Of a stretch of 64,000 bases of DNA, positions 1 to 64,000 are shown piece by piece. How positions within the stretch are numbered: the first letter of the stretch is position 1; each line of letters begins with the position of its first letter. Source of the DNA: an uncultured Collinsella sp. GTDB lineage: Bacteria > Actinomycetota > Coriobacteriia > Coriobacteriales > Coriobacteriaceae. A model generated the notes under the pieces. The model was not told the DNA's origin, searched no databases, and saw only the letters and a program-made list of their open reading frames with translations. Where the stretch lies: positions 1-64,000 of the forward strand of contig CANRSF010000006.1 in NCBI GenBank assembly GCA_947642445.1, read 5' to 3'. A program made the translations under genes and the position numbers.

Positions 1-2
1 TA

Positions 3-152
3 CCGCCTCGCGGTGACATCGTTTTTATGTCAACCTTGGTCTAACAGAGCCATGGCATTTGCCTCACCGAACGTGGCGAGTGGTATCTTGAGGGCGTCCG
101 TACCGGCATGCTCGTTCAGGAAATGCTTGAGGATGAGGCTGCTGATCGATAG
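3..152 (+). pseudogene. Possible 3' remnant of an unknown protein-coding gene
   Basis: The frame with codons at multiples of 3 reads a protein-like C-terminus (ICLTERGEWYLEGVRTGML, then an acidic tail) ending in TAG at 150-152. It is interrupted by an in-frame TAA at 42-44 and has no usable start codon after that stop. The hairpin at 178-205 looks like its terminator. It could be the 3' end of a gene lying mostly outside the window with a nonsense mutation, or two unrelated fragments. Another frame is also open across this stretch but is rich in Ser, Arg and Cys, as expected for a shifted frame. The family is not recognised. Confidence 0.25.
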
Positions 153-177
153 CAGCATGTAACCCTTGCCATAGCGA

Positions 178-205
178 CGCCACCCGGGAAACCGGGCGGC
201 GTTTT
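178..205 (+). terminator. Intrinsic terminator upstream of pyrG
   Basis: Stem CGCC-(A)-CCCGG, loop GAAA, CCGGG-(C)-GGCG, followed by TTTTGTTT. It separates the remnant at the window edge from the pyrG transcription unit. Confidence 0.75.
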
Positions 206-244
206 GTTTCAAGATTGAGAAATGCAACCGCACGCGAGAAAAAT

Positions 245-313
245 TGCGAACGGTCCGCGGCGCGAGTATTACAATGAAGACCCGTAAGATGTGTATGGAT
301 AACTTCTACGGGA
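245..313 (+). promoter_or_regulatory. Putative pyrG promoter and leader hairpin
   Basis: TTGCGA (245-250), a 17-bp spacer and TATTAC (268-273) form a weak promoter candidate; TACAAT at 271-276 is an alternative -10. A leader hairpin pairs CCCGTA (282-287) with TACGGG (308-313), its right arm ending shortly before the pyrG ribosome binding site. No T tract follows, so if it acts at all it would act on translation. This is inference from sequence pattern only. Confidence 0.3.
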
Positions 314-324
314 AGCGCAGGTAA

Positions 325-1992
<1,668 letters not shown>

Positions 1993-1994
1993 GG

Positions 1995-2936
1995 GTGCCG
2001 GCGAATAAGGAACATACCGAAGCTACTCCCTCGTCGCTCGCCGTGGCGGCGGGGGAGTATCTCGATTACCTCGCGGTCGAGCGGGGCTTGGCGCGCAACA
2101 CGATTGCGGCCTATCGTCGTGACCTGACGACGTACTGCGCCTATCTGGAGCGGGCGGGTATTGTGTCTTTTGAAGAGGTGACCCGTCAGATCGTGGAGGG
2201 CTTTGTCGCCGATCGCCGCGACGGAGGCTATTCCGACGCCTCGGTGGAGCGTGCGCTTGCTGCCGTGAAGGGCCTGCATGCCTTTTTGGTGCGCGATGGG
2301 GCCGTGGCCCAAAACCCGACGGCGGCGTTGCGCCTGCCTAAAAAGGCTGAGCGTTTGCCGGAGTATCTATCGGTGGAGGATGTCTCGGCACTGCTCGATC
2401 AAGACTTTCCCGAGGGCGAGATGGGACTGCGCGACCATGCCATCTTGGAAGTGCTCTACGGATGCGGTTTGCGTGTGAGTGAGCTGGTTGGGCTCGATGT
2501 GGGCGATATCCATATTGACGATGGCTTTGTACTCGTTCGCGGTAAGGGCTCAAAGGAACGCCTCTCCCCACTGGTGGGAAGCGCGGCGCGAGCTCTGACG
2601 CTCTATGTAACTGAGGGACGTTCTCGCTTGGCGGCCCATGCCCGCGGAACCGAGACCTCGGCGGTCTTTTTAAATAAGAACGGACGTCGCCTGTCGCGCC
2701 AGGCCGTGCATGCGATATGCGAGCGGTATGGGCGTCAGGTGGGGCTGGTGGGGCTCCATCCCCATACCTTGCGCCACTCCTTTGCCACCCACATGCTCGC
2801 GGGCGGTGCCGACCTGCGTGTGCTGCAGGAGATTTTGGGCCATGCCGATATTTCGACCACGCAGGTCTACACGCATGTCGACCGAACGCAACTGACCGAG
2901 GTCTATCTGGCGGCGCATCCGCTGGCGCATCGTTAA
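1995..2936 (+). CDS. xerD: Tyrosine recombinase XerD
   Basis: Site-specific recombinase that resolves chromosome dimers at dif together with XerC in most bacteria. About 313 residues. The N-terminal SAM-like DNA-binding domain (YLDYLAVERGLARNTIAAYR) is followed by the catalytic domain, with the first Arg in CGLRVSEL, the His-x-x-Arg pair in HPHTLRHSF, and LGHADISTTQVYTH carrying the last His and the nucleophilic Tyr. I chose the GTG at 1995, 2 nt after the pyrG stop, because the open frame further upstream lies inside pyrG. Only one Xer gene lies in this window, so XerD versus XerC is by similarity of motif wording and not proven. Confidence 0.9.
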   Translation: MPANKEHTEATPSSLAVAAGEYLDYLAVERGLARNTIAAYRRDLTTYCAYLERAGIVSFEEVTRQIVEGFVADRRDGGYSDASVERALAAVKGLHAFLVRDGAVAQNPTAALRLPKKAERLPEYLSVEDVSALLDQDFPEGEMGLRDHAILEVLYGCGLRVSELVGLDVGDIHIDDGFVLVRGKGSKERLSPLVGSAARALTLYVTEGRSRLAAHARGTETSAVFLNKNGRRLSRQAVHAICERYGRQVGLVGLHPHTLRHSFATHMLAGGADLRVLQEILGHADISTTQVYTHVDRTQLTEVYLAAHPLAHR

Positions 2937-2969
2937 CACATCGCTGACCTGTATATTTATAGGTATTTG

Positions 2970-3039
2970 GGGACGGGCCCCAGATTGCCGTGGCGTGCTT
3001 TTGCGCGCACATGGGCAATCTGGGGTCCGTCCCATTTTT
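2970..3039 (+). terminator. Long-stem terminator after xerD
   Basis: A 20-bp stem (2970-2989 with 3014-3033, one G-U wobble) encloses a 24-nt loop and is followed by TTTTT at 3035-3039. The outer part of the stem reads GGGACGG/CCGTCCC, a core also seen in shortened form (GGGA/TCCC) in the terminator after xpt. Confidence 0.8.
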
Positions 3040-3398
3040 CGCCACTTGGCGTCGCGGTGGTGGGCCGCACGTGCCTTGGGTGGGGGAGTTTGGGGGCGAT
3101 GTGAACGGCATGTAAAGGGACGCAAAAATCGCCTCAAGGTCAACTTGAAGGTTGAGGTTCGCGGGCGTGGTTCTACAGGTGGCATCCCGCCGTTGCTGCA
3201 AACACAACATATTGTGTTTTCGAACATATGCTCGGGGGTGTTTTACAACATATTGGGGGTGGAATGGTGGGGAGGGGTGGGGGAAGGGGTGGGGAAAGGT
3301 GTTGAAAAATGGGGCAGTTCCCCATATTATTGATGACGTCGACAGGCGGGGTGGTTCCCCGCGTACGTGCCATCTGAGTAACCGAGGGGAGGGCGCAC
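3040..3398 (+). promoter_or_regulatory. mraZ upstream control region with palindrome, direct repeats and TGGGG array
   Basis: No gene is visible here. A 20-bp palindrome (AAACACAA, 4-nt spacer, TTGTGTTT) lies at 3200-3219. The 11-mer ACAACATATTG occurs at 3204 and again at 3245. TGGGG occurs at 3268, 3278, 3290 and 3310, mostly at 10 or 20 nt spacing. MraZ is known in other bacteria to bind TGGG-type direct repeats with 10-nt period upstream of its own gene, so this array is a good candidate MraZ operator. The 3200-3219 palindrome has no assigned regulator. Confidence 0.55.
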
Positions 3399-3833
3399 AT
3401 GGGAATGACTGGTGCATACGAGCGCAATCTCGATGCAAAAGGTCGTCTGTCCCTGCCTGCACCCCTTCGCGAGGAGCTTGGAGAGCACGTTCGCGTGTTC
3501 AAAGCCCTGGATGTCGATGCTCTGTACGTGTTCTCTGCCGAGGCCTTCGATAAGTGGGTCGAAGGACTCTTCGCGGGTCGTGAGGACCACGAGGGTTTTA
3601 ACCCGCGTGACATTAACGACCAGAAGCTCATGAGGGCGATCAACAAGCGCACCACGTCGATGGATGTGGACAGCGCCGGTCGTATCGGTCTTTCCGAGTC
3701 TCTCCGCAAGCAGGCGAATCTCGACCGCGAGGTCACGGTTGTGGGCAACTACGACCACCTTGAGGTTTGGGATCGCGCCGCGGCCGATGAGGACGATGAC
3801 GATGAGGCCCTGCTGGACCTCTTCTTCTCGTAA
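3399..3833 (+). CDS. mraZ: Transcriptional regulator MraZ
   Basis: DNA-binding autorepressor of the dcw cluster; forms a ring and binds TGGG repeats at its promoter. 144 residues, the usual length. Two SpoVT-AbrB-like half domains carry the DxxGR signatures DAKGRLSLP near residue 10 and DSAGRIGLS near residue 90. The C-terminus is unusually acidic (a DEDDDDE run). It is the first gene of the division cluster, with a strong GAGGGGAGG ribosome binding site upstream, and lies just below the TGGGG array at 3268-3314. Confidence 0.96.
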   Translation: MGMTGAYERNLDAKGRLSLPAPLREELGEHVRVFKALDVDALYVFSAEAFDKWVEGLFAGREDHEGFNPRDINDQKLMRAINKRTTSMDVDSAGRIGLSESLRKQANLDREVTVVGNYDHLEVWDRAAADEDDDDEALLDLFFS

Positions 3834-3853
3834 GGGCAAGGCACGGGTAACGG

Positions 3854-4819
3854 ATGGAGCGTGGGGTCTTGACACAAGAATATCGGCATGAACCTGTCAT
3901 GCTCGGCGAAGTGCTTGAGTCGCTGCAGCTAAAGAGCGGCTCCGTTGTCTGCGATTGCACCCTTGGCGGTGCCGGCCATTCGGTAAAGATGGCCGCACAG
4001 GTGGGGGAGACGGGCCTTTTGCTCGGCGTCGATCAGGACGACATGGCCCTCGAGGCCGCTGGCGCCCGTCTGGACCGCGAGGTTCCCGGCGTTCCGCACC
4101 AGCTGCTGAAGGGCAACTTCGGCGACTTGGACGAGCTGCTTTGCTCGGCCGAGGTGCCCGGGGTCGATGGCTTCCTGTTCGATTTGGGCGTTTCGTCACC
4201 GCAACTCGATATCCCTGGCAGGGGCTTTTCGTATAACGAGGACGCCCCATTGGACATGCGGATGGATCCGGGCAATAACACCTTAAACGCAGCTGAGGTC
4301 ATCAACACCTATAACGAACACGACCTCGCCCGGATTCTACGCGTCTACGGCGAAGAGAAGTTCGCCTCGCAGATCGCGCGCGAGATCGTGCGCCGCCGCG
4401 AGCAAGAACCGATCGAAACCACCGGCCAATTTGTCGAGATCATCAAGGCGGGTATCCCAGCTGCCGCTCGTCGGCATGGTGGACACCCGGCCAAGAAAAG
4501 TTTCCAGGCCATTCGCATCGAGGTCAATCACGAGCTCGATGTGCTCGAACGAGGGCTTGATGCCGCCACCAGGTGGCTCAACCCGGGCGGACGTATCTGC
4601 GTCATTTCGTATCACTCGCTCGAGGACCGTATCGTAAAGAACCACTTTAAGGAGATGAGCCAGGGGTGCACGTGTCCGCCGGAGATTCCGGTGTGCGTGT
4701 GCGGCAACGTGCCGATACTCAAGGTCATCACCCGCAAACCCCTGGTTGCCCAGCCTGATGAGGTTGAGCGCAACCCTCGGGCGAGATCAGCCAAAATCCG
4801 CGTGGCGCAGCGTCTGTAG
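3854..4819 (+). CDS. rsmH: 16S rRNA (cytosine-1402-N4)-methyltransferase
   Basis: SAM-dependent methyltransferase that modifies C1402 of 16S rRNA; historically MraW. 321 residues. The opening YRHEPVMLGEVL, the SAM-binding loop CTLGGAGHS and the C-terminal ISYHSLEDRIVKNHF motif are diagnostic. Second gene of the dcw cluster, 20 nt after mraZ. The start could be ATG 3854 or the TTG a few codons later (before TQEYRHEP); the RBS GGAGCGTGGGG fits the TTG slightly better. Confidence 0.97.
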   Translation: MERGVLTQEYRHEPVMLGEVLESLQLKSGSVVCDCTLGGAGHSVKMAAQVGETGLLLGVDQDDMALEAAGARLDREVPGVPHQLLKGNFGDLDELLCSAEVPGVDGFLFDLGVSSPQLDIPGRGFSYNEDAPLDMRMDPGNNTLNAAEVINTYNEHDLARILRVYGEEKFASQIAREIVRRREQEPIETTGQFVEIIKAGIPAAARRHGGHPAKKSFQAIRIEVNHELDVLERGLDAATRWLNPGGRICVISYHSLEDRIVKNHFKEMSQGCTCPPEIPVCVCGNVPILKVITRKPLVAQPDEVERNPRARSAKIRVAQRL

Positions 4820-4909
4820 GCGCGACCGCGCGATATTGGACCTCCCGCTCGCACCATAAACGAAGCTTAAACACACTACCAACGTACTCGGGATGGGAGG
4901 CGGCATATC

Positions 4910-5380
4910 ATGGGCTACAACACTTCAAGCGCAGCACTCGCCTATGATATGAACGCCATGCCCGCCTATCGTGAGACGCCGCAGGCCCCCGTTGCTCCCC
5001 GTGAGCAGCGCCCGCCGCGCTTTGATGTCTACACGGGCGCGGGCCGTCAGGCAAACCAGGCGGTAAGCCCGGTTTTCATGAGCGTTCTTAAAACGTTTTG
5101 CATCATTGCGGCTATCTTCATGACGATCGGCGTCGCCCGCGTGGCGCTCGCCGGCGTTACGGCCCAGGTGCTCAACAGCAACGCCGAGCTTACCAACACG
5201 CTCGAAAAGGCGACCGATGAGAGCTCCGACCTGGAGGTCATGCATTCGGTCTATGGCGCCGACACGCGCATTCGCGACCTTGCGGGCGCTTATGGCATGG
5301 TGGAGCCCAGCGAGAGCGTTACACTTGACTTTTCGCAGGATGCAGCCGCGGGCGCCAACGCGACCGCGACCGCTCAGTAG
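4910..5380 (+). CDS. ftsL: FtsL-like septum formation protein
   Basis: Short bitopic division protein expected to join FtsB/DivIC and FtsQ at the septum. 156 residues: a Pro-rich cytoplasmic tail of about 55 residues, one transmembrane helix (SVLKTFCIIAAIFMTIGVAR), then a stretch predicted to be coiled coil (QVLNSNAELTNTLEKA) and an Ala-rich end. The sequence itself is too divergent for firm recognition; the call rests on topology and the conserved position between rsmH and ftsI. Strong RBS GGGAGGCGGCATATC before ATG 4910. Confidence 0.75.
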   Translation: MGYNTSSAALAYDMNAMPAYRETPQAPVAPREQRPPRFDVYTGAGRQANQAVSPVFMSVLKTFCIIAAIFMTIGVARVALAGVTAQVLNSNAELTNTLEKATDESSDLEVMHSVYGADTRIRDLAGAYGMVEPSESVTLDFSQDAAAGANATATAQ

Positions 5381-5397
5381 CAAGACGGTAGCTGAGT

Positions 5398-7263
5398 ATG
5401 ACAAATGACTATCGCCGCGGTTCCGATGGGGGCCGCGGTTCTGGACGTCCCTCGTCGCGGGGACGTTCTGGTTATCAAGGAACGGGTCGGCAATCTTACA
5501 ACGCCGGGCAGTCCCGTGGCAACGACCCGGCGTCGCGACTTTGCGGCTCGGGCGGCCCTCAAGTGCATAACACCAGGTCGCGCAAGAGTTCGTCGACCGA
5601 ATGGCTCACGGGCACGCCTCTGCCTCGCCGCAAAGCCGTCATGGGCTTCATTGGGCTTGGCTTGGGCTTGGGCGTCTTTCGCCTTGCCGACTATCAAATT
5701 GTCGAAGCCGATAAACTGCGCGAGCGTGCCGATGCGCGCCGCCTGCTTGCGCAGACCCTCTATGCCAAACGTGGCACCATCTACGACCGCAACGGTAACG
5801 TGCTGGCGTCATCGGTCGAATGTCGCAACATCGCCGTGAACCCCCAGCTTGTCGAGGATGTTGACAAGACGGTGTCGGCGCTGGTCAAGGCAACTGGAAT
5901 CGATAAAAAGACCTGCCGCAAGCTCGTTGAGTCCGATGGAACCTGGGTGTATATCAAGCGCCAGGTGGACGAAGACGACGCTGCGGCGCTGGAGAAGAAG
6001 AACCTGCCCGGCGTGCTTTTTGAGCAGGCCATGAAGCGCGTATATCCATACGGCAATCTGGCATCGCAGGTGCTGGGTGTAGTGAATGTAGACAACGACG
6101 GCTTGACGGGTCTCGAAAAGCAATACAACAAGCTTCTGACCGGCACGAACGGTTCTCTCGTACGCGAGCGCGCGAGGGACGGCAGCTATATCGCGGGCGG
6201 TGCCTATAAAAAGGTGGCTGCGGTCGACGGCGTTGATATCGTGACGACGCTCGACGTCAATATCCAGCGTGCGACCGAGGATGCCCTGGCAGAGGCTGTC
6301 GAGAAGACAAAGGCCAAGAACGGCTCGGCGCTGGTCACCGATCCTACGACAGGCGAGATCTTGGCAGCCTGCTCGTATCCGACCTACGACCAGACCGATC
6401 TGGAAAACGCCAAGACCGAGGATATGAACCTGCGCCTGGTCACCGACGCCTACGAGCCCGGCTCGGTCTTTAAGACACTCGTGGCGGGCGCCAGCTTCGA
6501 CTTGGGCGTCGTGCGATCGAGCACGTCGTTTGAGGTGCCGGCGAGCATCAAGGTGGGCGACGATACCGTCACCGATGCCGACAAGCGCGACTATGCCATG
6601 ACCATGGATGTGCGCGAGATGATGCGCCGTTCGTCCAACGTGGGCTTTGTCCTGGTGGGGCGCAAGATCGGTGCCGATGACTTTGCCGCCTATGTGGACA
6701 AGTGGGGCATCGGTCACAGCTCGGGTGTCGATTTTCCGGGCGAGAGCCTGGGCATCGTCAAGGAGCGTGACCAGTATGACGGCGCCACGCTGGGCTCGAT
6801 GAGCTTTGGACAGGCGCTGTCTGTCTCGCCGATTGAGATCGCACGTGCCGTGGGCGGCATCGCCAACGGCGGCGTGATGATGACCCCGCACTTCTATAAG
6901 TCCAGCAAAGGCGACGAGAAGGACTGGGGCGAAGGTGAGCGCGCGATTTCGGAGGATGCCGCATCGCAGGTGACATCGTGCATGCAGACGGTCGTGTCCG
7001 AGGGAACGGGCGTTGGCGGCGCGGTTGACGGCTATGACGTGGCGGGTAAGACCGGTACGGCCGAACGTGCCGACGAGAACGGCGGCTACCTCAAGGAGAA
7101 CTACATGTCGTCCTTTATGGGCTTTGCGCCGGCACAATCACCCAAGGTGCTGTGCTATATCACGCTCGACGGAACGCCGAGCGGCTCAGATGCCGCTGCG
7201 GTGCCGTTCCAGTCCATTATGGCCAACGCGCTCGACGTGCTGGGCATCCCGCGCACGAAGTAG
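5398..7263 (+). CDS. ftsI: Septal peptidoglycan transpeptidase (class B PBP)
   Basis: Cross-links septal peptidoglycan; membrane-anchored partner of FtsW. 621 residues. An Arg/Gly/Ser-rich cytoplasmic tail of about 80 residues precedes a single membrane anchor (VMGFIGLGLGLGVFRLADYQ). A PBP dimerisation domain follows, then the transpeptidase domain with SVFK (active Ser near residue 355), SSN near 412 and KTGT near 551. No PASTA domain. Located 17 nt after the FtsL-like gene in the dcw operon. The long basic N-terminal tail is typical of actinobacterial FtsI. Confidence 0.96.
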   Translation: MTNDYRRGSDGGRGSGRPSSRGRSGYQGTGRQSYNAGQSRGNDPASRLCGSGGPQVHNTRSRKSSSTEWLTGTPLPRRKAVMGFIGLGLGLGVFRLADYQIVEADKLRERADARRLLAQTLYAKRGTIYDRNGNVLASSVECRNIAVNPQLVEDVDKTVSALVKATGIDKKTCRKLVESDGTWVYIKRQVDEDDAAALEKKNLPGVLFEQAMKRVYPYGNLASQVLGVVNVDNDGLTGLEKQYNKLLTGTNGSLVRERARDGSYIAGGAYKKVAAVDGVDIVTTLDVNIQRATEDALAEAVEKTKAKNGSALVTDPTTGEILAACSYPTYDQTDLENAKTEDMNLRLVTDAYEPGSVFKTLVAGASFDLGVVRSSTSFEVPASIKVGDDTVTDADKRDYAMTMDVREMMRRSSNVGFVLVGRKIGADDFAAYVDKWGIGHSSGVDFPGESLGIVKERDQYDGATLGSMSFGQALSVSPIEIARAVGGIANGGVMMTPHFYKSSKGDEKDWGEGERAISEDAASQVTSCMQTVVSEGTGVGGAVDGYDVAGKTGTAERADENGGYLKENYMSSFMGFAPAQSPKVLCYITLDGTPSGSDAAAVPFQSIMANALDVLGIPRTK

Positions 7264-7388
7264 GGGGTTACAATCTTGAGCGTAGTCTGCCGTTTGATCT
7301 GAAGGGTGTTCACATGCCCTGCACCACGCGCGCATGGCACTGGGATACAATACGCCGATAGCATTATTAGGTTTACAGGGGAGCTGCA

Positions 7389-8813
7389 ATGATAGAGATC
7401 GCCGTCAACAACCTCGCGGCCTCAACGGGGGCCCGAACCGTGACGGAAGAAGCCGATCGGGTATGCCGCGGGTGCGTTATCGACTCGCGCCAGGTCGAGG
7501 AAGGGACGATTTTCGTCGCCTTTCCCGGTGAAAACGTCGACGGCAATGATTTTGCTTCCCGTGCCGTCCAGTCGGGTGCCGGCGCCGTCGTGATGACGCG
7601 TGAGCCCGAGGCCGAGCTGGTCTCGCTGGCGCAGGACAAGGGCTGTGCCATCTTGCTGACTGATGATCCCGAGGAGTTTCTGCTGCGTTTGGCGCACGCG
7701 TACCGTCTGGAGCTTGGCTGCCTGGTCGTTGGTGTTACCGGTTCCATCGGCAAGACGACGACCAAGGACGTGCTCGCCGCTGTGCTCGCCAAGCGCTATC
7801 GTGTCTGGGCCACCAAGGGCAATTTCAATAACCTGATCGGCATGCCGCTCACGGTGCTTTCCGCTCCGGCCGATACCGAGGTCCTGGTGCTCGAGATGGG
7901 CATGAACCATTTCCACGAGATCGAGCGCCTGTCCCAGTCCGCCAATCCCAACCTTGCCATTGTGAGCAAGATTGGTACCTCTCATATCGGTATTTTGGGC
8001 AGCCGCGAGAACATCGCCCGCGCTAAGGCCGAGATTGTCCAGGGCATGTGCGCCGCCGGCGACTATTTGCCGCTGCTGGTTTTGGGCGGCGAGGACGACT
8101 TTACGCCGTTCATTCGTGATACGTTCGCCCAGCCTGCTGGTATCGACGTGATGCTGGCCGGCGTCTCGGACGACGATGAGGTCCGTGCGCGCGACATTCG
8201 TGTTGATGACGAGGGCCGTCCGGTCTTTACGCTCGATTTTGGCCAGGGCGAGACGATCGATACCATGCTTGCCATCCCCGGCGTGCAGTCCGTTCCAAAT
8301 GCCGTTAAGGCCGCCGCGGTTGCCTATCGCCTGGGCGTGACGCCCGAGCAGATCGATGCTGCCTTTAGGGGCCTCACAATCACCGGTCACCGCCAGGAGA
8401 TCAAGCGCGCCAAGAGCGGTGCCCGCGTCATCGATGATTCCTATAACGCCAGCGCCGAATCCATGGCTGCCGGTCTCGACCTGCTGTGCTCGCTTTCGTG
8501 CACGGGGTCTCGCATGGCGATCCTGGGCGAGATGGGCGAGATGGGCGATGAGGCTCCTCGCATGCATGAGCTCGTGGGCGCCTATGCCGCCGCCAAGAAG
8601 CTCGACATGCTGGCGTGCGTGGGTGGTGAGCTGGCCCAGCTTATGGCCGATGCCGCACGTATGATGGGCATGGACGAGGACCGCATCCAGGTGTTCTCCG
8701 ATTATCAGCAGGTGCTCGACCGCATGGGCGGCGCGCTTGAAAAACATGATGTTGTACTGGTCAAGGGTTCCCGCTTTGTTGAGCTCGACCGCTTTGTGGA
8801 AGGTGTGTGCTAG
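7389..8813 (+). CDS. murF: UDP-MurNAc-tripeptide:D-Ala-D-Ala ligase
   Basis: Adds D-Ala-D-Ala to the UDP-MurNAc tripeptide, the last cytoplasmic step before lipid I. 474 residues with the three Mur-ligase domains. The ATP-binding loop is GVTGSIGKTTTKD near residue 115; the central domain has EMGMNHFHEIERL and the C-terminal domain DDSYNASAESM. RBS GGGGAGCTGCA before ATG 7389. murE, which normally lies between ftsI and murF, is not here. Its stop is 3 nt from the mraY start. Confidence 0.97.
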   Translation: MIEIAVNNLAASTGARTVTEEADRVCRGCVIDSRQVEEGTIFVAFPGENVDGNDFASRAVQSGAGAVVMTREPEAELVSLAQDKGCAILLTDDPEEFLLRLAHAYRLELGCLVVGVTGSIGKTTTKDVLAAVLAKRYRVWATKGNFNNLIGMPLTVLSAPADTEVLVLEMGMNHFHEIERLSQSANPNLAIVSKIGTSHIGILGSRENIARAKAEIVQGMCAAGDYLPLLVLGGEDDFTPFIRDTFAQPAGIDVMLAGVSDDDEVRARDIRVDDEGRPVFTLDFGQGETIDTMLAIPGVQSVPNAVKAAAVAYRLGVTPEQIDAAFRGLTITGHRQEIKRAKSGARVIDDSYNASAESMAAGLDLLCSLSCTGSRMAILGEMGEMGDEAPRMHELVGAYAAAKKLDMLACVGGELAQLMADAARMMGMDEDRIQVFSDYQQVLDRMGGALEKHDVVLVKGSRFVELDRFVEGVC

Positions 8814-8816
8814 CCC

Positions 8817-9836
8817 ATGTTCGGCAATCCCTCGTATCCAACGTATCAGGCTTTTTTGGGGCTTGGCATCGCCGCTGCCATTGCGCTGCTGCTCATGCCG
8901 TGGTGGATCAAGCTACTCAAGGTCGAGGGTATCGGCCAGCAGGTTCGTGCCGACGGCCCCAAGCGTCATTTGGTTAAGCAGGGAACGCCCACCATGGGTG
9001 GCGTTGTCATCCTCGTCGCGATCTCGCTGACCTGCCTGCTGATGGGCAAGCTCACCACCGAGCTCGTGCTTGTGCTGCTCGCCACGCTGGCGACCGGCGT
9101 GCTGGGCCTGATTGACGACCTGACCTCCGTTACGCATGGGCGCTCGCTCGGTCTGACGCCTCATGCCAAGATGATCGGCCTAACCATTATCTGTGTCACC
9201 TTTACGGTACTTGCCGTCAACTGGTGCGGCGTCGCCCCCGAGATTCGTTTTCCCGGCGGCCTGACGATCGACCTTGGCGTGCTTTCGACCACCATCTGCG
9301 GCCTTTCGTTCCCGTGGCTCTACATTGTCTTTTGCTGGCTGATGATCGCCGGTCTTTCTAATGCCGTGAACCTGACCGATGGCCTTGACGGTCTTGCTGG
9401 CGGCACCTCCATGATCGCCATGCTCGCCATGGCTGCGATGGCGTTTTTGCACGGAGACGTGAACCTGTCCATCTTCTGCACCGCGTGTGCCGGTGCCTGC
9501 TTGGGCTTTCTGTGGTTCAACTGCTATCCGGCGAGCATCTTTATGGGCGATACCGGCTCGCTTGCCCTGGGCGCCGCGTTTGCCTGCACGTCCATCATGA
9601 CCAACACCGAGGTCGTCTCCCTCATCATCGGCGGCCTGTTTATCGTTGAGACCCTGTCGGTCATGATTCAGGTCGTCTACTTCCACTTTACGCACAAGCG
9701 CGTCTTCCTTATGGCGCCCATCCATCATCATTTCGAAAAGAAGGGTTGGGCCGAGACCAAGGTCGTCATCCGTTTTTGGATTATCGCTGCGGCCTTTGGT
9801 GCCGTTGGCCTTGCTTTGTTCTTCCAGTTGGGATAG
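8817..9836 (+). CDS. mraY: Phospho-N-acetylmuramoyl-pentapeptide transferase
   Basis: Integral membrane enzyme that transfers phospho-MurNAc-pentapeptide to undecaprenyl phosphate, giving lipid I. 339 residues and about ten hydrophobic segments. Family landmarks: GTPTMGG near residue 58, the paired aspartates in LIDDLTS, NLTDGLDGLAGG, FMGDTGSLALG and HHHFEKKGW near the C-terminus. Tightly packed between murF and murD, so co-transcribed. Confidence 0.97.
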   Translation: MFGNPSYPTYQAFLGLGIAAAIALLLMPWWIKLLKVEGIGQQVRADGPKRHLVKQGTPTMGGVVILVAISLTCLLMGKLTTELVLVLLATLATGVLGLIDDLTSVTHGRSLGLTPHAKMIGLTIICVTFTVLAVNWCGVAPEIRFPGGLTIDLGVLSTTICGLSFPWLYIVFCWLMIAGLSNAVNLTDGLDGLAGGTSMIAMLAMAAMAFLHGDVNLSIFCTACAGACLGFLWFNCYPASIFMGDTGSLALGAAFACTSIMTNTEVVSLIIGGLFIVETLSVMIQVVYFHFTHKRVFLMAPIHHHFEKKGWAETKVVIRFWIIAAAFGAVGLALFFQLG

Positions 9837-9845
9837 TGGTCTTTC

Positions 9846-11252
9846 ATGCCTCTTGCTGATGTCTTTAGCCTGCTCGTTTTGGGTCAGGGCAAATCCGGTC
9901 TCGATGTCGCCCGCTGGGCGCTGGCACATCCCGAGCGCGTAAGTGCCGTTACCGTGTATGGCGGCGGCACCTCTGAGCCCAATGACGCCACGCGAGCGCT
10001 CGAGGCTGCTGGTGCGTCGTTTGTCTATGGCACCGAACAGGTCGAGGGTGCCTATGACGTATGCGTGACGTGCCCGGGCATCTCGGAGTTCTCGGGCTTC
10101 TTTAAGGCCGGGCGCGAGCATGCCGCCCAGATTATGGGTGAGCCCGAGTTTGCCTATCGCCTGTCGCCCGATAACTGGATTGCCATCACGGGCACCAACG
10201 GCAAGACGACCACCACGTCGCTGACTGATTATCTGCTCAAGGCTGCCGGCGAGGCCAGCGTAGCTGTCGGCAACATCGGCGAGCCGCCGGTCAACGAGAT
10301 TGACGGCCGAGCCCGCAACGAGTGGTTTGTGGCTGAGCTCTCGAGCTATCAGATTGCTACGACCACCGAGCTCCACCCCCGCGTGGCGGTGCTGCTCAAC
10401 ATCACTCCCGACCACTTGGGCTGGCATAAGAGCCATAAGAACTACGCGCTTGCCAAGGTCAAACTGTTTGACAATATGGTCGATGACGATCTGGCGGTTG
10501 TCGACGTCGAAGACGCCGGCATTCACGAGTTCGATGAGTACATCTACACGCCGGGTCGTCGCATCTGCAGGGTCGCTTTTGACGAGCCCGAGGGCGAGGA
10601 TGCCGCCTTTGTGCGCGACGGCAAGATGGTCGTGCGCCTGAAGGGCGTCGAGACCCCGCTCATCGCTGCATCCGAGCTCAAGATCTCGGGCCATCACAAT
10701 GTTATCAATGCCCTGTGCGCTGCCACGGCTGCCCTGGCAGTCGGTGCCGATGTCGATGGCGTCTGCCGCGGTCTGGCCTCGTTCCAGCCGCTCGAGCACC
10801 GCGTGGAGCCGTGTGGCGAGATTGACGGCGTGCGCTACGTCAACGATTCCAAGGCGACCAACACCGATGCGGTCGAGAAGGCGCTGACGGCATTTCCCGA
10901 TGACGATGTGATCTTGCTGCTCGGCGGCCACGATAAGGGCACGCCGCTCACGGACTTCGCGCGCGTCGTTATGGATAACGTACGCTCGGTCGTCTGCTTT
11001 GGCGATGCACGCGAGCGCTTCACCGCCGCTATGGACGAGGCCGATGTCGATGGCGATGTGGATATCGCCCAGGCGGATGACCTACGCGACGCCGTGGACG
11101 TCGCCCGTTCGCTGTCGAGCCGTGGCGACGTGATCTTACTTTCTCCTGCCTGCTCTTCGTTCGATGAGTTCTCGGGCTATGAGGAGCGCGGCCGCGTGTT
11201 TAAGGACTATGTGGCGCAGCTTGCCGCTGCGGCGAAATCGCAAATGGAATAG
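9846..11252 (+). CDS. murD: UDP-MurNAc-L-alanine:D-glutamate ligase
   Basis: Adds D-Glu to UDP-MurNAc-L-Ala in the cytoplasm. 468 residues. N-terminal Rossmann-like domain (LVLGQGKSGLDVARWAL), ATP loop TGTNGKTTTTS near residue 114, central LSSYQI and NITPDHLGWH, and the C-terminal domain with YVNDSKATNTDAVEKAL and LLGGHDKGT. Starts 9 nt after mraY; the stop is 3 nt before ftsW. Confidence 0.97.
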   Translation: MPLADVFSLLVLGQGKSGLDVARWALAHPERVSAVTVYGGGTSEPNDATRALEAAGASFVYGTEQVEGAYDVCVTCPGISEFSGFFKAGREHAAQIMGEPEFAYRLSPDNWIAITGTNGKTTTTSLTDYLLKAAGEASVAVGNIGEPPVNEIDGRARNEWFVAELSSYQIATTTELHPRVAVLLNITPDHLGWHKSHKNYALAKVKLFDNMVDDDLAVVDVEDAGIHEFDEYIYTPGRRICRVAFDEPEGEDAAFVRDGKMVVRLKGVETPLIAASELKISGHHNVINALCAATAALAVGADVDGVCRGLASFQPLEHRVEPCGEIDGVRYVNDSKATNTDAVEKALTAFPDDDVILLLGGHDKGTPLTDFARVVMDNVRSVVCFGDARERFTAAMDEADVDGDVDIAQADDLRDAVDVARSLSSRGDVILLSPACSSFDEFSGYEERGRVFKDYVAQLAAAAKSQME

Positions 11253-11255
11253 GGG

Positions 11256-12782
11256 TTGCCGGTGAGAGAGGAGAGCCCCCGACAAGGTATGAGGAGGCCC
11301 GACTCGGACCGTGCTTCCTCGCGGCGCAGCACACCGCGTTCCGGTCGCGGCGGGCAGACGTTTAGCGAACGCTATATTGCCGGCGTTCCCGCCCGTATCA
11401 TGCGCCCCCGTCTGATATTCATGGCCTGCCTGTTTACCTTGGTGTGCTTTGGCCTGCTGATGGTGTACTCGGCGTCTTCGGTCGAGGCGCTGCACGAGAA
11501 TGGCTCGGCGACGTTTTTTCTGGGTCGACAAGCCGCGTTTGCCGTGGTCGGTGTTCTGGCGCTGATTGCCATCGTGCGCGTTTTGCCGGACAGCTGGTTT
11601 GGGGAGGATGTGCTCAGGATCTTCCTTATCGGCATGATAGGGCTACTGCTTCTGGTGTTCTTGGTGGGCAGCGGCAGCCGTGGCGCCACGCGCTGGCTCA
11701 ACATCGCCGGTATTCAGTTCCAGCCTTCCGAGTTTTTAAAGCCATTTGCCATTGCGTATTCGGCCATCATGCTTGATCGCTTCTTTTCGCCCGGTGGCAA
11801 CATCAACGAATTCCTTCGCAAGATGGGCATCTACCTGGGTATTTCGCTCTTTCTGATCTTTATCCAGCCCGATTTCGGTACTGTCCTGATCATCCTGTTG
11901 ACCCTTATGTGCATGGCGTTGTTTGCGGGTCTCGACCCCAGATTTATCATCGGCGTGCTAATCTTCGGCATTCTCGTGATCGTGATTGCGCTTGTCGCAG
12001 AGCCGTACCGTATGGTGCGTATTCAGGTTGCCTTGAACCCTTGGGCCGACGAGTATGGTGACGGCTATCAGGCCACGCTTGCCATCATGGCCTTTGCCTC
12101 GGGCGGTCTGTTCGGCCGTGGCATCGGCAACTCAACCATGAAGTACTCGTATCTGCCCGAGGCGCACAATGACTACATCCTGGCCATCATTGGCGAGGAA
12201 GTCGGTTTTGTCGGAACCGTGCTGTTCTTCTTGGTGTTTGCGATGCTGATCTACTCGGCGTTTCGCATTGCCGAGCAGGCGACCGATCGTCGGGGCGCGC
12301 TCATGGCGTCTGGCTCCGCGGTCATTCTCGCGGTGCAGTTTTTGATTAACGCGCTTGGCATCCTCAACGTGTTTCCCATGACGGGCAAACCGTTGCCGTT
12401 TATTAGCTACGGCGGTTCGTCGATTATCGTGTCGCTCATGCTTGCCGGGTTGATCCTGCGCGTTTCGTACGAGAGCGCCCGCCGCGATGAGTACGATCGC
12501 CGCCGTGAGAGCTTTGCCGTTATGGACGAGAGCACCGCCGGCGTGGCCCATGTGCGCGGTGAACGACCTTCGCGTAGTGGCTTTACCGTTCTGGATGGTT
12601 CTGCATCCGAGCCGGCAGCTCGTCCACGCCCGCGAACGGCTCCGCAAGGTCGTCCGCAGCGCCCCTGCTCTCGCAACGCGGGCGGCGGATATAATCGAAT
12701 CGATTTGAACTCGGACCCGTCGGCGCGTCTGCGCACCGACGACCAGGGACCGCGTGTACGAAGGGACTACCATGACCGATAA
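11256..12782 (+). CDS. ftsW: SEDS peptidoglycan polymerase FtsW
   Basis: Polymerises septal peptidoglycan with its partner FtsI; polytopic membrane protein. 508 residues. A basic cytoplasmic N-tail of about 45 residues is followed by around ten transmembrane segments. SEDS landmarks: GATRWL, QPSEFLKP, QPDFGT, AEAHNDYILAIIGEE and GKPLPFISYGGSS. The last 110 residues are a soluble Arg/Pro-rich tail. I used TTG 11256; a GTG two codons later is an alternative. The C-terminus overlaps the murG start by 11 nt. Confidence 0.95.
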   Translation: MPVREESPRQGMRRPDSDRASSRRSTPRSGRGGQTFSERYIAGVPARIMRPRLIFMACLFTLVCFGLLMVYSASSVEALHENGSATFFLGRQAAFAVVGVLALIAIVRVLPDSWFGEDVLRIFLIGMIGLLLLVFLVGSGSRGATRWLNIAGIQFQPSEFLKPFAIAYSAIMLDRFFSPGGNINEFLRKMGIYLGISLFLIFIQPDFGTVLIILLTLMCMALFAGLDPRFIIGVLIFGILVIVIALVAEPYRMVRIQVALNPWADEYGDGYQATLAIMAFASGGLFGRGIGNSTMKYSYLPEAHNDYILAIIGEEVGFVGTVLFFLVFAMLIYSAFRIAEQATDRRGALMASGSAVILAVQFLINALGILNVFPMTGKPLPFISYGGSSIIVSLMLAGLILRVSYESARRDEYDRRRESFAVMDESTAGVAHVRGERPSRSGFTVLDGSASEPAARPRPRTAPQGRPQRPCSRNAGGGYNRIDLNSDPSARLRTDDQGPRVRRDYHDR

Positions 12783-13887
12783 GATGACCGTTGCTATTGC
12801 AGCCGGCGGCACGGCAGGACACATCAACCCCGCGCTCGCCTTGGCCGAAGAGCTGCGTGATCGTGGCCACCACGTTGTGTTCGTGGGCCAGTCGCGCAAG
12901 CTCGAGGGTCGTCTGGTCCCCGAGGCTGGGTTTGATTTTGTGCCCATTACGGTCACGGGCTTCGACCGCTCCCGTCCTTGGACGGCGCTGACCTCGCTGT
13001 GGCGTGTCAACAAGGCCAAGCGTGCGCTCGCCAGTCATTTCTCAAAGGTCGGCAAGCCCGATGCCGCCATCGGTTTTGGTGCCTATGTCGAGGTTCCGCT
13101 GCTGGGGTGGTGCAAGGGCGCAGGCGTTCCGTATCTGCTGCACGAGCAGAACTCTGTTCCGGGCCTGGCCAACAAGATGATGAACTCCCACGCCGCCCGC
13201 GTGTGCATCTCGGTGCCGGCAGCGCGCTCGGTCTTTGAGCGCGAAGGTGACCCTGACCACGTGCTCATGACCGGCAACCCTGTACGTCGCTCGGTGATCG
13301 AGGGCGATCGCGCTCGCGGCCGCAAGGCACTTGGCGTTCCCGAGGACGCGACGCTGCTGCTCGTCTTTGGCGGTTCACTTGGCGCCCAGCACCTCAACGA
13401 GCGCGTGGTTTCGCTCAAAAACGAGCTGCTTTCGCGCAAGAACCTCTATGTGTTGCATTCGACGGGTGCCGACGGCTTTGAGGAGACCGAGCACGCTTTG
13501 GCGCTGACGCCCGAGGAGGCGAAGCGTTACCGCGTCCAGCCTTACATCGACAACATGGGCGATATGCTGGCTGCTGCCGATTTGGTGCTCTCGCGTTCGG
13601 GTGCATCGAGCGTGGCCGAGATCGCTGCGCTCGCCGTGCCCTCGGTGCTCGTGCCGTATCCGCATGCGACGGCCGACCACCAAACCACCAATGCTCGTTA
13701 TCTGGTCGACGCCGGGGCCGGCGTGCTCTGCGCCGATGCCGATATCGACGGTTCTGCCTTTGCCGATGAGCTGCTGCACCTGGTCGATGACGCGGCGGCG
13801 CGCGACGCCATGCGTCAGGCGGCGCGTGGTCTGGCTCAGGATAGAGCCGCCGCTCTTCTGGCGGATGCGGTAGAGGGTTTGCGTTAG
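12772..13887 (+). CDS. murG: UDP-GlcNAc--lipid I N-acetylglucosaminyltransferase
   Basis: Adds GlcNAc to lipid I to give lipid II at the cytoplasmic membrane face (GT28 family). About 371 residues. The N-terminal lobe opens with AAGGTAGHINPALALAEEL; the C-terminal lobe has GGSLGAQHLNERV, SRSGASSVAEIAAL and PYPHATADHQTTNA, all diagnostic. ATG 12772, preceded by GAAGGGA, is preferred over a GTG 18 nt upstream inside ftsW. Translationally coupled to ftsW by overlap. Confidence 0.97.
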   Translation: MTDKMTVAIAAGGTAGHINPALALAEELRDRGHHVVFVGQSRKLEGRLVPEAGFDFVPITVTGFDRSRPWTALTSLWRVNKAKRALASHFSKVGKPDAAIGFGAYVEVPLLGWCKGAGVPYLLHEQNSVPGLANKMMNSHAARVCISVPAARSVFEREGDPDHVLMTGNPVRRSVIEGDRARGRKALGVPEDATLLLVFGGSLGAQHLNERVVSLKNELLSRKNLYVLHSTGADGFEETEHALALTPEEAKRYRVQPYIDNMGDMLAAADLVLSRSGASSVAEIAALAVPSVLVPYPHATADHQTTNARYLVDAGAGVLCADADIDGSAFADELLHLVDDAAARDAMRQAARGLAQDRAAALLADAVEGLR

Positions 13888-13984
13888 TTAGACGGGATAT
13901 CTTCGGTCGCCCTCGCGCTGATGCGGTAGGTGCGGTACAGTTAACGGGTTACAGGCAGTGTTTACGCAAGGAGTACACGAGCAC

Positions 13985-15403
13985 ATGGCTGATTCCCAGA
14001 CTGCAACCTCCGCGCCCGAGTTTAAGAGCGCCCACTTTATCGGTATCGGCGGCGCCGGCATGAGCGGCATCGCCCTCGTTCTGCACGAGCGCGGTTATGC
14101 CGTTACCGGCTCCGACCTTAAGACGTCACGTTATATCCGCCAGCTTACCCGCGCTGGTGTGAAGGTGCATGTGGGCCATGAGGCCGCCACGATCGACGAG
14201 GTTAAGCCCGACGTGGTTGTTGTCTCCACCGCTATTCCGGAATCCAACCCTGAACTCGTGCGCGCTCGCGAGCTTGGTATTCCCGTGTGGCCCCGTGCCA
14301 AGATGCTCTCTGCTTTGGGCCACGGCTACACCACCGTCGCTGTTGCCGGCACGCATGGCAAGACCACCACGTCTTCGATGTGTGCCACCATGCTCGACCG
14401 CATGGGTCTGGATCCGAGCTTCCTGATCGGTGGCATCGTCGAGGGCTATGACACGAACGGCAAGAACGGCTCGGGCGACTACTTTGTCGCCGAGGCCGAC
14501 GAGTCCGACAGCTCCTTCCTGTTCCTGAACCCCAACGTAGTCATTGTGACCAACGTCGAGGCCGACCACCTCGATCACTACTCGGGTATCGAGGAGATCG
14601 AGGCAACTTTCGCCAAATTCATGAGCCTGGTGGGCGAGGACGGCACCGTCATCGTCTGCGGTGAGGACCCGCATCTGGTCGAGCTCGCCAAGTCGACGGG
14701 CCGTCACGTGCTTTCCTACGGCTTTGCCGAGAGCAACGACATCGTCTGCATGCACCCGGATGTCAAGGGCATCCAGAGTGACTTTATCGTTCGCTTTGAG
14801 GACGGCACTGAGCGCGCTGTGGAGATCAAGAGCAATCCCGGTCGCCACAACATGCTCAACGCCACGGCGGTGCTCACCGTCGCCCATGTCCTGGGCCTTG
14901 ACATCGACGCCGCCGCCAAGGCGCTCTCGAGCTTTGAGGGCGTCCGCCGTCGCTTTACCCACGTGGGCGATATCGATGGCATCACCGTGGTCGATGATTA
15001 CGGCCATCACCCCACCGAGATCAAGGCGACGCTTGCTGCCGCTTCGTCGCTGGGTTACAAGCACGTCGACGTCGTGTTCCAGCCGCACCGCTATTCGCGC
15101 CTGCAGGCCCTGTGCGACGACTTTGCCGATGCATTTGCCAATGCCGATAAACTGCTGCTGATTGATGTGTTCTCGGCTGGCGAGATGCCCATTCCGGGTG
15201 TCACCTCTAAGATGCTCGCCGATACCGTGCGCGCCAAGCATCCTGGCAAGGAGGTCGTGTACTGCTCCAGCCGTCTTGAGCTCAATCAGGAGCTCGAGCA
15301 GATGGTGGGCGAGGGCGACCTGCTGCTCACCATGGGTGCCGGCGACGTTACGACCGTCGGTCCCGAGTTCATTGAGTATCTGACTGCCAAGAAAGACGCT
15401 TAA
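13985..15403 (+). CDS. murC: UDP-MurNAc:L-alanine ligase
   Basis: Adds L-Ala to UDP-MurNAc, the first amino acid of the stem peptide. About 472 residues. The N-terminal domain opens with HFIGIGGAGMSGIALVL, the ATP loop is GTHGKTTTSSM near residue 121, followed by EADESDSSFL and NVEADHLDHY, with DDYGHHPTEI in the C-terminal half. ATG 13985 behind AAGGAGT is preferred over the GTG at 13958. Six nucleotides separate it from murB. Confidence 0.97.
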   Translation: MADSQTATSAPEFKSAHFIGIGGAGMSGIALVLHERGYAVTGSDLKTSRYIRQLTRAGVKVHVGHEAATIDEVKPDVVVVSTAIPESNPELVRARELGIPVWPRAKMLSALGHGYTTVAVAGTHGKTTTSSMCATMLDRMGLDPSFLIGGIVEGYDTNGKNGSGDYFVAEADESDSSFLFLNPNVVIVTNVEADHLDHYSGIEEIEATFAKFMSLVGEDGTVIVCGEDPHLVELAKSTGRHVLSYGFAESNDIVCMHPDVKGIQSDFIVRFEDGTERAVEIKSNPGRHNMLNATAVLTVAHVLGLDIDAAAKALSSFEGVRRRFTHVGDIDGITVVDDYGHHPTEIKATLAAASSLGYKHVDVVFQPHRYSRLQALCDDFADAFANADKLLLIDVFSAGEMPIPGVTSKMLADTVRAKHPGKEVVYCSSRLELNQELEQMVGEGDLLLTMGAGDVTTVGPEFIEYLTAKKDA

Positions 15404-15408
15404 GTCTA

Positions 15409-16320
15409 ATGGGTCTGTTTAACGCCGTCATGGCGCTCTCGGGCATGATCGACACGGATGTGATCGAGGACGAGCGCCTTGCGCGTCATACGAGCTATCG
15501 TATCGGCGGCAAGGCCGACCTCTTTGTGACGTGCCATAGCTATCATGCCCTCCGCCGCGCCGTGGCGGTGCTCGATCGCGAGCAGGTGCCGTGGGTCATC
15601 ATCGGCAAGGGCTCCAATCTGCTGGTTGCCGATGGCGGTTATCGCGGTGCCGTCATTTCGCTCGGACGTGAGTTCCAGCGCACGGTTGTTGCCGATGACG
15701 GTTGTACGCTGACGGTCGGTGCGGGCGTGATGTTTGCGCGCCTGGTCAACGATGCCCTGTCGCGTAGCCTCTCGGGCCTTGAGTTTGCCGTTGGCATTCC
15801 TGGTTCGGTCGGCGGTGCGATATCTATGAATGCCGGCACGCGGACCGAGTGGATTGGCTCGCTGGTTGAGGATGTCGTAACGTTTGACCCGGCATCCGGT
15901 ATCAAGCATTATGCGGGGTCCGAGATCTCTTGGGGCTACCGCGAATGTAGCCTTCCCCGCAATGAGATCATCCTCGAGTGCGTGCTCAAGCTTAAACCGG
16001 CGCCCAAGGCCGACATTCGCGAGCGCATGGAGCGGTACCTTACAAGGCGCAAGCGTACGCAGCCCATGGGTCGCGCATCCTGCGGGTCTGTCTTTCGCAA
16101 CCCGCCCGATGCGAGTGTGGGCAAGCTTATCGAGGATTGTGGATTAAAGGGTTTTTCGATTGGCGGCGCGGAAGTTTCGCCCGTTCACGCTAATTTTATC
16201 GTTAATAACGGAACTGCCTCGGCCGATGACGTTGCCGCGGTTATCAGACATGTGCACGGAAAGGTGAGGGAGGCGTATGGCATCGAGCTCAGACCGGAAG
16301 TTAAATTCCTCGGCTTCTAG
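15409..16320 (+). CDS. murB: UDP-N-acetylenolpyruvoylglucosamine reductase
   Basis: FAD- and NADPH-dependent reduction of UDP-GlcNAc-enolpyruvate to UDP-MurNAc. 303 residues, the short (type II) form. FAD-binding segment IIGKGSNLLVADGG near residue 65, GIPGSVGGAISMNAG near 128, the catalytic Ser region CGSVFRNPP near 225, and the C-terminal RPEVKFLGF with the catalytic Glu. The 3' end overlaps ftsQ by 44 nt in another frame. Confidence 0.97.
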   Translation: MGLFNAVMALSGMIDTDVIEDERLARHTSYRIGGKADLFVTCHSYHALRRAVAVLDREQVPWVIIGKGSNLLVADGGYRGAVISLGREFQRTVVADDGCTLTVGAGVMFARLVNDALSRSLSGLEFAVGIPGSVGGAISMNAGTRTEWIGSLVEDVVTFDPASGIKHYAGSEISWGYRECSLPRNEIILECVLKLKPAPKADIRERMERYLTRRKRTQPMGRASCGSVFRNPPDASVGKLIEDCGLKGFSIGGAEVSPVHANFIVNNGTASADDVAAVIRHVHGKVREAYGIELRPEVKFLGF

Positions 16321-17533
16321 AGCATCGAAACCCACCTTCCGCCGCGCCGGAGGGCGTTCCGGCGCGCCTGCCAAACCTCAACGCAATACCGTCGCGCACT
16401 CTAAGTCTGTCGGGCATGCTCGACAGACCAGTCGTCCGGTCGTCGGCTCGCAGCTCGGTAATCGTCCGGCCGCAAAAAAGTCCTCGCGTCCCTCGGTGAC
16501 GTCAAAGCCTGTTATGGGCGCCAAGCCTGCCCGTCCCATGGCAGCTCCCAAGCCCTCGACGGGAACTAAAGCGGCGCGTCCAGGTCTCACGCTGGGCGCA
16601 TCGAAACCGCGCTCGCTGACATCGGTGCCGGCTACCGCCAAGAAGCCTTCGAGTAAAAAAGGTTTCAACCCGTTATCTTCACTTGGAGCGATGGCAAATA
16701 AAACATCAGATGCCGCTTCTGTCGTTACAGGCAAAGGCAAAATCGTGGGCGGCGTTCTGGCCGTCTTGGCCGTGCTCGTCGTCGTTGCCATCGTGGTGAT
16801 CAACTCTGGACTGTTTACTGCCACTGATATTCAGATTCAAGGCAGCGAGCATGTGACGAAGCACGATGCTATCCAGCTGATCGACTTGCCCGAGGGAACG
16901 TCGCTTTTTAACGTCGATCCCGACCAGATTACCGAGGATCTCAAGCAGAACCCGTGGGTTTCGGGCGTGGATGTCCAGCGCCAGTTTCCCCATACGCTTA
17001 TCATCACGCCGACGGAGCGTAAAGTTATCGCCATTGCGTATATCAGCTCCGACGACCTTGCCTGGGCTATCGGAGACGATGACACCTGGATCGCCCCGCT
17101 GTCGACGTCGGTCGAAGTGGACGACCAGGGCAACGTCATCACGACAGGGCAGGGCTCAAATACCTTGACCGGAATCGATGCCGCGCTGGCGCTCGCCAAG
17201 CATTATGGCGCGGTGTTATTGACTGATGTCTCGGCGGATGTCGCTCCGGTTTCCGGCCAGGCGGTGAACTCCAAAGCCGTTAAGGCCGGCCTGGATTATG
17301 TGCGTGGTTTTTCGAGCGAGTTCTTGGGACAAGTCAAGGATATTTCCACGCCTTCGGTCGAAGCCATCTCGGCAAACCTCAATAACGGCATTGAGGTGTC
17401 GCTGGGCGATTCGGACGATATCGCCAAGAAGGAACGCGTAGTCACCAAGTTGCTTTCGCAGGTAGAGGGCGTAACGTATATCAATGTGCGCTCTCCGGGC
17501 AACTACACATTTAGGAATGCTCCGACCTCGTAG
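16277..17533 (+). CDS. ftsQ: Cell division protein FtsQ (POTRA domain)
   Basis: Bitopic divisome scaffold that links early and late division proteins. 418 residues. The first 150 residues are a low-complexity Ser/Arg/Pro/Ala cytoplasmic tail with repeated KP-rich motifs. A transmembrane helix (VGGVLAVLAVLVVVAIVVIN) leads into a POTRA domain starting IQIQGSEHVTKHDAIQLIDL and a FtsQ/DivIB beta domain. The start lies 44 nt inside murB (ATG 16277), so it is probably translationally coupled. The long tail is larger than in most FtsQ proteins but common in actinobacteria. Confidence 0.92.
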   Translation: MASSSDRKLNSSASRASKPTFRRAGGRSGAPAKPQRNTVAHSKSVGHARQTSRPVVGSQLGNRPAAKKSSRPSVTSKPVMGAKPARPMAAPKPSTGTKAARPGLTLGASKPRSLTSVPATAKKPSSKKGFNPLSSLGAMANKTSDAASVVTGKGKIVGGVLAVLAVLVVVAIVVINSGLFTATDIQIQGSEHVTKHDAIQLIDLPEGTSLFNVDPDQITEDLKQNPWVSGVDVQRQFPHTLIITPTERKVIAIAYISSDDLAWAIGDDDTWIAPLSTSVEVDDQGNVITTGQGSNTLTGIDAALALAKHYGAVLLTDVSADVAPVSGQAVNSKAVKAGLDYVRGFSSEFLGQVKDISTPSVEAISANLNNGIEVSLGDSDDIAKKERVVTKLLSQVEGVTYINVRSPGNYTFRNAPTS

Positions 17534-17732
17534 CGCTGGTTGATGCTTTGTTGAGGGGCCATACCACGCCGTTTATCTGGTTTGTTTGGTTTTCACGGTC
17601 AATTATTTGACTGATACGTTCATAATGTGCAAACATAATACGGTTTACCTTTGCATTTACTTTCAACCTGAAGGTTAATGTGCGCAGGGGTCGACCCATG
17701 CTATGGCTATAACCTTTGTTCGGAGGACCGAC
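17534..17732 (+). promoter_or_regulatory. ftsQ-ftsZ intergenic control region
   Basis: 199 AT-richer bases upstream of ftsZ. Contains TTGACT at about 17608, two CATAAT elements downstream of it with non-ideal spacing, and a small palindrome AACCT-GA-AGGTT at 17665-17676. A dedicated ftsZ promoter is likely here, since the rest of the cluster is nearly gapless, but the exact promoter cannot be fixed by eye. Confidence 0.4.
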
Positions 17733-18887
17733 ATGCACGAGACAGAGATCAACAACTACCTTGCCGTCATTAAGGTGGTCGGCGTCGGCGGCGGCGGTAC
17801 CAACGCGGTCAATCGAATGATCGAAGAGGGCATCCGCGGCGTCGAGTTTGTTGCCATCAACACCGATGCTCAGGCACTCGCGATCTCTGATGCCGATATC
17901 AAGGTGCACATCGGCACCGACCTTACCCGCGGCCTGGGCGCCGGCGCCAATCCCGAGGTTGGCCGCAAGGCTGCCGATGAGTCCCGCGACGACATCGCCG
18001 AGGCGCTCGCTGGCGCCGACATGGTGTTTATCACCTGCGGCGAGGGCGGCGGCACCGGTACCGGCGCTGCTCCCATCGTTGCCGATATCGCGATGAACGA
18101 GGTCGGCGCACTGACCGTCGCCGTCGTGACCAAGCCCTTCACCTTCGAGGGCCGCAAGCGTAAGAAGAGCGCCGAGGAGGGCATCAAGACCCTCTCCGAT
18201 TGCGTCGACACCATGATCGTCATCCCTAACGATAAGCTGCTCGACATCGCCGAGAAGAAGACCACCATGCTCGAGGCCTTCGCGATTGCCGATGGCGTCC
18301 TTTCCCAGGGCACCCAGGGCATCACCGACCTCATCACCGTCCCCGGTATCATCAACCTGGACTTCGCCGATGTTAAGACCATCATGAAGCAGGCCGGTAC
18401 CGCCATGATGGGTATCGGTACCTCTTCTGGGGATACTCGTGCCGTCGACGCTGCCCAGCAGGCCATCTCCAGCCCGCTGCTCGAGAGCTCCATCGATGGT
18501 GCCACGCGCGTGCTGCTCTCCATCGCCGGTTCCAAGGACCTGGGCATCCAGGAGATCAGCGACGCCGCCGACGTTGTCGCCAACGCCGTCGACCCCGAGG
18601 CCAACATCATCTTCGGTACCGTTGTCGACGAGTCCCTGGGCGATCAGGTGCGTATCACCGTCATCGCTACGGGCTTCTCCGACTCCAACGTCAACCGTCA
18701 GGATGAGCTCTTTGCTGCTCAGCAGTCTCAGAGCAAGGCCGCTGCCTCCGCTGAGCCGCAGCGCACCGCCCCGGCTGCCAGCCCGGCTCAGGCCGCTCCG
18801 ACCCGCAACGTCGGTGGTACCGAGCTGCCCAACTTTGGCAACGACCAGTTCGAGCTTCCCGACTTCCTGAAGCGCGGTAGCTTCTAG
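17733..18887 (+). CDS. ftsZ: Cell division GTPase FtsZ
   Basis: Tubulin-like GTPase that forms the cytokinetic ring. About 384 residues. N-terminal [13 protein letters not shown], the tubulin signature [10 protein letters not shown] near residue 105, and the T7 loop [11 protein letters not shown] are intact. A Gln/Ala/Pro linker of about 50 residues leads to a conserved C-terminal peptide, [11 protein letters not shown], the part that binds SepF in bacteria lacking FtsA. ATG 17733 behind CGGAGGA is preferred over the ATG 30 nt upstream. Followed by a strong terminator. Confidence 0.98.
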
Positions 18888-18910
18888 TTCGTTTTTCTCA
18901 ACGACCTGCA

Positions 18911-18946
18911 CGGGGTGTGTCCATTTGGATGCACCCCGTTTTGTTT
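18911..18946 (+). terminator. Intrinsic terminator after ftsZ
   Basis: CGGGGTG...GCACCCCG stem with inner TCC/GGA pairing and ATTT loop, followed by TTTTGTTT. Confidence 0.8.
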
Positions 18947-19097
18947 CTCGTTTGTAAACGAAAGCCTCCAATCTCCTTACGTTCCCTTTACGTTTGGTCC
19001 CTACCGCTGCGGGTATCCTTTTAAGGAAGTATGACAGCCGTATAAACGCGGACTGCGCGGCGACGCCGCGGTACTTGTGTTATTAGGAGGCTTTAGT

Positions 19098-19898
19098 ATG
19101 GCAGCACGTGCGGACAACGTTTCGCGTGTCGACCATGATGGAGTTACGTTGGTGGAGGGCGCGACATCCGATGTCCGCTTTGCCTTTACCGAGCGCACCG
19201 GTGGCGTTTCTGAAGATGCGTACTCCTCGCTCAACCTGGGCTCGCATGTAGGCGATGACCCCTTTGCTGTTCAAGAAAATCGTCGTCGAGCGCTCGAAGC
19301 TATGGGCGCCACTGAGTGCGAGCATAATCTGCTCGTGCCCAATCAGGTACATGGTGTCCATATCGTTACGGTGACTTCGAACGGCGCCGACGATCTTGAG
19401 GCTGTTCGCGAGCAGATTGCCGAGGGCTGCGATGCCATCGTCTGTACGGCCCATGACGTGCCCGTGCTGCTCTGCTTTGCCGACTGCGTTCCCGTGGTGC
19501 TGGTGGCCCCTGGCGGATTTGCCGTGGTGCACTCCGGTTGGAAGGGCACGATTGCACGTATTTCTGCCAAGGCGTGCCAGGCGCTTTGCGATGCTGCCGG
19601 CTGCGATGCGAGCGACGTTTCCGCCTATATCGGCCCCCATATCTTGGCTGACGAATATGAGGTATCCCAGGAACTCATGGATCGCTTTGCCGTCGAGTTC
19701 TCTTGCATCGATGCGAGTGCCTCTCGCATGCTCGATCTTTCCGCTGCCATTTGTGAGGCGCTGGTAGATGCCGGTGTGGACGCGGATAATATCGTGGATA
19801 CCCAGCTTTCGACTGTGCGTCAGAACGACCGCTTTTATTCCTACCGTAACGAGGACGGCACCTGTGGGCGCCATGCTGCGATCGGCGTGATGCTATGA
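19098..19898 (+). CDS. pgeF: Peptidoglycan editing factor / multicopper polyphenol oxidase-like (YfiH)
   Basis: Member of the YfiH/DUF152 family. E. coli PgeF removes wrong L-Ser-containing muropeptide precursors; others in the family are purine nucleoside phosphorylases, so the substrate is not fixed by sequence. About 266 residues. The metal/catalytic landmarks are present: NQVHGVHI, CFADCVPVVL, HSGWKGT and IGPHI. ATG 19098 behind AGGAGG. It directly follows ftsZ, its usual position in actinobacteria and Firmicutes. Its TGA overlaps the pstS start (ATGA). Confidence 0.9.
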   Translation: MAARADNVSRVDHDGVTLVEGATSDVRFAFTERTGGVSEDAYSSLNLGSHVGDDPFAVQENRRRALEAMGATECEHNLLVPNQVHGVHIVTVTSNGADDLEAVREQIAEGCDAIVCTAHDVPVLLCFADCVPVVLVAPGGFAVVHSGWKGTIARISAKACQALCDAAGCDASDVSAYIGPHILADEYEVSQELMDRFAVEFSCIDASASRMLDLSAAICEALVDAGVDADNIVDTQLSTVRQNDRFYSYRNEDGTCGRHAAIGVML

Positions 19899-20731
19899 GA
19901 AAGATCGTATCGGTCCTGAGCGCCGCTGTGCTTACGCTTACGCTGTGCGCCTGTTCTTCGGGATCTTCTACCTCTTCCATTACCGTGGCCGGCTCCACGA
20001 CCTGCCTTCCTATCGCCGAAATTGCGGCAGAGGGCTTTAAGGAGGAGACCGGCATCGACGTGCTCGTTTCCGGTTTGGGCTCTTCCGCTGGCATCGAAGC
20101 CGTCAGCGCTGGCACGGCCGATATCGCCAGCTCCTCCCGTGGACTCAATGCCGACGAACAGGATCTGGGCCTGACTCCCATCGTCATCGCCCACGACGGT
20201 ATCGCGGTCATCGTGAACGAAGACAACCCCGTCGATAACCTCTCGACCGAGCAGCTCCGCGATATCTATGCCGGCAAGATCACCAACTGGAAAGAAGTCG
20301 GTGGCGAGGACCTGAGGATTCAGGTTATCAACCGAGATGAGGCGTCTGGCACGCGTGAAGCCTTCCGCACCATCGTGATGGACGGCACCCCGTTCGATCG
20401 CCGCTCCGCCGTTCTTTCGGGCACGGGCCAGGTGCGCGACGTGGTATCTCGTTCGCACGGTGCCATTGGCTACATTTCGCTGGGCTTCGTCGATAGCCTC
20501 AACGCCAAGACCTCGGTCAAGGCCGTCTCGGTCAATCATGTTGAGGCGTCCGAGAAGACGGTCGCGAGTGGCGGCTATCCCATCTCGCGCGACCTTTACT
20601 TCTTTGTGAAGGGTGCGCCTTCGCAGCAGGCGCAGGATTACATCGACTACGTGACGTCCGAAAAGATGGACAAGCAGATTCGCGAGGCGGGCTTTATTCC
20701 CGTCACCAACGACGAGAAGGGGAGTGAGTAG
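19895..20731 (+). CDS. pstS: Phosphate ABC transporter substrate-binding lipoprotein
   Basis: Captures phosphate outside the membrane for the PstCAB permease. 278 residues. A short signal peptide ends in the lipobox LCAC. The phosphate-binding signature regions are visible: GSTTCLPIAEIAAEGF, GLGSSAGIEAVSAGTADIASSSR, and DEASGTREAFR for the anion-binding loop. Its ATG overlaps the pgeF stop by 4 nt, which couples the phosphate operon to the division cluster; that is unusual. Confidence 0.96.
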   Translation: MRKIVSVLSAAVLTLTLCACSSGSSTSSITVAGSTTCLPIAEIAAEGFKEETGIDVLVSGLGSSAGIEAVSAGTADIASSSRGLNADEQDLGLTPIVIAHDGIAVIVNEDNPVDNLSTEQLRDIYAGKITNWKEVGGEDLRIQVINRDEASGTREAFRTIVMDGTPFDRRSAVLSGTGQVRDVVSRSHGAIGYISLGFVDSLNAKTSVKAVSVNHVEASEKTVASGGYPISRDLYFFVKGAPSQQAQDYIDYVTSEKMDKQIREAGFIPVTNDEKGSE

Positions 20732-20732
20732 C

Positions 20733-21659
20733 ATGGAAGCACAGGAAAACTCCCAGACTGAGCAGAATGGTCAGGCGCCCAAGAAGCGCGAGCTGGCGCT
20801 CGTATCGCGCAGCACCTATATCAAGGAGAAGGCGCTGCAGTGGATCTTCTTTGCCTGCGCGTTCTTGGCGGTTGTTACCGTCATCCTGATTTTTGTCTTT
20901 ACCACGTACTCGGCGCTGCCCGTCTTTACCGACATCGGTCTGGCGGACTTCTTTAGCTTTACGTGGGCGCCCTCTGAGGGTCACTACGGCATCGTGTCGC
21001 TGCTTGCCGGCTCGGGTCTGGTGACCGTCGGCGCGCTCGCCATGGGTGTGCCCCTAGGCGTGGGCACGGCCGTGTATCTGGTCGAGATCGCCAGCAAGCG
21101 CGTGCGCAAGCTCATCAGCCCTGCCGTTGACCTGTTGGCCGGCATCCCTTCTATCATCTATGGCTTCTTTGGCATGATCATCATCCGCCCGTTTATCGCA
21201 CAACTGACCGGCGGTCTTGGTTTTGGCGCGCTGACGGCGTGGTTCGTGCTCGCCATTATGATCGTGCCCACCATCACGACGCTTACCATCGATGCTCTCA
21301 ATTCCATTCCCATGGGCATTCGCGAGGCATCGTATGCCATGGGCGCCACCAAGTGGCAGACTATCTATAAGGTCGTGTTACCTGCCGCCAAGCTGGGTAT
21401 CGTGGATGCCATCGTGCTGGGTATGGGCCGTGCCATCGGCGAGACCATGGCCGTGCTCATGGTCGTGGGTAACGCCCCGGTTATTCCCGACAGCATTGCG
21501 AGCCCCATCTCGACGCTCACGAGCCAGATTGCGCTCGACATGAGCTATTCCTCGGGTCTGCATCGCTCGGCGCTGTTCGGCATGGGCGTGGTCCTGTTTA
21601 TCATTTCCGCCACGCTGGTGGGCATCGTCCGCCTGGTTTCCAAGAAGAAGAGGGGGTAG
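20733..21659 (+). CDS. pstC: Phosphate ABC transporter permease PstC
   Basis: One of two membrane subunits of the high-affinity phosphate importer. About 308 residues with six predicted membrane segments. The family landmarks VPLGVGTAVYLVEIASKRVR, LAGIPSIIYGFFGM and the EAA-loop region REASYAMGATKWQTI are present, ending with the cytoplasmic KKKRG. ATG 20733 lies 1 nt after the pstS stop and is preferred over a GTG 9 nt upstream inside pstS. Confidence 0.96.
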   Translation: MEAQENSQTEQNGQAPKKRELALVSRSTYIKEKALQWIFFACAFLAVVTVILIFVFTTYSALPVFTDIGLADFFSFTWAPSEGHYGIVSLLAGSGLVTVGALAMGVPLGVGTAVYLVEIASKRVRKLISPAVDLLAGIPSIIYGFFGMIIIRPFIAQLTGGLGFGALTAWFVLAIMIVPTITTLTIDALNSIPMGIREASYAMGATKWQTIYKVVLPAAKLGIVDAIVLGMGRAIGETMAVLMVVGNAPVIPDSIASPISTLTSQIALDMSYSSGLHRSALFGMGVVLFIISATLVGIVRLVSKKKRG

Positions 21660-21662
21660 GCT

Positions 21663-22568
21663 ATGTCCGATTCCGTTGACACGACGGTCGATACGACCTC
21701 GTCGCGCGAGCGCATCAAGCGCGCCCTTTCCCACGGCAAGAAGGGCCGCATCAACAAGGACCTGTCCAACAAGATCATGCTTGGCGTGTTCCGTGCCGCG
21801 GCATACATCACCACGCTGGTGCTGGTCGCTATCATCGCCTACGTGGTCATCAACGGCCTGCCACACATCTCGCTCGACTTTATCTTCGGTTGGCCCCAGG
21901 GCGTCAACGCCGAGGGCGGTATTTGGCCCACGATCGTCTCGACCGTCTATGTGACGGCGCTCGCCATGCTTATCTGCACGCCGATCGCTGTGCTGGCAGC
22001 CGTCTATCTGGCCGAGTACGCCAAGCAGGGCAAGATCGTCGAGCTCATTCGCTACGCTGCTGACGCTTTGGCCTCGGTGCCCTCCATCGTTATGGGCCTG
22101 TTTGGCTACGCCTTGTTTGTCGAGGCTATGGGTCTGGGCCTTTCGATGGTCTCGGCCGCTCTGGCGCTTGCGCTCTTGATGCTTCCCATCGTCATGCGCA
22201 CCACCGAAGAGGCCATTCGCGCCGTTCCGCGCTATATCCGTTGGGGCGCGTATGGCCTGGGCGCCACCAAGTGGCAGGTTGTCTCCAAGATCGTGCTTCC
22301 TTCTGCCTTTGGCCGTATTGCCACGGGCATTGTCCTTGCCATCGGCCGTGCCATTGGCGAGACCGCCGTGGTGCTCTACACCATGGGCCAGGCCATCAAT
22401 CTACCTATCTCGCCGCTCGATTCCGGCCGCCCCATGACCGTTCACCTGTACCTGCTTGCCAACGACGGCATCAACATGAACGCAGCCTACGGCACCGCGC
22501 TCTTGCTGATGGTGATCATTCTGGCCTTCAACCTGTTTGCGCGCTTCCTGTCGCGCAAGCGTCGCTAG
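21663..22568 (+). CDS. pstA: Phosphate ABC transporter permease PstA
   Basis: Second membrane subunit of the Pst importer. 301 residues, six predicted membrane segments after a polar 40-residue N-tail rich in Thr/Ser/Arg. EAA-loop region RWGAYGLGATKWQVVSKIVL, and LASVPSIVMGLFGYALF matching the family. Three nt after pstC, 12 nt before pstB. Confidence 0.96.
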   Translation: MSDSVDTTVDTTSSRERIKRALSHGKKGRINKDLSNKIMLGVFRAAAYITTLVLVAIIAYVVINGLPHISLDFIFGWPQGVNAEGGIWPTIVSTVYVTALAMLICTPIAVLAAVYLAEYAKQGKIVELIRYAADALASVPSIVMGLFGYALFVEAMGLGLSMVSAALALALLMLPIVMRTTEEAIRAVPRYIRWGAYGLGATKWQVVSKIVLPSAFGRIATGIVLAIGRAIGETAVVLYTMGQAINLPISPLDSGRPMTVHLYLLANDGINMNAAYGTALLLMVIILAFNLFARFLSRKRR

Positions 22569-22580
22569 TTAAGGAGTCCC

Positions 22581-23384
<804 letters not shown>

Positions 23385-23476
23385 TCGGTGCGACTAGTCC
23401 CAAGCCGATCGGACCTGGTCCGGTGCGTATTCACTGTGCGGGCGGCATGACCGCACCCAACTGATTGGAGTGAACC

Positions 23477-24334
23477 ATGCGTAAACTGTTTTCCCGTCAG
23501 CTCATCGAGGCCCGCCACGAGATGCTGAGCATCTACGAGGCCGTCGATCTGGCCCTCCACGATGCCGTTAAGGCCTATGTGACCGACGACCGCAAGCTCG
23601 CCACCAAGACCAAGAAGCGCACGCTTTCGATTGACGCGCGCTGCGCTAACTTGGAGGCCGTGTGCTACAACCTGATCGCCACGCAGTCGCCGGTCGCCTC
23701 CGACTTCCGCTTGCTGCAGACGATTATCTACGTCGACTTTAACCTGCAGCGCATGACCGATAAGGTTCGCCAGATCTGCCGCGCCGCGCGTCACATGGTC
23801 AAGGCCGACATCTCGCTGCCCCAGGAGCTCGTCGGTACGGTTGAGGCCGAGGCCGAAGCTGTTTACCAGGTGCTGGGCTCTTCGCTTTCTGCGCTCGTCA
23901 CCAATGACATGTCCATCATCTGCAACTTGGCCGTCGAGGACGAGCCGGTGCACGCCGCCTACGAGAAGTTCTTCCGCACCTTTAACCGTATGGATACGGG
24001 CGACTTTATGGACGACGACAGCAACTATGACGACCTGCGCCGCGCTATCATGGTTTCGCGCTACCTCGATCGCATCGCTTCGATTTCCATCGATGCCGCT
24101 TGCCGTCTGACCTTCCTGTTGACTGGTCAGCGTATGAACGCCGGCGATATCGCCCGTGTGGACGAGGATGAGCTCGAGAGCATGCGCGTGCCTTCGGGCG
24201 AGGGTGTTATCATGAGGCCCGCCGTCGACGCTCGCTACGTTGCCAAGGTGCCCGCTAACGAGGTCAGCGAGGGTCTTCGCTACCTGCTCGATCATCTTGA
24301 GGACGAGGACGATGGCGAGGACGACGAGGAGTAA
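23477..24334 (+). CDS. phoU: Phosphate signalling regulator PhoU
   Basis: Adaptor that links PstB activity to the phosphate-sensing kinase and restrains uptake. 285 residues, somewhat longer than the usual 220-240 because of an acidic C-terminal extension (HLEDEDDGEDDEE). Two PhoU helical repeats begin FSRQLIEARHEMLSIYEAVD and (second) TNDMSIICNLAVEDEPVHA. It sits 92 nt after pstB. The gap contains the palindrome CGGACC-T-GGTCCG at 23410-23422. No PhoR/PhoB pair is in the window. Confidence 0.93.
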   Translation: MRKLFSRQLIEARHEMLSIYEAVDLALHDAVKAYVTDDRKLATKTKKRTLSIDARCANLEAVCYNLIATQSPVASDFRLLQTIIYVDFNLQRMTDKVRQICRAARHMVKADISLPQELVGTVEAEAEAVYQVLGSSLSALVTNDMSIICNLAVEDEPVHAAYEKFFRTFNRMDTGDFMDDDSNYDDLRRAIMVSRYLDRIASISIDAACRLTFLLTGQRMNAGDIARVDEDELESMRVPSGEGVIMRPAVDARYVAKVPANEVSEGLRYLLDHLEDEDDGEDDEE

Positions 24335-24371
24335 GTGACCCCGTTCGTCGAAAGATTGTAAATACCTAAGT

Positions 24372-24407
24372 GAGCGCGGCCTTGCACATGCGGGGCCGCG
24401 CTCTTGC
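24372..24407 (+). terminator. Terminator-like hairpin after phoU
   Basis: Perfect 10-bp stem GAGCGCGGCC (24372-24381) with GGCCGCGCTC (24394-24403); the following TTGCGTT is a weak T tract. It separates the pst operon from yggS. Confidence 0.6.
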
Positions 24408-24453
24408 GTTAGCATGGGACTACTTGTTTGGCTGTCAGCGGAGGCGATTAGCA

Positions 24454-25191
24454 ATGGATAACTATTTGGACTTGATGCGCGCTCGCCGCGAGCAGATTCT
24501 GGAACGTTTTTATGCGGCGCTCGATCGCGCGGGCCGCCCCCACGACGCCGCGCGCCTCATTGCCGTGTCCAAGACCGTTGGTGTCGATGAGACCGTTGCC
24601 GCCATCCAGACGGGGTATCGCCATTTTGCCGAGAACCGCCCGCAGGAGCTGGTTCGCAAGCTCACGGGTCTGGCGGAGCATCCGGAGCTGCCCGAGGTGC
24701 GCTTCGATATGATCGGCAACCTGCAGACCAATAAGATCAATGCGGTGCTGGGCTCAGCCGAGCTGATTCACTCGGTGGGTTCGCTGCATCTGGCGCAGGC
24801 GATCTCGAGCCGTGCTGTCCGCAAGATTGAGGCAGGCGAGCTCGCCGGCCCCCAGCGTGTGCTCATCGAGGTCAATGTGAGTGGTGAGGAGTCGAAGGGA
24901 GGCTTTTCGCCCGATGAGATTCGCGCCGCCGCGGGTGAGCTTGCGGAACTTGAGGGAATTTGCGTACAGGGGCTTATGACTATGGCGCCCCGGGGGAATA
25001 AGGATGTGGCACGCCGCACCTTTGCGGGGCTTCGTGAGCTGAGGGATGAGCTGGAGGCGGCGCATCCCGATTTGAACCTGCCTGAGCTTTCCTGCGGCAT
25101 GAGCGAGGACTTTGAGCCTGCCCTTGAGGAGGGCTCTACGCTCGTTCGCCTGGGCAGGGTAGTATTTAGCCCGGAGTTTGCAGTAAAATAA
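24454..25191 (+). CDS. yggS: PLP homeostasis protein (YggS/YBL036C family)
   Basis: Pyridoxal-phosphate-binding protein involved in PLP and amino acid homeostasis; no catalytic activity is established. About 245 residues forming a single alanine-racemase-like barrel. The PLP lysine lies in LIAVSKTVG near residue 36; RPQELVRK, MIGNLQTNK, VNVSGEESKGGF and GLMTM follow the family order. I chose ATG 24454 behind GGAGGCG. First gene of the yggS-sepF-yggT-divIVA group. Confidence 0.94.
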   Translation: MDNYLDLMRARREQILERFYAALDRAGRPHDAARLIAVSKTVGVDETVAAIQTGYRHFAENRPQELVRKLTGLAEHPELPEVRFDMIGNLQTNKINAVLGSAELIHSVGSLHLAQAISSRAVRKIEAGELAGPQRVLIEVNVSGEESKGGFSPDEIRAAAGELAELEGICVQGLMTMAPRGNKDVARRTFAGLRELRDELEAAHPDLNLPELSCGMSEDFEPALEEGSTLVRLGRVVFSPEFAVK

Positions 25192-25251
25192 GGCTCTGAA
25201 GTGCGCACTGATTATCGGGGCGCCTGCACTAAACCGCGAGAGGACACAACC

Positions 25252-25974
25252 ATGGGCTTCCTTGACGAGATTAAAAATAAGATGCACCTGGGCGGCCAGC
25301 AGGATTACGACCGGGGTTATGGCCAGGACGACGACTACGGCTACGATGACGGCTATGACGATAGTTATCAGGGCAACGGCTACAGCGGTGCTTCGGGCGA
25401 GGGCTTCTACACCCAAGACGAGCCGAGCAACGGCCTGCTTGGCCAGACGCGCCGCGGTGAAGCTGAGTCGGTTGCCGTGTATACGCGCTCCGGTCAGCTG
25501 GTCGGCGATGACTCCCGCCATGCCACGACGTATAACCCGCCTTCGCGCTCGCAGGACAGTGTTGCGAGCGGTTATCGTCCTGGTGCCTATGACACGCCGT
25601 CGAGCTACGCCGAGAACACCCGCGCCCGTGCCGCCGCTGCGCCCGCGCCTGCACCGAGCGATGCCTCGGCCTATGCGAGCAATATCATCAACGCCACACC
25701 GCAGCTGCCGGCCTATGTCCTGCGCCCCGAGAGCTATGACGACGTGGAGACCGTGGTGCGCCGCGTTCGCACCAAGCAGCCTGTCGCACTGATTTTTGTG
25801 GGCGTACGCACCGAAGTTGCCAAGCGCGTCTTGGACTTCTCTTACGGCTTTGCCTGCGGTCTGGGTGCCACGGTCAAGGAGGTGGGCGACCGCGTGTTCA
25901 TGGTGCTGCCCGCCGGTTGCGAGGTCAAAGATTCCGATCTCAAGAAGCTTCGTGCCGACGGCTACCTTAAGTAA
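25252..25974 (+). CDS. sepF: Cell division protein SepF
   Basis: Membrane anchor and alternative to FtsA that binds the FtsZ C-terminus. About 240 residues. An N-terminal amphipathic segment (MGFLDEIKNKMHLGG) is followed by a long disordered Gly/Tyr/Asp/Ser linker of about 120 residues. The C-terminal SepF domain runs from ILRP-like VLRPESYDDVE to the end, including VALIFVGVRTEVAKRVLDF and the GATVKEVGDRVFMV strand pair. ATG 25252 behind GAGAGGAC. The stop TAA is in frame with, and 21 nt before, the yggT start. Confidence 0.94.
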   Translation: MGFLDEIKNKMHLGGQQDYDRGYGQDDDYGYDDGYDDSYQGNGYSGASGEGFYTQDEPSNGLLGQTRRGEAESVAVYTRSGQLVGDDSRHATTYNPPSRSQDSVASGYRPGAYDTPSSYAENTRARAAAAPAPAPSDASAYASNIINATPQLPAYVLRPESYDDVETVVRRVRTKQPVALIFVGVRTEVAKRVLDFSYGFACGLGATVKEVGDRVFMVLPAGCEVKDSDLKKLRADGYLK

Positions 25975-25995
25975 AGACAAGACGAGGAGATTCCC

Positions 25996-26277
25996 ATCAA
26001 CATCTACACTATCGTCCAGCTGGTCAACACGCTGTTCAACTTCTATTCCACGCTCATTGTCGTCTACTGCTTTATGACGTGGATTCCCATGAAGCAGGGC
26101 GGTTTGCTTCAGGATATTGCTGCGGTGCTCGATAGCGTGTGCGGTCCGTGGCTCGGCCTGTTCCGTCGTTTCATCCCGCCGATGGGCGGTGTCGATTTTT
26201 CGCCGGTCGTTGCGATTATTGCGTTGCAGTTGGTGCAGAGGCTGGTTCTGCAGCTTCTTATAGGTATACTCGTATAG
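25996..26277 (+). CDS. YggT family membrane protein, apparent ATC start
   Basis: Small protein of about 93 residues with two hydrophobic segments and the family signature FRRFIPPMGGVDFSP between them. YggT proteins sit beside sepF and divIVA and have a poorly known membrane role. The frame is open back to the sepF stop (TAA 25972-25974) but has no ATG, GTG or TTG before an internal Met far into the first helix. A perfect GAGGAG (25984-25989) lies 6 nt before ATC 25996, so I place the start there (M/I-NIYTIVQLVN). Alternatives are ATT 25990, readthrough of the sepF stop, or a base error ATG to ATC. Confidence 0.8.
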   Translation: MNIYTIVQLVNTLFNFYSTLIVVYCFMTWIPMKQGGLLQDIAAVLDSVCGPWLGLFRRFIPPMGGVDFSPVVAIIALQLVQRLVLQLLIGILV

Positions 26278-26337
26278 AACTGACTTAGTAACTTACGTCG
26301 GGCGTGTACGCCGAGGCGATGAAAAAGGAGACTTGTT

Positions 26338-27012
26338 ATGGCTATTACCCCTGCAGACATCCAGGCTCAGACTTTCTCTGAGGCCAAGCGTGGCTACGAT
26401 CCTGCCGAGGTCGACGTCTTCTTGGAGACACTGTCCTCCGAGGTTGACGCTATGCTCGCTAAGATCGTCGACCTTAAGGGCCGTCTGACTGCTACCGAGC
26501 AGCAGCTTGCCGATGCCCAGGCTCAGCTTGCCCAGGCTCAGGATGCCACCGCCCAGGCCGTTCCTGCCGCCCCCGTGGCTGCTCCCGCCCCTGACTTCTC
26601 CGCTCAGGAGCGCCAGATTTCTGCTGCCCTGATCGCTGCCCAGCAGACCGCTGAGACCATCGTCAACGATGCCAACGAGAACGCTGAGCGTATCCGCAAC
26701 GAGGCTGACGCCAAAGCCCGCGAGGTTATCCGCCAGGCTCTGACCGAAAAGCAGGCCGAGCTCGAGGAAATCGACCGTCTGAAGGCTTCCCGCGAGGAGT
26801 TCAAGGCCGAGTACCTCAAGCTCATCCAGCACTTCATGGACGATGCCCAGAACTCCTTCCCGGCCGACCTCATGGCCTCCACGCCGGTCGGTTCTGCCGC
26901 TTCTCCTGCGGTGACTGTTCCCGCCGAGCCGCTGCCCGTCGCTGACCCGGTTGTCCCCGTGGCCGATCCTTTCGCCCCGATCGACAACTTTGCCGCCGAC
27001 GACCTGGACTAG
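26338..27012 (+). CDS. divIVA: DivIVA-domain polar growth / septum-site protein
   Basis: Coiled-coil scaffold that senses negative membrane curvature and organises poles and septa (Wag31 in other actinobacteria). 224 residues. The N-terminal membrane-binding domain reads ADIQAQTFSEAKRGYDPAEV, then a coiled coil, an Ala/Gln/Pro linker, a second coiled coil (residues about 85-170, rich in Ala/Glu/Arg) and a Pro/Val tail. RBS AAGGAGA. Followed by a clear terminator, closing the cluster. Confidence 0.93.
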   Translation: MAITPADIQAQTFSEAKRGYDPAEVDVFLETLSSEVDAMLAKIVDLKGRLTATEQQLADAQAQLAQAQDATAQAVPAAPVAAPAPDFSAQERQISAALIAAQQTAETIVNDANENAERIRNEADAKAREVIRQALTEKQAELEEIDRLKASREEFKAEYLKLIQHFMDDAQNSFPADLMASTPVGSAASPAVTVPAEPLPVADPVVPVADPFAPIDNFAADDLD

Positions 27013-27042
27013 CATCAGAGCTACAATCTAGTGTCCTTAAGA

Positions 27043-27070
27043 GGAGCTCGCACCTGCGGGCTCCTTTTTT
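27043..27070 (+). terminator. Intrinsic terminator after divIVA
   Basis: GGAGCTCGC (27043-27051), loop ACCT, GCGGGCTCC (27056-27064), then TTTTTT. One G-U pair in the stem. Confidence 0.88.
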
Positions 27071-27177
27071 GTGGCTGTATACGGGTTGGGAAACAAAACG
27101 CCGAGCTCTGCATGCGATAGGACAGAACTCGGCGAAGGGCGCGTGGTAAAAGGTAGATTTTAAGGTATGTCTAAAAA

Positions 27178-27708
27178 CTACTTGAGGAGGAAGTTGGAGA
27201 GGGGAATAGTGCGGGCCTCGCGATGCTCGGGATCGGCGATGTGGTCGGCGGGATAGCCACAGACGAGCATGTGATAGGGATAGACGCCCTTGGGCAGATT
27301 GAACTGCTCCTGTGCCACCTCAGGCTTAAAATGGCATACCCAGCACGTTCCCAGGCCCTGCTCGGTGGCCTCCATCATCATCTGGTCGCACACGATGGAC
27401 GTATCGATTTCACTGGAATTCATCTGGTCATACGGGCGCACCCAAGCATCATCGGTAACGCTGCAAATAAGGAAGACAAGCGGAGCGCCAAAGATAGACC
27501 CATCACGAGTAAACCGAGGCTGACAAGCAGCAGCCTTCTCCAACAGCTCAGGCGTATCCAGCACCATCACACGGGCTGGATGATTATTACAAGCAGAAGG
27601 AGCAATCCGCCCCGCCTCAACAATGGCATCCACTACCGACTGCTCAACAGGACGGTCCTCAAAAGAACGACAAGAATACCGACCACGAGCCAGATCAAAA
27701 TAAGACAT
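27178..27708 (-). CDS. Nitroreductase family protein
   Basis: FMN-dependent oxidoreductase of unknown substrate, about 176 residues. The opening FDLARGRYSCRSFEDRPVE is the nitroreductase FMN/phosphate-binding start. IAPSACNNHPARVMVLD and EQGLGTCWVCHFKPE follow the family pattern. Short subtype, close to gut-bacterial nitroreductases that act on flavins or nitroaromatics. The minus-strand ATG at 27708 behind AGGAGGG is preferred over longer in-frame starts that would add a hydrophobic run from the leader. Its upstream region is rich in TTTGG repeats (see 27725-27866). Confidence 0.88.
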   Translation of the reverse strand: MSYFDLARGRYSCRSFEDRPVEQSVVDAIVEAGRIAPSACNNHPARVMVLDTPELLEKAAACQPRFTRDGSIFGAPLVFLICSVTDDAWVRPYDQMNSSEIDTSIVCDQMMMEATEQGLGTCWVCHFKPEVAQEQFNLPKGVYPYHMLVCGYPADHIADPEHREARTIPLSNFLLK

Positions 27709-27724
27709 ACAAGCCCTCCTAAAA

Positions 27725-27866
27725 TTAAAAATCAAACAAACCAAAAGTAACCCAAAGAGTACCCAAAGCAGCAATCAGCCAAACGCTCATCAAGGGCCAA
27801 AGTGTCCGAACGGATACCAAAGGTCCCTTCAGCCAAACCCCCGTCGCGCTAAATCTATCAGCCAAA
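27725..27866 (-). promoter_or_regulatory. Nitroreductase upstream region with repeated TTTGG / TTTGGCTGA
   Basis: On the plus strand CCAAA occurs eight times between 27741 and 27866 (27741, 27752, 27763, 27779, 27797, 27817, 27833, 27862). The 9-mer TCAGCCAAA is repeated exactly three times (27775, 27829, 27858). All copies share one orientation. This may be a regulator-binding array or a repetitive leader. No regulator is assigned. Confidence 0.4.
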
Positions 27867-27891
27867 GTTCCCAATGGTGGTGCATAAGGGA

Positions 27892-27970
27892 GCGGGCCCG
27901 GCCACTAATAACCTTTTGAACGACTCTGCTTGCAGCCGGAGCGAAAAAGGGTATTAGTGGCCGGGCCCGC
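27892..27970. repeat. Intergenic 22-bp inverted repeat
   Basis: Arms 27892-27913 and 27949-27970 are complementary over 22 positions with one mismatch, separated by 35 nt. Each arm carries GGCCGGGC-type and ATTAGT blocks, like the larger palindrome at 41661-41790. No T tract on either side. It lies upstream of the nitroreductase and downstream of the DUF47 gene. Confidence 0.8.
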
Positions 27971-27994
27971 GACCGGTGGGACATGTACCCCCAA

Positions 27995-28618
27995 TTAACT
28001 GTTCTTCATGACAATCGAATCCACGACATCGGCCACATTCTCGCAGCAGTCGGCGCAGTACTCCAGGAAGGCGTACACGTCACGCCAGGCGATAACCTCG
28101 AGCGGGTCCTTGCCGTTAACGTGCAGGTTACGCATGGCGTTGATATAGAGCTCGTCGGCCTCGGACTCGATGGTGTTGATCTGGATGACGAGCTCGCGCA
28201 GCGTCTTGGACTTGCGGTAGTTGGGCAGCTCGACCATCAGGTCCTTCATGGCGCGGCAGGCGTCGGTCACCTTGTGGGCGATGACGATGGCGTCGGGATG
28301 GATGCTCTGAATGTTGGTGAAGTAGACGCGCTGCACGACGCCCTCGATACGGTCGAGCACGGTGTCGAGCGAGCAGCTCATCAGGTCCAGGTCCTCGCGC
28401 TCAAGCGGGGTGATAAAGGCGGTGAGCAAGGCGTCTTCGAGCTCGTGGTGCTTCTTGTCGGCCGCATGCTCGATCGTGTGCATCTTGTCGAGCATATCGT
28501 GAATCTTTGCAGGATCGAAGTTCTCGAAAATCTTGGTGAGCAGCTCGGCGGCCTGGACGGCAAGGTCGGCGCAGGCGACGTAGTTGTCAAAGTAGAACGA
28601 ATCGGGTTTCTTTGCCAT
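27995..28618 (-). CDS. DUF47 (PhoU-like) phosphate transport partner
   Basis: Helical PhoU-like protein of 207 residues, encoded directly downstream of a PiT permease, the standard arrangement for DUF47 regulators of low-affinity phosphate transport. Recognisable by KKPDSFYFDNYVACADLAVQ at the start, EHAADKKHHELEDAL with the metal-ligand-like Glu/Asp pattern, and EAVIAW-like LEVIAWRDVYAFLE near the end. RBS GAAAGGACC. Acts in the cytoplasm, presumably on the permease at 28686-29735. Confidence 0.9.
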   Translation of the reverse strand: MAKKPDSFYFDNYVACADLAVQAAELLTKIFENFDPAKIHDMLDKMHTIEHAADKKHHELEDALLTAFITPLEREDLDLMSCSLDTVLDRIEGVVQRVYFTNIQSIHPDAIVIAHKVTDACRAMKDLMVELPNYRKSKTLRELVIQINTIESEADELYINAMRNLHVNGKDPLEVIAWRDVYAFLEYCADCCENVADVVDSIVMKNS

Positions 28619-28685
28619 GAGTGGGTCCTTTCGAGGCGAAGACGGGTGGGCGAGGTGTTACGGTCCGGATGGACGTTCGGTTTGA

Positions 28686-29735
28686 CTAGAGGAACATCAT
28701 GAACAGCTTGGCCATGACAAAGCTGATGAGTCCGCAGGCGGGGAAGGTGAAGAACCAGGTGAACATCATGTCCTTGACGACGCCGAAGTTGATGGCCGAG
28801 AGGCGTTTGACGGCACCGACGCCCATGATGGCGCAGGTCTTGATGTGCGTGGAGGACACGGGGATGCCGGTAAGGGTGGCAAGCAGCAGGTTCGCGGCGC
28901 CCGCCAGGTCGGCGGAGAAGCCCTGGTACTTTTCGAGCTTGACCATGCTCTGGCCAACGGACTTGATGATGCGCTCGCCGCCCACGCTGGTGCCGATGCC
29001 CATGGTGGCCGAGCATAGCAGCATAATCCAGATGGGGATGCCGGCATCGCCGACGCTCGTCTGGCCGCTGGCAAAGGCCACGCCTAAAAAGAGCACGCCG
29101 ATGAACTTCTGTCCATCCTGCGCGCCGTGCATAAAGCTCATGGCCGCAGCGCTCGCGATCTGAGCGTATTTAAAGAAGACATTGGCACGTCGCCTGTTGG
29201 CGGCGGCGAAAAGAATCGAGACGAGCTTGCACAGGACCCAGCCCATGACAAAGCCCAGACCGATGGAGAGCGCCAGGCCGTAGATGACCTTCATCCACTC
29301 GTGGACGTTGACGCTGCTCGCACCGCCGAGGGCGATGGCGGCACCGGTCAGGCCGGCGATAAGGCTGTGGCTTTGCGAGGTGGGGATGCCAAAACGCGAC
29401 GCTGTGGCGCCGTAGACGACGATGGAGAACAGCGCCGCGCACAGACAGGCGAGCGCCATGGTGCTGTTTCCGCCAAAGTCGACAATATGGGAGATGGTGT
29501 TGGCGACGCTCGCGTTAAAGTGCGTCATGATGAGCACGCCAAGGAAGTTGAATGCGGCACTCATGAGAATAGCGGCGCGGGCGGGCATGCAACGCGTAGT
29601 GACGCAGGTCGCGATGGCGTTGGGTGCGTCGGTCCATCCATTGACGAAGATGGCGCCGAGCGCGAGGATTACGGTGACGGCAAGGACTGGGTTCGACACA
29701 AGTTGGCCGAGGAAGGTTGAGAACGTTACGTCCAT
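28686..29735 (-). CDS. PiT family inorganic phosphate transporter
   Basis: Low-affinity phosphate:cation symporter in the cytoplasmic membrane. 349 residues and about ten hydrophobic segments. The two PiT signatures are intact: GWTDAPNAIATCVTTR near residue 33 and SFMHGAQDGQK in the second half, plus TSQSHSLIAGLTGA and SSTHIKTCAIMGVG. It is upstream of its DUF47 partner by 67 nt. The genome thus has both Pst (19895-24334) and PiT uptake within 10 kb. Confidence 0.95.
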   Translation of the reverse strand: MDVTFSTFLGQLVSNPVLAVTVILALGAIFVNGWTDAPNAIATCVTTRCMPARAAILMSAAFNFLGVLIMTHFNASVANTISHIVDFGGNSTMALACLCAALFSIVVYGATASRFGIPTSQSHSLIAGLTGAAIALGGASSVNVHEWMKVIYGLALSIGLGFVMGWVLCKLVSILFAAANRRRANVFFKYAQIASAAAMSFMHGAQDGQKFIGVLFLGVAFASGQTSVGDAGIPIWIMLLCSATMGIGTSVGGERIIKSVGQSMVKLEKYQGFSADLAGAANLLLATLTGIPVSSTHIKTCAIMGVGAVKRLSAINFGVVKDMMFTWFFTFPACGLISFVMAKLFMMFL

Positions 29736-29985
29736 ATATGGGCTTTCTCGAAGTTTGCAGGCACGTTACAGAAACATGATAAATCGTATCACCTCCTGCG
29801 GGTTTCTTTACCGAGTTCTGATGGGAGCAGTGAATTTTTTGGCACTAAAAATGAATATTAGCCCTGTTGACCGTGGGTGTTCTTTTTGCTAACACACCAT
29901 GAGGACACGTGCGCGCGCCCCAACACCCCAAAACCACAGTCTGTTCGCTTTACAATATGCAAACATGCGTTCGATAATAGGAGGC

Positions 29986-30324
29986 ATGGAATATCGACAG
30001 ACAGACGGCAAAACTCGGCGCGTGCACAAGCAGTATGTGGACGTCGTGGCCCGCATCCTTGCGGGCGGACAAGTCGTGCCGGTCACCGTCTGCTGGGTCG
30101 ACGGCCGTTGTTTTACGATCGACGAAATTATCTCGACCACCGGGTTTGGCCTGACGGTTCACAGCATTCGTACGGCAACCTATAAGGTACGTTTTGGCGG
30201 ACATGCGACCGAGTTGTATCTGGAGGACCAAACGCGTGAGCGGGCGGATGGCTCGCAGACACATGTGATGCGTTGGTGGGTATGGGCGTTTGACCGTACG
30301 CTTGAGGGCGAGCGCCGTAGGTAA
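29986..30324 (+). CDS. Conserved hypothetical small protein
   Basis: About 112 residues from ATG 29986. I do not recognise a named family, but the layout (HKQYVDVVARILAGGQVVPV, then CWVDGRCFTIDEI, then a short beta-rich middle, then RWWVWAF) resembles small all-beta proteins in Firmicutes and Actinobacteria of unknown function. The start is uncertain: ATG 29965 is in frame, and AGGAGG lies only 1 nt before ATG 29986. No membrane segment or catalytic motif is visible. It stands alone between the PiT permease and the Bax-inhibitor-like gene. Confidence 0.6.
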   Translation: MEYRQTDGKTRRVHKQYVDVVARILAGGQVVPVTVCWVDGRCFTIDEIISTTGFGLTVHSIRTATYKVRFGGHATELYLEDQTRERADGSQTHVMRWWVWAFDRTLEGERRR

Positions 30325-30342
30325 GGACGTGCGGCATTCGGG

Positions 30343-30394
30343 TACAATGACAGGAATCTTGTCAGCTATCGCGCCGTTATTTGTGGCGCTTTTT
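30343..30394 (+). promoter_or_regulatory. Possible promoter and leader hairpin of the BI-1 gene
   Basis: TACAAT at 30343-30348 is a -10 candidate without a good -35. Downstream, GCGCC (30371-30375) pairs with GGCGC (30385-30389) and is followed at once by TTTTTG and then the ribosome binding site GAAAGGA. It has the form of a small terminator inside the leader. Confidence 0.35.
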
Positions 30395-30408
30395 GAAAGG
30401 ACGAACCT

Positions 30409-31104
30409 ATGAACGATATCCAGGGCTATCAGAACGGCCCCGTCGAGACCGGCGCAAGCCGCGCCAAGGAGATGTCGCCGCGCGCGTACAATCTCGCCAT
30501 GTCTGCCCTGATCTTCTTGGGCTTTTGCGCCATGGGCGCCGGCGCCTACTTTACGAGCACCATGTCGTTTGCGCGCATGATGATGAGCGACGCCGCCCTG
30601 CCACTGGTCTTTGGCTCGTTTATTTTAACCATCGTCGGCATGGTCATGATGTCGGCCGCCGCCAGCAAGCAGTCCGTGGGCCTGTCCCTTGTGGGCTACG
30701 TAATCTTTGCGAGTACCTTTGGCCTGACCGCGTCGTTTGGCCTTGCCAACTACGACCTGCCCACCATCAACACTGCCTTTATCGCCACGGCCGCCATCAC
30801 CTTTGTCTTTGGCGCCTTGGGCGTGACGTTCCCCAAGTTTTTCCAGCGCGTATATGGCATCGGTTTTGGCATTTTGCTCGCCACTATTCTGGTTGAGATC
30901 GTGCTGATGTTCATGGGCGTCTCGCAGACCATCACCGACCTGGTCGTGATCGTGGTGTTCGCCGGCTTTATTGGCTACGACACCTATGTTGCCACGACGG
31001 TGCCGCCTACGCTGCCCAACGCCGTGCTCATGGCGTCCAACCTGTTCGTGGATATCATCAACGTGTTCCTGCGTATCCTGAATATCCTTGGTCGTCGCGA
31101 CTAG
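30409..31104 (+). CDS. Bax inhibitor-1/YccA family membrane protein
   Basis: Integral membrane protein of 231 residues with seven predicted helices, of the TMBIM/YccA family. Bacterial members include YccA, which modulates FtsH, and pH-sensitive calcium leak channels, so the role here is open. Family-like segments are FLGFCAMGAGAYFTS, SLVGYVIFASTFGLT and GFIGYDTYVA with the conserved Asp near the end. RBS GAAAGGA. Monocistronic, followed by a terminator. Confidence 0.9.
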   Translation: MNDIQGYQNGPVETGASRAKEMSPRAYNLAMSALIFLGFCAMGAGAYFTSTMSFARMMMSDAALPLVFGSFILTIVGMVMMSAAASKQSVGLSLVGYVIFASTFGLTASFGLANYDLPTINTAFIATAAITFVFGALGVTFPKFFQRVYGIGFGILLATILVEIVLMFMGVSQTITDLVVIVVFAGFIGYDTYVATTVPPTLPNAVLMASNLFVDIINVFLRILNILGRRD

Positions 31105-31150
31105 CGGCGAGTTGCGGCGGTGCTTGCCGCGCGCGTAAATCAATGCGAAA

Positions 31151-31176
31151 GGCGGTCCTTCGGGGCCGTCTTTTTT
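31151..31176 (+). terminator. Intrinsic terminator after the BI-1 gene
   Basis: GGCGGTCC, tetraloop TTCG, GGGCCGTC (two G-U pairs), then TTTTTT. Confidence 0.82.
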
Positions 31177-31241
31177 GTACGTGGCGGGGTATCATGGATG
31201 AGAAAAGCCGATAGCGGCAGCGACAGGAAAGGTGGCCACGT

Positions 31242-32372
31242 ATGGCAGACGTCGACAACAGGAACCGTAACCGCAGGTCCAATCGAGCGGGTCAGCCCAA
31301 CCCCAAGCGCGAGGCCCGTGCTAAGGCCGCCGAGCGTCACGTGGCAACTGTGTCCGAAGCGTGCGCCAAGGATATCGAGCGTTCGCTTGCCGGTGTTCGC
31401 GAGTTTGACGGTATGCCTGCCGGCTTTGTCGCGGCGATGAAGGCCAAGGCCCAAGCGGCTGCGGCTGCCGAGGAGCCGGTTGCCGAGGAGTCTGAGTCCG
31501 CCGAGGTCGAGGCCGCTGAGGTTGCGTCCGTCGAGACCGAGGTCACGGACGAGTCTGCGCCTGCCGAGGAACCCGCAGAGACCGAGTCCGCGCCTGCCGA
31601 GGAGCCCGCTCCGACCCTGCCCGAGGTCACCGTGCTTGATGCCTCCGCCACGCAGGCCATTCTGGACAACGGCCGTGGCTATGCGCAGTTCTGCGACATG
31701 GCAGTGCTCGCCTTTGCCTCGTTCACCAACCCGGGTGGCGGCTACATCCAGGGCTATCTGGGCCAGGAGGCTACGCTCTGCGCCGATTCGTATCTGTACA
31801 ACGTGCTCGACAAGCAGCGCAAGTGGTATGGCGAGAACCGTCGCCGCAATATCAACTGCGAGCTCTACCGCAACCGTGCGCTGGTAGTGCCTGCGGTGCG
31901 TTTTGGCCGCAACCACGTGCATGCGTATGCCGATGTGATCGTGGCCGCCGCGCCCAATGCCAAGCGCGCACGCCAGGAGTACCGCGTGAGCGACGATGCG
32001 CTGCTGGACGCGCTGCGCGACCGTATCCGCTTTGTGCTCGCCATCTGCGACGAGCTGGGTCGCGAGAAGCTCGTACTGGGCGCTTGGGGCTGCGACAACA
32101 ACGGTTTTGATGCCGAGGCCGTGGCCGAGATTTTCCGCAAGGAGCTCGCATCGGGCGACTTCAAGGTCAAGCAGGTCTTCTTTGCTGTGCCCTCTACGCG
32201 CTGGGATGAGGACTTCGCCAAGTTCGAGCATGTGTTGGCAAGCTTCCCCGAGCGCAACGAGGAGTCCTATGCCCAGGTTGCCGCCCGCGCTGCGGCAGCT
32301 CGCGCCGCCGAGCAGGCCCAGGCTGCTACCGAGGATGATGAGGACGAGGACGACTGGCGCAAGTACCTGTAA
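31242..32372 (+). CDS. TIGR02452 family, microbial PARG-like macrodomain protein with altered QEE motif
   Basis: 376 residues. The first 35 residues are very basic (NRNRRSNRAGQPNPKREARA); residues 70-130 are a Glu/Ala/Ser/Pro low-complexity linker; the rest matches the microbial poly(ADP-ribose) glycohydrolase-like family (NPGGGYIQGYLGQEATLC near residue 165, LVLGAWGCDNNGFDAEAVAE near 280). Active bacterial PARGs carry GGG-x(6-8)-QEE, with the second Glu catalytic. Here the codons read GAG-GCT, so the motif is QEA and hydrolase activity is doubtful. The C-terminal tail is acidic. Monocistronic, with its own terminator. Confidence 0.85.
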   Translation: MADVDNRNRNRRSNRAGQPNPKREARAKAAERHVATVSEACAKDIERSLAGVREFDGMPAGFVAAMKAKAQAAAAAEEPVAEESESAEVEAAEVASVETEVTDESAPAEEPAETESAPAEEPAPTLPEVTVLDASATQAILDNGRGYAQFCDMAVLAFASFTNPGGGYIQGYLGQEATLCADSYLYNVLDKQRKWYGENRRRNINCELYRNRALVVPAVRFGRNHVHAYADVIVAAAPNAKRARQEYRVSDDALLDALRDRIRFVLAICDELGREKLVLGAWGCDNNGFDAEAVAEIFRKELASGDFKVKQVFFAVPSTRWDEDFAKFEHVLASFPERNEESYAQVAARAAAARAAEQAQAATEDDEDEDDWRKYL

Positions 32373-32397
32373 GCGGTGCGCGCGATGTGATATGCCA

Positions 32398-32431
32398 AGC
32401 CGACGGGAGGGGTTGCCCCCGTCGGCTTTTT
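32398..32431 (+). terminator. Intrinsic terminator after the PARG-like gene
   Basis: AGCCGACGGG (32398-32407) pairs with CCCGTCGGCT (32418-32427), followed by TTTT. Confidence 0.85.
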
Positions 32432-32450
32432 ACTGAATGGGGAGCTCAAG

Positions 32451-33110
32451 ATGAAAAACGTTCTGTGCTTTGGTGACAGCAACACCTATGGCTATGATCC
32501 GGCGGGTATGCGCGACGGCACCGCAGTGCGCTATGCGCAGGATGTGCGCTGGTGCGGTGTGGTGCAGCGTGACCTGGGTGAGGGCTGGCATGTGATTGAG
32601 GAAGGTCTAAATGGTCGCACGACGGTGCGCGACGATATGTGCCATCTGGACACCAACCTCAACGGCATTCGCGCGCTGCCAATGCTGCTCGAGGCCCATA
32701 AGCCGCTGGATACGATCGTGATCATGCTGGGCACCAACGACTGCAAGACGGTCTTTGGCGTGACGGCCTCAGATATTGCCCGCGGCGCCATGGCGTTGAT
32801 TCGCGCCGTCCGTGCGTTTGCCTGGACCGATGCCGCGCCCTGCCCACGGATTCTGCTGATGGCGCCTATCAAGATTAAGCCGCAGATCGCCGACGTATAT
32901 ATGACCGATTTTGACGAGCATTCCGTAGAAGCCTCGGAGCATTTTGGTGAGTACTACGCGCATGTGGCTAAGCAGTTTGGCTGCGACTTTTTGAATGCCG
33001 CCGACTTTGCCGAGCCGGGCGATATCGATTATCTGCATATGATGCCCGAAAGTCACGAGAGCTTGGGACGTGCCGTGGCAGTCAAGCTCCAAGAGATGCT
33101 CGGTGAGTAG
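32451..33110 (+). CDS. SGNH/GDSL family hydrolase (arylesterase-like)
   Basis: Ser hydrolase of 219 residues without a signal peptide, so cytoplasmic. Block I CFGDSNTYGYDP carries the nucleophile Ser, block II has the Gly in EEGLNGRTT, block III is MLGTNDCK with Asn, and block V has the Asp/His pair in DYLHMMPESHESLG. It most resembles acyl-CoA thioesterase I/arylesterase-type enzymes; the substrate is unknown. RBS GGGGAG. Confidence 0.9.
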   Translation: MKNVLCFGDSNTYGYDPAGMRDGTAVRYAQDVRWCGVVQRDLGEGWHVIEEGLNGRTTVRDDMCHLDTNLNGIRALPMLLEAHKPLDTIVIMLGTNDCKTVFGVTASDIARGAMALIRAVRAFAWTDAAPCPRILLMAPIKIKPQIADVYMTDFDEHSVEASEHFGEYYAHVAKQFGCDFLNAADFAEPGDIDYLHMMPESHESLGRAVAVKLQEMLGE

Positions 33111-33116
33111 CGCGAC

Positions 33117-33155
33117 CCCAAACCACCACAAAGGTGTCCTTTGTGGTGGTTTGGG
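33117..33155. terminator. Convergent hairpin between the SGNH gene and thiD
   Basis: Perfect 18-bp stem (33117-33134 with 33138-33155), 3-nt loop TGT, between convergent genes. It lacks a long T tract, so bidirectional termination is an inference from position. Confidence 0.6.
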
Positions 33156-33164
33156 TTGCGGACT

Positions 33165-33995
33165 TTAGTACTGCCACATGTGATTGACGGGGCCGGAGCC
33201 TTTGCCCATGTTCAGGCCGGCGGCCAGAGCGCCGGTTAGGTAGGCCTTGCCGGCGTTGACGGCGTCGGCAAGATCCATGCCCTGTGCCAGCGCGCAGGCG
33301 ATGGCGGACGAGAGCGTGCAGCCGGTGCCATGCGTGTTGCCGGTCTCGATGCGCTTGTGGCGGAACCACGTGGTGAGCGGATCGCCCAGGTGGTTGCCCT
33401 CGTCATCGAGCGGCGCGGGCTCTGCTAGCACATCGTTAGCCTCGTTGACAAAATGCCCGCCCTTAACGAGGGACGCGCAGCCAAAGCGGCGGGTGAGGAG
33501 CATGGCGGCGTTTTGCTGCGTGCGCTCGGAATCGACTTCGTAATCGAGCAGCGCCATGGCCTCGGGAATATTGGGCGTGATGACCGTTGCCAACGGGAAC
33601 AGGCGGCGGGTGAGTGCCTCGGAGGCATCCTCGGCAATCAAGCGCGCGCCCGAGGTGGCGACCATAACGGGGTCGACGACCACGTTCGTTGCGTTCCAGG
33701 TGCTCAGGCGGTCGGCGATGACTTCGATAATCTCGACAGAGGAGACCATGCCGATCTTGACGGCGCTCGGGCGAATATCGTCAAAGACGGCATCAATTTG
33801 CGCCGCGACGATATCAGGGGAGATATTCTGCACGGCGGTAACGCCCAGTGTGTTTTGCGCCGTGATGGCAGTGATTGCCGTCTCGGCATACAGGCGGTGC
33901 GCCGTGATGGTCTTGATGTCTGCCTGAATGCCGGCGCCGCCGCTGGAATCGGATCCTGCGATGGATAGAACGGCTGGTACCTTACTGCGATCCAT
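33165..33995 (-). CDS. thiD: Hydroxymethylpyrimidine/phosphomethylpyrimidine kinase
   Basis: Phosphorylates HMP and HMP-P in thiamine pyrimidine synthesis (PfkB-like fold). 276 residues. SIAGSDSSGGAGIQADIKT at the N-terminus is the ThiD signature; PVMVATSGARLI in the centre and GTGCTLSSAIACALAQG near 230 form the anion hole and catalytic region. Downstream of thiC with its own possible promoter: TATAAT on the minus strand at 34047-34042. RBS GGGAGC. Confidence 0.95.
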   Translation of the reverse strand: MDRSKVPAVLSIAGSDSSGGAGIQADIKTITAHRLYAETAITAITAQNTLGVTAVQNISPDIVAAQIDAVFDDIRPSAVKIGMVSSVEIIEVIADRLSTWNATNVVVDPVMVATSGARLIAEDASEALTRRLFPLATVITPNIPEAMALLDYEVDSERTQQNAAMLLTRRFGCASLVKGGHFVNEANDVLAEPAPLDDEGNHLGDPLTTWFRHKRIETGNTHGTGCTLSSAIACALAQGMDLADAVNAGKAYLTGALAAGLNMGKGSGPVNHMWQY

Positions 33996-34052
33996 GTTCG
34001 CTCCCTTGTCCGGTCGGATTCAAATGGGTCTTTTACCCCGCATTATAAAGAT

Positions 34053-34082
34053 GCCCGGGCCGACTCTATGTCGAACCCGGGC
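34053..34082 (-). terminator. GC-rich hairpin between thiC and thiD
   Basis: GCCCGGG (34053-34059) pairs with CCCGGGC (34076-34082), with extra GAC/GTC pairing inside. On the minus strand a T-rich stretch follows. CGTCAA-CAA-TTGACG at 34124-34138 is a second small hairpin closer to thiC. Either could attenuate thiC-to-thiD readthrough. Confidence 0.4.
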
Positions 34083-34173
34083 GGGCGATGCAATCTTTAC
34101 GCAAATGTAAGCAAATGTTCACACGTCAACAATTGACGAGCACCTTGTTACCGATGGTGGCACCGGTGACGCG

Positions 34174-35508
34174 TTAATCCTCCATGCCAAGATCGATCGT
34201 CGTACCCTCGAACACCTTATTGACGGTGCGGACGGCGCACATCTTGCCACACATGGTGCAGGTGCCCTCGGTGGCGGCGGGGGACTCCTCGTAGCGCTTC
34301 TTGCCCGTAACCGGGTCGAGCGCGCACTTCCACATGGCGTCCCAGTCAAGCTTACGGCGTGCCTGACCCATCTTGTCGTCCATATCGCGGGCATGTGGTA
34401 CCTTCTTGGCGATATCGGCGGCGTGCGCGGCGATCTTGGTGGCCATGAGGCCATCGAGCACGTCCTGGGCGTTGGGCAGGCACAAGTGCTCGGCCGGCGT
34501 CACGTAGCACAGGAAGTCGGCGCCGGAGCTGGCGGAGATGGCGCCGCCGATGGCAGCGGTGATGTGGTCGTAGCCCACGCCGATATCGGTCACCAGCGGC
34601 CCGAGCACATAGAACGGGGCGTTGTGGCACAGGCGCTTCTGCAGTTTCATGTTGGCGGCAATCTCGTCGAGCGCCATGTGGCCCGGCCCCTCGACCATAA
34701 CCTGGACGCCGGCGGCCCAGGCGCGCTTGCACAGCTTGCCGAGCTCGATCATCTCGGCGGTCTCGGTGGCGTCGTTGGAGTCGTAGAGGCAGCCCGGGCG
34801 GCAGGAGTCGCCGAGAGAGATCGTCACGTCATACTCATGGCAGATCTCGAGCACCTCGTCGTAGAACTCGTAGAAGGGGTTCTCGTTACCGGTGACCTCC
34901 ATCCAACCAAACAGCAGCGAGCCGCCGCGGCTGACGATGTTCATGAGGCGGCCGGTCTCCTTAAAGGTCTTGATGACCGACTTGTTGATGCCGCAGTGGA
35001 TGGTCATAAAGTCCACGCCGTCCTCGGCGTGTGCGCGCACGACCTCGAGCAGGTCGTCCTTGGTGAGCTTGACCAGCGGCTTTTCCATATAGCCGATGGC
35101 GTCGTACATTGGCACCGTGCCCACCATGAGTGGCGTCTCGTCGATGAGCTGCTGGCGGAACTGGCGCGTCTTGCCCGAGTTGGAAAGGTCCATGATAGCG
35201 TCGGCACCGTAGTCCTCGGCGATCTTGACTTTCTTCCATTCCTCAACGGCATCGGCCTTATCGCCCGAAATGCCCAGGTTCACGTTGACCTTGGTGGACA
35301 GGCCCTCGCCGACGCCAAAGGCGCGCATGCCCTTTTTGATGTGCACGATGTTGGCGGGAATGGCGATGCGGCCGTCGGCCACACGCTCGCGGATATACTC
35401 GGGGTCGCGATGCTCGCGCTCGGCGACCTCTTTCATCTGCGGCGTGATCTGCCCGGCGCGAGCGAAGTCGATTTGCGTGACGAGCTTGGGCTCGGTCTGT
35501 GTGCTCAT
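34174..35508 (-). CDS. thiC: Phosphomethylpyrimidine synthase (short form)
   Basis: Radical-SAM enzyme that converts aminoimidazole ribotide to HMP-P. About 444 residues, the short form lacking the N-terminal domain of E. coli ThiC. Core segments include GADAIMDLSNSG, DFMTIHCGIN, RGGSLLFGWM, GDSCRPGCLYDS and MVEGPGHMALDEI. The cluster-binding cysteines read CTMCGKMC, a Cx2Cx3C spacing, whereas the textbook motif is Cx2Cx4C. The ATG at 35508 directly follows the TPP riboswitch. Confidence 0.96.
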   Translation of the reverse strand: MSTQTEPKLVTQIDFARAGQITPQMKEVAEREHRDPEYIRERVADGRIAIPANIVHIKKGMRAFGVGEGLSTKVNVNLGISGDKADAVEEWKKVKIAEDYGADAIMDLSNSGKTRQFRQQLIDETPLMVGTVPMYDAIGYMEKPLVKLTKDDLLEVVRAHAEDGVDFMTIHCGINKSVIKTFKETGRLMNIVSRGGSLLFGWMEVTGNENPFYEFYDEVLEICHEYDVTISLGDSCRPGCLYDSNDATETAEMIELGKLCKRAWAAGVQVMVEGPGHMALDEIAANMKLQKRLCHNAPFYVLGPLVTDIGVGYDHITAAIGGAISASSGADFLCYVTPAEHLCLPNAQDVLDGLMATKIAAHAADIAKKVPHARDMDDKMGQARRKLDWDAMWKCALDPVTGKKRYEESPAATEGTCTMCGKMCAVRTVNKVFEGTTIDLGMED

Positions 35509-35514
35509 TGGCAC

Positions 35515-35610
35515 GGCTCCCTTCGTTGGCATTACCCATATCAGGTTCGCGGGTCAGGGCGGGCGCGCCCAGTCTCAGCCTGCCGTCCTGTCCTGCAAGC
35601 TCCCCGTTAT
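35515..35610 (-). ncRNA. TPP riboswitch (THI element)
   Basis: On the minus strand the leader reads ACGGGGAGC, then CAGGCTGAGACTGGG, then CCCTGACCCG, GAACCTGAT, GGGTAATGCC and CGAAGGGAGC, the conserved order of the thiamine pyrophosphate aptamer. The end of the aptamer abuts the thiC ribosome binding site, so control is probably at translation initiation. The P3 arm is somewhat extended and GC-rich. Confidence 0.95.
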
Positions 35611-35678
35611 GTCATGGGCTCAAGTATAGCCTGAATGGGTACGATTGGGCCAACGAGCGTGCCTGCGGGGAGGCGAAC

Positions 35679-36194
35679 ATGGAAGACAAGCATCTATATC
35701 GAGAGACGCAATGGGATGTATCGGCCGAGGAAAGCCGTGCGCACCATGGCCTTGTCGCGATTGGTTTTGCGGTGCTTGCCGTGCTGGTGATTGCCTTTTG
35801 TATCTGGACGTTTGGCGGTCGCGGCGGCGCTGCATGGGAGTTTGAGGCTGACGATGCCCTGCCGATCATGACGGTGAAGGTCACTGGCGGTAATACGGTG
35901 GCCGCGCCGGGCGACTATTGGTATCCGTGCGACGAGTTTGTGCAGCTGCAGTTGAGCGGTGGGTCTATTCCGGGTGTGGAAATCGAACGTGTGACCTTCG
36001 ATGCGTCGCTTAAGGCGCTGTCGGTTGAGCTCAAAGATCAAGGGGATGTGCCCACGACGATGGATATCGCGCTGACGGAATGGCGCCTGGAGCCCCCGTC
36101 GGGCGTCAAAGTGTCCGAGGTGGAGCGCGTCAAGATTACCTATCAGGACGGTTCGACAAATGAAATTGCCAGAGCCGACGGCTTGGCGGGATAG
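35679..36194 (+). CDS. Hypothetical membrane-anchored protein
   Basis: About 171 residues from ATG 35679 behind GGGGAGG. A polar N-terminus of 26 residues leads into one transmembrane helix (LVAIGFAVLAVLVIAFCIWT), then an extracytoplasmic domain of about 120 residues that looks all-beta, with many alternating hydrophobic residues (VQLQLSGG, ALSVELKDQ, VERVKITYQDG). No catalytic residues or known domain recognised. It stands alone between thiC (divergent) and yaaA (convergent). Confidence 0.7.
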   Translation: MEDKHLYRETQWDVSAEESRAHHGLVAIGFAVLAVLVIAFCIWTFGGRGGAAWEFEADDALPIMTVKVTGGNTVAAPGDYWYPCDEFVQLQLSGGSIPGVEIERVTFDASLKALSVELKDQGDVPTTMDIALTEWRLEPPSGVKVSEVERVKITYQDGSTNEIARADGLAG

Positions 36195-36234
36195 ACGCCG
36201 TGCCTAGGCGGCACATCCGAAAGTGGCGGTGGTC

Positions 36235-37044
36235 CTACAAGGCCTGTTCGTTCAGGAAGACCAAAGTGTTTTTATTTGAAAGCTCGGGGATGTGACGATA
36301 ACCAACGTCGAACGCGGTGAGCCCGCTTACATCCTCGAGCTTGTTTTCTGCCATCCACCGCACCATGGAGCCGCGCGCCTTTTTGCTGGCGGTCGAGCGC
36401 TGGATGGGCTTGCCGTTGCGGATGCCTTCGCCAAAGAGACATGTGACGACCGTGGCGTCGCCCGCGAGGTGGGGCAGAACGGCTTTGGCATACTCTACGC
36501 TGGCGAGGTTGATGATCGTAGCGTTGGAGCCCGCCGGAGCGATGGCCCGTGCGAGCTTGTCGTCCCAAAACGCGTAGAGGTCTCGGACATCGTCGACGGC
36601 GAGCTTCGCGCCCATCTCCAGCCGATACGGTTCAACGGCATGAAAGGGGCGTACGCATCCGTAAAGGCCCGAGAGGATCCATAGATGGTCTTGAAGCCAT
36701 GCGAGCTGTGCGGCATCCATGACCTCGGGCGCCATGCTTTGGTATTGGATGCCGTGGTAGGACATGACGGCGGGGGAGAGGTGACGGGCGAGTTCGGGAT
36801 TGTCGAGATCGCCGTATTTCAGGATGAGCTCGAACTCATGCAGGGTGTTGAGGCAAGGCCCCAGCAGTTTGTCACTCACGTTCCATAGCGCCTGCAGGCT
36901 GTCGCTGCCTTCATTCCGCTCGATATCTAGCAGCGCGCGGTGGAGGCGAGCCGTCTCGCGCGCAAAGGGCGGAATGCCCAGGACTTCAAAAGCATCTTGG
37001 GCCGCGCGCATCTGCTTGGCGGGCGAAATGACGACCTGCAGCAT
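36235..37044 (-). CDS. yaaA: Peroxide stress protein YaaA (UPF0246/DUF328)
   Basis: Cytoplasmic DNA-binding/iron-protecting stress protein in E. coli; mechanism poorly known. About 269 residues. The opening VVISPAKQMR and DAAQLAWLQDHLWILSGLYG, LRPF-like VRPFHAVEPYRLEMGAKL, FWDDKLA and NLASVEYAKAV are family landmarks. The minus-strand ATG at 37044 behind AGGAGA is chosen; the frame upstream of it encodes no family sequence. Confidence 0.93.
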   Translation of the reverse strand: MLQVVISPAKQMRAAQDAFEVLGIPPFARETARLHRALLDIERNEGSDSLQALWNVSDKLLGPCLNTLHEFELILKYGDLDNPELARHLSPAVMSYHGIQYQSMAPEVMDAAQLAWLQDHLWILSGLYGCVRPFHAVEPYRLEMGAKLAVDDVRDLYAFWDDKLARAIAPAGSNATIINLASVEYAKAVLPHLAGDATVVTCLFGEGIRNGKPIQRSTASKKARGSMVRWMAENKLEDVSGLTAFDVGYRHIPELSNKNTLVFLNEQAL

Positions 37045-37147
37045 GGACTCTCCTCTGCCAAAAAGGAAGTTGCGGTGGAATACGGTCTGTTTTGGCCGTT
37101 TATGGGCCAGTTTAGTCTGTATTTCACCGCAACTGATGAAGGGTTGG

Positions 37148-38545
37148 TTACGCGCGCTCGATGAAGGCCTTGTAGCCGCGATAGGCCTCGTAGATATCGG
37201 CCTTGTTAGCGACCTCCCACAGGGCGTGCATGGACAGGACGGCAACGCCAGAGTCGATGACGTTCATGCCGTACTTAGCCATGATGTATGCGATGGTGCC
37301 GCCGCCGCCCGCGTTGACGCGACCGAGCTCGCAGGTCTGGAAGTCCACGCCGGCCTCGTCCATGATGTCGCGGATGAGGGCCACATACTCGGCGTCGGCG
37401 TCGTTAGAGCCGCCCTTGCCGCGGCTGCCCGTGTACTTGTTAAAGCACAGGCCGCGACCCATAAAGGCTGCGTTCTTGGTTTCGAACTTGCCGGCGTAGC
37501 CCGGGTCGAAGCCGGCGGACACGTCGGAGGAGAGCATGCGGCTGCGGGCGAGCGCGCGGCGCAGGGCCAGCGGGCTATCCTCGCCGGCGAGCGTCATGAT
37601 CTCGGCGACGGTGTTCTCGAAGAAGCGGCTCGTCATGCCGGTGGCACCCACGGAACCGATCTCCTCCTTGTCGACGATGAGTGTGATGCTCGTGCGCTCC
37701 ACGTTGGCGACGTTGATCTGGGCGAGCATGGACGGATAGGCGCAGACACGGTCGTCGTGGCCATAGCCCAGAATCATGGAGCGGTCGAGGCCCATGTCAC
37801 GGGCGGGGCCGGCGGGCACGACCTCGATCTCGGCGGAGAGGAAGTCCTCCTCCTCGACGTCGTACTGCTCCTTGAGGATATCCAGGAACATCTGCTTGAC
37901 GGGCTCCTTGGGAGCGTCCTTGTCGTCCTCGTCAAACTTGACGGGGCGGCCGCCCACGATCACGTCGAGGATCTCGGCGTCGACGGCGTCCTTGGCGGGC
38001 TTGGCCATCTGCTCGCTCGAGAGGTGGATCAGCAGGTCGGAGATGGTAAAGACCGGGTCGTCGGCCTTGTCACCGATGTTGATGTCGACGGTGGTGCCGT
38101 CCTTTTTGCAGATGACGCCCACGAGTGCGAGCGGGGAAGCGACCCAGTGGTAGCTCTTGACGCCGCCATAGTAGTGCGTGTCGAGATAAGCCATGTCGCC
38201 GGCCTCGAAGGCGGGGTTCTGCTTGAGGTCCAGGCGCGGCGAGTCCACGTGGGCGCCCAGGATGTTAAAGCCCTGCTCGAGCGGGGCGGTGCCCAGGTTG
38301 ACGAGCATGAGGTCCTTGCCGTGGTTGGCGGCGTACACCTTGTCGCCGGCCTTGAGCGCGCGGCCCTCGGCGATCACGGTCTCCAGATTGACGTAGCCCG
38401 CCTCCTCGGCCATCTTGATACCGGCCTTGACGCACAGGCGCTCGGTCTTGTTCTCACTCAAAAACTGCTTATAGCCGCGGCAAAGCTCCTCGAGCTCCTC
38501 GATCTGCTGTGGCGTGTACTTTTTCCATGCGCTGGGACGCTCCAT
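37148..38545 (-). CDS. M18 family aminopeptidase
   Basis: Cytoplasmic zinc aminopeptidase (aspartyl aminopeptidase family; a P1 acidic preference is usual but not proved here). About 465 residues. Metal and catalytic motifs: GAHVDSPRLD near residue 100, DKEEIGSVGATGM near 300, DVSAGFDPGY near 350, and the final metal His in LSMHALWEVANKAD. Start at minus-strand ATG 38545 behind AAAGGAG, giving MERPSAWKKY. Divergent from polA. Confidence 0.93.
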   Translation of the reverse strand: MERPSAWKKYTPQQIEELEELCRGYKQFLSENKTERLCVKAGIKMAEEAGYVNLETVIAEGRALKAGDKVYAANHGKDLMLVNLGTAPLEQGFNILGAHVDSPRLDLKQNPAFEAGDMAYLDTHYYGGVKSYHWVASPLALVGVICKKDGTTVDINIGDKADDPVFTISDLLIHLSSEQMAKPAKDAVDAEILDVIVGGRPVKFDEDDKDAPKEPVKQMFLDILKEQYDVEEEDFLSAEIEVVPAGPARDMGLDRSMILGYGHDDRVCAYPSMLAQINVANVERTSITLIVDKEEIGSVGATGMTSRFFENTVAEIMTLAGEDSPLALRRALARSRMLSSDVSAGFDPGYAGKFETKNAAFMGRGLCFNKYTGSRGKGGSNDADAEYVALIRDIMDEAGVDFQTCELGRVNAGGGGTIAYIMAKYGMNVIDSGVAVLSMHALWEVANKADIYEAYRGYKAFIERA

Positions 38546-38711
38546 GACGCAGGCTCCTTTCGGATGGATCGTGCTGGTTGATGTACCGTGAGCCATCGTA
38601 TCACGCGCGGGCCCGCGGCGGCAGGGAAGCCTGATGTGCGGTGGCCGCGGGGCGGGGAGCGTGTAAACTGGTGTGAGCAAACCGTGCCCAGCCCAAAGCG
38701 AGGTATTCAAT

Positions 38712-41456
38712 ATGTCTGAAAAGCGCCGTACCTTTGCCGTCATCGACGGCAACTCGCTCATGCATCGCGCCTTCCACGCCGTGCCGCCGACCATGAACGC
38801 GCCGGACGGTCGCCCCACCAACGCGATCTTTGGTTTTCTGAACATGTTCCTCAAGATGATCGATGCCTTTAATCCCGACGGCGTTGTCGTGGCGTTTGAC
38901 AAGGGCAAGCCGCGCGTGCGTATGGAGATGCTGCCGCAGTACAAGGCGCAGCGCCCGCCCATGGACCCCGACCTGCACGCGCAGTTCCCCATGATCAAGG
39001 AGCTGCTCGCCGCGCTCAACGTGCCCATTTTGCAGTCCGAGGGCTGGGAAGGCGACGATATCCTGGGAACCATGGCGCGCCTGGGCGAGGAGGCCGGCTG
39101 CGACATGCTGCTGGTGACCGGCGACCGCGACATGTATCAGCTCGTGACCGAGCACGTCAACGTGGTCTCGACTCGCAAGGGCCTGTCCGACGTGGCGATC
39201 ATGACGCCCGAGAGCGTGGACGACCTGTATCACGGCATCACGCCGGCGCTCGTGCCCGATTTTTACGGTCTGAAGGGCGATACGTCGGACAACATTCCCG
39301 GCGTACCGGGCATCGGCCCCAAAAAGGCGAGTGCGCTCATCGCGCAGTACGGCAGCCTTGACGAGGTCATCGCGCATGCTGACGAGGTCAAGGGCAAGAT
39401 GGGAGAAAACCTGCGCGCACACATCGACGACGCGCTGCTGAGCCGTAAGGTGGCGACCATCCGCACCGATGCACCCGTTGAGCTCGATTTTGAGGCGACG
39501 TCCTTCCCGGCGTTTTCCGCCGATGAGGTTTCCGCGGCGCTGGGCACGCTTGGTATCACCGCCATGCAGAACCGTTTCTTGGCGCTGATCGGCGGCGAGG
39601 GCGGGGCAGCTGCCAGCACGTTTGAGATTCCCACCGTTTTGCGCGCAGCCGCCGGCGATGCTGGCGCGCTTGGTGCCGTTGCGGCTGAGGTCTCCCGCGT
39701 GATTGATGCCGGCGAGTGGGTCGCCGCCGTGGTGGACGATGACAAGGAAGAGGGCGCGCTCTTTGGGCTGACGCGCACGCTGTGGTTGGCGACGTCCAAG
39801 GGCCTGTTTGCGCTCGAGGAGGGCGACAGTGGTGCGGCGGCTGAGGTTGAGGGCTTCAACTTCGCCCACGGCGTGATTGCCGGCGTGCTCGCGCGTCTGT
39901 TTATGGAAGGCCGTGTGGCGAGCCCGGATATGAAGGCGCTTCTGCATGAGCTTTCGCCCATCGATTCTTCTGAGCTCGAGCTCATGGATCCGCTGGCAGT
40001 CGATTCCACGCGCATCTTCGATACCGTTGTTGCCGCCTACCTGTTGGATTCCGACCGCTCCGAGTTTGACGAGGTGTATCTGGCCGATACGTATCTGCAG
40101 ATGGCGCTGCCTGCGGCGCGCGGCGCAGAGGGTGCTGGCGAGGACGCTCCTGCGCCCGCCGCTCGCACGGCGGCCTTGACGCTGGCGCTGGTTGCACCGC
40201 TGCGTGACCGCATGGCCCGCGAGAACGCCGCCAACGTGTTCGATGGGATCGAGATGCCGCTCGTGCCGGTGCTTGCCAAGATGGAGCGCGCGGGCATGCT
40301 CGTGGACCCCGACCGCCTGCACAGTCTGTCCGAGGGCCTGGCGACCCAGATTGCCGATGTCGAGCGCAGCATTCGCGACCTGGCCGGCGACGAGACCTTT
40401 AACATCGGCAGCCCCATGCAACTCTCGCACGTGCTGTTTGATGTTATGGGACTTCCGACCAAGGGCCTCAAAAAGACCAAGCGCGGCTACTATTCGACCA
40501 ACGCCAAGGTGCTGAGCGACCTTGCCCGCGACCACGAGATCGTGTGCCTGATTTTGGACTGGCGTGAGAAGTCCAAGATTAAGTCGACCTATCTGGACAC
40601 GCTGGGCCCGCTGCGCCGTGGTGACGGGCGTGTGCACACCACGTACAACCAGACCATCACCGCGACGGGGCGTTTGTCTTCGAGCGACCCCAATCTGCAA
40701 AACATTCCGACGCGCTCGGAGCTGGGGCGTACCGTCAAGACGGCGTTCTCGGCGGGCGAGGGCAGCGTCTTTTTGGCGGTGGACTACTCGCAGATCGAGC
40801 TGCGCCTGCTCGCGCATCTTTCGGGTGACGAGCACCTGGTGCGCGCCTTCAACGAGGGCGAGGACTTCCATGCCGAGACGGCCGCGCGCGTATTTGGCGT
40901 GCCGGTGTCCGAGGTGACACCCGACCTGCGTAGCCGCGCCAAGGCCGTGAACTTTGGCATCGTGTACGGTCAGCAGGCCTATGGTCTGTCGCAGTCGCTG
41001 CACATCTCGATGGCCGAGGCGCGCGATATGATCGATCGCTACTACGAGGCCTACCCGGGCGTGCGCACGTTCCTCGACAATGTGGTGGCGCGAGCCAAGC
41101 AGACGGGCTATGCCGAGACCATGTATGGCCGCAGACGCCATATTCCCGAGCTCAAGGCCAAAAACCCACAGCTCCGCGGCTTTGGTGAGCGCACGGCCAT
41201 GAACCACCCCATGCAGGGCACCGCCGCCGACATCATCAAGATCGCCATGGCCCGCGTAAGCCGTCGCTTGGAAGAAGAAGGCTTTGCCGCCCACATGATC
41301 CTGCAGGTACACGACGAACTGGACTTTGAGTGCCCCGTCGACGAAGTCGAGCGCCTCACCGCCATGGTCCGCGACGTCATGGAACACGTAGTAGACCTCC
41401 GCGTACCGTTGATCGCCGAAGCCAGCACCGGCATAACCTGGGCCGACGCGAAATAG
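38712..41456 (+). CDS. polA: DNA polymerase I
   Basis: Gap filling, primer removal and repair synthesis. About 914 residues: 5' nuclease domain (1-290; AVIDGNSLMHRAF, VTGDRDMYQLV, GLKGDTSDNIPGVPGIG), a 3'-5' exonuclease-like domain (about 310-520), and the polymerase domain (530-914) with motif A DYSQIELRLLAHLSGD, motif B SRAKAVNFGIVYGQQAYG and motif C QVHDELDFE. The proofreading D-x-E motif is replaced by AAVVDDDKEE, so proofreading is probably lost, as in several Gram-positive and thermophilic Pol I enzymes. ATG 38712 is chosen over an upstream in-frame start. Confidence 0.96.
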   Translation: MSEKRRTFAVIDGNSLMHRAFHAVPPTMNAPDGRPTNAIFGFLNMFLKMIDAFNPDGVVVAFDKGKPRVRMEMLPQYKAQRPPMDPDLHAQFPMIKELLAALNVPILQSEGWEGDDILGTMARLGEEAGCDMLLVTGDRDMYQLVTEHVNVVSTRKGLSDVAIMTPESVDDLYHGITPALVPDFYGLKGDTSDNIPGVPGIGPKKASALIAQYGSLDEVIAHADEVKGKMGENLRAHIDDALLSRKVATIRTDAPVELDFEATSFPAFSADEVSAALGTLGITAMQNRFLALIGGEGGAAASTFEIPTVLRAAAGDAGALGAVAAEVSRVIDAGEWVAAVVDDDKEEGALFGLTRTLWLATSKGLFALEEGDSGAAAEVEGFNFAHGVIAGVLARLFMEGRVASPDMKALLHELSPIDSSELELMDPLAVDSTRIFDTVVAAYLLDSDRSEFDEVYLADTYLQMALPAARGAEGAGEDAPAPAARTAALTLALVAPLRDRMARENAANVFDGIEMPLVPVLAKMERAGMLVDPDRLHSLSEGLATQIADVERSIRDLAGDETFNIGSPMQLSHVLFDVMGLPTKGLKKTKRGYYSTNAKVLSDLARDHEIVCLILDWREKSKIKSTYLDTLGPLRRGDGRVHTTYNQTITATGRLSSSDPNLQNIPTRSELGRTVKTAFSAGEGSVFLAVDYSQIELRLLAHLSGDEHLVRAFNEGEDFHAETAARVFGVPVSEVTPDLRSRAKAVNFGIVYGQQAYGLSQSLHISMAEARDMIDRYYEAYPGVRTFLDNVVARAKQTGYAETMYGRRRHIPELKAKNPQLRGFGERTAMNHPMQGTAADIIKIAMARVSRRLEEEGFAAHMILQVHDELDFECPVDEVERLTAMVRDVMEHVVDLRVPLIAEASTGITWADAK

Positions 41457-41557
41457 GGAAGCACTCCGTAAGGCAAGCTCGCCCAAGACGCAAGCCCCCA
41501 CATACTTAAGATTTGGGACAAACACTACTGATTAATTTGTCCCACAGTAACCAAAAC

Positions 41558-41592
41558 AGAGGGGAGCCCCTTCCAACAAGGGGCTCCCCTCT
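41558..41592. terminator. Hairpin downstream of polA
   Basis: Perfect 15-bp stem (41558-41572 with 41578-41592), loop CCAAC, without a strong T tract. Confidence 0.55.
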
Positions 41593-41631
41593 GCTCAAAT
41601 CATTTCAGCTAAGTATCTAGACACTCAAGAC

Positions 41632-41822
41632 GCCATCTTGGCGGCAGGAAAGTAAACCTAGGACCTGGCCGGGCGGCGCGGATTAGTTTTTCGTAGATTC
41701 CGCACGAGCCGGAAAGCACTTAATGTGCTTTCCGAGCGAGCCCAGGACCTGACCGAACGAAAAACTAATCCGCGCCGCCCGGCCAGGTCCGACGAGCCAC
41801 GTTACCGAGCCGCCAGGATGGC
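41632..41822. repeat. 191-bp nested palindrome between polA and the HAD gene
   Basis: Three concentric inverted repeats: outer arms 41632-41645 and 41809-41822 (14 nt, one mismatch), middle arms 41661-41694 and 41757-41790 (34 nt, perfect), and inner arms 41711-41719 and 41725-41733 (9 nt, perfect, TTAAT loop). The right outer arm is also the last codons of the HAD gene (stop 41802). The rest of the 345-base gap between polA and the HAD gene (41457-41801) holds only the hairpin at 41558 and no gene. Confidence 0.88.
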
Positions 41823-42629
41823 GTCGATGAGCGTCAGTACGCCCCCGTCGTTGTTGCTCGGAATGCGCCACTTGGCATGCGCGTTCATGTGCTCCTCGGC
41901 ATTGTCCACGATAAAGCTATGCCCGACGCGCTCGAGCATGGGAATATCGTTGTAGGTGTCGCCCACGGCGGCGGCGTCGGCGATATCGATGCCCAGGTGG
42001 TCGCACAGGTGCGCGACGCCCGACCCCTTGTCGACGCCCAGGTTCATGAAGTCGATCCACTCGCGCCCGGCGTTGGTGACGTAGAGCTTGTCCGAGAACT
42101 CGGGGCTGTAGTCCTCGCGAAACGCTGGCTCGGCATCGTAGGCGGGGAAGAAGATCGAAATCTTGTTGGACTCGATATCAAGGCCCTCAAAGCTATCGAC
42201 GTAGTTGATCGTGTTGTAGTACACGCTGATCTCGTCGTGGTACTGATGGTCGCGGGCGAGCACATAGAACTCGTCGTAGCAGCACAAGACGGGAACGGCA
42301 CGCGGGTCCTCCGAGGCACGGGCGAGCACCTGCTGATACAGCGCCACATCGATGTTGCTCTTATAGATATAGCTGCCGCGATAGATGACGCAGGCTCCGT
42401 TGTCGGGACAAAAAGCAAGGCGGTTCTTAATGCTTTCGAACATTTCCTCGAGTTTGGGGGCGGGGCGTCCGCTGGCGGGGCAGAATACAATGCCTGCGTC
42501 GGCGAGCTTGTCCAGGCGCTCATCAAGACCCTGCGGCAACACGCGCTTGTCGGTGAGCAGCGTCTTGTCCATGTCGACGGCGAGAATCTTAATGCTTCCG
42601 ATATTGGTGTCCGATTCGTAAGTTTGCAT
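41802..42629 (-). CDS. Cof-type HAD-IIB phosphatase
   Basis: Sugar-phosphate or nucleotide phosphatase of the HAD superfamily, 275 residues, soluble. Motif I DMDKTLL near residue 20 carries the nucleophile Asp; the Cof-like cap begins near FCPDNGACVIYRGSYIY; motif IV is GDTYNDIPML near 235. The substrate cannot be deduced. Its 3' end is built into the nested palindrome at 41632-41822. Divergent from the arg leader. Confidence 0.9.
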   Translation of the reverse strand: MQTYESDTNIGSIKILAVDMDKTLLTDKRVLPQGLDERLDKLADAGIVFCPASGRPAPKLEEMFESIKNRLAFCPDNGACVIYRGSYIYKSNIDVALYQQVLARASEDPRAVPVLCCYDEFYVLARDHQYHDEISVYYNTINYVDSFEGLDIESNKISIFFPAYDAEPAFREDYSPEFSDKLYVTNAGREWIDFMNLGVDKGSGVAHLCDHLGIDIADAAAVGDTYNDIPMLERVGHSFIVDNAEEHMNAHAKWRIPSNNDGGVLTLIDAILAAR

Positions 42630-42772
42630 AAAAGCGCGCCTTTCGTTTCGAAATTGTTTCAGACGTTATAACCATCAACCAGTAACTGAGCGTATTGTCG
42701 CAGGAACGGAGCGTATTTGCACCACGCTTCACAAAGTAATGAAAAAACTTTTCAGAAATTTGAATTTGTCGC

Positions 42773-42800
42773 TTGTGCTGCGGGCACTTTAGCGTAATAT
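42773..42800 (+). promoter_or_regulatory. Candidate argG leader promoter
   Basis: TTGTGC (42773-42778), 16-bp spacer, TAATAT (42795-42800). Transcription from here would begin near 42807 and give a leader of about 375 nt before argG. The surrounding stretch is AT-richer than neighbouring genes. Confidence 0.45.
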
Positions 42801-42903
42801 AGCGACCATCGAAAACGGAGACGGAAATACAACCGCTTACCGAAGAAAAGGTACCGTTTACGATATTAGAATTGCGCCCGGCGATAGGTGAAAGGAGAGG
42901 CAG

Positions 42904-42978
42904 ATGCAGTTCGTAAAGATCATCACCACTGCAGATAATGCCATCCGACGCCAGCGCGCAATTTCCCGACGACGATAA
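42904..42978 (+). CDS. Arginine-rich leader peptide upstream of argG
   Basis: A 24-codon ORF with a strong ribosome binding site (AAAGGAGAGG) before ATG 42904. The peptide begins MQFVKIITTADNA and ends IRRQRAISRRR: six arginines in the last ten residues. The arginine codons are CGA, CGC, CGC, CGA, CGA, CGA, the last three consecutive and directly before TAA. CGA is uncommon in the surrounding genes, which mostly use CGC and CGT. The last Arg codons and the stop overlap a hairpin (GACGAT-AACA-ATCGTC). Position, start signal and codon content fit a transcription- or translation-attenuation leader peptide sensing charged Arg-tRNA. I know of no named family for it. Confidence 0.7.
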   Translation: MQFVKIITTADNAIRRQRAISRRR

Positions 42979-43132
42979 CAATCGTCTCTGTTCGTATGGG
43001 GTGAAATGCCCCAACAGAGTCATTTTGAGGTCGTTGGGTTTTAGCACGATATAAACGCATGTTTCTAGAGCATGCTGTGCTGCTTTTTGCTATTTAACCT
43101 GATATTGCACGGTTTTTTGACCTCGAAATGAC
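42971..43132 (+). promoter_or_regulatory. argG leader RNA: candidate attenuator
   Basis: Directly after the Arg codons: hairpin A, GACGAT/ATCGTC (42971-42986); hairpin B, CTCTGTT/AACAGAG with inner GGGG/CCCC (42986-43019); hairpin C, AGCAC+GCATG pairing with CATGC+GTGCT (43043-43081), followed by CTTTTTG, terminator-like; and a long-range stem D, GTCATTTTGAGGTC (43019-43032) with GACCTCGAAATGAC (43119-43132), 14 bp with one G-U. A, B and D share boundary bases at 42986 and 43019, so they may compete. A T-box signature is not visible. The whole 554-base gap before argG holds no other gene. Confidence 0.6.
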
Positions 43133-43183
43133 TTGCAACTGACCGATGTTCTAACTAGCTACCAAGGGCGAAAGGAAACAGCC

Positions 43184-44410
43184 ATGAGCAAGGAAAAAGT
43201 CGTTCTCGCATATTCCGGTGGTCTTGATACATCCGTATGTGTCAAGTGGCTCCAGGACGAGAAGAATCTCGATGTCGTTTGCGTCTGCGGCAACGTGGGC
43301 CAGGAGGAGACCGGCTTGGATGCCAAGAAGCAGAAGGCGCTTGACCTGGGCGTTCTCGATTGCCAGGTGCTCGACCTGCGCGACGAGTTCTCCGATGAGT
43401 TCCTGACTAAGGCCATCGCCGCAAACTCTATGTACGAGAACAAGTATCCGCTGCTCTCCGCCCTGTCCCGCCCGTTGCTCGCCAAGAAGCTTGTCGAGGT
43501 CGCTCACGAGTTTGGCGCGACCTACGTCGCTCACGGCTGCACCGGCAAGGGTAACGACCAGGTTCGTTTTGAGGCTGCCGTCAAGGCCCTCGACCCCGAG
43601 CTTAAGGTTATCGCCCCGGTTCGCGAGTGGGATCTTAAGTGCCGTCCCGACGAGGTCGCCTATGCTCACGCCCACAACGTGCCGGTTCCCGAGGGTGCCA
43701 ACGACAACCCCTATTCCATCGACGACAACCTGTGGGGTCGTGCCATTGAGTGCGGCCACCTGGAGGATCCCTGGAACGAGCCGCTCGACGACGCCTGGGT
43801 TATGACCAAGAATCCCGAGGACACGCCCGACACCCCGACGTATACCGAGATTGAGTTTGAGGCCGGCAAGCCCGTCGCCGTCGACGGCAAGAAGATGAAG
43901 CTCTCCGAGATCATCATCGCACTCAACAAGATCTCGGGCGACAACGGCTTTGGCCGTCTCGACCTGGTCGAGGACCGTCTGGTGGGCCTTAAGAGCCGCG
44001 AGTGCTATGAGGTTCCCGGCGCCCTGACGCTCATCACCGCCCACAAGGCACTCGAGGATATCTGCGTCGAGGGCGACCTGCTCAAGACCAAGATTAAGCT
44101 CGAGCAGGATTGGGCCACCGCCGTGTACAACGGCCAGTGGTACAGCCCGCTCAAAAACGCGCTCGATGCCTTTATGGCCGACACCCAGAAGTTCGTGACC
44201 GGCACCGTCCGTCTGAAGTTCTTTAAGGGCAACTGCCATGTCGTCGGCCGCAAGAGCCCGTTTAGCCTGTATGACTACGGTCTGGCTACCTACGACCGCG
44301 ACACTACGTTTGACGAGAAGGCCAGCGCCGGCTTTATCGAGATCGATACGCTGTCGCTCAAGACGTGGGCTAAGGTCCAGGGCCCCAGCTCTGCTGCCGC
44401 CCAGGCCTAG
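43184..44410 (+). CDS. argG: Argininosuccinate synthase
   Basis: ATP-dependent condensation of citrulline and aspartate, the penultimate step of arginine biosynthesis, cytoplasmic. About 408 residues. The PP-motif VVLAYSGGLDTSVCVKWL opens the protein; AHGCTGKGNDQVRFE and APVREWDL near residue 130, and ENPYSID-like DNPYSIDDNLWGR near 180, are family signatures. ATG 43184 behind AAAGGAAA. Likely controlled by the arginine leader at 42904-43132. argH follows after a 522-base gap. Confidence 0.97.
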   Translation: MSKEKVVLAYSGGLDTSVCVKWLQDEKNLDVVCVCGNVGQEETGLDAKKQKALDLGVLDCQVLDLRDEFSDEFLTKAIAANSMYENKYPLLSALSRPLLAKKLVEVAHEFGATYVAHGCTGKGNDQVRFEAAVKALDPELKVIAPVREWDLKCRPDEVAYAHAHNVPVPEGANDNPYSIDDNLWGRAIECGHLEDPWNEPLDDAWVMTKNPEDTPDTPTYTEIEFEAGKPVAVDGKKMKLSEIIIALNKISGDNGFGRLDLVEDRLVGLKSRECYEVPGALTLITAHKALEDICVEGDLLKTKIKLEQDWATAVYNGQWYSPLKNALDAFMADTQKFVTGTVRLKFFKGNCHVVGRKSPFSLYDYGLATYDRDTTFDEKASAGFIEIDTLSLKTWAKVQGPSSAAAQA

Positions 44411-44452
44411 CGCCTCCTTCCTTTGGTATCCGCGCGGCCCATCCGCGTGATA

Positions 44453-44593
44453 CATAACGGGCGCATGGGGTCCCTACCTTTCGTTATGCTTGCTGACACT
44501 TCTTAACATCGGTGGCCCCTACGTTCCGCCCGCATATATGATGCCGCGTCTGCGGCTGAGTCCGAGCCCCGCCGGGGTTGTCCGGCGGGGCTC
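44453..44593 (+). terminator. Hairpins after argG
   Basis: CATAACG (44453-44459) pairs with CGTTATG (44482-44488). Further on is a perfect 12-bp GC-rich stem GAGCCCCGCCGG (44564-44575) with CCGGCGGGGCTC (44582-44593). Neither has a full T tract, so termination strength is uncertain. Confidence 0.5.
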
Positions 44594-44643
44594 CTCCTAT
44601 CAATTTGACGGCCCTGCGCCTATATATATGGGGAGTATCCATT

Positions 44644-44814
44644 ATGTTCAATGCTATCGCGCATGCTTTACTTGCCCTCGCGCCCGAGTTCGATGCTGCA
44701 AAGGTCGAGGACGTTCCTATGAGCCTAAAGGCCTGGATCGATGGTTCGCAGGGCAACATTCGGAGGGAGACGTTGGGCGCCAAGTGCATGGCGCGTCACT
44801 TCTTTGCAAATTAG
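44644..44814 (+). CDS. Small ORF between argG and argH
   Basis: 56 codons from ATG 44644 with GGGGAG 8 nt upstream. The predicted protein (MFNAIAHALLALAPEFDAAK at the start, RRETLGAKCMARHFFAN at the end) has an amphipathic first half and no known domain. TTGACG (44605-44610) followed by TATATATATG gives a promoter-like stretch with poor spacing. Its position inside the arginine locus makes a coupled role possible but unproven; it could also be a chance frame. The rest of the 44411-44932 gap is hairpins. Confidence 0.4.
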   Translation: MFNAIAHALLALAPEFDAAKVEDVPMSLKAWIDGSQGNIRRETLGAKCMARHFFAN

Positions 44815-44932
44815 CTATATGGCCTCGCACATGGTGGGGAATATACAAAACTAGCGGTTGAGAAATCGCTTTAGCGACAGGGCGCATTGCTTTGGGCGCT
44901 TGTTTTGGGATTTGATGAAAGGGGACGGTTCC

Positions 44933-46363
44933 ATGGCTCTTTGGGGCGGTCGTTTTGAGGCAGGCGTGGCCGAGGTCACGCAGGAGTTTGGCGCGTCGTT
45001 GCCGGTTGACAAACATCTCTATAAGCAGGATATCGCCGGATCTAAGGCACATGCCAAGATGCTGGCGGCCCAGGGCATTATCAGCGCCGAGGACGAGCAG
45101 GCGATTGCCGAGGGCCTGACCGGAATCGAACAGGATATCGATGCCGGCAACTTCACCTTTGATATCAACGACGAGGACATTCATATGTCCATCGAAAGCG
45201 AGCTGACGCGTCGTATCGGCGAGGCTGGCAAACGCTTGCATACTGGGCGTTCGCGCAACGACCAGGTGGCGACCGATACGCGCCTGGGCGTCAAGGCGCT
45301 GGCCAAGGAGCTCATGGAGGCCAATCTTGAGCTGCGCCATGTGCTGGTAGATGCGGCCAAGAAGTACGACAAGGTGATTCTTCCGGGCTACACGCATATG
45401 CAGCACGCTCAGCCCGTGCTGCTCTCGCATCATCTGCTGGCGTATTCCTGGATGTTCGCGCGCGACTTTACGCGCCTGAAGGCCGCCTTTGATGCCGCCG
45501 ACAACTGCCCGCTGGGTGCTGCCGCGCTTGCCGGTACGAGCTATCCGCTCGATCGCCAGATGACGGCTGCCGAACTTGGCTTTGCGGGCGTGATTCCCAA
45601 CTCGCTCGATGCGGTTTCCGACCGTGATTTCCTGCTCGATCTGCATTACGCCGGATCCGTCATGGCGATGCACCTGTCGCGTCTTTCCGAGGAGATCGTG
45701 CTGTGGTCGAGCTCCGAATTTGGCTTTATCACGCTTTCCGACTCGTACTCCACCGGCTCGTCCATCATGCCGCAGAAGAAGAATCCCGACTTTGCCGAGC
45801 TTATTCGCGGCAAGAGCGGCCGTGTGTATGGCAACCTGGTGCAGCTGCTCGTGACCATGAAGGGCCTGCCGCTTGCTTATAACAAGGACTTGCAGGAGGA
45901 CAAGGAGGGCGCGCTCGATACCGCCCATACGCTCATGCAGTGCCTGTCGGTTATGGCCGGAATGATTTCGACTTGGACCGTCAACGAGGATGCCATGGCG
46001 CGCGAGTGCGGCGTGGGGCACCTTGCCGCTACCGATGTTGCCGATTACCTGGCCAAGCGTGGCCTGCCGTTCCGCGAGGCACATGCCGTGGTGGGGCATC
46101 TGGTTCTGATGTGTGAGAAGCGCGGCTGCAATCTTAAGGACCTGCCGTTTGAGGTGTTCCAGGAGGCAAGCCCGCTCTTTGAGCGCGACATTACCGAGGC
46201 GCTCGACATCCCGTCGATTGTCGCCGCGCGCACGACCGAGGGCGGCACCGCCCCTGCCGCCGTTGCCGTGCAGCTGCAGCGTGCCGAGGCACAGCTCGTG
46301 GCTGACGAGGGTGTGTTTGGGTCACTGACTAAGGTCGTCGAGATGGGCCACGGGGTAAAGTAG
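44933..46363 (+). CDS. argH: Argininosuccinate lyase
   Basis: Cleaves argininosuccinate to arginine and fumarate, the last step of arginine biosynthesis; homotetrameric fumarase-superfamily enzyme. About 476 residues. MALWGGRFEAG at the start, HTGRSRNDQVATDTRLG, GYTHMQHAQPVLLSHHLLAY and the signature GSSIMPQKKNPDFAELIRGK near residue 280 are all intact. I chose ATG 44933 behind AAAGGGGAC over ATG 44915. Confidence 0.97.
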   Translation: MALWGGRFEAGVAEVTQEFGASLPVDKHLYKQDIAGSKAHAKMLAAQGIISAEDEQAIAEGLTGIEQDIDAGNFTFDINDEDIHMSIESELTRRIGEAGKRLHTGRSRNDQVATDTRLGVKALAKELMEANLELRHVLVDAAKKYDKVILPGYTHMQHAQPVLLSHHLLAYSWMFARDFTRLKAAFDAADNCPLGAAALAGTSYPLDRQMTAAELGFAGVIPNSLDAVSDRDFLLDLHYAGSVMAMHLSRLSEEIVLWSSSEFGFITLSDSYSTGSSIMPQKKNPDFAELIRGKSGRVYGNLVQLLVTMKGLPLAYNKDLQEDKEGALDTAHTLMQCLSVMAGMISTWTVNEDAMARECGVGHLAATDVADYLAKRGLPFREAHAVVGHLVLMCEKRGCNLKDLPFEVFQEASPLFERDITEALDIPSIVAARTTEGGTAPAAVAVQLQRAEAQLVADEGVFGSLTKVVEMGHGVK

Positions 46364-46748
46364 GGATTTGGCTGAAGCCGTTTTGGCCATTTATTGATAA
46401 ATCGTTTTCGCTTTACGGGCGCCTGCTGATGTGGGCGCCCGTATTTTGTTGCTATGGGGGAGGGGCTTGTCGAGAACTTCTGTAGGACCTTTGGGCAGGT
46501 TGTGAAGGGGATACGTTCGCGGGCGGCAACCGACCGCCTGCTCTGTTCGGCGCGGTTGATGGGCGGTCGGATGGTACTCTAATCGGGCTTCGAAACAGAA
46601 GTGACACATATGGAGCGCTTTAATAAATTGCAACGTTTCAATAAACAGCTTTTTGTTTAACTGCAGCTAAAACTCTGTTACGATGCAGTCCAGGCGGGTG
46701 CCGGAATGGGACTTGGGCACGCGCGAACCTACTTGAAAGGCTACTTTT
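46364..46748 (+). other. argH-ndk intergenic region
   Basis: 385 bases with no gene. Contains the argH terminator (46414-46447), a 9-bp inverted repeat CCGACCGCC (46530-46538) with GGCGGTCGG (46562-46570), and an AT-rich stretch (46615-46675) that should hold the ndk promoter; I cannot fix its hexamers. Nothing else seen. Confidence 0.5.
46414..46447 (+). terminator. Intrinsic terminator after argH
   Basis: TACGGGCGCC (46414-46423) pairs with GGCGCCCGTA (46434-46443), then TTTTG. Confidence 0.82.
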
Positions 46749-47153
46749 ATGGCTATCGAGAAGACCTTCATCATGATTAAGCCCGACGCCGTGCGCGACC
46801 GCAAGATCGGCGAGATCGTTGCTCGCATTGAGCGCAGCGGCCTTGTCATCGAGCGCATGGAGATGACCACGCTCGAGCGCGCTACCGTCGAGGAGCACTA
46901 CGCCCATCTGGCCGACAAGCCCTTCTTTGGCGGTCTCTGCGACTTTATGACGAGCGGTCCGGTCGTCAAGATGGTCGTTTCCGGTCTCTCCGCTGTTGCT
47001 AAGATGCGCACCCTCATGGGCGCTACCAACCCGCTTGAGGCTGCTCCTGGTACCATCCGCGGCGACTTTGCCGTCGATGTCAACGCCAACGTGATCCACG
47101 GCTCCGACTGCCTGGAGAACGCCGAGATTGAGATCAAGCGCTTCTTTGGCTAA
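46749..47153 (+). CDS. ndk: Nucleoside-diphosphate kinase
   Basis: Transfers the gamma phosphate between nucleoside triphosphates and diphosphates. 134 residues, normal length. KTFIMIKPDAVRDRKIGEI at the start, ATNPLEAAPGTIRGDFAVD, and the active-site His in NVIHGSDCLENAEIEI are intact. RBS GAAAGG. Followed by two strong hairpins. Confidence 0.97.
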   Translation: MAIEKTFIMIKPDAVRDRKIGEIVARIERSGLVIERMEMTTLERATVEEHYAHLADKPFFGGLCDFMTSGPVVKMVVSGLSAVAKMRTLMGATNPLEAAPGTIRGDFAVDVNANVIHGSDCLENAEIEIKRFFG

Positions 47154-47193
47154 ACCAGCTTTGACTCCTTAAAGCTGTTAGCGTGTGGCTTGG

Positions 47194-47225
47194 GCGCCGC
47201 GGAACTCCATCCGCGGCGCTCTTTT
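47194..47225 (+). terminator. Intrinsic terminator after ndk
   Basis: GCGCCGCGGA (47194-47203), loop ACTCCA, TCCGCGGCGC (47210-47219), then TCTTTTAT. Confidence 0.85.
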
Positions 47226-47241
47226 ATACCAAAACCTATGA

Positions 47242-47278
47242 AGGGGCCCGCTCGGATATGCGTTCCGAGCGGGCCCCT
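47242..47278 (-). terminator. Convergent hairpin serving rpiB
   Basis: Perfect 15-bp stem (47242-47256 with 47264-47278) between the ndk terminator and the rpiB stop. Read on the minus strand it follows rpiB closely. Confidence 0.6.
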
Positions 47279-47304
47279 GCTGTTAGCTTGTGGCACTGAG
47301 TAGT

Positions 47305-47772
47305 TTAGGCCTCGTCGACGACCTTGAGGCCGCGCGTGTGGTCGATCTCGTTGAGGAGGTTAACGCGACGCTCGTGACGACCGCCCTCGAACTCGGCGTC
47401 GAGCCATTCGTCGACAATCATCTTGGCGAGCTCGGAGCCCACGACGCGGGCGCCAAAGGCCAGCACGTTGGTGTTGTTGTGCATACGGGAGAGCTTGGCG
47501 CTGAAGGGCTCGGAGCACACGACGGCGCGTACGCCCTCGACCTTGTTGGCAGCCAGGCTAATCCCGACGCCGGTACCGCAGATCAAGATACCCAGGTCGA
47601 CGTCACCGTTGGCCACGGCCTTGCCCACCTTGTAACCGGCGATGGGGTAGTCGAAGCTCTCGGAGGTGTCGGTGCCATAGTTCACGACCTCGCAGCCGCG
47701 CTCCTTCAGGTGCTCGGAAATGATGTTCTTGAGCTCGACGGCGGCGTGGTCGTTACCGATACCGATCTTCAT
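47305..47772 (-). CDS. rpiB: Ribose-5-phosphate isomerase B
   Basis: Interconverts ribose-5-P and ribulose-5-P in the pentose phosphate pathway. 155 residues. GIGNDHAAVELKNII at the start, the catalytic Cys in ILICGTGVGISLAANK near residue 67, and the His/Asn pair in RMHNNTNVLAFGARV are intact. A few family members isomerise other sugar phosphates (allose, galactose); the LICGTG wording fits plain RpiB. Divergent from the cyuA-like gene across a palindromic operator. Confidence 0.95.
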   Translation of the reverse strand: MKIGIGNDHAAVELKNIISEHLKERGCEVVNYGTDTSESFDYPIAGYKVGKAVANGDVDLGILICGTGVGISLAANKVEGVRAVVCSEPFSAKLSRMHNNTNVLAFGARVVGSELAKMIVDEWLDAEFEGGRHERRVNLLNEIDHTRGLKVVDEA

Positions 47773-47853
47773 GAGTGGTTCCTCTCTGGTCCGTGCGGCG
47801 GAATTGCTAAAGGTTTTACCGCGTTCGACTGCATGATAGCGCGACTTTTGCGT

Positions 47854-47888
47854 AAACGCTTGAGCGTTTTTTGGTCAAACGCTTTAGC
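47854..47888. promoter_or_regulatory. Palindromic operator candidate between rpiB and the cysteine desulfidase gene
   Basis: AAACGCT-TG-AGCGTTT (47854-47869) is a perfect palindrome; AAACGCTTTAGC (47877-47888) repeats its first half. The shape is that of a LacI-family operator. It lies in the divergent gap, about 85-115 nt upstream of rpiB. Confidence 0.5.
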
Positions 47889-48043
47889 AGGCAACAAGAC
47901 CGGCTTCTCATGAATGAATGCCGTCAGTTTGCGCTCGTGCGCCGTCTGCCGGAACTATGGTTGCGGTTTTTGATGCATTGTTATCAAATAAAAGAGCTAA
48001 CTATTATCGAGAGCCCAGTTCGTTATGTAAGCAGGAGATACCT

Positions 48044-49363
48044 ATGCCTACCGATTTCCTTCGTGATGCCGCGTTTTGCGATGTTTTGAACCGCGAGCTT
48101 GTCTGTGCGCTCGGCTGCACCGAGCCTATTGCCGTTGCCTATGCAGCGGCGCTGGCGAGCCAGACGCTCGGTTGCGAACCCGATCATATGGACGTTGCCT
48201 GCTCGGGCAACATCATCAAGAACGTTAAGAGCGTGACCGTGCCCAACTCGGGCGGTATGCACGGTATTGAAGCGGCAGCCGTGCTGGGTGCCGTGGGCGG
48301 TGACGCCAAGAGCGCGCTCGAGGTGCTCGAGAGCGTTAACGACGAAGATCGTGCTCGCGTGGCCGAGCTCCTCGCCGATGCCGGTTACTGCGGTGTATCG
48401 CTTGTCGAGGGTGTGCCCAACCTCTACATCAAGGTGACTGCCACGGCCGGGGGCCATACCGCGGTCGTCGAGATTACCGATCACCACACTAATGTCACGT
48501 GCCATACGCTCGATGGTATTCCGGTATGCGGCAAGTCGGCGGGGGAGTGCGCCGCCTGCGCCGAGCGCGTGGTGGCCGAGCGTGCGGCAGATAACGCCGA
48601 TACGCCCATGTCCATTGATTCCATCATCGACTTTATCGAGGACGGTGACATTGAGGGCGCCCGCGCTGCCGTTGAGCGTCAGATTGAGCTGAATGGCGCA
48701 ATCAGTGCCGAGGGCCTTGCGCACGCTTGGGGCGCCGAGGTGGGTCGTACGCTGCTGGGTGCTCGTGCCGATGACGTCGCCTGCCGTGCCCGTGCCCGTG
48801 CGGCCGCCGGGTCCGACGCCCGCATGAACGGTTGCGCGCTGCCGGTCGCCATTGTGTGCGGCTCGGGCAATCAAGGCATTACCTGCGCATTGCCCGTCAT
48901 GGAGTATGCCGAGTACCTGCGTTGCGACCACGAGCGTCTGGTGCGCGCCGTGATGCTGTCCGATCTTATCGCCGTGCATATCAAGAGCTATATTGGTGCG
49001 CTTTCGGCGTTTTGCGGCGCTATTTGCGCCGCGTGCGGCGCCGGCGCTGCGATTACCTGGCTGTGCGGTGGCACGCGCGAGCAGATTGGCGCGACGGTCT
49101 CGAATACGCTCGGTAACGTGGGCGGCATCGTGTGCGACGGCGCCAAGGCGAGTTGTGCCGCCAAGATTTCGGCTGCCGTCGATGCGGCGATTCTGGGACA
49201 TGACATGGCCATGCAGGGGCGTGGCTTCCGTGCCGGCGAGGGTTTGATCCAGGATACCGTCGAGCAGACGATTGCCAGCATGGGCTACGTGGGCCGTGTG
49301 GGTATGAAGGACACCGACGTCGAGATCCTCAACATCATGATCGGCAAAACCCAAGTGTGCTAG
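48044..49363 (+). CDS. cyuA: L-cysteine desulfidase-like iron-sulfur protein (UPF0597, CyuA/YhaM)
   Basis: Probably converts cysteine to pyruvate, ammonia and sulfide in the cytoplasm, by analogy with the archaeal cysteine desulfidase and E. coli CyuA. About 439 residues. Family landmarks: ELVCALGCTEPIAVAYAAAL at the start, VPNSGGMHGIEAAAVLGAVGG, and the C-terminal GSGNQGITCALPV and CDGAKASCAAKISAAV with cysteines able to hold a [4Fe-4S] cluster. An extra Cys group, CGKSAGECAACAE, is present near 165. ATG 48044 behind GCAGGAGA. Ends in a 3-nt convergent overlap with the HAD gene. Confidence 0.88.
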   Translation: MPTDFLRDAAFCDVLNRELVCALGCTEPIAVAYAAALASQTLGCEPDHMDVACSGNIIKNVKSVTVPNSGGMHGIEAAAVLGAVGGDAKSALEVLESVNDEDRARVAELLADAGYCGVSLVEGVPNLYIKVTATAGGHTAVVEITDHHTNVTCHTLDGIPVCGKSAGECAACAERVVAERAADNADTPMSIDSIIDFIEDGDIEGARAAVERQIELNGAISAEGLAHAWGAEVGRTLLGARADDVACRARARAAAGSDARMNGCALPVAIVCGSGNQGITCALPVMEYAEYLRCDHERLVRAVMLSDLIAVHIKSYIGALSAFCGAICAACGAGAAITWLCGGTREQIGATVSNTLGNVGGIVCDGAKASCAAKISAAVDAAILGHDMAMQGRGFRAGEGLIQDTVEQTIASMGYVGRVGMKDTDVEILNIMIGKTQVC

Positions 49364-50118
49364 GACAGTTCGTCGGCTACTTGGTGTTCGTAGAAGGCTT
49401 CTACTACGGCGTTAAAGTCGCGGGCGAAGCCTTCCATGGTTCCGCGCCAGGTGACTCGGTTGGGCTTGCCCTGGCCTACATAGGCAGTCTGAATGCCGCA
49501 GGCGGGTTTAGGGAAGTCGCGTTTGGGATCGTTGCCCACCATAAGGACCTCGTGCGGTTCGAGCCCCATCACCTGAAGCTGCTCTAGATAGTAGGTGGCA
49601 TCAGGCTTGCAGCGGGTGGCGTTTCCCATGTGCGTGACGAGCTCAAAGGGGGCGTCGGCCAGGTCGCCCCAACCCATGCGGCACTCGATGGCCCCCTGCG
49701 GAAAGCTGGGGTTGGTAAAGAGCGCGCAGCGCAGCCCTGCGTCCTGTACGGCCTGAAGCGCGGCGTGTGCGCCCGGCATGGCATGGGCGTTGATGAGTTC
49801 GTCATTCTTGTACGGAAGAACTTCGCGGTCGTAGTAGGTAAACGCCTCGTAGATAAGTGGGTCCGAGAGGCAAATGCCGCATCGGCGCTCGACCTCTTCT
49901 TGGTAAAACTCAAGATTGGTGCGATTGTCCGTGCTGCTGCGGCGATTGGCGTTGAGGTCGACCAGGATGGTGCCGAGGCGTGCAATCGTGCCACCGCGGC
50001 TGCGGCGCCCGATATCCGCGAGCATCGAAGAGACATCCTTAAAATAGCGAAGGATGAACGCGTTGAGGTTGATGCTAAGAAGCGTTTCGTCCATATCGAA
50101 AACGACTGCTTTGAGCAC
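49360..50118 (-). CDS. HAD family hydrolase (subclass IA)
   Basis: Phosphatase-like protein of about 252 residues. Motif I VVFDMDETLLS near residue 6, a helical cap, motif II LFTNPSF near 130, motif III Lys in the CKPDATYY segment, and motif IV MVGNDPKRDFPKPACGIQ. The minus-strand GTG at 50118 behind GAGAAAGG is chosen because upstream codons look like leader sequence. The substrate is unknown. The stop overlaps the cyuA-like stop convergently. Confidence 0.85.
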   Translation of the reverse strand: MLKAVVFDMDETLLSINLNAFILRYFKDVSSMLADIGRRSRGGTIARLGTILVDLNANRRSSTDNRTNLEFYQEEVERRCGICLSDPLIYEAFTYYDREVLPYKNDELINAHAMPGAHAALQAVQDAGLRCALFTNPSFPQGAIECRMGWGDLADAPFELVTHMGNATRCKPDATYYLEQLQVMGLEPHEVLMVGNDPKRDFPKPACGIQTAYVGQGKPNRVTWRGTMEGFARDFNAVVEAFYEHQVADELS

Positions 50119-50433
50119 GCGGGCACCTTTCTCGAAAAATCGATCTAGAATCGTTGGCTCCGGATACTTTACCCCAAAGCCGAATGCCTGGCTGGTTATC
50201 GTCAAGTTGCGGAGACGTGTGTTCATAAGATTACGAAAAAGTCTCCACACGAGTAAAAAATCGCAGTTCACGCTTGAAATCGAACTCATTTCCCCGTAAC
50301 CTATACGAACGTGATTGCATAAGCGTCACATTAGTATCTGTCGGCTCCCGAGTGTTCCTAAACGTTGTGTGCTTGTCGCACCCTTCTGTAGGTCCTAGCA
50401 ATCGGGGCCCCGTAGTTCGAAAGGGGTCCACCT

Positions 50434-51600
50434 TTGAGTGAGATTCAGAACTCGTCCATTTTCTCTCTTGACGATGTCAACGAGGAGGAGATGAACAACC
50501 TCATCGACGGTACGATTACCGACTTTGATGAGGGCGATCTCGTTAACGGCACTGTCGTTAAGATCGAGCATGACGAGGTGCTCGTTGACATCGGATTCAA
50601 GTCCGAGGGCGTTATCCCGGTCCGCGAGCTGTCCATCCGCAAGGACGCTAACCCTGCAGACATCGTTGCACTCGGTGATCCCATCGAGGCCCTGGTTCTC
50701 CAGAAGGAGGACAAGGACGGTCGTCTGGTCCTGTCCAAGAAGCGTGCCGAGTACGAGCGTGCTTGGAACCGCATCGAGGAGAAGTTCAACTCCGGCGAGA
50801 ACGTCGAGGGCGAGGTTATCGAGGTTGTCAAGGGCGGCCTGATCCTCGACATCGGCCTGCGTGGCTTCCTGCCCGCTTCCCTCGTCGACCTCCGTCGCGT
50901 CAAGGACCTCACCTCTTACATGGGCACCCGCATCGAGGCCCGCGTCATCGAGATGGACCGCAACCGCAACAACGTCGTCCTCTCCCGTCGCGTCGTGCTC
51001 GAGGAGTCCCGTAAGGCCGAGCGCTCCGAGATCCTGTCCAAGCTCAAGTCTGGCATGCGTCTCCAGGGCACCGTTTCCTCCATCGTCGACTTCGGCGCCT
51101 TCGTCGACCTCGGCGGTATCGACGGCCTCATCCACATCTCCGAGCTCTCTTGGAACCACGTCAACCATCCTTCCGAGGTTGTCAAGGTCGGCCAGGAGGT
51201 CGAGGTCGAGGTTCTCGACGTCGATCTCAACCGCGAGCGCATCTCCCTGGGTCTCAAGCAGACCACCGAGGATCCGTGGCGCGCACTGGTCAAGAAGTAC
51301 CCCGTCGGCGCTATCGTCGAGGGCACTGTGACCAAGCTTGTCCCGTTCGGCGCTTTTGTCGACCTGGGCGAGGGCATCGAGGGCCTGGTGCACATCTCCG
51401 AGATGGCCAACAAACACGTCGACCAGCCTTCTCAGGTTACCCACGTGGGCGACAAGGTTCAGGTCAAGGTCATGGAGATCGACCTCGACCGTCGTCGTAT
51501 CTCCCTGTCCATGAAGTCCGCTGCTGAGACTCTGGGCGTTGAGATCGAGGTTACCCCGCTGCCTTCCGAGAAGAAGGACGAGGAGACCGACGCCGAGTAA
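50434..51600 (+). CDS. rpsA: 30S ribosomal protein S1
   Basis: RNA-binding protein that helps mRNA loading on the 30S subunit. 388 residues with four S1 (OB-fold) domains; the last three share the wording DIGLRGFLP..., DFGAFVDLGGIDGLIHISELS and PFGAFVDLGEGIEGLVHISEM. The C-terminus is short and acidic. The start is TTG 50434 behind GAAAGGGG. Shorter than the six-domain Gram-negative S1, as usual in actinobacteria and Firmicutes. Monocistronic with a strong terminator. Confidence 0.95.
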   Translation: MSEIQNSSIFSLDDVNEEEMNNLIDGTITDFDEGDLVNGTVVKIEHDEVLVDIGFKSEGVIPVRELSIRKDANPADIVALGDPIEALVLQKEDKDGRLVLSKKRAEYERAWNRIEEKFNSGENVEGEVIEVVKGGLILDIGLRGFLPASLVDLRRVKDLTSYMGTRIEARVIEMDRNRNNVVLSRRVVLEESRKAERSEILSKLKSGMRLQGTVSSIVDFGAFVDLGGIDGLIHISELSWNHVNHPSEVVKVGQEVEVEVLDVDLNRERISLGLKQTTEDPWRALVKKYPVGAIVEGTVTKLVPFGAFVDLGEGIEGLVHISEMANKHVDQPSQVTHVGDKVQVKVMEIDLDRRRISLSMKSAAETLGVEIEVTPLPSEKKDEETDAE

Positions 51601-51626
51601 ATCGGTTTGACGATCACTTGTTTTAA

Positions 51627-51658
51627 GGGATCCGTCCGTAATGGACGGGTCCCTTTTT
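51627..51658 (+). terminator. Intrinsic terminator after rpsA
   Basis: GGGATCCGTCC (51627-51637) pairs with GGACGGGTCCC (51643-51653, one G-U), then TTTTT. The rest of 51659-51940 holds no feature I can support apart from the unlocated rnpB promoter. Confidence 0.88.
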
Positions 51659-51940
51659 GCATTTGCTGCTGAGGTGCGCGATGTCGTCCGCGCGCAATGC
51701 TGTCCGAGCTGTCCACAGGCTATTAGGTTTTCGGTGCATGAAAAAATGCCGACATCCCGCCTCGGGGAGGAGGCGGGAACGCACCGAGTAGACGGAGGGG
51801 TGCGGAGCGCGGTCGCGTCTCGACCGACGACGTTGCCCATCGACAGGACCATTGTAGCGCATGGCGGTTCTTGGTTTATCGTGTCGAGCGTTTGCGTTGT
51901 GCCATTGCCTGCGGCAACGGTGTGTTACACTCTTGCACTG

Positions 51941-52300
51941 CTGAGTGGGCCAGACGGTCGCGCGATGTGCTGCTTGCAGTACGCGTGAGGAAAGTCCGGG
52001 CTCCAGAGGGCGGGATGCCGGCTAACGGCCGGGCGGAGTGATCCGACGGAAAGCGCCGCAGAAAAGAAGACTCCCACCTGCGCCGCAAGGCGTAAAGGGA
52101 AAAGCTGAAACGGTGGTGTAAGAGACCACCAGCGTCGTGGCAACATGGCGGCTTGGCAAGCCCCATCCGGAGCAAGCGCGAATAGGAACGCTATGGGCCG
52201 GCCCGGTCCGCGTTCGGGTAGCGTGCGTGGAGCTGCACGGTAACGTGCAGACAAGATAAATGACCGTTCACGACAGAACCCGGCTTATCGGCCCACTTGG
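51941..52300 (+). ncRNA. rnpB: RNase P RNA (class A)
   Basis: Catalytic RNA of RNase P, which matures tRNA 5' ends. Conserved core: GAGGAAAGTCCGGGCTCC at 51981-52004, AACGGCCGGGCGGAG, GAGACCACCAGC, and the closing ACAGAACCCGGCTTAT. The ends pair as P1, GTGGGCC near 51945 with GGCCCAC near 52290. No protein frame of this stretch is credible. Ends are placed by P1 pairing and may be off by some bases. Confidence 0.95.
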
Positions 52301-52317
52301 CACTTTGTTGACGCTGC

Positions 52318-52416
52318 GAACCCGTCAGCGCGGCAATCTGCCTTTCAAACCTTCGGGCATGACCATAAGGTCAATGCCCTCGGCTTTCAAAGCACCTTGC
52401 TCGCGCTGACGGGTTC
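52318..52416. repeat. Nested hairpin downstream of rnpB
   Basis: Outer arms GAACCCGTCAGCGCG (52318-52332) and its perfect complement (52402-52416); inner hairpin GGGCATGACC-ATAA-GGTC-A-ATGCCC (52355-52379). The 8-mer CTTTCAAA occurs in both halves. Could end rnpB transcription or be a mobile palindrome; no T tract. Confidence 0.7.
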
Positions 52417-52519
52417 TCGCTTTCGTTGACGGAATCATCGGCGTTGCCATTCTTTTTACTAGGGTTATCGTATTATTGAGGCTGTTTGTTGCCGCGCTTA
52501 GTTTTGTTGAGGGGCTTTG

Positions 52520-53155
52520 TTGGACAGCTATTTTACTCTGCAATCGAATATTGAGGTTTCGGGCGAGTTTGTGGACCGCAAGAGTCGGTTTATTGCCCAG
52601 CTGGTCCATATTGAGTCCGAGGACGAGGCGAATGCCTTTATCGAGATGGTTCGCAAGCGTCATTACGACGCTCGACACAATGTTCCCGCGTGGATTTTGG
52701 TCGATGGACGCGAGCGCCAGAGCGATGATGGTGAGCCGAGCCGCACGAGCGGTATGCCGACACTCGAGGTGTTGCGCGGTGCGGAGCTCAAAAATGTTTG
52801 CTGCGTAGTGACACGCTATTTTGGTGGTACGTTGTTGGGGCCCGGTGGCTTGGTACGCGCCTATACCGCGGCGACGCAGGCGGCGGTGGCCGCGGCTCAG
52901 GAGGCCGGGCAGATCGTCGAGATGACGAGTGTCGTGCCTGTTGACGTGCATGTGGCCTATCCGCAGTATGAGCAGGTGCTTCGCTTGGCCCAGGATTCCG
53001 GTGCCAAGGTTTCGGATACCGAGTACGCGGATGCCGTGACGATTCATTTGGTGTTTAAGGCGGGGGAGCAGGAGCCGTTTTGCGTTAAGATGCGCGAGCT
53101 TATGGCGGGGCGCGAGGAGATTGAGGTCGGCGCTCCCGAATTTGCCGAGTTCTAA
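52520..53155 (+). CDS. YigZ/IMPACT family protein
   Basis: Protein of unknown biochemical role in the UPF0029 (Impact N-terminal) family, about 211 residues. The N-terminal domain carries the signature DDGEPSRTSGMPTLEVLRG and VVTRYFGGTLLGPGGLVRAY; the C-terminal domain is the short RNA-binding-like DUF1949. Two TTG codons (52517, 52520) are possible starts; the second is 5 nt from GAGGGG and is preferred. Monocistronic. Confidence 0.9.
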   Translation: MDSYFTLQSNIEVSGEFVDRKSRFIAQLVHIESEDEANAFIEMVRKRHYDARHNVPAWILVDGRERQSDDGEPSRTSGMPTLEVLRGAELKNVCCVVTRYFGGTLLGPGGLVRAYTAATQAAVAAAQEAGQIVEMTSVVPVDVHVAYPQYEQVLRLAQDSGAKVSDTEYADAVTIHLVFKAGEQEPFCVKMRELMAGREEIEVGAPEFAEF

Positions 53156-53222
53156 CGACGACGGCCGGCGTGCTTTTGGATGAATCCCAAGCGCGCCGGC
53201 CATCGTTTTATGTTGTCGCCGT

Positions 53223-53669
53223 TTACTCGGCGAGCTGCTTTAGCACATCGCAGGCGATGTCGACGGCGTCGTCGATGCAGCCGGGGCAGCTGCGGAGCGG
53301 ACCCTGGTCCGATCCGACGCCTTTGAGCGTGCCGCAGACGGTCGTGGTGTTCTTCTCGCCAAAGCGCTTGGCAATCTCGCGCGACAGCTTGTAGGTCTGG
53401 CCCTTGGTCTTGGGGTTCTCCATACCGTCGCTCATCACAAAGCCCATGATGGCCACGGCGCCCGAGATGGCGCCGCAGGTCTCGGTCATGCCGCCCATGC
53501 CGGCGCCAAAGCCCTCGGTGAGGGTAAAGGCGATCTGGGGGTCGAGCCCCACAGCGGGCGCGAGCGTGCAAGCGACAGCCTGGGCGCAGTTAAAGCCGCG
53601 GGCGTGGTACTCGGCAGCCTGAGCCTGACAGGCGGTGATGTCGAGCTGGGCTGTATCGATTTGCTTCAT
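53223..53669 (-). CDS. C_GCAxxG_C_C family redox protein
   Basis: Putative redox-active, cysteine-rich protein of about 148 residues. Family wording is clear: HARGFNCAQAVACTLAP for the first Cys group, GGMTETCGAISGAVAIMG, and the paired C-terminal cysteines in RSCPGCIDDAVDIACDVL. A few members accompany metal-respiration genes; the role is not known. Start at minus-strand ATG 53669 behind AAGGAG. Confidence 0.88.
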   Translation of the reverse strand: MKQIDTAQLDITACQAQAAEYHARGFNCAQAVACTLAPAVGLDPQIAFTLTEGFGAGMGGMTETCGAISGAVAIMGFVMSDGMENPKTKGQTYKLSREIAKRFGEKNTTTVCGTLKGVGSDQGPLRSCPGCIDDAVDIACDVLKQLAE

Positions 53670-53898
53670 CGGTGTCTCCTTGATTACGGTGTACCCGCCT
53701 ATGGTACCCTTGCTGGCGCATTCGTTCATCGAGAGCTTTATGCATACCTCACCGTTATTGTCGTACCAATACCTAAGTGTGGGGCAAATGAGCCCGAAGC
53801 ATCTATCCAATAACCTACCTTGAGGATGGGTTGAGAGGGGTGCGGGGTAGCGGTATCGTGAACCGAATAAAATCAAAACCCAAGTAAGGGAGTTGGAT

Positions 53899-55182
53899 AT
53901 GAGCGAGCAGACCATCGGTACCACGTGCGTTCAGGGCGGCTATCATCCGGGCGATGCGGAGCCGCGCCAGGTGCCCATCTACCAGTCCACCACGTGGAAA
54001 TACGACACGTCCGAGCACATGGGCAAGCTGTTTGACCTGGAGGAGTCGGGCTACTTCTACAGCCGTCTGCAGAATCCCACGTGCGATCTGGTCGCCGCCA
54101 AGATCTGCGAGATGGAGGGCGGCACCGCTGCGATGCTCACGAGTTCGGGCATGGCCGCGAACTTCCTCGCGATCTTTAACGTGGCCGGTGCCGGTGATCA
54201 CGTGGTCGCGAGCTCTGCTATCTACGGCGGTACGTATAACCTGCTCGCCCACACCATGGGCCGCATGGGCGTGACTTGCACGTTTGTCGCCCCCGACTGC
54301 ACCGATGAGGAGCTCGAGGCAGCCTTTGAGCCCAATACCAAGCTTGTCTTTGGCGAGACGATTGCCAACCCCGCCCTTGCCGTGCTCGATATTGAGCGCT
54401 TTGCCAAGGCCGCGCATGACCACGGTGTGCCGCTGATGGTCGACAACACCTTCCCGACGCCCGTGATGTGCCGTCCCTTTGAGTGGGGTGCCGACATCGT
54501 TACGCACTCCACCACCAAGTACATGGATGGACATGCCGCCTACCTGGGCGGCGTGATCGTCGACCACGGCCAGTTTGACTGGATGGCCCATGCAGACAAG
54601 TTCCCGGGTCTCACCACGCCTGACGAGAGCTACCACGGCGTGACCTATGCCGAGAAGTTCGGCCGTGAGGGCGCCTTTATTACCAAGGCCACCGCGCAGC
54701 TCATGCGCGACCTCGGCCCCATGCAGAACCCGCAGGCGGCATTCTTCTTGAACAGCTCGCTCGAGAGCCTGCATGTGCGCATGCCGCGTCATTGCGAGAA
54801 CGGCTTGGCCGTTGCCAAGTTCCTGCAGAGCCATCCCAAGGTGCGCTTCGTGAGCTATCCGGGCCTGGAGGGCGATAAGTACTATGACCTGGCTCAGAAG
54901 TACATGCCCAACGGTACTTGCGGCGTTGTGAGCTTTGGCTTTAACGGTGGTCGCGCGGCGGCCGAGACCTTTATGAAGAGCCTCAAGCTCGCCCAGATCG
55001 CCACGCATGTGGCCGACGCCCGCACTTGCTGCCTGCATCCCGCTAACGCTACGCATCGCCAGATGAACGATGAGGAGCTCATCGCCTGCGGCATCTCCGC
55101 CGACATGGTGCGCCTGTCGTGCGGCCTCGAGGACACGGCCGATCTGATTGCCGACCTTGAGCAGGCGCTCGAGCAGTGCTAG
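53899..55182 (+). CDS. metY: O-acetylhomoserine sulfhydrylase (trans-sulfuration PLP enzyme)
   Basis: Makes homocysteine from O-acetylhomoserine and sulfide, feeding methionine synthesis. About 427 residues, Cys/Met metabolism PLP fold. FYSRLQNPTCDLVAAKICEM, SSGMAANFLAIFN, and the PLP lysine near residue 207 in HSTTKYMDGHAAYLGG are typical of the sulfhydrylase branch; gamma-lyase activity cannot be excluded. RBS AAGGGAG. The adjacent cysteine desulfidase at 48044 could supply sulfide, but they are not linked in an operon. No SAM riboswitch is visible upstream. Confidence 0.9.
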   Translation: MSEQTIGTTCVQGGYHPGDAEPRQVPIYQSTTWKYDTSEHMGKLFDLEESGYFYSRLQNPTCDLVAAKICEMEGGTAAMLTSSGMAANFLAIFNVAGAGDHVVASSAIYGGTYNLLAHTMGRMGVTCTFVAPDCTDEELEAAFEPNTKLVFGETIANPALAVLDIERFAKAAHDHGVPLMVDNTFPTPVMCRPFEWGADIVTHSTTKYMDGHAAYLGGVIVDHGQFDWMAHADKFPGLTTPDESYHGVTYAEKFGREGAFITKATAQLMRDLGPMQNPQAAFFLNSSLESLHVRMPRHCENGLAVAKFLQSHPKVRFVSYPGLEGDKYYDLAQKYMPNGTCGVVSFGFNGGRAAAETFMKSLKLAQIATHVADARTCCLHPANATHRQMNDEELIACGISADMVRLSCGLEDTADLIADLEQALEQC

Positions 55183-55257
55183 GCTAGCGTTCGCATAAGT
55201 CGCCGATGCCGACAGAGGGCTTCGGCGACCTTTACGTTCCGATTCCGTAGGCGGGAG

Positions 55258-55297
55258 CCCAATCGCGGCTGTTTGCAGGCGATTGGGGCCCCGTTTT
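55258..55297 (+). terminator. Intrinsic terminator after metY
   Basis: CCCAATCGC (55258-55266) pairs with GCGATTGGG (55279-55287), then GCCCCGTTTTT. A second stem, CGCCGA/TCGGCG, lies just upstream at 55201-55227. Confidence 0.78.
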
Positions 55298-55324
55298 TGT
55301 GTTGCGCCACTCGAAAGGATGGAT

Positions 55325-56629
55325 ATGGAGAAAACCGCAGAGCAGCTGCGCCGCGAGCACATTGCCCTAGAGGGCGACACCCATGGCAAGAACAAATGGG
55401 CGATTCTATTTACCGTGCTCATCATGACGTTTATGGTGTGTCTGGATTCGACCGTCGTGACCGTGGCGCTGCCCGTGATGCAAAAGGAGCTGGGCGTGGG
55501 CCTCGATCGCATTCAGCTGGTGAGCTCGGTGTATCTGCTTGCAACTTGCGTTGCTATGTTGCCGTTTGGCCGTCTGGGCGACGTGCGCGGCAAGGTGAAT
55601 GTGTTCCAGCTGGGCGTCATCGTCTTTTCGGTCGGTTCGCTGCTGTGCGGCCTTTCGGGTTCGCTCAAGGTTCTTATCCTGGCACGCATTGTTCAGGGCG
55701 TCGGTTGCGCGGCGGCCATGGCTAACAACATGGGTATTATTACCGAGTCGTTTCCGGCGCGCGAACGAGGTCGTGCCATGGGTATTCTCGCGACCTTCGT
55801 GGCCCTCGGCATGATGTGTGGCCCCGTGCTCGGCGGCATGCTGGTGGCGAGCTTTCCCTGGGAGAGCATCTTCCTCATCAACCTGCCCATTGGTGTCATC
55901 TCGTTTATTGTGGGGCTCTACACGCTACCGCATGTTAAGCCGGTGGCCGGTGAGCGCCCCATGTCCCTGATCGAGGCCGCTCGTCGCTGCTTTGCAAATT
56001 CGGCCTTCACCATCAACCTTGCCTGCATGCTCATCGTGTTCGTTGGCATTGGCGCATCCGAGTTTATCCTGCCGTTCTATTTTCAGGACGCCCACGGCTT
56101 TGGTTCCGACATCTCTGGACTGCTCTTTTTGGCGCTGCCGATGGTGAATGCCTTTATCGGCCCGCTTTCGGGTACGGTTTCGGACCGTGTTGGCTGCGAG
56201 GGTCCCACGGCGGTCGGCCTGGGTGTGTACGTGTGCGGTCTCTTTGCGGTGAGTACGCTCGACGAGCACTCTTCCATTCCTGTGATCGTGTTCTGTGTCG
56301 CGTTTATGTCGTGCGGCACGTCGATTTTCCAGAGCCCCAATAACTCGCTGTATATGGGTTCGGCTCCGCGCGAGGCACTCGGTTTTGCAGGCAGCTTGGG
56401 CAGTTTGGCGCGCTATGCCGGCATGGCACTCGGCATTACGGTGGCGTCGAATATCCTGTATGGGCAGATGAGCGTGGCGATGGGCGAGGCCGTGACCAGC
56501 TTTGTTGCAGGCCGTCCGGATGTGTTCCTGTTTGGCTTTCGCTCGGTGTTCTATGTGTTGATGGCCGTGGCAGCCGTGGGCTTTGTCCTCTCGATGGTTC
56601 GTTTGGTGAAGATGCGCGCCCGCCATTAG
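55325..56629 (+). CDS. MFS multidrug exporter (DHA2/EmrB-like)
   Basis: Proton-driven efflux permease of about 434 residues and 12-14 hydrophobic segments. The N-terminal motif D1 region MTFMVCLDSTVVTVALPVM, motif A GRLGDVRGKV and motif C GPVLGGML are recognisable. Substrate unknown; no adjacent regulator identifies a drug. ATG 55325 behind GAAAGGAT; the ATG 6 nt upstream is less well spaced. Confidence 0.9.
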   Translation: MEKTAEQLRREHIALEGDTHGKNKWAILFTVLIMTFMVCLDSTVVTVALPVMQKELGVGLDRIQLVSSVYLLATCVAMLPFGRLGDVRGKVNVFQLGVIVFSVGSLLCGLSGSLKVLILARIVQGVGCAAAMANNMGIITESFPARERGRAMGILATFVALGMMCGPVLGGMLVASFPWESIFLINLPIGVISFIVGLYTLPHVKPVAGERPMSLIEAARRCFANSAFTINLACMLIVFVGIGASEFILPFYFQDAHGFGSDISGLLFLALPMVNAFIGPLSGTVSDRVGCEGPTAVGLGVYVCGLFAVSTLDEHSSIPVIVFCVAFMSCGTSIFQSPNNSLYMGSAPREALGFAGSLGSLARYAGMALGITVASNILYGQMSVAMGEAVTSFVAGRPDVFLFGFRSVFYVLMAVAAVGFVLSMVRLVKMRARH

Positions 56630-56786
56630 CGTGTTGGGAGGCTGTCTGCCACGATTCGCGCCGTCCCAAAAAGACTGGTTTGTGGTGCGATGCGGCTTGT
56701 GGGGCGGGCGGGGGTCGGTCCGTGGTAGACTATCGAACAACGTTTATTAATCGCGCGGTATCGTTGCCGCGAGAAGGGGTTGCGCC

Positions 56787-57365
56787 ATGCAGGAGCTTGA
56801 GGATCGTATTCGCCATGACGGCATCGTAAAGGCCGGTAACGTCCTTAAGGTTGATGCCTTCCTCAACCACCAGTGCGACGTTGAGCTGTTCGACCACATG
56901 GGCGCCGAGTGGGCCCGTCTGTTCAAGGATGTCGAGATCAACAAGATCCTGACGATTGAGGCTTCGGGCATTGGCATGGCTTGCATCGCAGCTCAGCATT
57001 TTGGCGGCGTACCGGTGGTCTTTGCTAAGAAGGCACAGTCCATCAACCTCGATGGCGAGCAGTACGCCACGACCATCTACTCCTTTACCAAGCAGAAGGA
57101 GTACCCGGTCATCGTTGGCAAGCGCTTCCTGTCCGAGGGCGACAAGGTCCTGATTATCGACGACTTCCTGGCCAACGGCTGCGCGCTTGAGGGCCTTATT
57201 AAGATTTGTGAGGCTGCGGGCGCCGAGGTATCCGGCATTGGCATTGCGGTGGAGAAGGGCTTCCAGGGCGGTGGCGATAAGCTCCGCGAGCGTGGCTTCC
57301 GCGTTGAGAGCCTGGCCCGTATCGCCGATATGGACTGCGAGACCGGCGAGATCACCTTCGCCTAA
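56787..57365 (+). CDS. xpt: Xanthine phosphoribosyltransferase
   Basis: Salvages xanthine (and guanine less well) to XMP with PRPP, cytoplasmic. 192 residues. The PRPP-binding loop [20 protein letters not shown] near residue 125 and [20 protein letters not shown] near 30 match Xpt. Unlike many Gram-positive xpt genes I find no purine riboswitch core in the 157 bases upstream. Ends before the strong terminator at 57394. Confidence 0.94.
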
Positions 57366-57393
57366 GCGCGCAACACAAGCGATTGGTATGCGA

Positions 57394-57429
57394 TGTGACA
57401 AAGGGACTGTCCCTTTGTCACATTTTTTT
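57394..57429 (+). terminator. Intrinsic terminator after xpt
   Basis: Perfect 13-bp stem TGTGACAAAGGGA (57394-57406), short loop, TCCCTTTGTCACA (57410-57422), then TTTTTTT. The GGGAC/GTCCC centre resembles the xerD terminator core. Confidence 0.93.
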
Positions 57430-57449
57430 GTATGAGGGGAGGTATTGAT

Positions 57450-57830
57450 ATGGATGAGAACAAGATGGGATGGTGCGAGTATGCGCGCTATGCCGCGATG
57501 GCGGCCGAAGAGTTGGCGCGCGATTGCGAGGTACAGGTGTTTCGCGCGACGGGTCCGGGCGGACAAGGCGTGAACACGACGGACTCGGCGGTGCGCATGA
57601 AGCACGTGCCCACAGGGATTACCGTGACGGCGCGCGAGAGCCGCAGCCAGTTCCAAAATCGCGCGAGCTGCCTGCGCAAGCTGCACGCCGAGCTCGAGCG
57701 ACGCGGACGTCCACCGCGTCGACGTGTAAAGACCAAGGTGCCCCAGCGCCCTCGTCAGCGCAGACTCAATGACAAGCACTTCAATGCCATTAAAAAGGCC
57801 AACCGACGCAAGCCGGGCAGCGACGAGTAG
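57450..57830 (+). CDS. ArfB-like peptidyl-tRNA hydrolase / release-factor domain protein
   Basis: About 126 residues with the class I release factor catalytic GGQ ([20 protein letters not shown] near residue 35) and a Lys/Arg-rich C-tail ([20 protein letters not shown]). This is the layout of ArfB/ICT1-type factors that rescue stalled ribosomes by inserting a basic tail into the mRNA channel. There is no codon-recognition domain. ATG 57450 behind GAGGGGAGG. Could instead be a general RF-like hydrolase of unknown target. Confidence 0.85.
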
Positions 57831-57851
57831 CCGTTTGTTCCGCTGGCCTTG

Positions 57852-58814
57852 CTAGCGGGTAGGGTGCCAAACTTGGAGGGCGCTGCCGAGGACGTCGACC
57901 TCGATGCGCGAGGCGTCAACGGGCTCGCCGTCGGCCTGGATGGGGTAATCGGGCTGCTCGAAGGTGAGCTCGGCATGGCGGCAGCGGCGCATACGAACCG
58001 GCGGCAACTTGGTGTGGTGGCCGTCCTTGGCCGAAAGAAACATAGGCAGGGCAACGGCGCGGGGGACGGGGCCGCAGGCGTAGCAGACATCGAGTGTGCC
58101 GTCACAGGGGTCGGCATCGGGGCAGATGCGATAGCCCGAGCCATAGGTGGGGCCCAGCTGAATCGCCATGATAATCGCCCGCACGCGCTCGGCGGGCGCG
58201 CCGTCAAAGCTGACTGTCATGGGGTGGCTGCGATAGCGCAGACCAAACTGCTCAAGTCCCGAAAGGGTGTAGAGCGGAGCACCCGTCAAGCCGGTCTTTT
58301 TGCGCAGCTCGGTGGTGCCAAGGCCGATGGCGGCATCGATGCCGACCGAAAGCGTCTGGTCATAATACTCGACCGTCGCCTCGCCGCTACCGCTTGCGGG
58401 GTTCCATGAGCGAATGCGCCCGATGTCCTGACGTTGCAGCTCGCAGGTGAGCAGCGCGCCAAAATCCTTGCCGGAGAAATCGTCGATACCGAGCGTTTGG
58501 GCAAAATCGTTGCCGGAGCCCACGGGCAGGACGGCAAGGGCGGGGCGGGCGTCCTGCTTTTGCTTCATAAGCCCATTGACGACCTCGTGGATCACGCCGT
58601 CGCCGCCAAGAGCGATAACGGTGCGGTAGCCCTGGGCCTGTGCGGCAAGTTCCTTGGCATGCCCCATGCGCTCGGTCAGTACCAAGTCAAACTGGGATGC
58701 GCGCGCGGTCATATCCAAAAAGCGTTGCAGGCGCTCGGCAACTTCGCGCGCCGCACCCGACTGGGCGGCTGGGTTGGCGATGATGAGCGTGCGACCAAAA
58801 TCAGTTGCGTGCAT
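57852..58814 (-). CDS. Diacylglycerol/lipid kinase (YegS/DgkB family)
   Basis: Soluble lipid kinase that probably recycles diacylglycerol to phosphatidate. About 320 residues. LIIANPAAQSGAA at the N-terminus, the nucleotide motif ALGGDGVIHEVVNGL near residue 60, and VGSGNDFAQTLGI near 105 are diagnostic. I place the start at minus-strand ATG 58814; an in-frame ATG 24 nt upstream is also possible. Sphingosine-type substrates cannot be excluded. Confidence 0.9.
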   Translation of the reverse strand: MHATDFGRTLIIANPAAQSGAAREVAERLQRFLDMTARASQFDLVLTERMGHAKELAAQAQGYRTVIALGGDGVIHEVVNGLMKQKQDARPALAVLPVGSGNDFAQTLGIDDFSGKDFGALLTCELQRQDIGRIRSWNPASGSGEATVEYYDQTLSVGIDAAIGLGTTELRKKTGLTGAPLYTLSGLEQFGLRYRSHPMTVSFDGAPAERVRAIIMAIQLGPTYGSGYRICPDADPCDGTLDVCYACGPVPRAVALPMFLSAKDGHHTKLPPVRMRRCRHAELTFEQPDYPIQADGEPVDASRIEVDVLGSALQVWHPTR

Positions 58815-58901
58815 GGGGCGACTCCCGGCGTGTGACATGACAGTGCGGTCGCGCTCAGGTCGAATTGCCCCCGATTGTGGCTGCACGGCGAATACTAACG
58901 T

Positions 58902-60323
58902 CTACTCTATCAGGTCGTTGTGGCGCTCGATAGCATCCGCTACCGTACCGCCCTCATCCACAATAAGCGAACGGCGCTTGGGTGAGATGATGCGCTGGGC
59001 GGGGTACACGCCGCGGTGTCCGCCGGTTAGGTAGCTGATAAAGGCCACGATGGCAAAGAACCCGGCGGCCGTGCCGTGGAACAGGTCGATGGCCATCATG
59101 CAGGTGGTGATGGGCACGTTGAGGCCGGCGCAGAACACGCCGAGCATGCCGAGAGCCGCCAGAAAACTGGGGTCGAGCCCGGTAAGGCAACCGATCCAGC
59201 CACCGAGTGCCGCACCGATGCCAAACAGGGGCGTGACCTCGCCGCCTTGGAAGCCCGCGCCCAGGGTAAGCGCTGTGACGACCAACTTGATGGCTGCGTC
59301 CGCCAGGGTGGTGTTGCCTGCAAATCCTGCGCCGGAAAGCCACGTGGAAAGGCCGGCGTAGTCCCAGGCGTCGAGGAGGGCATAGGCGGTCAAAACCACG
59401 AGTGCGCCTATGAGTGCGCGGACGAGGTAATTGGTGATAAAGCGACCGTACAGGCTTTTGACGGTTCGAACCGACCAGGCAAAGAGGCGTGCCGTCAGGC
59501 CGAAGATAATGGCGCTGATAACAACGATGACAACCGTCCGTGGTGTCATGTTGGGAACGCTGGCGATGACATTCGCCTCGTACTCGGTTCCCAAGGCAAG
59601 CGACGTAAAGTAGCCGGTAAACGAGGCGATCAGGCAGTAGATGCCCGCGGTGTAGTCGATCTTGCCGATAAAGCACATCTCCATGCCAAAGAAAGCTCCA
59701 GCAAGGGGCGAGCCGAATACGGCGCCAAAGGCCGACGAGATGCCGGCGAGCATGAGGTCGTGGTGGTCATGTTTTTTGAGGTGGGCGAGGTTCGAGATGT
59801 TGCTGGCGATGGTGCCGCCAATCTGCACCGCGGCCCCCTCGCGACCGGCAGATCCGCCCGTTAGGTGCGTGAGCGTGGAGCAGACGAAGGTAAGGACGGC
59901 CATGCGCATATGGATGAGACGTGTGCTCAGAGCGGAGTCGATGACCAGGTTGTTACCGCGTTTGGCGGCAAGGCCGTGGTTTTTGTACACCCATGCGGTG
60001 GCAACGCCCACAACAGGAAGCAAGGCGTAGACCCACGCGTGGTGCTCGCGATAGTCGGTCGCGATATTCAGCGAGGCCAAAAACGCCCAAGCGGCAACGC
60101 CCATGGCGAGCGAGACGATGACGACGAGCACGAGCAACTTGGCGCTCGCGAGTAGGTTGCGGGCGTTGCGGCGCGTGTCGGCAGCCAAGAGATGCTCGGA
60201 GCGGGTGAGCTGTTGCCTGCCTGCCATGATGACGTCATTAAGGGAGAAAAAGCCGCCGTCGTCGAGCGACTGGGAATGATCCTGCGCCTCGTTTGCGCTT
60301 TCGGGTTTGTCGGTATAAGCCAT
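58902..60323 (-). CDS. ClC family chloride channel/antiporter
   Basis: Anion channel or H+/Cl- antiporter in the membrane, 473 residues with about 12 hydrophobic segments. The selectivity motif GGSAGREGAAVQIGG contains GREG with the gating Glu; the usual Pro after it is Ala, which may affect ion choice. SPLAGAFFGMEM and GGEVTPLFGIGAALGG follow the family order. No CBS domains at the C-terminus. Monocistronic; function in acid resistance or fluoride export is guesswork. Confidence 0.92.
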   Translation of the reverse strand: MAYTDKPESANEAQDHSQSLDDGGFFSLNDVIMAGRQQLTRSEHLLAADTRRNARNLLASAKLLVLVVIVSLAMGVAAWAFLASLNIATDYREHHAWVYALLPVVGVATAWVYKNHGLAAKRGNNLVIDSALSTRLIHMRMAVLTFVCSTLTHLTGGSAGREGAAVQIGGTIASNISNLAHLKKHDHHDLMLAGISSAFGAVFGSPLAGAFFGMEMCFIGKIDYTAGIYCLIASFTGYFTSLALGTEYEANVIASVPNMTPRTVVIVVISAIIFGLTARLFAWSVRTVKSLYGRFITNYLVRALIGALVVLTAYALLDAWDYAGLSTWLSGAGFAGNTTLADAAIKLVVTALTLGAGFQGGEVTPLFGIGAALGGWIGCLTGLDPSFLAALGMLGVFCAGLNVPITTCMMAIDLFHGTAAGFFAIVAFISYLTGGHRGVYPAQRIISPKRRSLIVDEGGTVADAIERHNDLIE

Positions 60324-60534
60324 ACGTTCCTCTTTTGGGTTGCAACACGAGCATTATAGAACGTGCCATACGTGACAAACCGGCAGGTTGGTTTTGGTTT
60401 TGTTTCGCGGCTTGCGGCCGACACATGTATTCGCGGCCGCGGGCGAGGTCTTGAGCAGGCGGCGAGGGATTATACTGAGATAAACATAAAGAATCGGCGC
60501 TTTTGTTGCGCGCCGCAGCATGCTAGAGGTGCAT

Positions 60535-61797
60535 ATGGCTGAGAAACTCATTCCGTTGGAGGACGCACAGGCGATCGTCTTGTCGCACGTGAATCGCACC
60601 GAAGTTGTCGAGATTCCCGTGTGGCAGGCCGTCGGTCTTCCCTTGGCAGAGGACGCGGTGGCCGATATCGACATCTCGCCGTTTGCCAACAGCGCTATGG
60701 ACGGATATGCCGTGCGCTCGGCGGATTTGGCGCAGGCATCTGGTGAGGCGCCGGTGACGCTCGACGTTATCGGACACGAGGCCGCGGGCCATGTGTTTGA
60801 GGGCGCAATTGGCGCGGGCGAGACGGTCCGCATCATGACGGGCGCGCCGGTGCCCGAAGGTGCCGATGCCGTGGTGAAATACGAGATCGTTGATGTGCTC
60901 GACGGCGATGGCAACGAGGGCTCGCGTGTGAGGTTCTCGGCGCCTGCCAAGGTGGGGGAGAACGTTCGCTCTGCCGCCGAGGAGGCGCATGCCGGCGATA
61001 TCGTGATGCGTGTCGGCGAGGTTGTGGCACCGGCGGGCGCCGGCTTGCTGGCGAGCTCCGGGTATGCGAGCGTGAAGGTGCATGCCGCTCCGCGCGTGGG
61101 CATTATCTCGCTGGGGACGGAACTGGTCACGCCGAGTAAGGTACCGGCGCGCGGTCAGATTCGCGATTCCAACTCGTCGGCGTTGATGGCCGAGGCGCTC
61201 GATGCAGGAGCCGAGCCCGTGTTCTACGGCATTGCGCCCGATGATGAGCAGGCGATTGCCGAGCTGGTGCATCGTGCCGTGCAGGAGTGCGATTTTGTCA
61301 TTACGAGCGGTGGCGCCTCGGCGGGCGATTACGATTTCGTGACGGCGCTCGTCCGGCGCGAGGGCGAGGTGCTGTTTGACCGCATCTCGATGCGTCCGGG
61401 CAAGGCCATCACGTTTGGCTTGCTCGGCGGCAAGCCGTATCTGGGGCTTTCGGGCAATCCCGCGGCGGCGTATGTGGGCTTTGAGATGCTCGCGCGCCCG
61501 GCGATTCGCAAGATGCGCGGTTTTGCCGAGGGGGCGCGTCCCGTGCAGCAGGCGATGCTCACGCACGGCGTGAAAAAGCGACAGCATCGCCGCTTCTTCG
61601 ATCGCGCCACGGTTTTGCGCGACTCCGAGACCGGTGAGCTGTTGGTGACCGAGGCCAAGACGCAGAATTCGGCGTTGCTCGGCACGATGCAGCGGGCCAA
61701 CTGCCTGTTGCGTATTGACGAAGGTCCGTGCGAGCTCAAGGCGGGCGACGTCGTGGATGTCGTGCGTGTCGACCTGCCTGAGGGCGCCGTGTTGTAG
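60535..61797 (+). CDS. moeA: Molybdopterin molybdenumtransferase
   Basis: Inserts molybdate into adenylylated molybdopterin. About 420 residues. SPFANSAMDGYAVRSADL near residue 55, IMTGAPVPEGADAVVKYE near 105, GDYDFV in the MoaB-like domain, and GNPAAAYVGFEML are typical. ATG 60535 behind TAGAGG. Forms a short operon with mog (61808), 10 nt apart, next to modA, so this is a molybdenum cofactor locus. Confidence 0.95.
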   Translation: MAEKLIPLEDAQAIVLSHVNRTEVVEIPVWQAVGLPLAEDAVADIDISPFANSAMDGYAVRSADLAQASGEAPVTLDVIGHEAAGHVFEGAIGAGETVRIMTGAPVPEGADAVVKYEIVDVLDGDGNEGSRVRFSAPAKVGENVRSAAEEAHAGDIVMRVGEVVAPAGAGLLASSGYASVKVHAAPRVGIISLGTELVTPSKVPARGQIRDSNSSALMAEALDAGAEPVFYGIAPDDEQAIAELVHRAVQECDFVITSGGASAGDYDFVTALVRREGEVLFDRISMRPGKAITFGLLGGKPYLGLSGNPAAAYVGFEMLARPAIRKMRGFAEGARPVQQAMLTHGVKKRQHRRFFDRATVLRDSETGELLVTEAKTQNSALLGTMQRANCLLRIDEGPCELKAGDVVDVVRVDLPEGAVL

Positions 61798-61807
61798 GAG
61801 GAATGCT

Positions 61808-62287
61808 ATGGAGCTGAAGATATCGATCGTGACGTGTTCGGATACGCGGGACCTTGTCCAGGACGAGGCCGGTGCCGCACTCGAGGAGCTTATCGAGGCG
61901 CAGGGATGGACGGTCGCCTCGCATGTGGTCGCGCGCGATGACGTCAGCGAGATTGGTGATTCTATTATGGAAGCCGCCGATGAGTGCCACGCCAATGTCG
62001 TGCTCACCTGCGGCGGCACGGGGCTTTCGATGCGCGATGTGACGCCCGAGGCGACGCGTGCCGTCTGCGATCGCGAGGTGCCGGGTATTGCCGAGGCGAT
62101 CCGTGCGTACTCGATGACCAAGACGCGCCGCGCCATGCTCTCGCGCGCTATTTGCATGCAACGAGGTCATACACTTGTCGTAAACTTTCCCGGTTCTACG
62201 AAGGCCGCTCGCGAAAGCTGGGAGGCCATAGCGGACCAGCTGGAGCATGCGGCTCAGATGACAGCGGGCGGCGGACATACCAACTAA
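61808..62287 (+). CDS. mog: Molybdopterin adenylyltransferase (MogA/MoaB family)
   Basis: Adenylylates molybdopterin before MoeA acts. About 159 residues. LTCGGTGLSMRDVTPEATRA near residue 75 is the family signature, and VNFPGSTKAARESWEAI closes the protein. ATG 61808 behind AGGAGG. Mog versus MoaB is not separable by eye; the position after moeA argues for the Mog reaction. Confidence 0.93.
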   Translation: MELKISIVTCSDTRDLVQDEAGAALEELIEAQGWTVASHVVARDDVSEIGDSIMEAADECHANVVLTCGGTGLSMRDVTPEATRAVCDREVPGIAEAIRAYSMTKTRRAMLSRAICMQRGHTLVVNFPGSTKAARESWEAIADQLEHAAQMTAGGGHTN

Positions 62288-62301
62288 GCGATTTACCTGC
62301 G

Positions 62302-62333
62302 GCGGAGCGACCTGATCGGCTGCTCCGCTTTTT
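62302..62333 (+). terminator. Intrinsic terminator after mog
   Basis: GCGGAGC (62302-62308) pairs with GCTCCGC (62322-62328), then TTTTTATTT. Confidence 0.85.
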
Positions 62334-62378
62334 ATTTGCGCCCAAGGGGACGACATTCTGTAGGCATGCCTGAAACTA

Positions 62379-62431
62379 TATTCTCATAAGAGAATAATTT
62401 CTCATAATCATTATTCGCACCGAAGTATAAT
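62379..62431 (+). promoter_or_regulatory. modA promoter with palindromic operator
   Basis: TATTCTC-ATAA-GAGAATA (62379-62396) is a perfect 18-bp palindrome; TTCTCATAA (62381) is repeated at 62399. A -10 candidate TATAAT lies at 62426-62431, so the repeat covers the expected -35 position. Not a ModE consensus box. Probably controls modA in response to molybdate; regulator unknown. Confidence 0.5.
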
Positions 62432-62491
62432 CTAATTACAGAATAAAGCCCGCGGTCGGGTACCCGGGCACAAGGTCCGAAAGGGTTGAAC

Positions 62492-63364
62492 ATGTTCGAT
62501 ATGGTTTCTCGCCGCGGATTCGTCTCGCTCTCTGCTGTCGCCGCTGCCGGCCTTGGCCTTGCCGGCTGCTCTGGCAACAAGACGTCTGAGCCGACTGGCT
62601 CCGATGCCGGTTCTGCTAAGGCATCTTCCAAGAAAGCTGTCGAGCTGCAGGTCTTTGCCGCCAACTCGCTCGAGAAGGCTCTGCCCGAGGTTCAGGAGCT
62701 TTACACCGAGCAGACCGGTACCACGTTTGCCGACACGCAGTTTAAGGCGTCTGGCGACCTCGTTGAGCAGATGCGCGCCGGTGCCACGGTCGACGTGCTC
62801 ATCACCGCTTCCAAGGGCACCATGGATGACGCTGAGACCGCCGAGCTCGTCGACACCGACACCCGTGAGGATATGTTCGTCAACGATCTTGTGATCATTC
62901 GCGCTGAGGGCTCCGACACCAAGATCGAGGCCATCGCCGACGTCGCGAACCTGGACGGCAAGATCGCCATCGGCGACGCCAAGACCGTCCCCGCCGGCAA
63001 GTACGCCAACCAGGCGTTGGCTTCCGTGGGCCTCTACACCGGCACCGAAGGCGACGACGGCGAGTATGCTCCCGAGATCGCCGACAAGGTCGCACTGGCC
63101 GACAAAGTTGGTACCGCTGCCGCCTATGTGTCCACAGGCGACTGCGTGGCCGGTTTTGTCTACAGCTCCGATATCTTCCGCTACGACGGCATCGAGGAGG
63201 CGTTCGTGTGTCCCGAGGACTCGCACAAGTCCATCGTGTATCCGGGCGCCGTTGCCGAGAGCTCCGAACATGCCGACGAGGCTAAGGCGTTCATCGACTT
63301 TTGCCTGTCCAACAAGAAGGCTCAGAAGATTTGGGCTAAGTACGGCTTTGAGCTTTCCGCGTAG
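62492..63364 (+). CDS. modA: Molybdate ABC transporter substrate-binding lipoprotein
   Basis: Captures molybdate outside the membrane. About 290 residues. The signal combines a twin-arginine motif (SRRGFVSL) and a lipobox (LAGC), so it is probably a Tat-exported lipoprotein. ModA landmarks: VFAANSLEKALPEV near residue 55, KASGDLVEQMRAGATVDVLITA, and the later binding segment GFVYSSD. ATG 62492 behind GAAAGGG. Separated from the moeA-mog pair by a terminator and its own promoter. Confidence 0.92.
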   Translation: MFDMVSRRGFVSLSAVAAAGLGLAGCSGNKTSEPTGSDAGSAKASSKKAVELQVFAANSLEKALPEVQELYTEQTGTTFADTQFKASGDLVEQMRAGATVDVLITASKGTMDDAETAELVDTDTREDMFVNDLVIIRAEGSDTKIEAIADVANLDGKIAIGDAKTVPAGKYANQALASVGLYTGTEGDDGEYAPEIADKVALADKVGTAAAYVSTGDCVAGFVYSSDIFRYDGIEEAFVCPEDSHKSIVYPGAVAESSEHADEAKAFIDFCLSNKKAQKIWAKYGFELSA

Positions 63365-63432
63365 TGCGGCTTGGCGCGATAATTCCATCGTTTTGTGTTT
63401 CACTCCGTCCTTGTATTCGCTTGGAGCTTTTC

Positions 63433-64000
63433 GTGCTTAATAGATTCCGCATGCTTGTCGCCTGTGCTTTGACCTTCGCGCTTTGCTGGGTGCCGGGATT
63501 TGCGTTTGCTGGGGACGCTGAGGACGGGGCCCAGGTTGCTGCGACCGCTCATGGGCTTTCCTATGGGATCGAGGGTTTTGAGCGGTTGGCCAAGGGGACC
63601 GCTCGTGCCATGGAGGGCCAGCCTGAGGGCTTCCGGTTTCCCGTTGACGAGGACGTGGACCTTGTAGTGGCGCCTGCTGCCGATCGCGTTGTGGTGTGGA
63701 TATCGCCCAAGGCGGTCGAGAAGTTTGGATTGGATCCGCAGGACAACGAGTGCGTATCGGGTCTCAAGGCCCTCGTCTGCGAGCTCGACAGCGCAAACTC
63801 CATGGGAGGTGCGCAGCTAGGGGACGTTGATCTTCCTTGGTATGTTACGGCGGAAACAACGTTTGATGCCGGCGGTTATACCTATGGCTTTGACGAGCGC
63901 GGTGCGGATGGGGACCGCTATGTGGTGATTGCATCGGCCTCGGGTGATGCCAAGGGCGGCGCGCGTTGGCTTGATAGCGCTCAAATGGTAGAGGCATCGT
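63433..64000 (+). CDS. Secreted protein of unknown function, 3'-truncated by window edge
   Basis: Open frame from GTG 63433, with GGAG 6 nt upstream, to the window end (about 189 codons seen, no stop). A classical signal peptide opens it: a few basic residues, then MLVACALTFALCWVPGFAFA and a cleavage site before GDAEDG. The mature part is acidic and Gly-rich with no recognised domain (e.g. ERLAKGTARAMEGQPEGF, FDAGGYTYGFDERGADGDRY). It follows modA by 68 nt, so it could be part of the molybdate uptake operon, with modB possibly beyond the edge. Function not known. Confidence 0.7.
   Translation, partial: MLNRFRMLVACALTFALCWVPGFAFAGDAEDGAQVAATAHGLSYGIEGFERLAKGTARAMEGQPEGFRFPVDEDVDLVVAPAADRVVVWISPKAVEKFGLDPQDNECVSGLKALVCELDSANSMGGAQLGDVDLPWYVTAETTFDAGGYTYGFDERGADGDRYVVIASASGDAKGGARWLDSAQMVEAS

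What the first reader, a model, noticed from the sequence alone, without database searches (positions are those of the whole stretch)
31242..32372. PARG-like protein with QEA instead of QEE
The family's GGG-x(6-8)-QEE motif needs the second Glu for poly(ADP-ribose) hydrolysis. Here the codons are GAG-GCT, so Glu is followed by Ala. Together with the long charged N-terminal linker, it may be a reader of ADP-ribose or an altered-specificity hydrolase rather than a classical PARG.
Basis: partly seen in the sequence, partly recalled or inferred. Interest (0 to 1): 0.5.

Follow-up and report, generated by a model that had tools for sequence, protein, structure and literature searches.

The report
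Gut-bacterium PARG relative missing its catalyst
This Collinsella gene makes a relative of enzymes that cut ADP-ribose chains, but its close species group has lost the residue that does the cutting while keeping the protein under strong selection, so it probably does another job, most likely binding.

Summary
In detail: codons 31767-31772 are GAG-GCT, giving GGG-x7-QEA in a 376-aa bacterial-type PARG (TIGR02452, PF10021). It is not a read error: all 21 close-group Collinsella rows examined carry QEA, with macro-core dN/dS about 0.02. In the same group the PARG loop-2 patch G[AV][FY] became [DE]NN and a pocket Asp became Ala (20 of 21). Across the class the derived lineage lacks the catalytic Glu in 83 of 115 rows (61 Gln, 22 Ala), including 37 of 37 Eggerthellaceae-type rows; 49 of 50 outgroup-order loci read QEE and one is unread. 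The first Glu stays in 129 of 129. The derived lineage shares an acidic C-terminal tail ending DDWRKYL-like (77 of 78), or LPEG[VI]TxR in the Eggerthellaceae type (37 of 37), that none of 14 other rows has. The model matches T. curvata PARG (Z 29.0). I read it as a PARG-derived macrodomain that no longer hydrolyses poly(ADP-ribose) the classical way and works by binding a ligand and a partner. The rebuilt pyrophosphate loop makes simple ADP-ribose reading uncertain. I ran no assay and found none reported. This is a new variant of a known family.

The parts
31242..32372 (+). CDS of the PARG-like protein, 376 aa plus stop
   Evidence: match in 40 of 43 same-genus genomes, own genome included
31293..31427 (+). 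residues 18-62: conserved N-terminal helices (part of the TcPARG-like N-terminal extension)
   Evidence: AF2 helices 21-40, 42-51; model 23-332 aligned to TcPARG 3-276; dN/dS 0.06 for residues 1-62
31428..31616 (+). residues 63-125: acidic Ala/Glu-rich linker, mostly predicted disordered
   Evidence: 18 D/E, 2 K/R of 63; pLDDT under 50 at 81-118; dN/dS 0.345
31617..32261 (+). residues 126-340: PARG-type macro core
   Evidence: VIA Z 29.0 to 3sig; dN/dS 0.022
31710..31712 (+). Ala157: Asp in QEE/QEQ relatives, Asn in typical bacterial PARGs
   Evidence: A in 20 of 21 QEA-clade rows, D in 57 of 57 other clade-b rows, N in 12 of 13 typical rows
31764..31772 (+). Gln175-Glu176-Ala177, the QEA replacing the catalytic QEE
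32088..32108 (+). residues 283-289, loop 2: GCDNNGF in place of GCG[VA]FGW
   Evidence: DrPARG equivalents Gly224-Gly226-Val227-Phe228
32313..32369 (+). residues 358-376: acidic C-terminal tail ending DDWRKYL-COOH
   Evidence: motif in 77 of 78 clade-b rows and 0 of 14 other rows; the exact DNA pattern for DWRxYL-stop occurs once in the window's genome
31147..31174 (+). hairpin with U tract upstream, probable terminator of the Bax1-I-family gene (inference)
   Evidence: 31140-31182 folds at -18.8 kcal/mol, z -3.5; z -1.7 for the longer stretch 31120-31245; not listed by the consensus scan
32397..32431 (+). hairpin with U tract downstream, probable terminator of this gene (inference)
   Evidence: 32396-32434 folds at -25.1 kcal/mol, z -5.1; not listed by the consensus scan

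Best explanation
The gene encodes a PARG-derived macrodomain that has lost the classical PAR-hydrolysis chemistry and now works as a binding protein. Shown here: the catalytic Glu is Ala in all 21 rows of the Collinsella aerofaciens group; the loop-2 patch that strains the distal ribose is also gone; the protein is under strong purifying selection; it belongs to a lineage of its class that lost the Glu repeatedly and kept a conserved acidic C-terminal tail. Inferred: the pocket, which keeps the GGG loop and Glu176 (DrPARG Glu111, a ribose ligand), binds a nucleotide-like ligand without cleaving it, and the tail recruits a partner, so that the protein acts as a sensor or adaptor. Which ligand and which partner are unknown.
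For: QEA in 21 of 21 group rows, macro-core dN/dS 0.022 at pS 0.28, three synonymous Ala codons. Catalytic Glu absent in 83 of 115 derived-lineage rows against 0 of 13 typical rows counted (a fourteenth row, L108, is QEG) and 0 of 49 readable loci of 50 fetched from an outgroup order. Glu176 kept in 129 of 129. DrPARG E112A: no activity, ADP-ribose affinity little changed (PMC6445106, passages). F287 present in 45 of 45 rows with Glu177 and in 23 of 84 without it. Tail in 77 of 78 and 37 of 37 rows, 0 of 14 others. PARG fold: Z 29.0 to 3sig and 28.8 to 3sij, the E115A mutant of TcPARG. One genome (G296) holds both a typical QEE copy (L078) and a derived QEQ copy (L111), which suggests separable roles. 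No Macro, ARH, DarT or KptA family match in the window's genome, which is 96.6% complete.
Against: No binding or activity data. Asp/Glu285 sits where DrPARG's Gly226 backbone holds the pyrophosphate, which should weaken ADP-ribose binding. QEQ need not mean inactive: mouse PARG E749Q keeps residual activity (PMC3897571, passages), and three QEE rows sit inside a QEQ group in the careful tree (not so resolved), so Glu/Gln may switch both ways. The partner role of the tail rests on conservation alone. Independence of the pocket changes is not significant on the tree (3 supported pairs). The PARP family search had a silent control, and other ADP-ribosyltransferase families were not searched, so writers are not excluded.
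Confidence: 0.55

Rival explanations
1. Altered hydrolase: the protein still cleaves an ADP-ribosyl or other N/O-glycosidic bond, using Glu176, water held by other residues, or the new loop-2 acid, on a substrate other than PAR.
For: Glu176 invariant in 129 of 129. The loop-2 Gly285 became acidic (17 Asp, 4 Glu of 21 QEA rows; Asp in G013 and G025) only where Glu177 and Phe287 are both gone, three changes on the careful tree. Bacterial PARGs have a wide substrate range including RNA 2'-OH and phosphate ends (PMC11833690, passages).
Against: In that paper mutation of the main catalytic Glu abolished RNA 2'-OH hydrolysis too. DrPARG E112A is dead on PAR although it keeps the other Glu. The ribose-straining aromatic is also lost. 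An acid at 285 is not the rule where Glu177 and Phe287 are both lost: 23 of 61 such rows have it, 37 keep Gly and 1 has Arg.
Confidence: 0.2
2. Scaffold: the pocket is a relic and binds no nucleotide; the fold and the C-terminal tail serve protein-protein contacts only.
For: Pocket sites changed more than others: of 99 positions conserved in the rest of clade b, 4 of 19 in the two pocket loops are fixed differently in the QEA clade against 2 of 80 elsewhere (Fisher p 0.012, loops chosen after seeing them). Asp285 is unfavourable for pyrophosphate. The tail is the constant feature.
Against: GGG, Gln175, Glu176, Cys180 and Gly283-Cys284 are the same in all 21 QEA rows, and macro-core dN/dS 0.022 suggests the pocket is still used.
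Confidence: 0.2
3. Read error or a decaying enzyme in one strain.
For: None found.
Against: QEA in 21 of 21 rows of the group with three Ala codons; dN/dS 0.022; no stop inside any listed same-genus match.
Confidence: 0.02

Closest known systems
Bacterial-type (microbial) PARG, PF10021/TIGR02452: T. curvata PARG (3sig) and D. radiodurans PARG (5zdb)
   Same: Fold (Z 29.0 and 26.9), N-terminal helices aligned to TcPARG, GGG loop, Gln175-Glu176; 28% identity over 242 and 29% over 236 aligned residues
   Different: Second catalytic Glu is Ala; loop 2 Gly-Val-Phe is Asp-Asn-Asn; acidic linker inserted; acidic C-terminal tail ending DDWRKYL
T. curvata PARG E115A (3sij) and D. radiodurans PARG E112A, laboratory mutants
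   Same: The Glu-to-Ala change seen here; DrPARG E112A dead on PAR, ADP-ribose binding kept (PMC6445106, passages)
   Different: The mutants keep loop 2 intact; the natural protein does not
Reader-type macrodomains (macroH2A1.1, PARP14 macrodomains, ALC1)
   Same: Macrodomain without hydrolase activity used for recognition (PMC10789625 and PMC6500376, passages); same general fold (Z 15.1-16.5 for the macroH2A1.1 and PARP14 rows up to rank 36; ALC1 is not among the 50 rows shown)
   Different: PARG class, not Macro PF01661 class; ADP-ribose binding not shown
TARG1/ALC1-type hydrolases
   Same: TARG1 uses an Asp in loop 2 (PMC6500376, passage); here an acid appeared in loop 2
   Different: No profile match to PF01661; the exact position differs as far as I recall TARG1's loop; no loop-1 Lys shown

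Membership tests
Bacterial-type PARG (PF10021/TIGR02452), by descent | Profile match over curated cut-off | tested here: met
   51 bits over 23.5; 135.8 over 50
Bacterial-type PARG (PF10021/TIGR02452), by descent | PARG-class macrodomain fold | tested here: met
   pLDDT 80.6; Z 29.0 to 3sig, rmsd 2.1 over 242 residues, next non-PARG row 16.5
Catalytic PARG | GGG-x(6-8)-QEE with both Glu | tested here: not met
   QEA, 31764-31772
Catalytic PARG | Loop-2 G[AV][FY] patch that strains the distal ribose (PMC7050489, passage) | tested here: not met
   Residues 285-287 are DNN
Catalytic PARG | Asn/Asp before the GGG motif contacting the distal ribose | tested here: inconclusive
   Position 157 is Ala where relatives have Asp/Asn, but I could not confirm from a structure that this is the contacting residue
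Catalytic PARG | Hydrolysis of poly(ADP-ribose) | not testable with these tools
   No assay
ADP-ribose reader macrodomain | Binds ADP-ribose without cleaving it | not testable with these tools
   No ligand docking or assay; Glu176 kept, pyrophosphate loop altered
Macro PF01661 (MacroD/TARG1/ALC1) | Profile match | tested here: not met
   Only PF10021 matched at E up to 0.1
Known anti-phage defence protein | PADLOC profile match | tested here: not met
   0 families at E up to 0.01

The most novel reading that the evidence does not exclude
A relocated carboxylate: the catalytic acid was moved from loop 1 (Glu177) to loop 2 (Asp/Glu285), making a new type of PARG-class hydrolase. The loop-2 glycine is Gly in 45 of 45 rows with Glu177 and turned acidic in three lineages that lack both Glu177 and Phe287; within the QEA clade Asp (17) and Glu (4) interchange, so the charge and not the residue is kept. 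Against it: 37 of the 61 rows lacking both keep Gly285, nearly all of them Eggerthellaceae-type, so at most it holds for some of the lineages.
Probability: 0.08. Interest if true: 0.75.

Novelty: new variant of a known kind. Interest (0 to 1): 0.48.

Why it matters
Bacterial PARGs are known as erasers of ADP-ribosylation, with physiological roles called unknown in PMC11833690 (passage). A class-wide lineage in common gut bacteria that keeps the fold while repeatedly discarding the catalytic Glu, in natural QEE/QEQ/QEA/PEQ series, makes it directly testable whether a PARG can serve as a reader or sensor. It also warns that genes named PARG by profile in this class should not be assumed to hydrolyse anything. 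The conserved C-terminal tail is a concrete handle for finding a partner.

Tried and rejected
Read error or pseudogene: rejected. A shifted Glu: rejected, same spacing as QEE relatives. Conserved operon partner: among 100 loci over 5 kb (partly the same genomes twice, many reaching only 3 kb each side), no cluster other than the gene itself and frames overlapping it occurred in more than 27 loci; those 27 are about 2 kb downstream on the opposite strand, where the window has the phosphomethylpyrimidine kinase gene, and its overlapping frames. Phage or plasmid origin of this variant: the alignment of relatives found none in viral contigs (two patterns, 600 candidate stretches, none confirmed); tblastn gave only matches under 60% identity, none covering 80% of the query (23 plasmid and 18 phage records); no PHROGs family at E up to 0.01. 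Shared tail elsewhere in the genome: the exact pattern for DWRxYL-stop matched only this gene. Writers: DarT (control rang in 1 of 14) and KptA (3 of 14) gave no match; the PARP search is uninformative because its control was silent. One origin of the loop-2 acid: the careful tree needs three changes and 0% of 200 bootstrap trees show one, but the AU test does not reject one clade (p 0.161) and two of the rows are long branches. Correlation of Glu loss with loop-2 change by independent pairs: not significant. Viral baseline for QEE: of 63 distinct proteins 52 were called QEE by the regex and I read QEE in the printed residues of 8 more; 3 were not resolved; that scan was partly seeded on QEE, so I do not use it as a baseline.

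Rows dropped: G172 and G088, weak profile matches with no ORF hit to my model. L108 (G278, f3, QEG, long branch) stayed in the tree but was left out of the group counts. The tree left out 15 near-identical QEA rows, all Eggerthellaceae-type rows and the other non-derived rows except L099. Papers: PMC7050489, PMC11833690, PMC6445106, PMC3897571, PMC6500376 and PMC10789625 seen as passages only; PMC10221186 (recurrent loss of macrodomain activity in host immunity and viral proteins) as listing and start of abstract only. Searches for prior reports: none listed was on this family in the class, but several lists were capped: 4 papers; 0; 1; 2; 0; 8 of 688 shown; 8 of 589 shown; 10 of 11 shown; the library lacks most subscription papers, so this does not show that nothing is in print.

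Full report
What is there. The ORF at 31242-32372 encodes 376 aa. It matches TIGR02452 (135.8 bits, cut-off 50) and PF10021, microbial PARG catalytic domain (51 bits, cut-off 23.5), and no other Pfam family at E up to 0.1. By sequence its solved relatives are D. radiodurans PARG (5zda-g) and T. curvata PARG (3sig, 3sij). The AlphaFold2 model, from 25 window and locus sequences, has mean pLDDT 80.6, with residues 1-17 and 81-118 under 50. VIA-align gives Z 29.0 to 3sig (rmsd 2.1, 242 residues) and 26.9 to 5zdb; the best non-PARG row is 16.5. It is a PARG by descent and fold.

The residue. Gln175-Glu176-Ala177 are CAG GAG GCT at 31764-31772. From the alignment and the residue numbers in PMC6445106, Glu176 equals DrPARG Glu111, which hydrogen-bonds the distal ribose, and Ala177 equals DrPARG Glu112, the catalytic Glu. 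That paper reports that E112A has no detectable PAR hydrolysis and little or no change in ADP-ribose affinity (passages). In mouse PARG E749N is dead and E749Q keeps residual activity (PMC3897571, passages). So QEA is the natural counterpart of a tested dead but binding-competent mutant.

Conservation. In the genus search 40 of 43 genomes, own genome included, have a match. All 21 rows of the close group, including this genome, have QEA; the named records of that group are Collinsella aerofaciens and other Collinsella records (loci L002-L019). Pooled Nei-Gojobori dN/dS over these 21 rows is 0.022 in the macro core, 0.06 in residues 1-62, 0.345 in the linker and 0.065 in the tail. Ala177 is coded by GCC 18, GCG 2, GCT 1. 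This is a used protein, not a decaying one.

The pocket changed as a set. In the same 21 rows residue 157 is Ala in 20 (Asp in 57 of 57 other clade-b rows), and residues 285-287 are [DE]NN, where typical rows have G[AV]F in 13 of 13. [quoted passage not shown] Phe287 is present in 45 of 45 rows with Glu177 and in 23 of 84 without it. Of 99 positions at least 90% conserved in the rest of clade b, 6 are fixed differently in the QEA clade, 4 of them among 19 in the two pocket loops (Fisher p 0.012, loops picked after seeing them). Of the 61 rows that lack both Glu177 and Phe287, 23 have an acid at 285, 37 keep Gly and 1 has Arg.

Class-wide picture. TIGR02452 rang in 121 of 296 genomes of the class (Coriobacteriia, a name I take from the genus). 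I fetched the remaining loci and built 129 rows, five of them from an outgroup genus of the same phylum, with two weak matches dropped. Three groups appear. First, 14 rows outside the derived lineage, including the outgroup and the intermediate L099: 13 have QEE and L108 has QEG. Second, clade b, 78 rows in family codes f1 and f2: Glu 32, Gln 25, Ala 21. Third, 37 rows of family code f3: PEQ 36, PEA 1. I link the codes to Coriobacteriaceae (Collinsella, Enorma), Atopobiaceae (Olsenella) and Eggerthellaceae (Slackia) by matching named loci with coded loci of equal contig or frame length; the link and the family names are inference. In all, 83 of 115 derived rows lack the catalytic Glu. The first Glu is kept in 129 of 129. 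As baseline, of 50 loci fetched from an outgroup order (inferred to be Streptomycetales; 113 of 147 genomes had a match) 49 read QEE and one is unread at the motif. On the trees residue 177 needs at least 12 changes over 129 rows or 10 over 64 rows. The QEA clade has support 100/100. In the quick tree its sister is a QEE pair (support 90); the careful tree leaves it unresolved among QEE and QEQ lineages inside a supported group (96/93). In the careful tree three QEE rows sit inside a QEQ group, so back-change from Gln to Glu is possible; the quick tree does not resolve this.

The tail. In 77 of 78 clade-b rows the protein ends in [DE][DE]W[RHK]xYL after an acidic run; the exception ends DWRAYLK. 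All 37 f3 rows have LP[ED]G[VI]TxR in the last 20 residues, and L162/L163 join both forms (DDWRQYLPEGVTVR). None of the 14 other rows has either. In the window's genome the DNA pattern for DWRxYL-stop occurs once, here. A tail kept across the class while the catalytic Glu comes and goes points to a partner contact; this is inference.

Setting. Bax1-I family gene upstream; GDSL hydrolase, phosphomethylpyrimidine kinase and ThiC downstream. Hairpins with U tracts lie on both sides, although the consensus scan did not list them and found no promoter-like site on the plus strand, so transcription alone is a guess. No neighbour cluster was found in more than 27 of 100 loci. The genome (96.6% complete) gave no match to Macro (PF01661), ARH (PF03747), DarT or KptA families; the PARP search is uninformative.

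How it most likely works. The classical acid for glycosidic cleavage is missing and the ribose-straining patch is gone, so PAR hydrolysis is improbable. Binding of a nucleotide-like ligand remains likely because the GGG loop, Gln175 and Glu176 are fixed. Plain ADP-ribose reading is weakened by the acidic residue at 285. I commit to a binding protein (sensor or adaptor) at 0.55, with altered hydrolase and pure scaffold at 0.2 each.

Noticed in passing
L125-L127 and L130-L163 (f3, Eggerthellaceae-type loci): All 37 carry PEQ (36) or PEA (1) in place of QEE, with an invariant GGxY...GPE signature and an LP[ED]G[VI]TxR tail: a PARG-like group without the catalytic Glu.
   Followed up: partly
L078 and L111 (genome G296): One genome has both a typical QEE PARG and a derived QEQ copy with the DDWRxYL-type tail.
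   Followed up: partly
L108 (genome G278): A PARG-like protein with QEG and a divergent AAGAN loop in place of PGGG, on a long branch.
   Followed up: no
window 36235-37245: Peroxide stress protein YaaA family gene about 4 kb downstream (Pfam PF03883).
   Followed up: no
window 27995-29735: DUF47 (PhoU-like) and PHO4 phosphate transporter genes side by side on the minus strand.
   Followed up: no
phages collection, Prevotella Lak phages: Giant Lak phage records (15 Prevotella records, all rows listed at 34-38% identity) hold a region similar to the macro core of this protein; the records carry no annotation.
   Followed up: no
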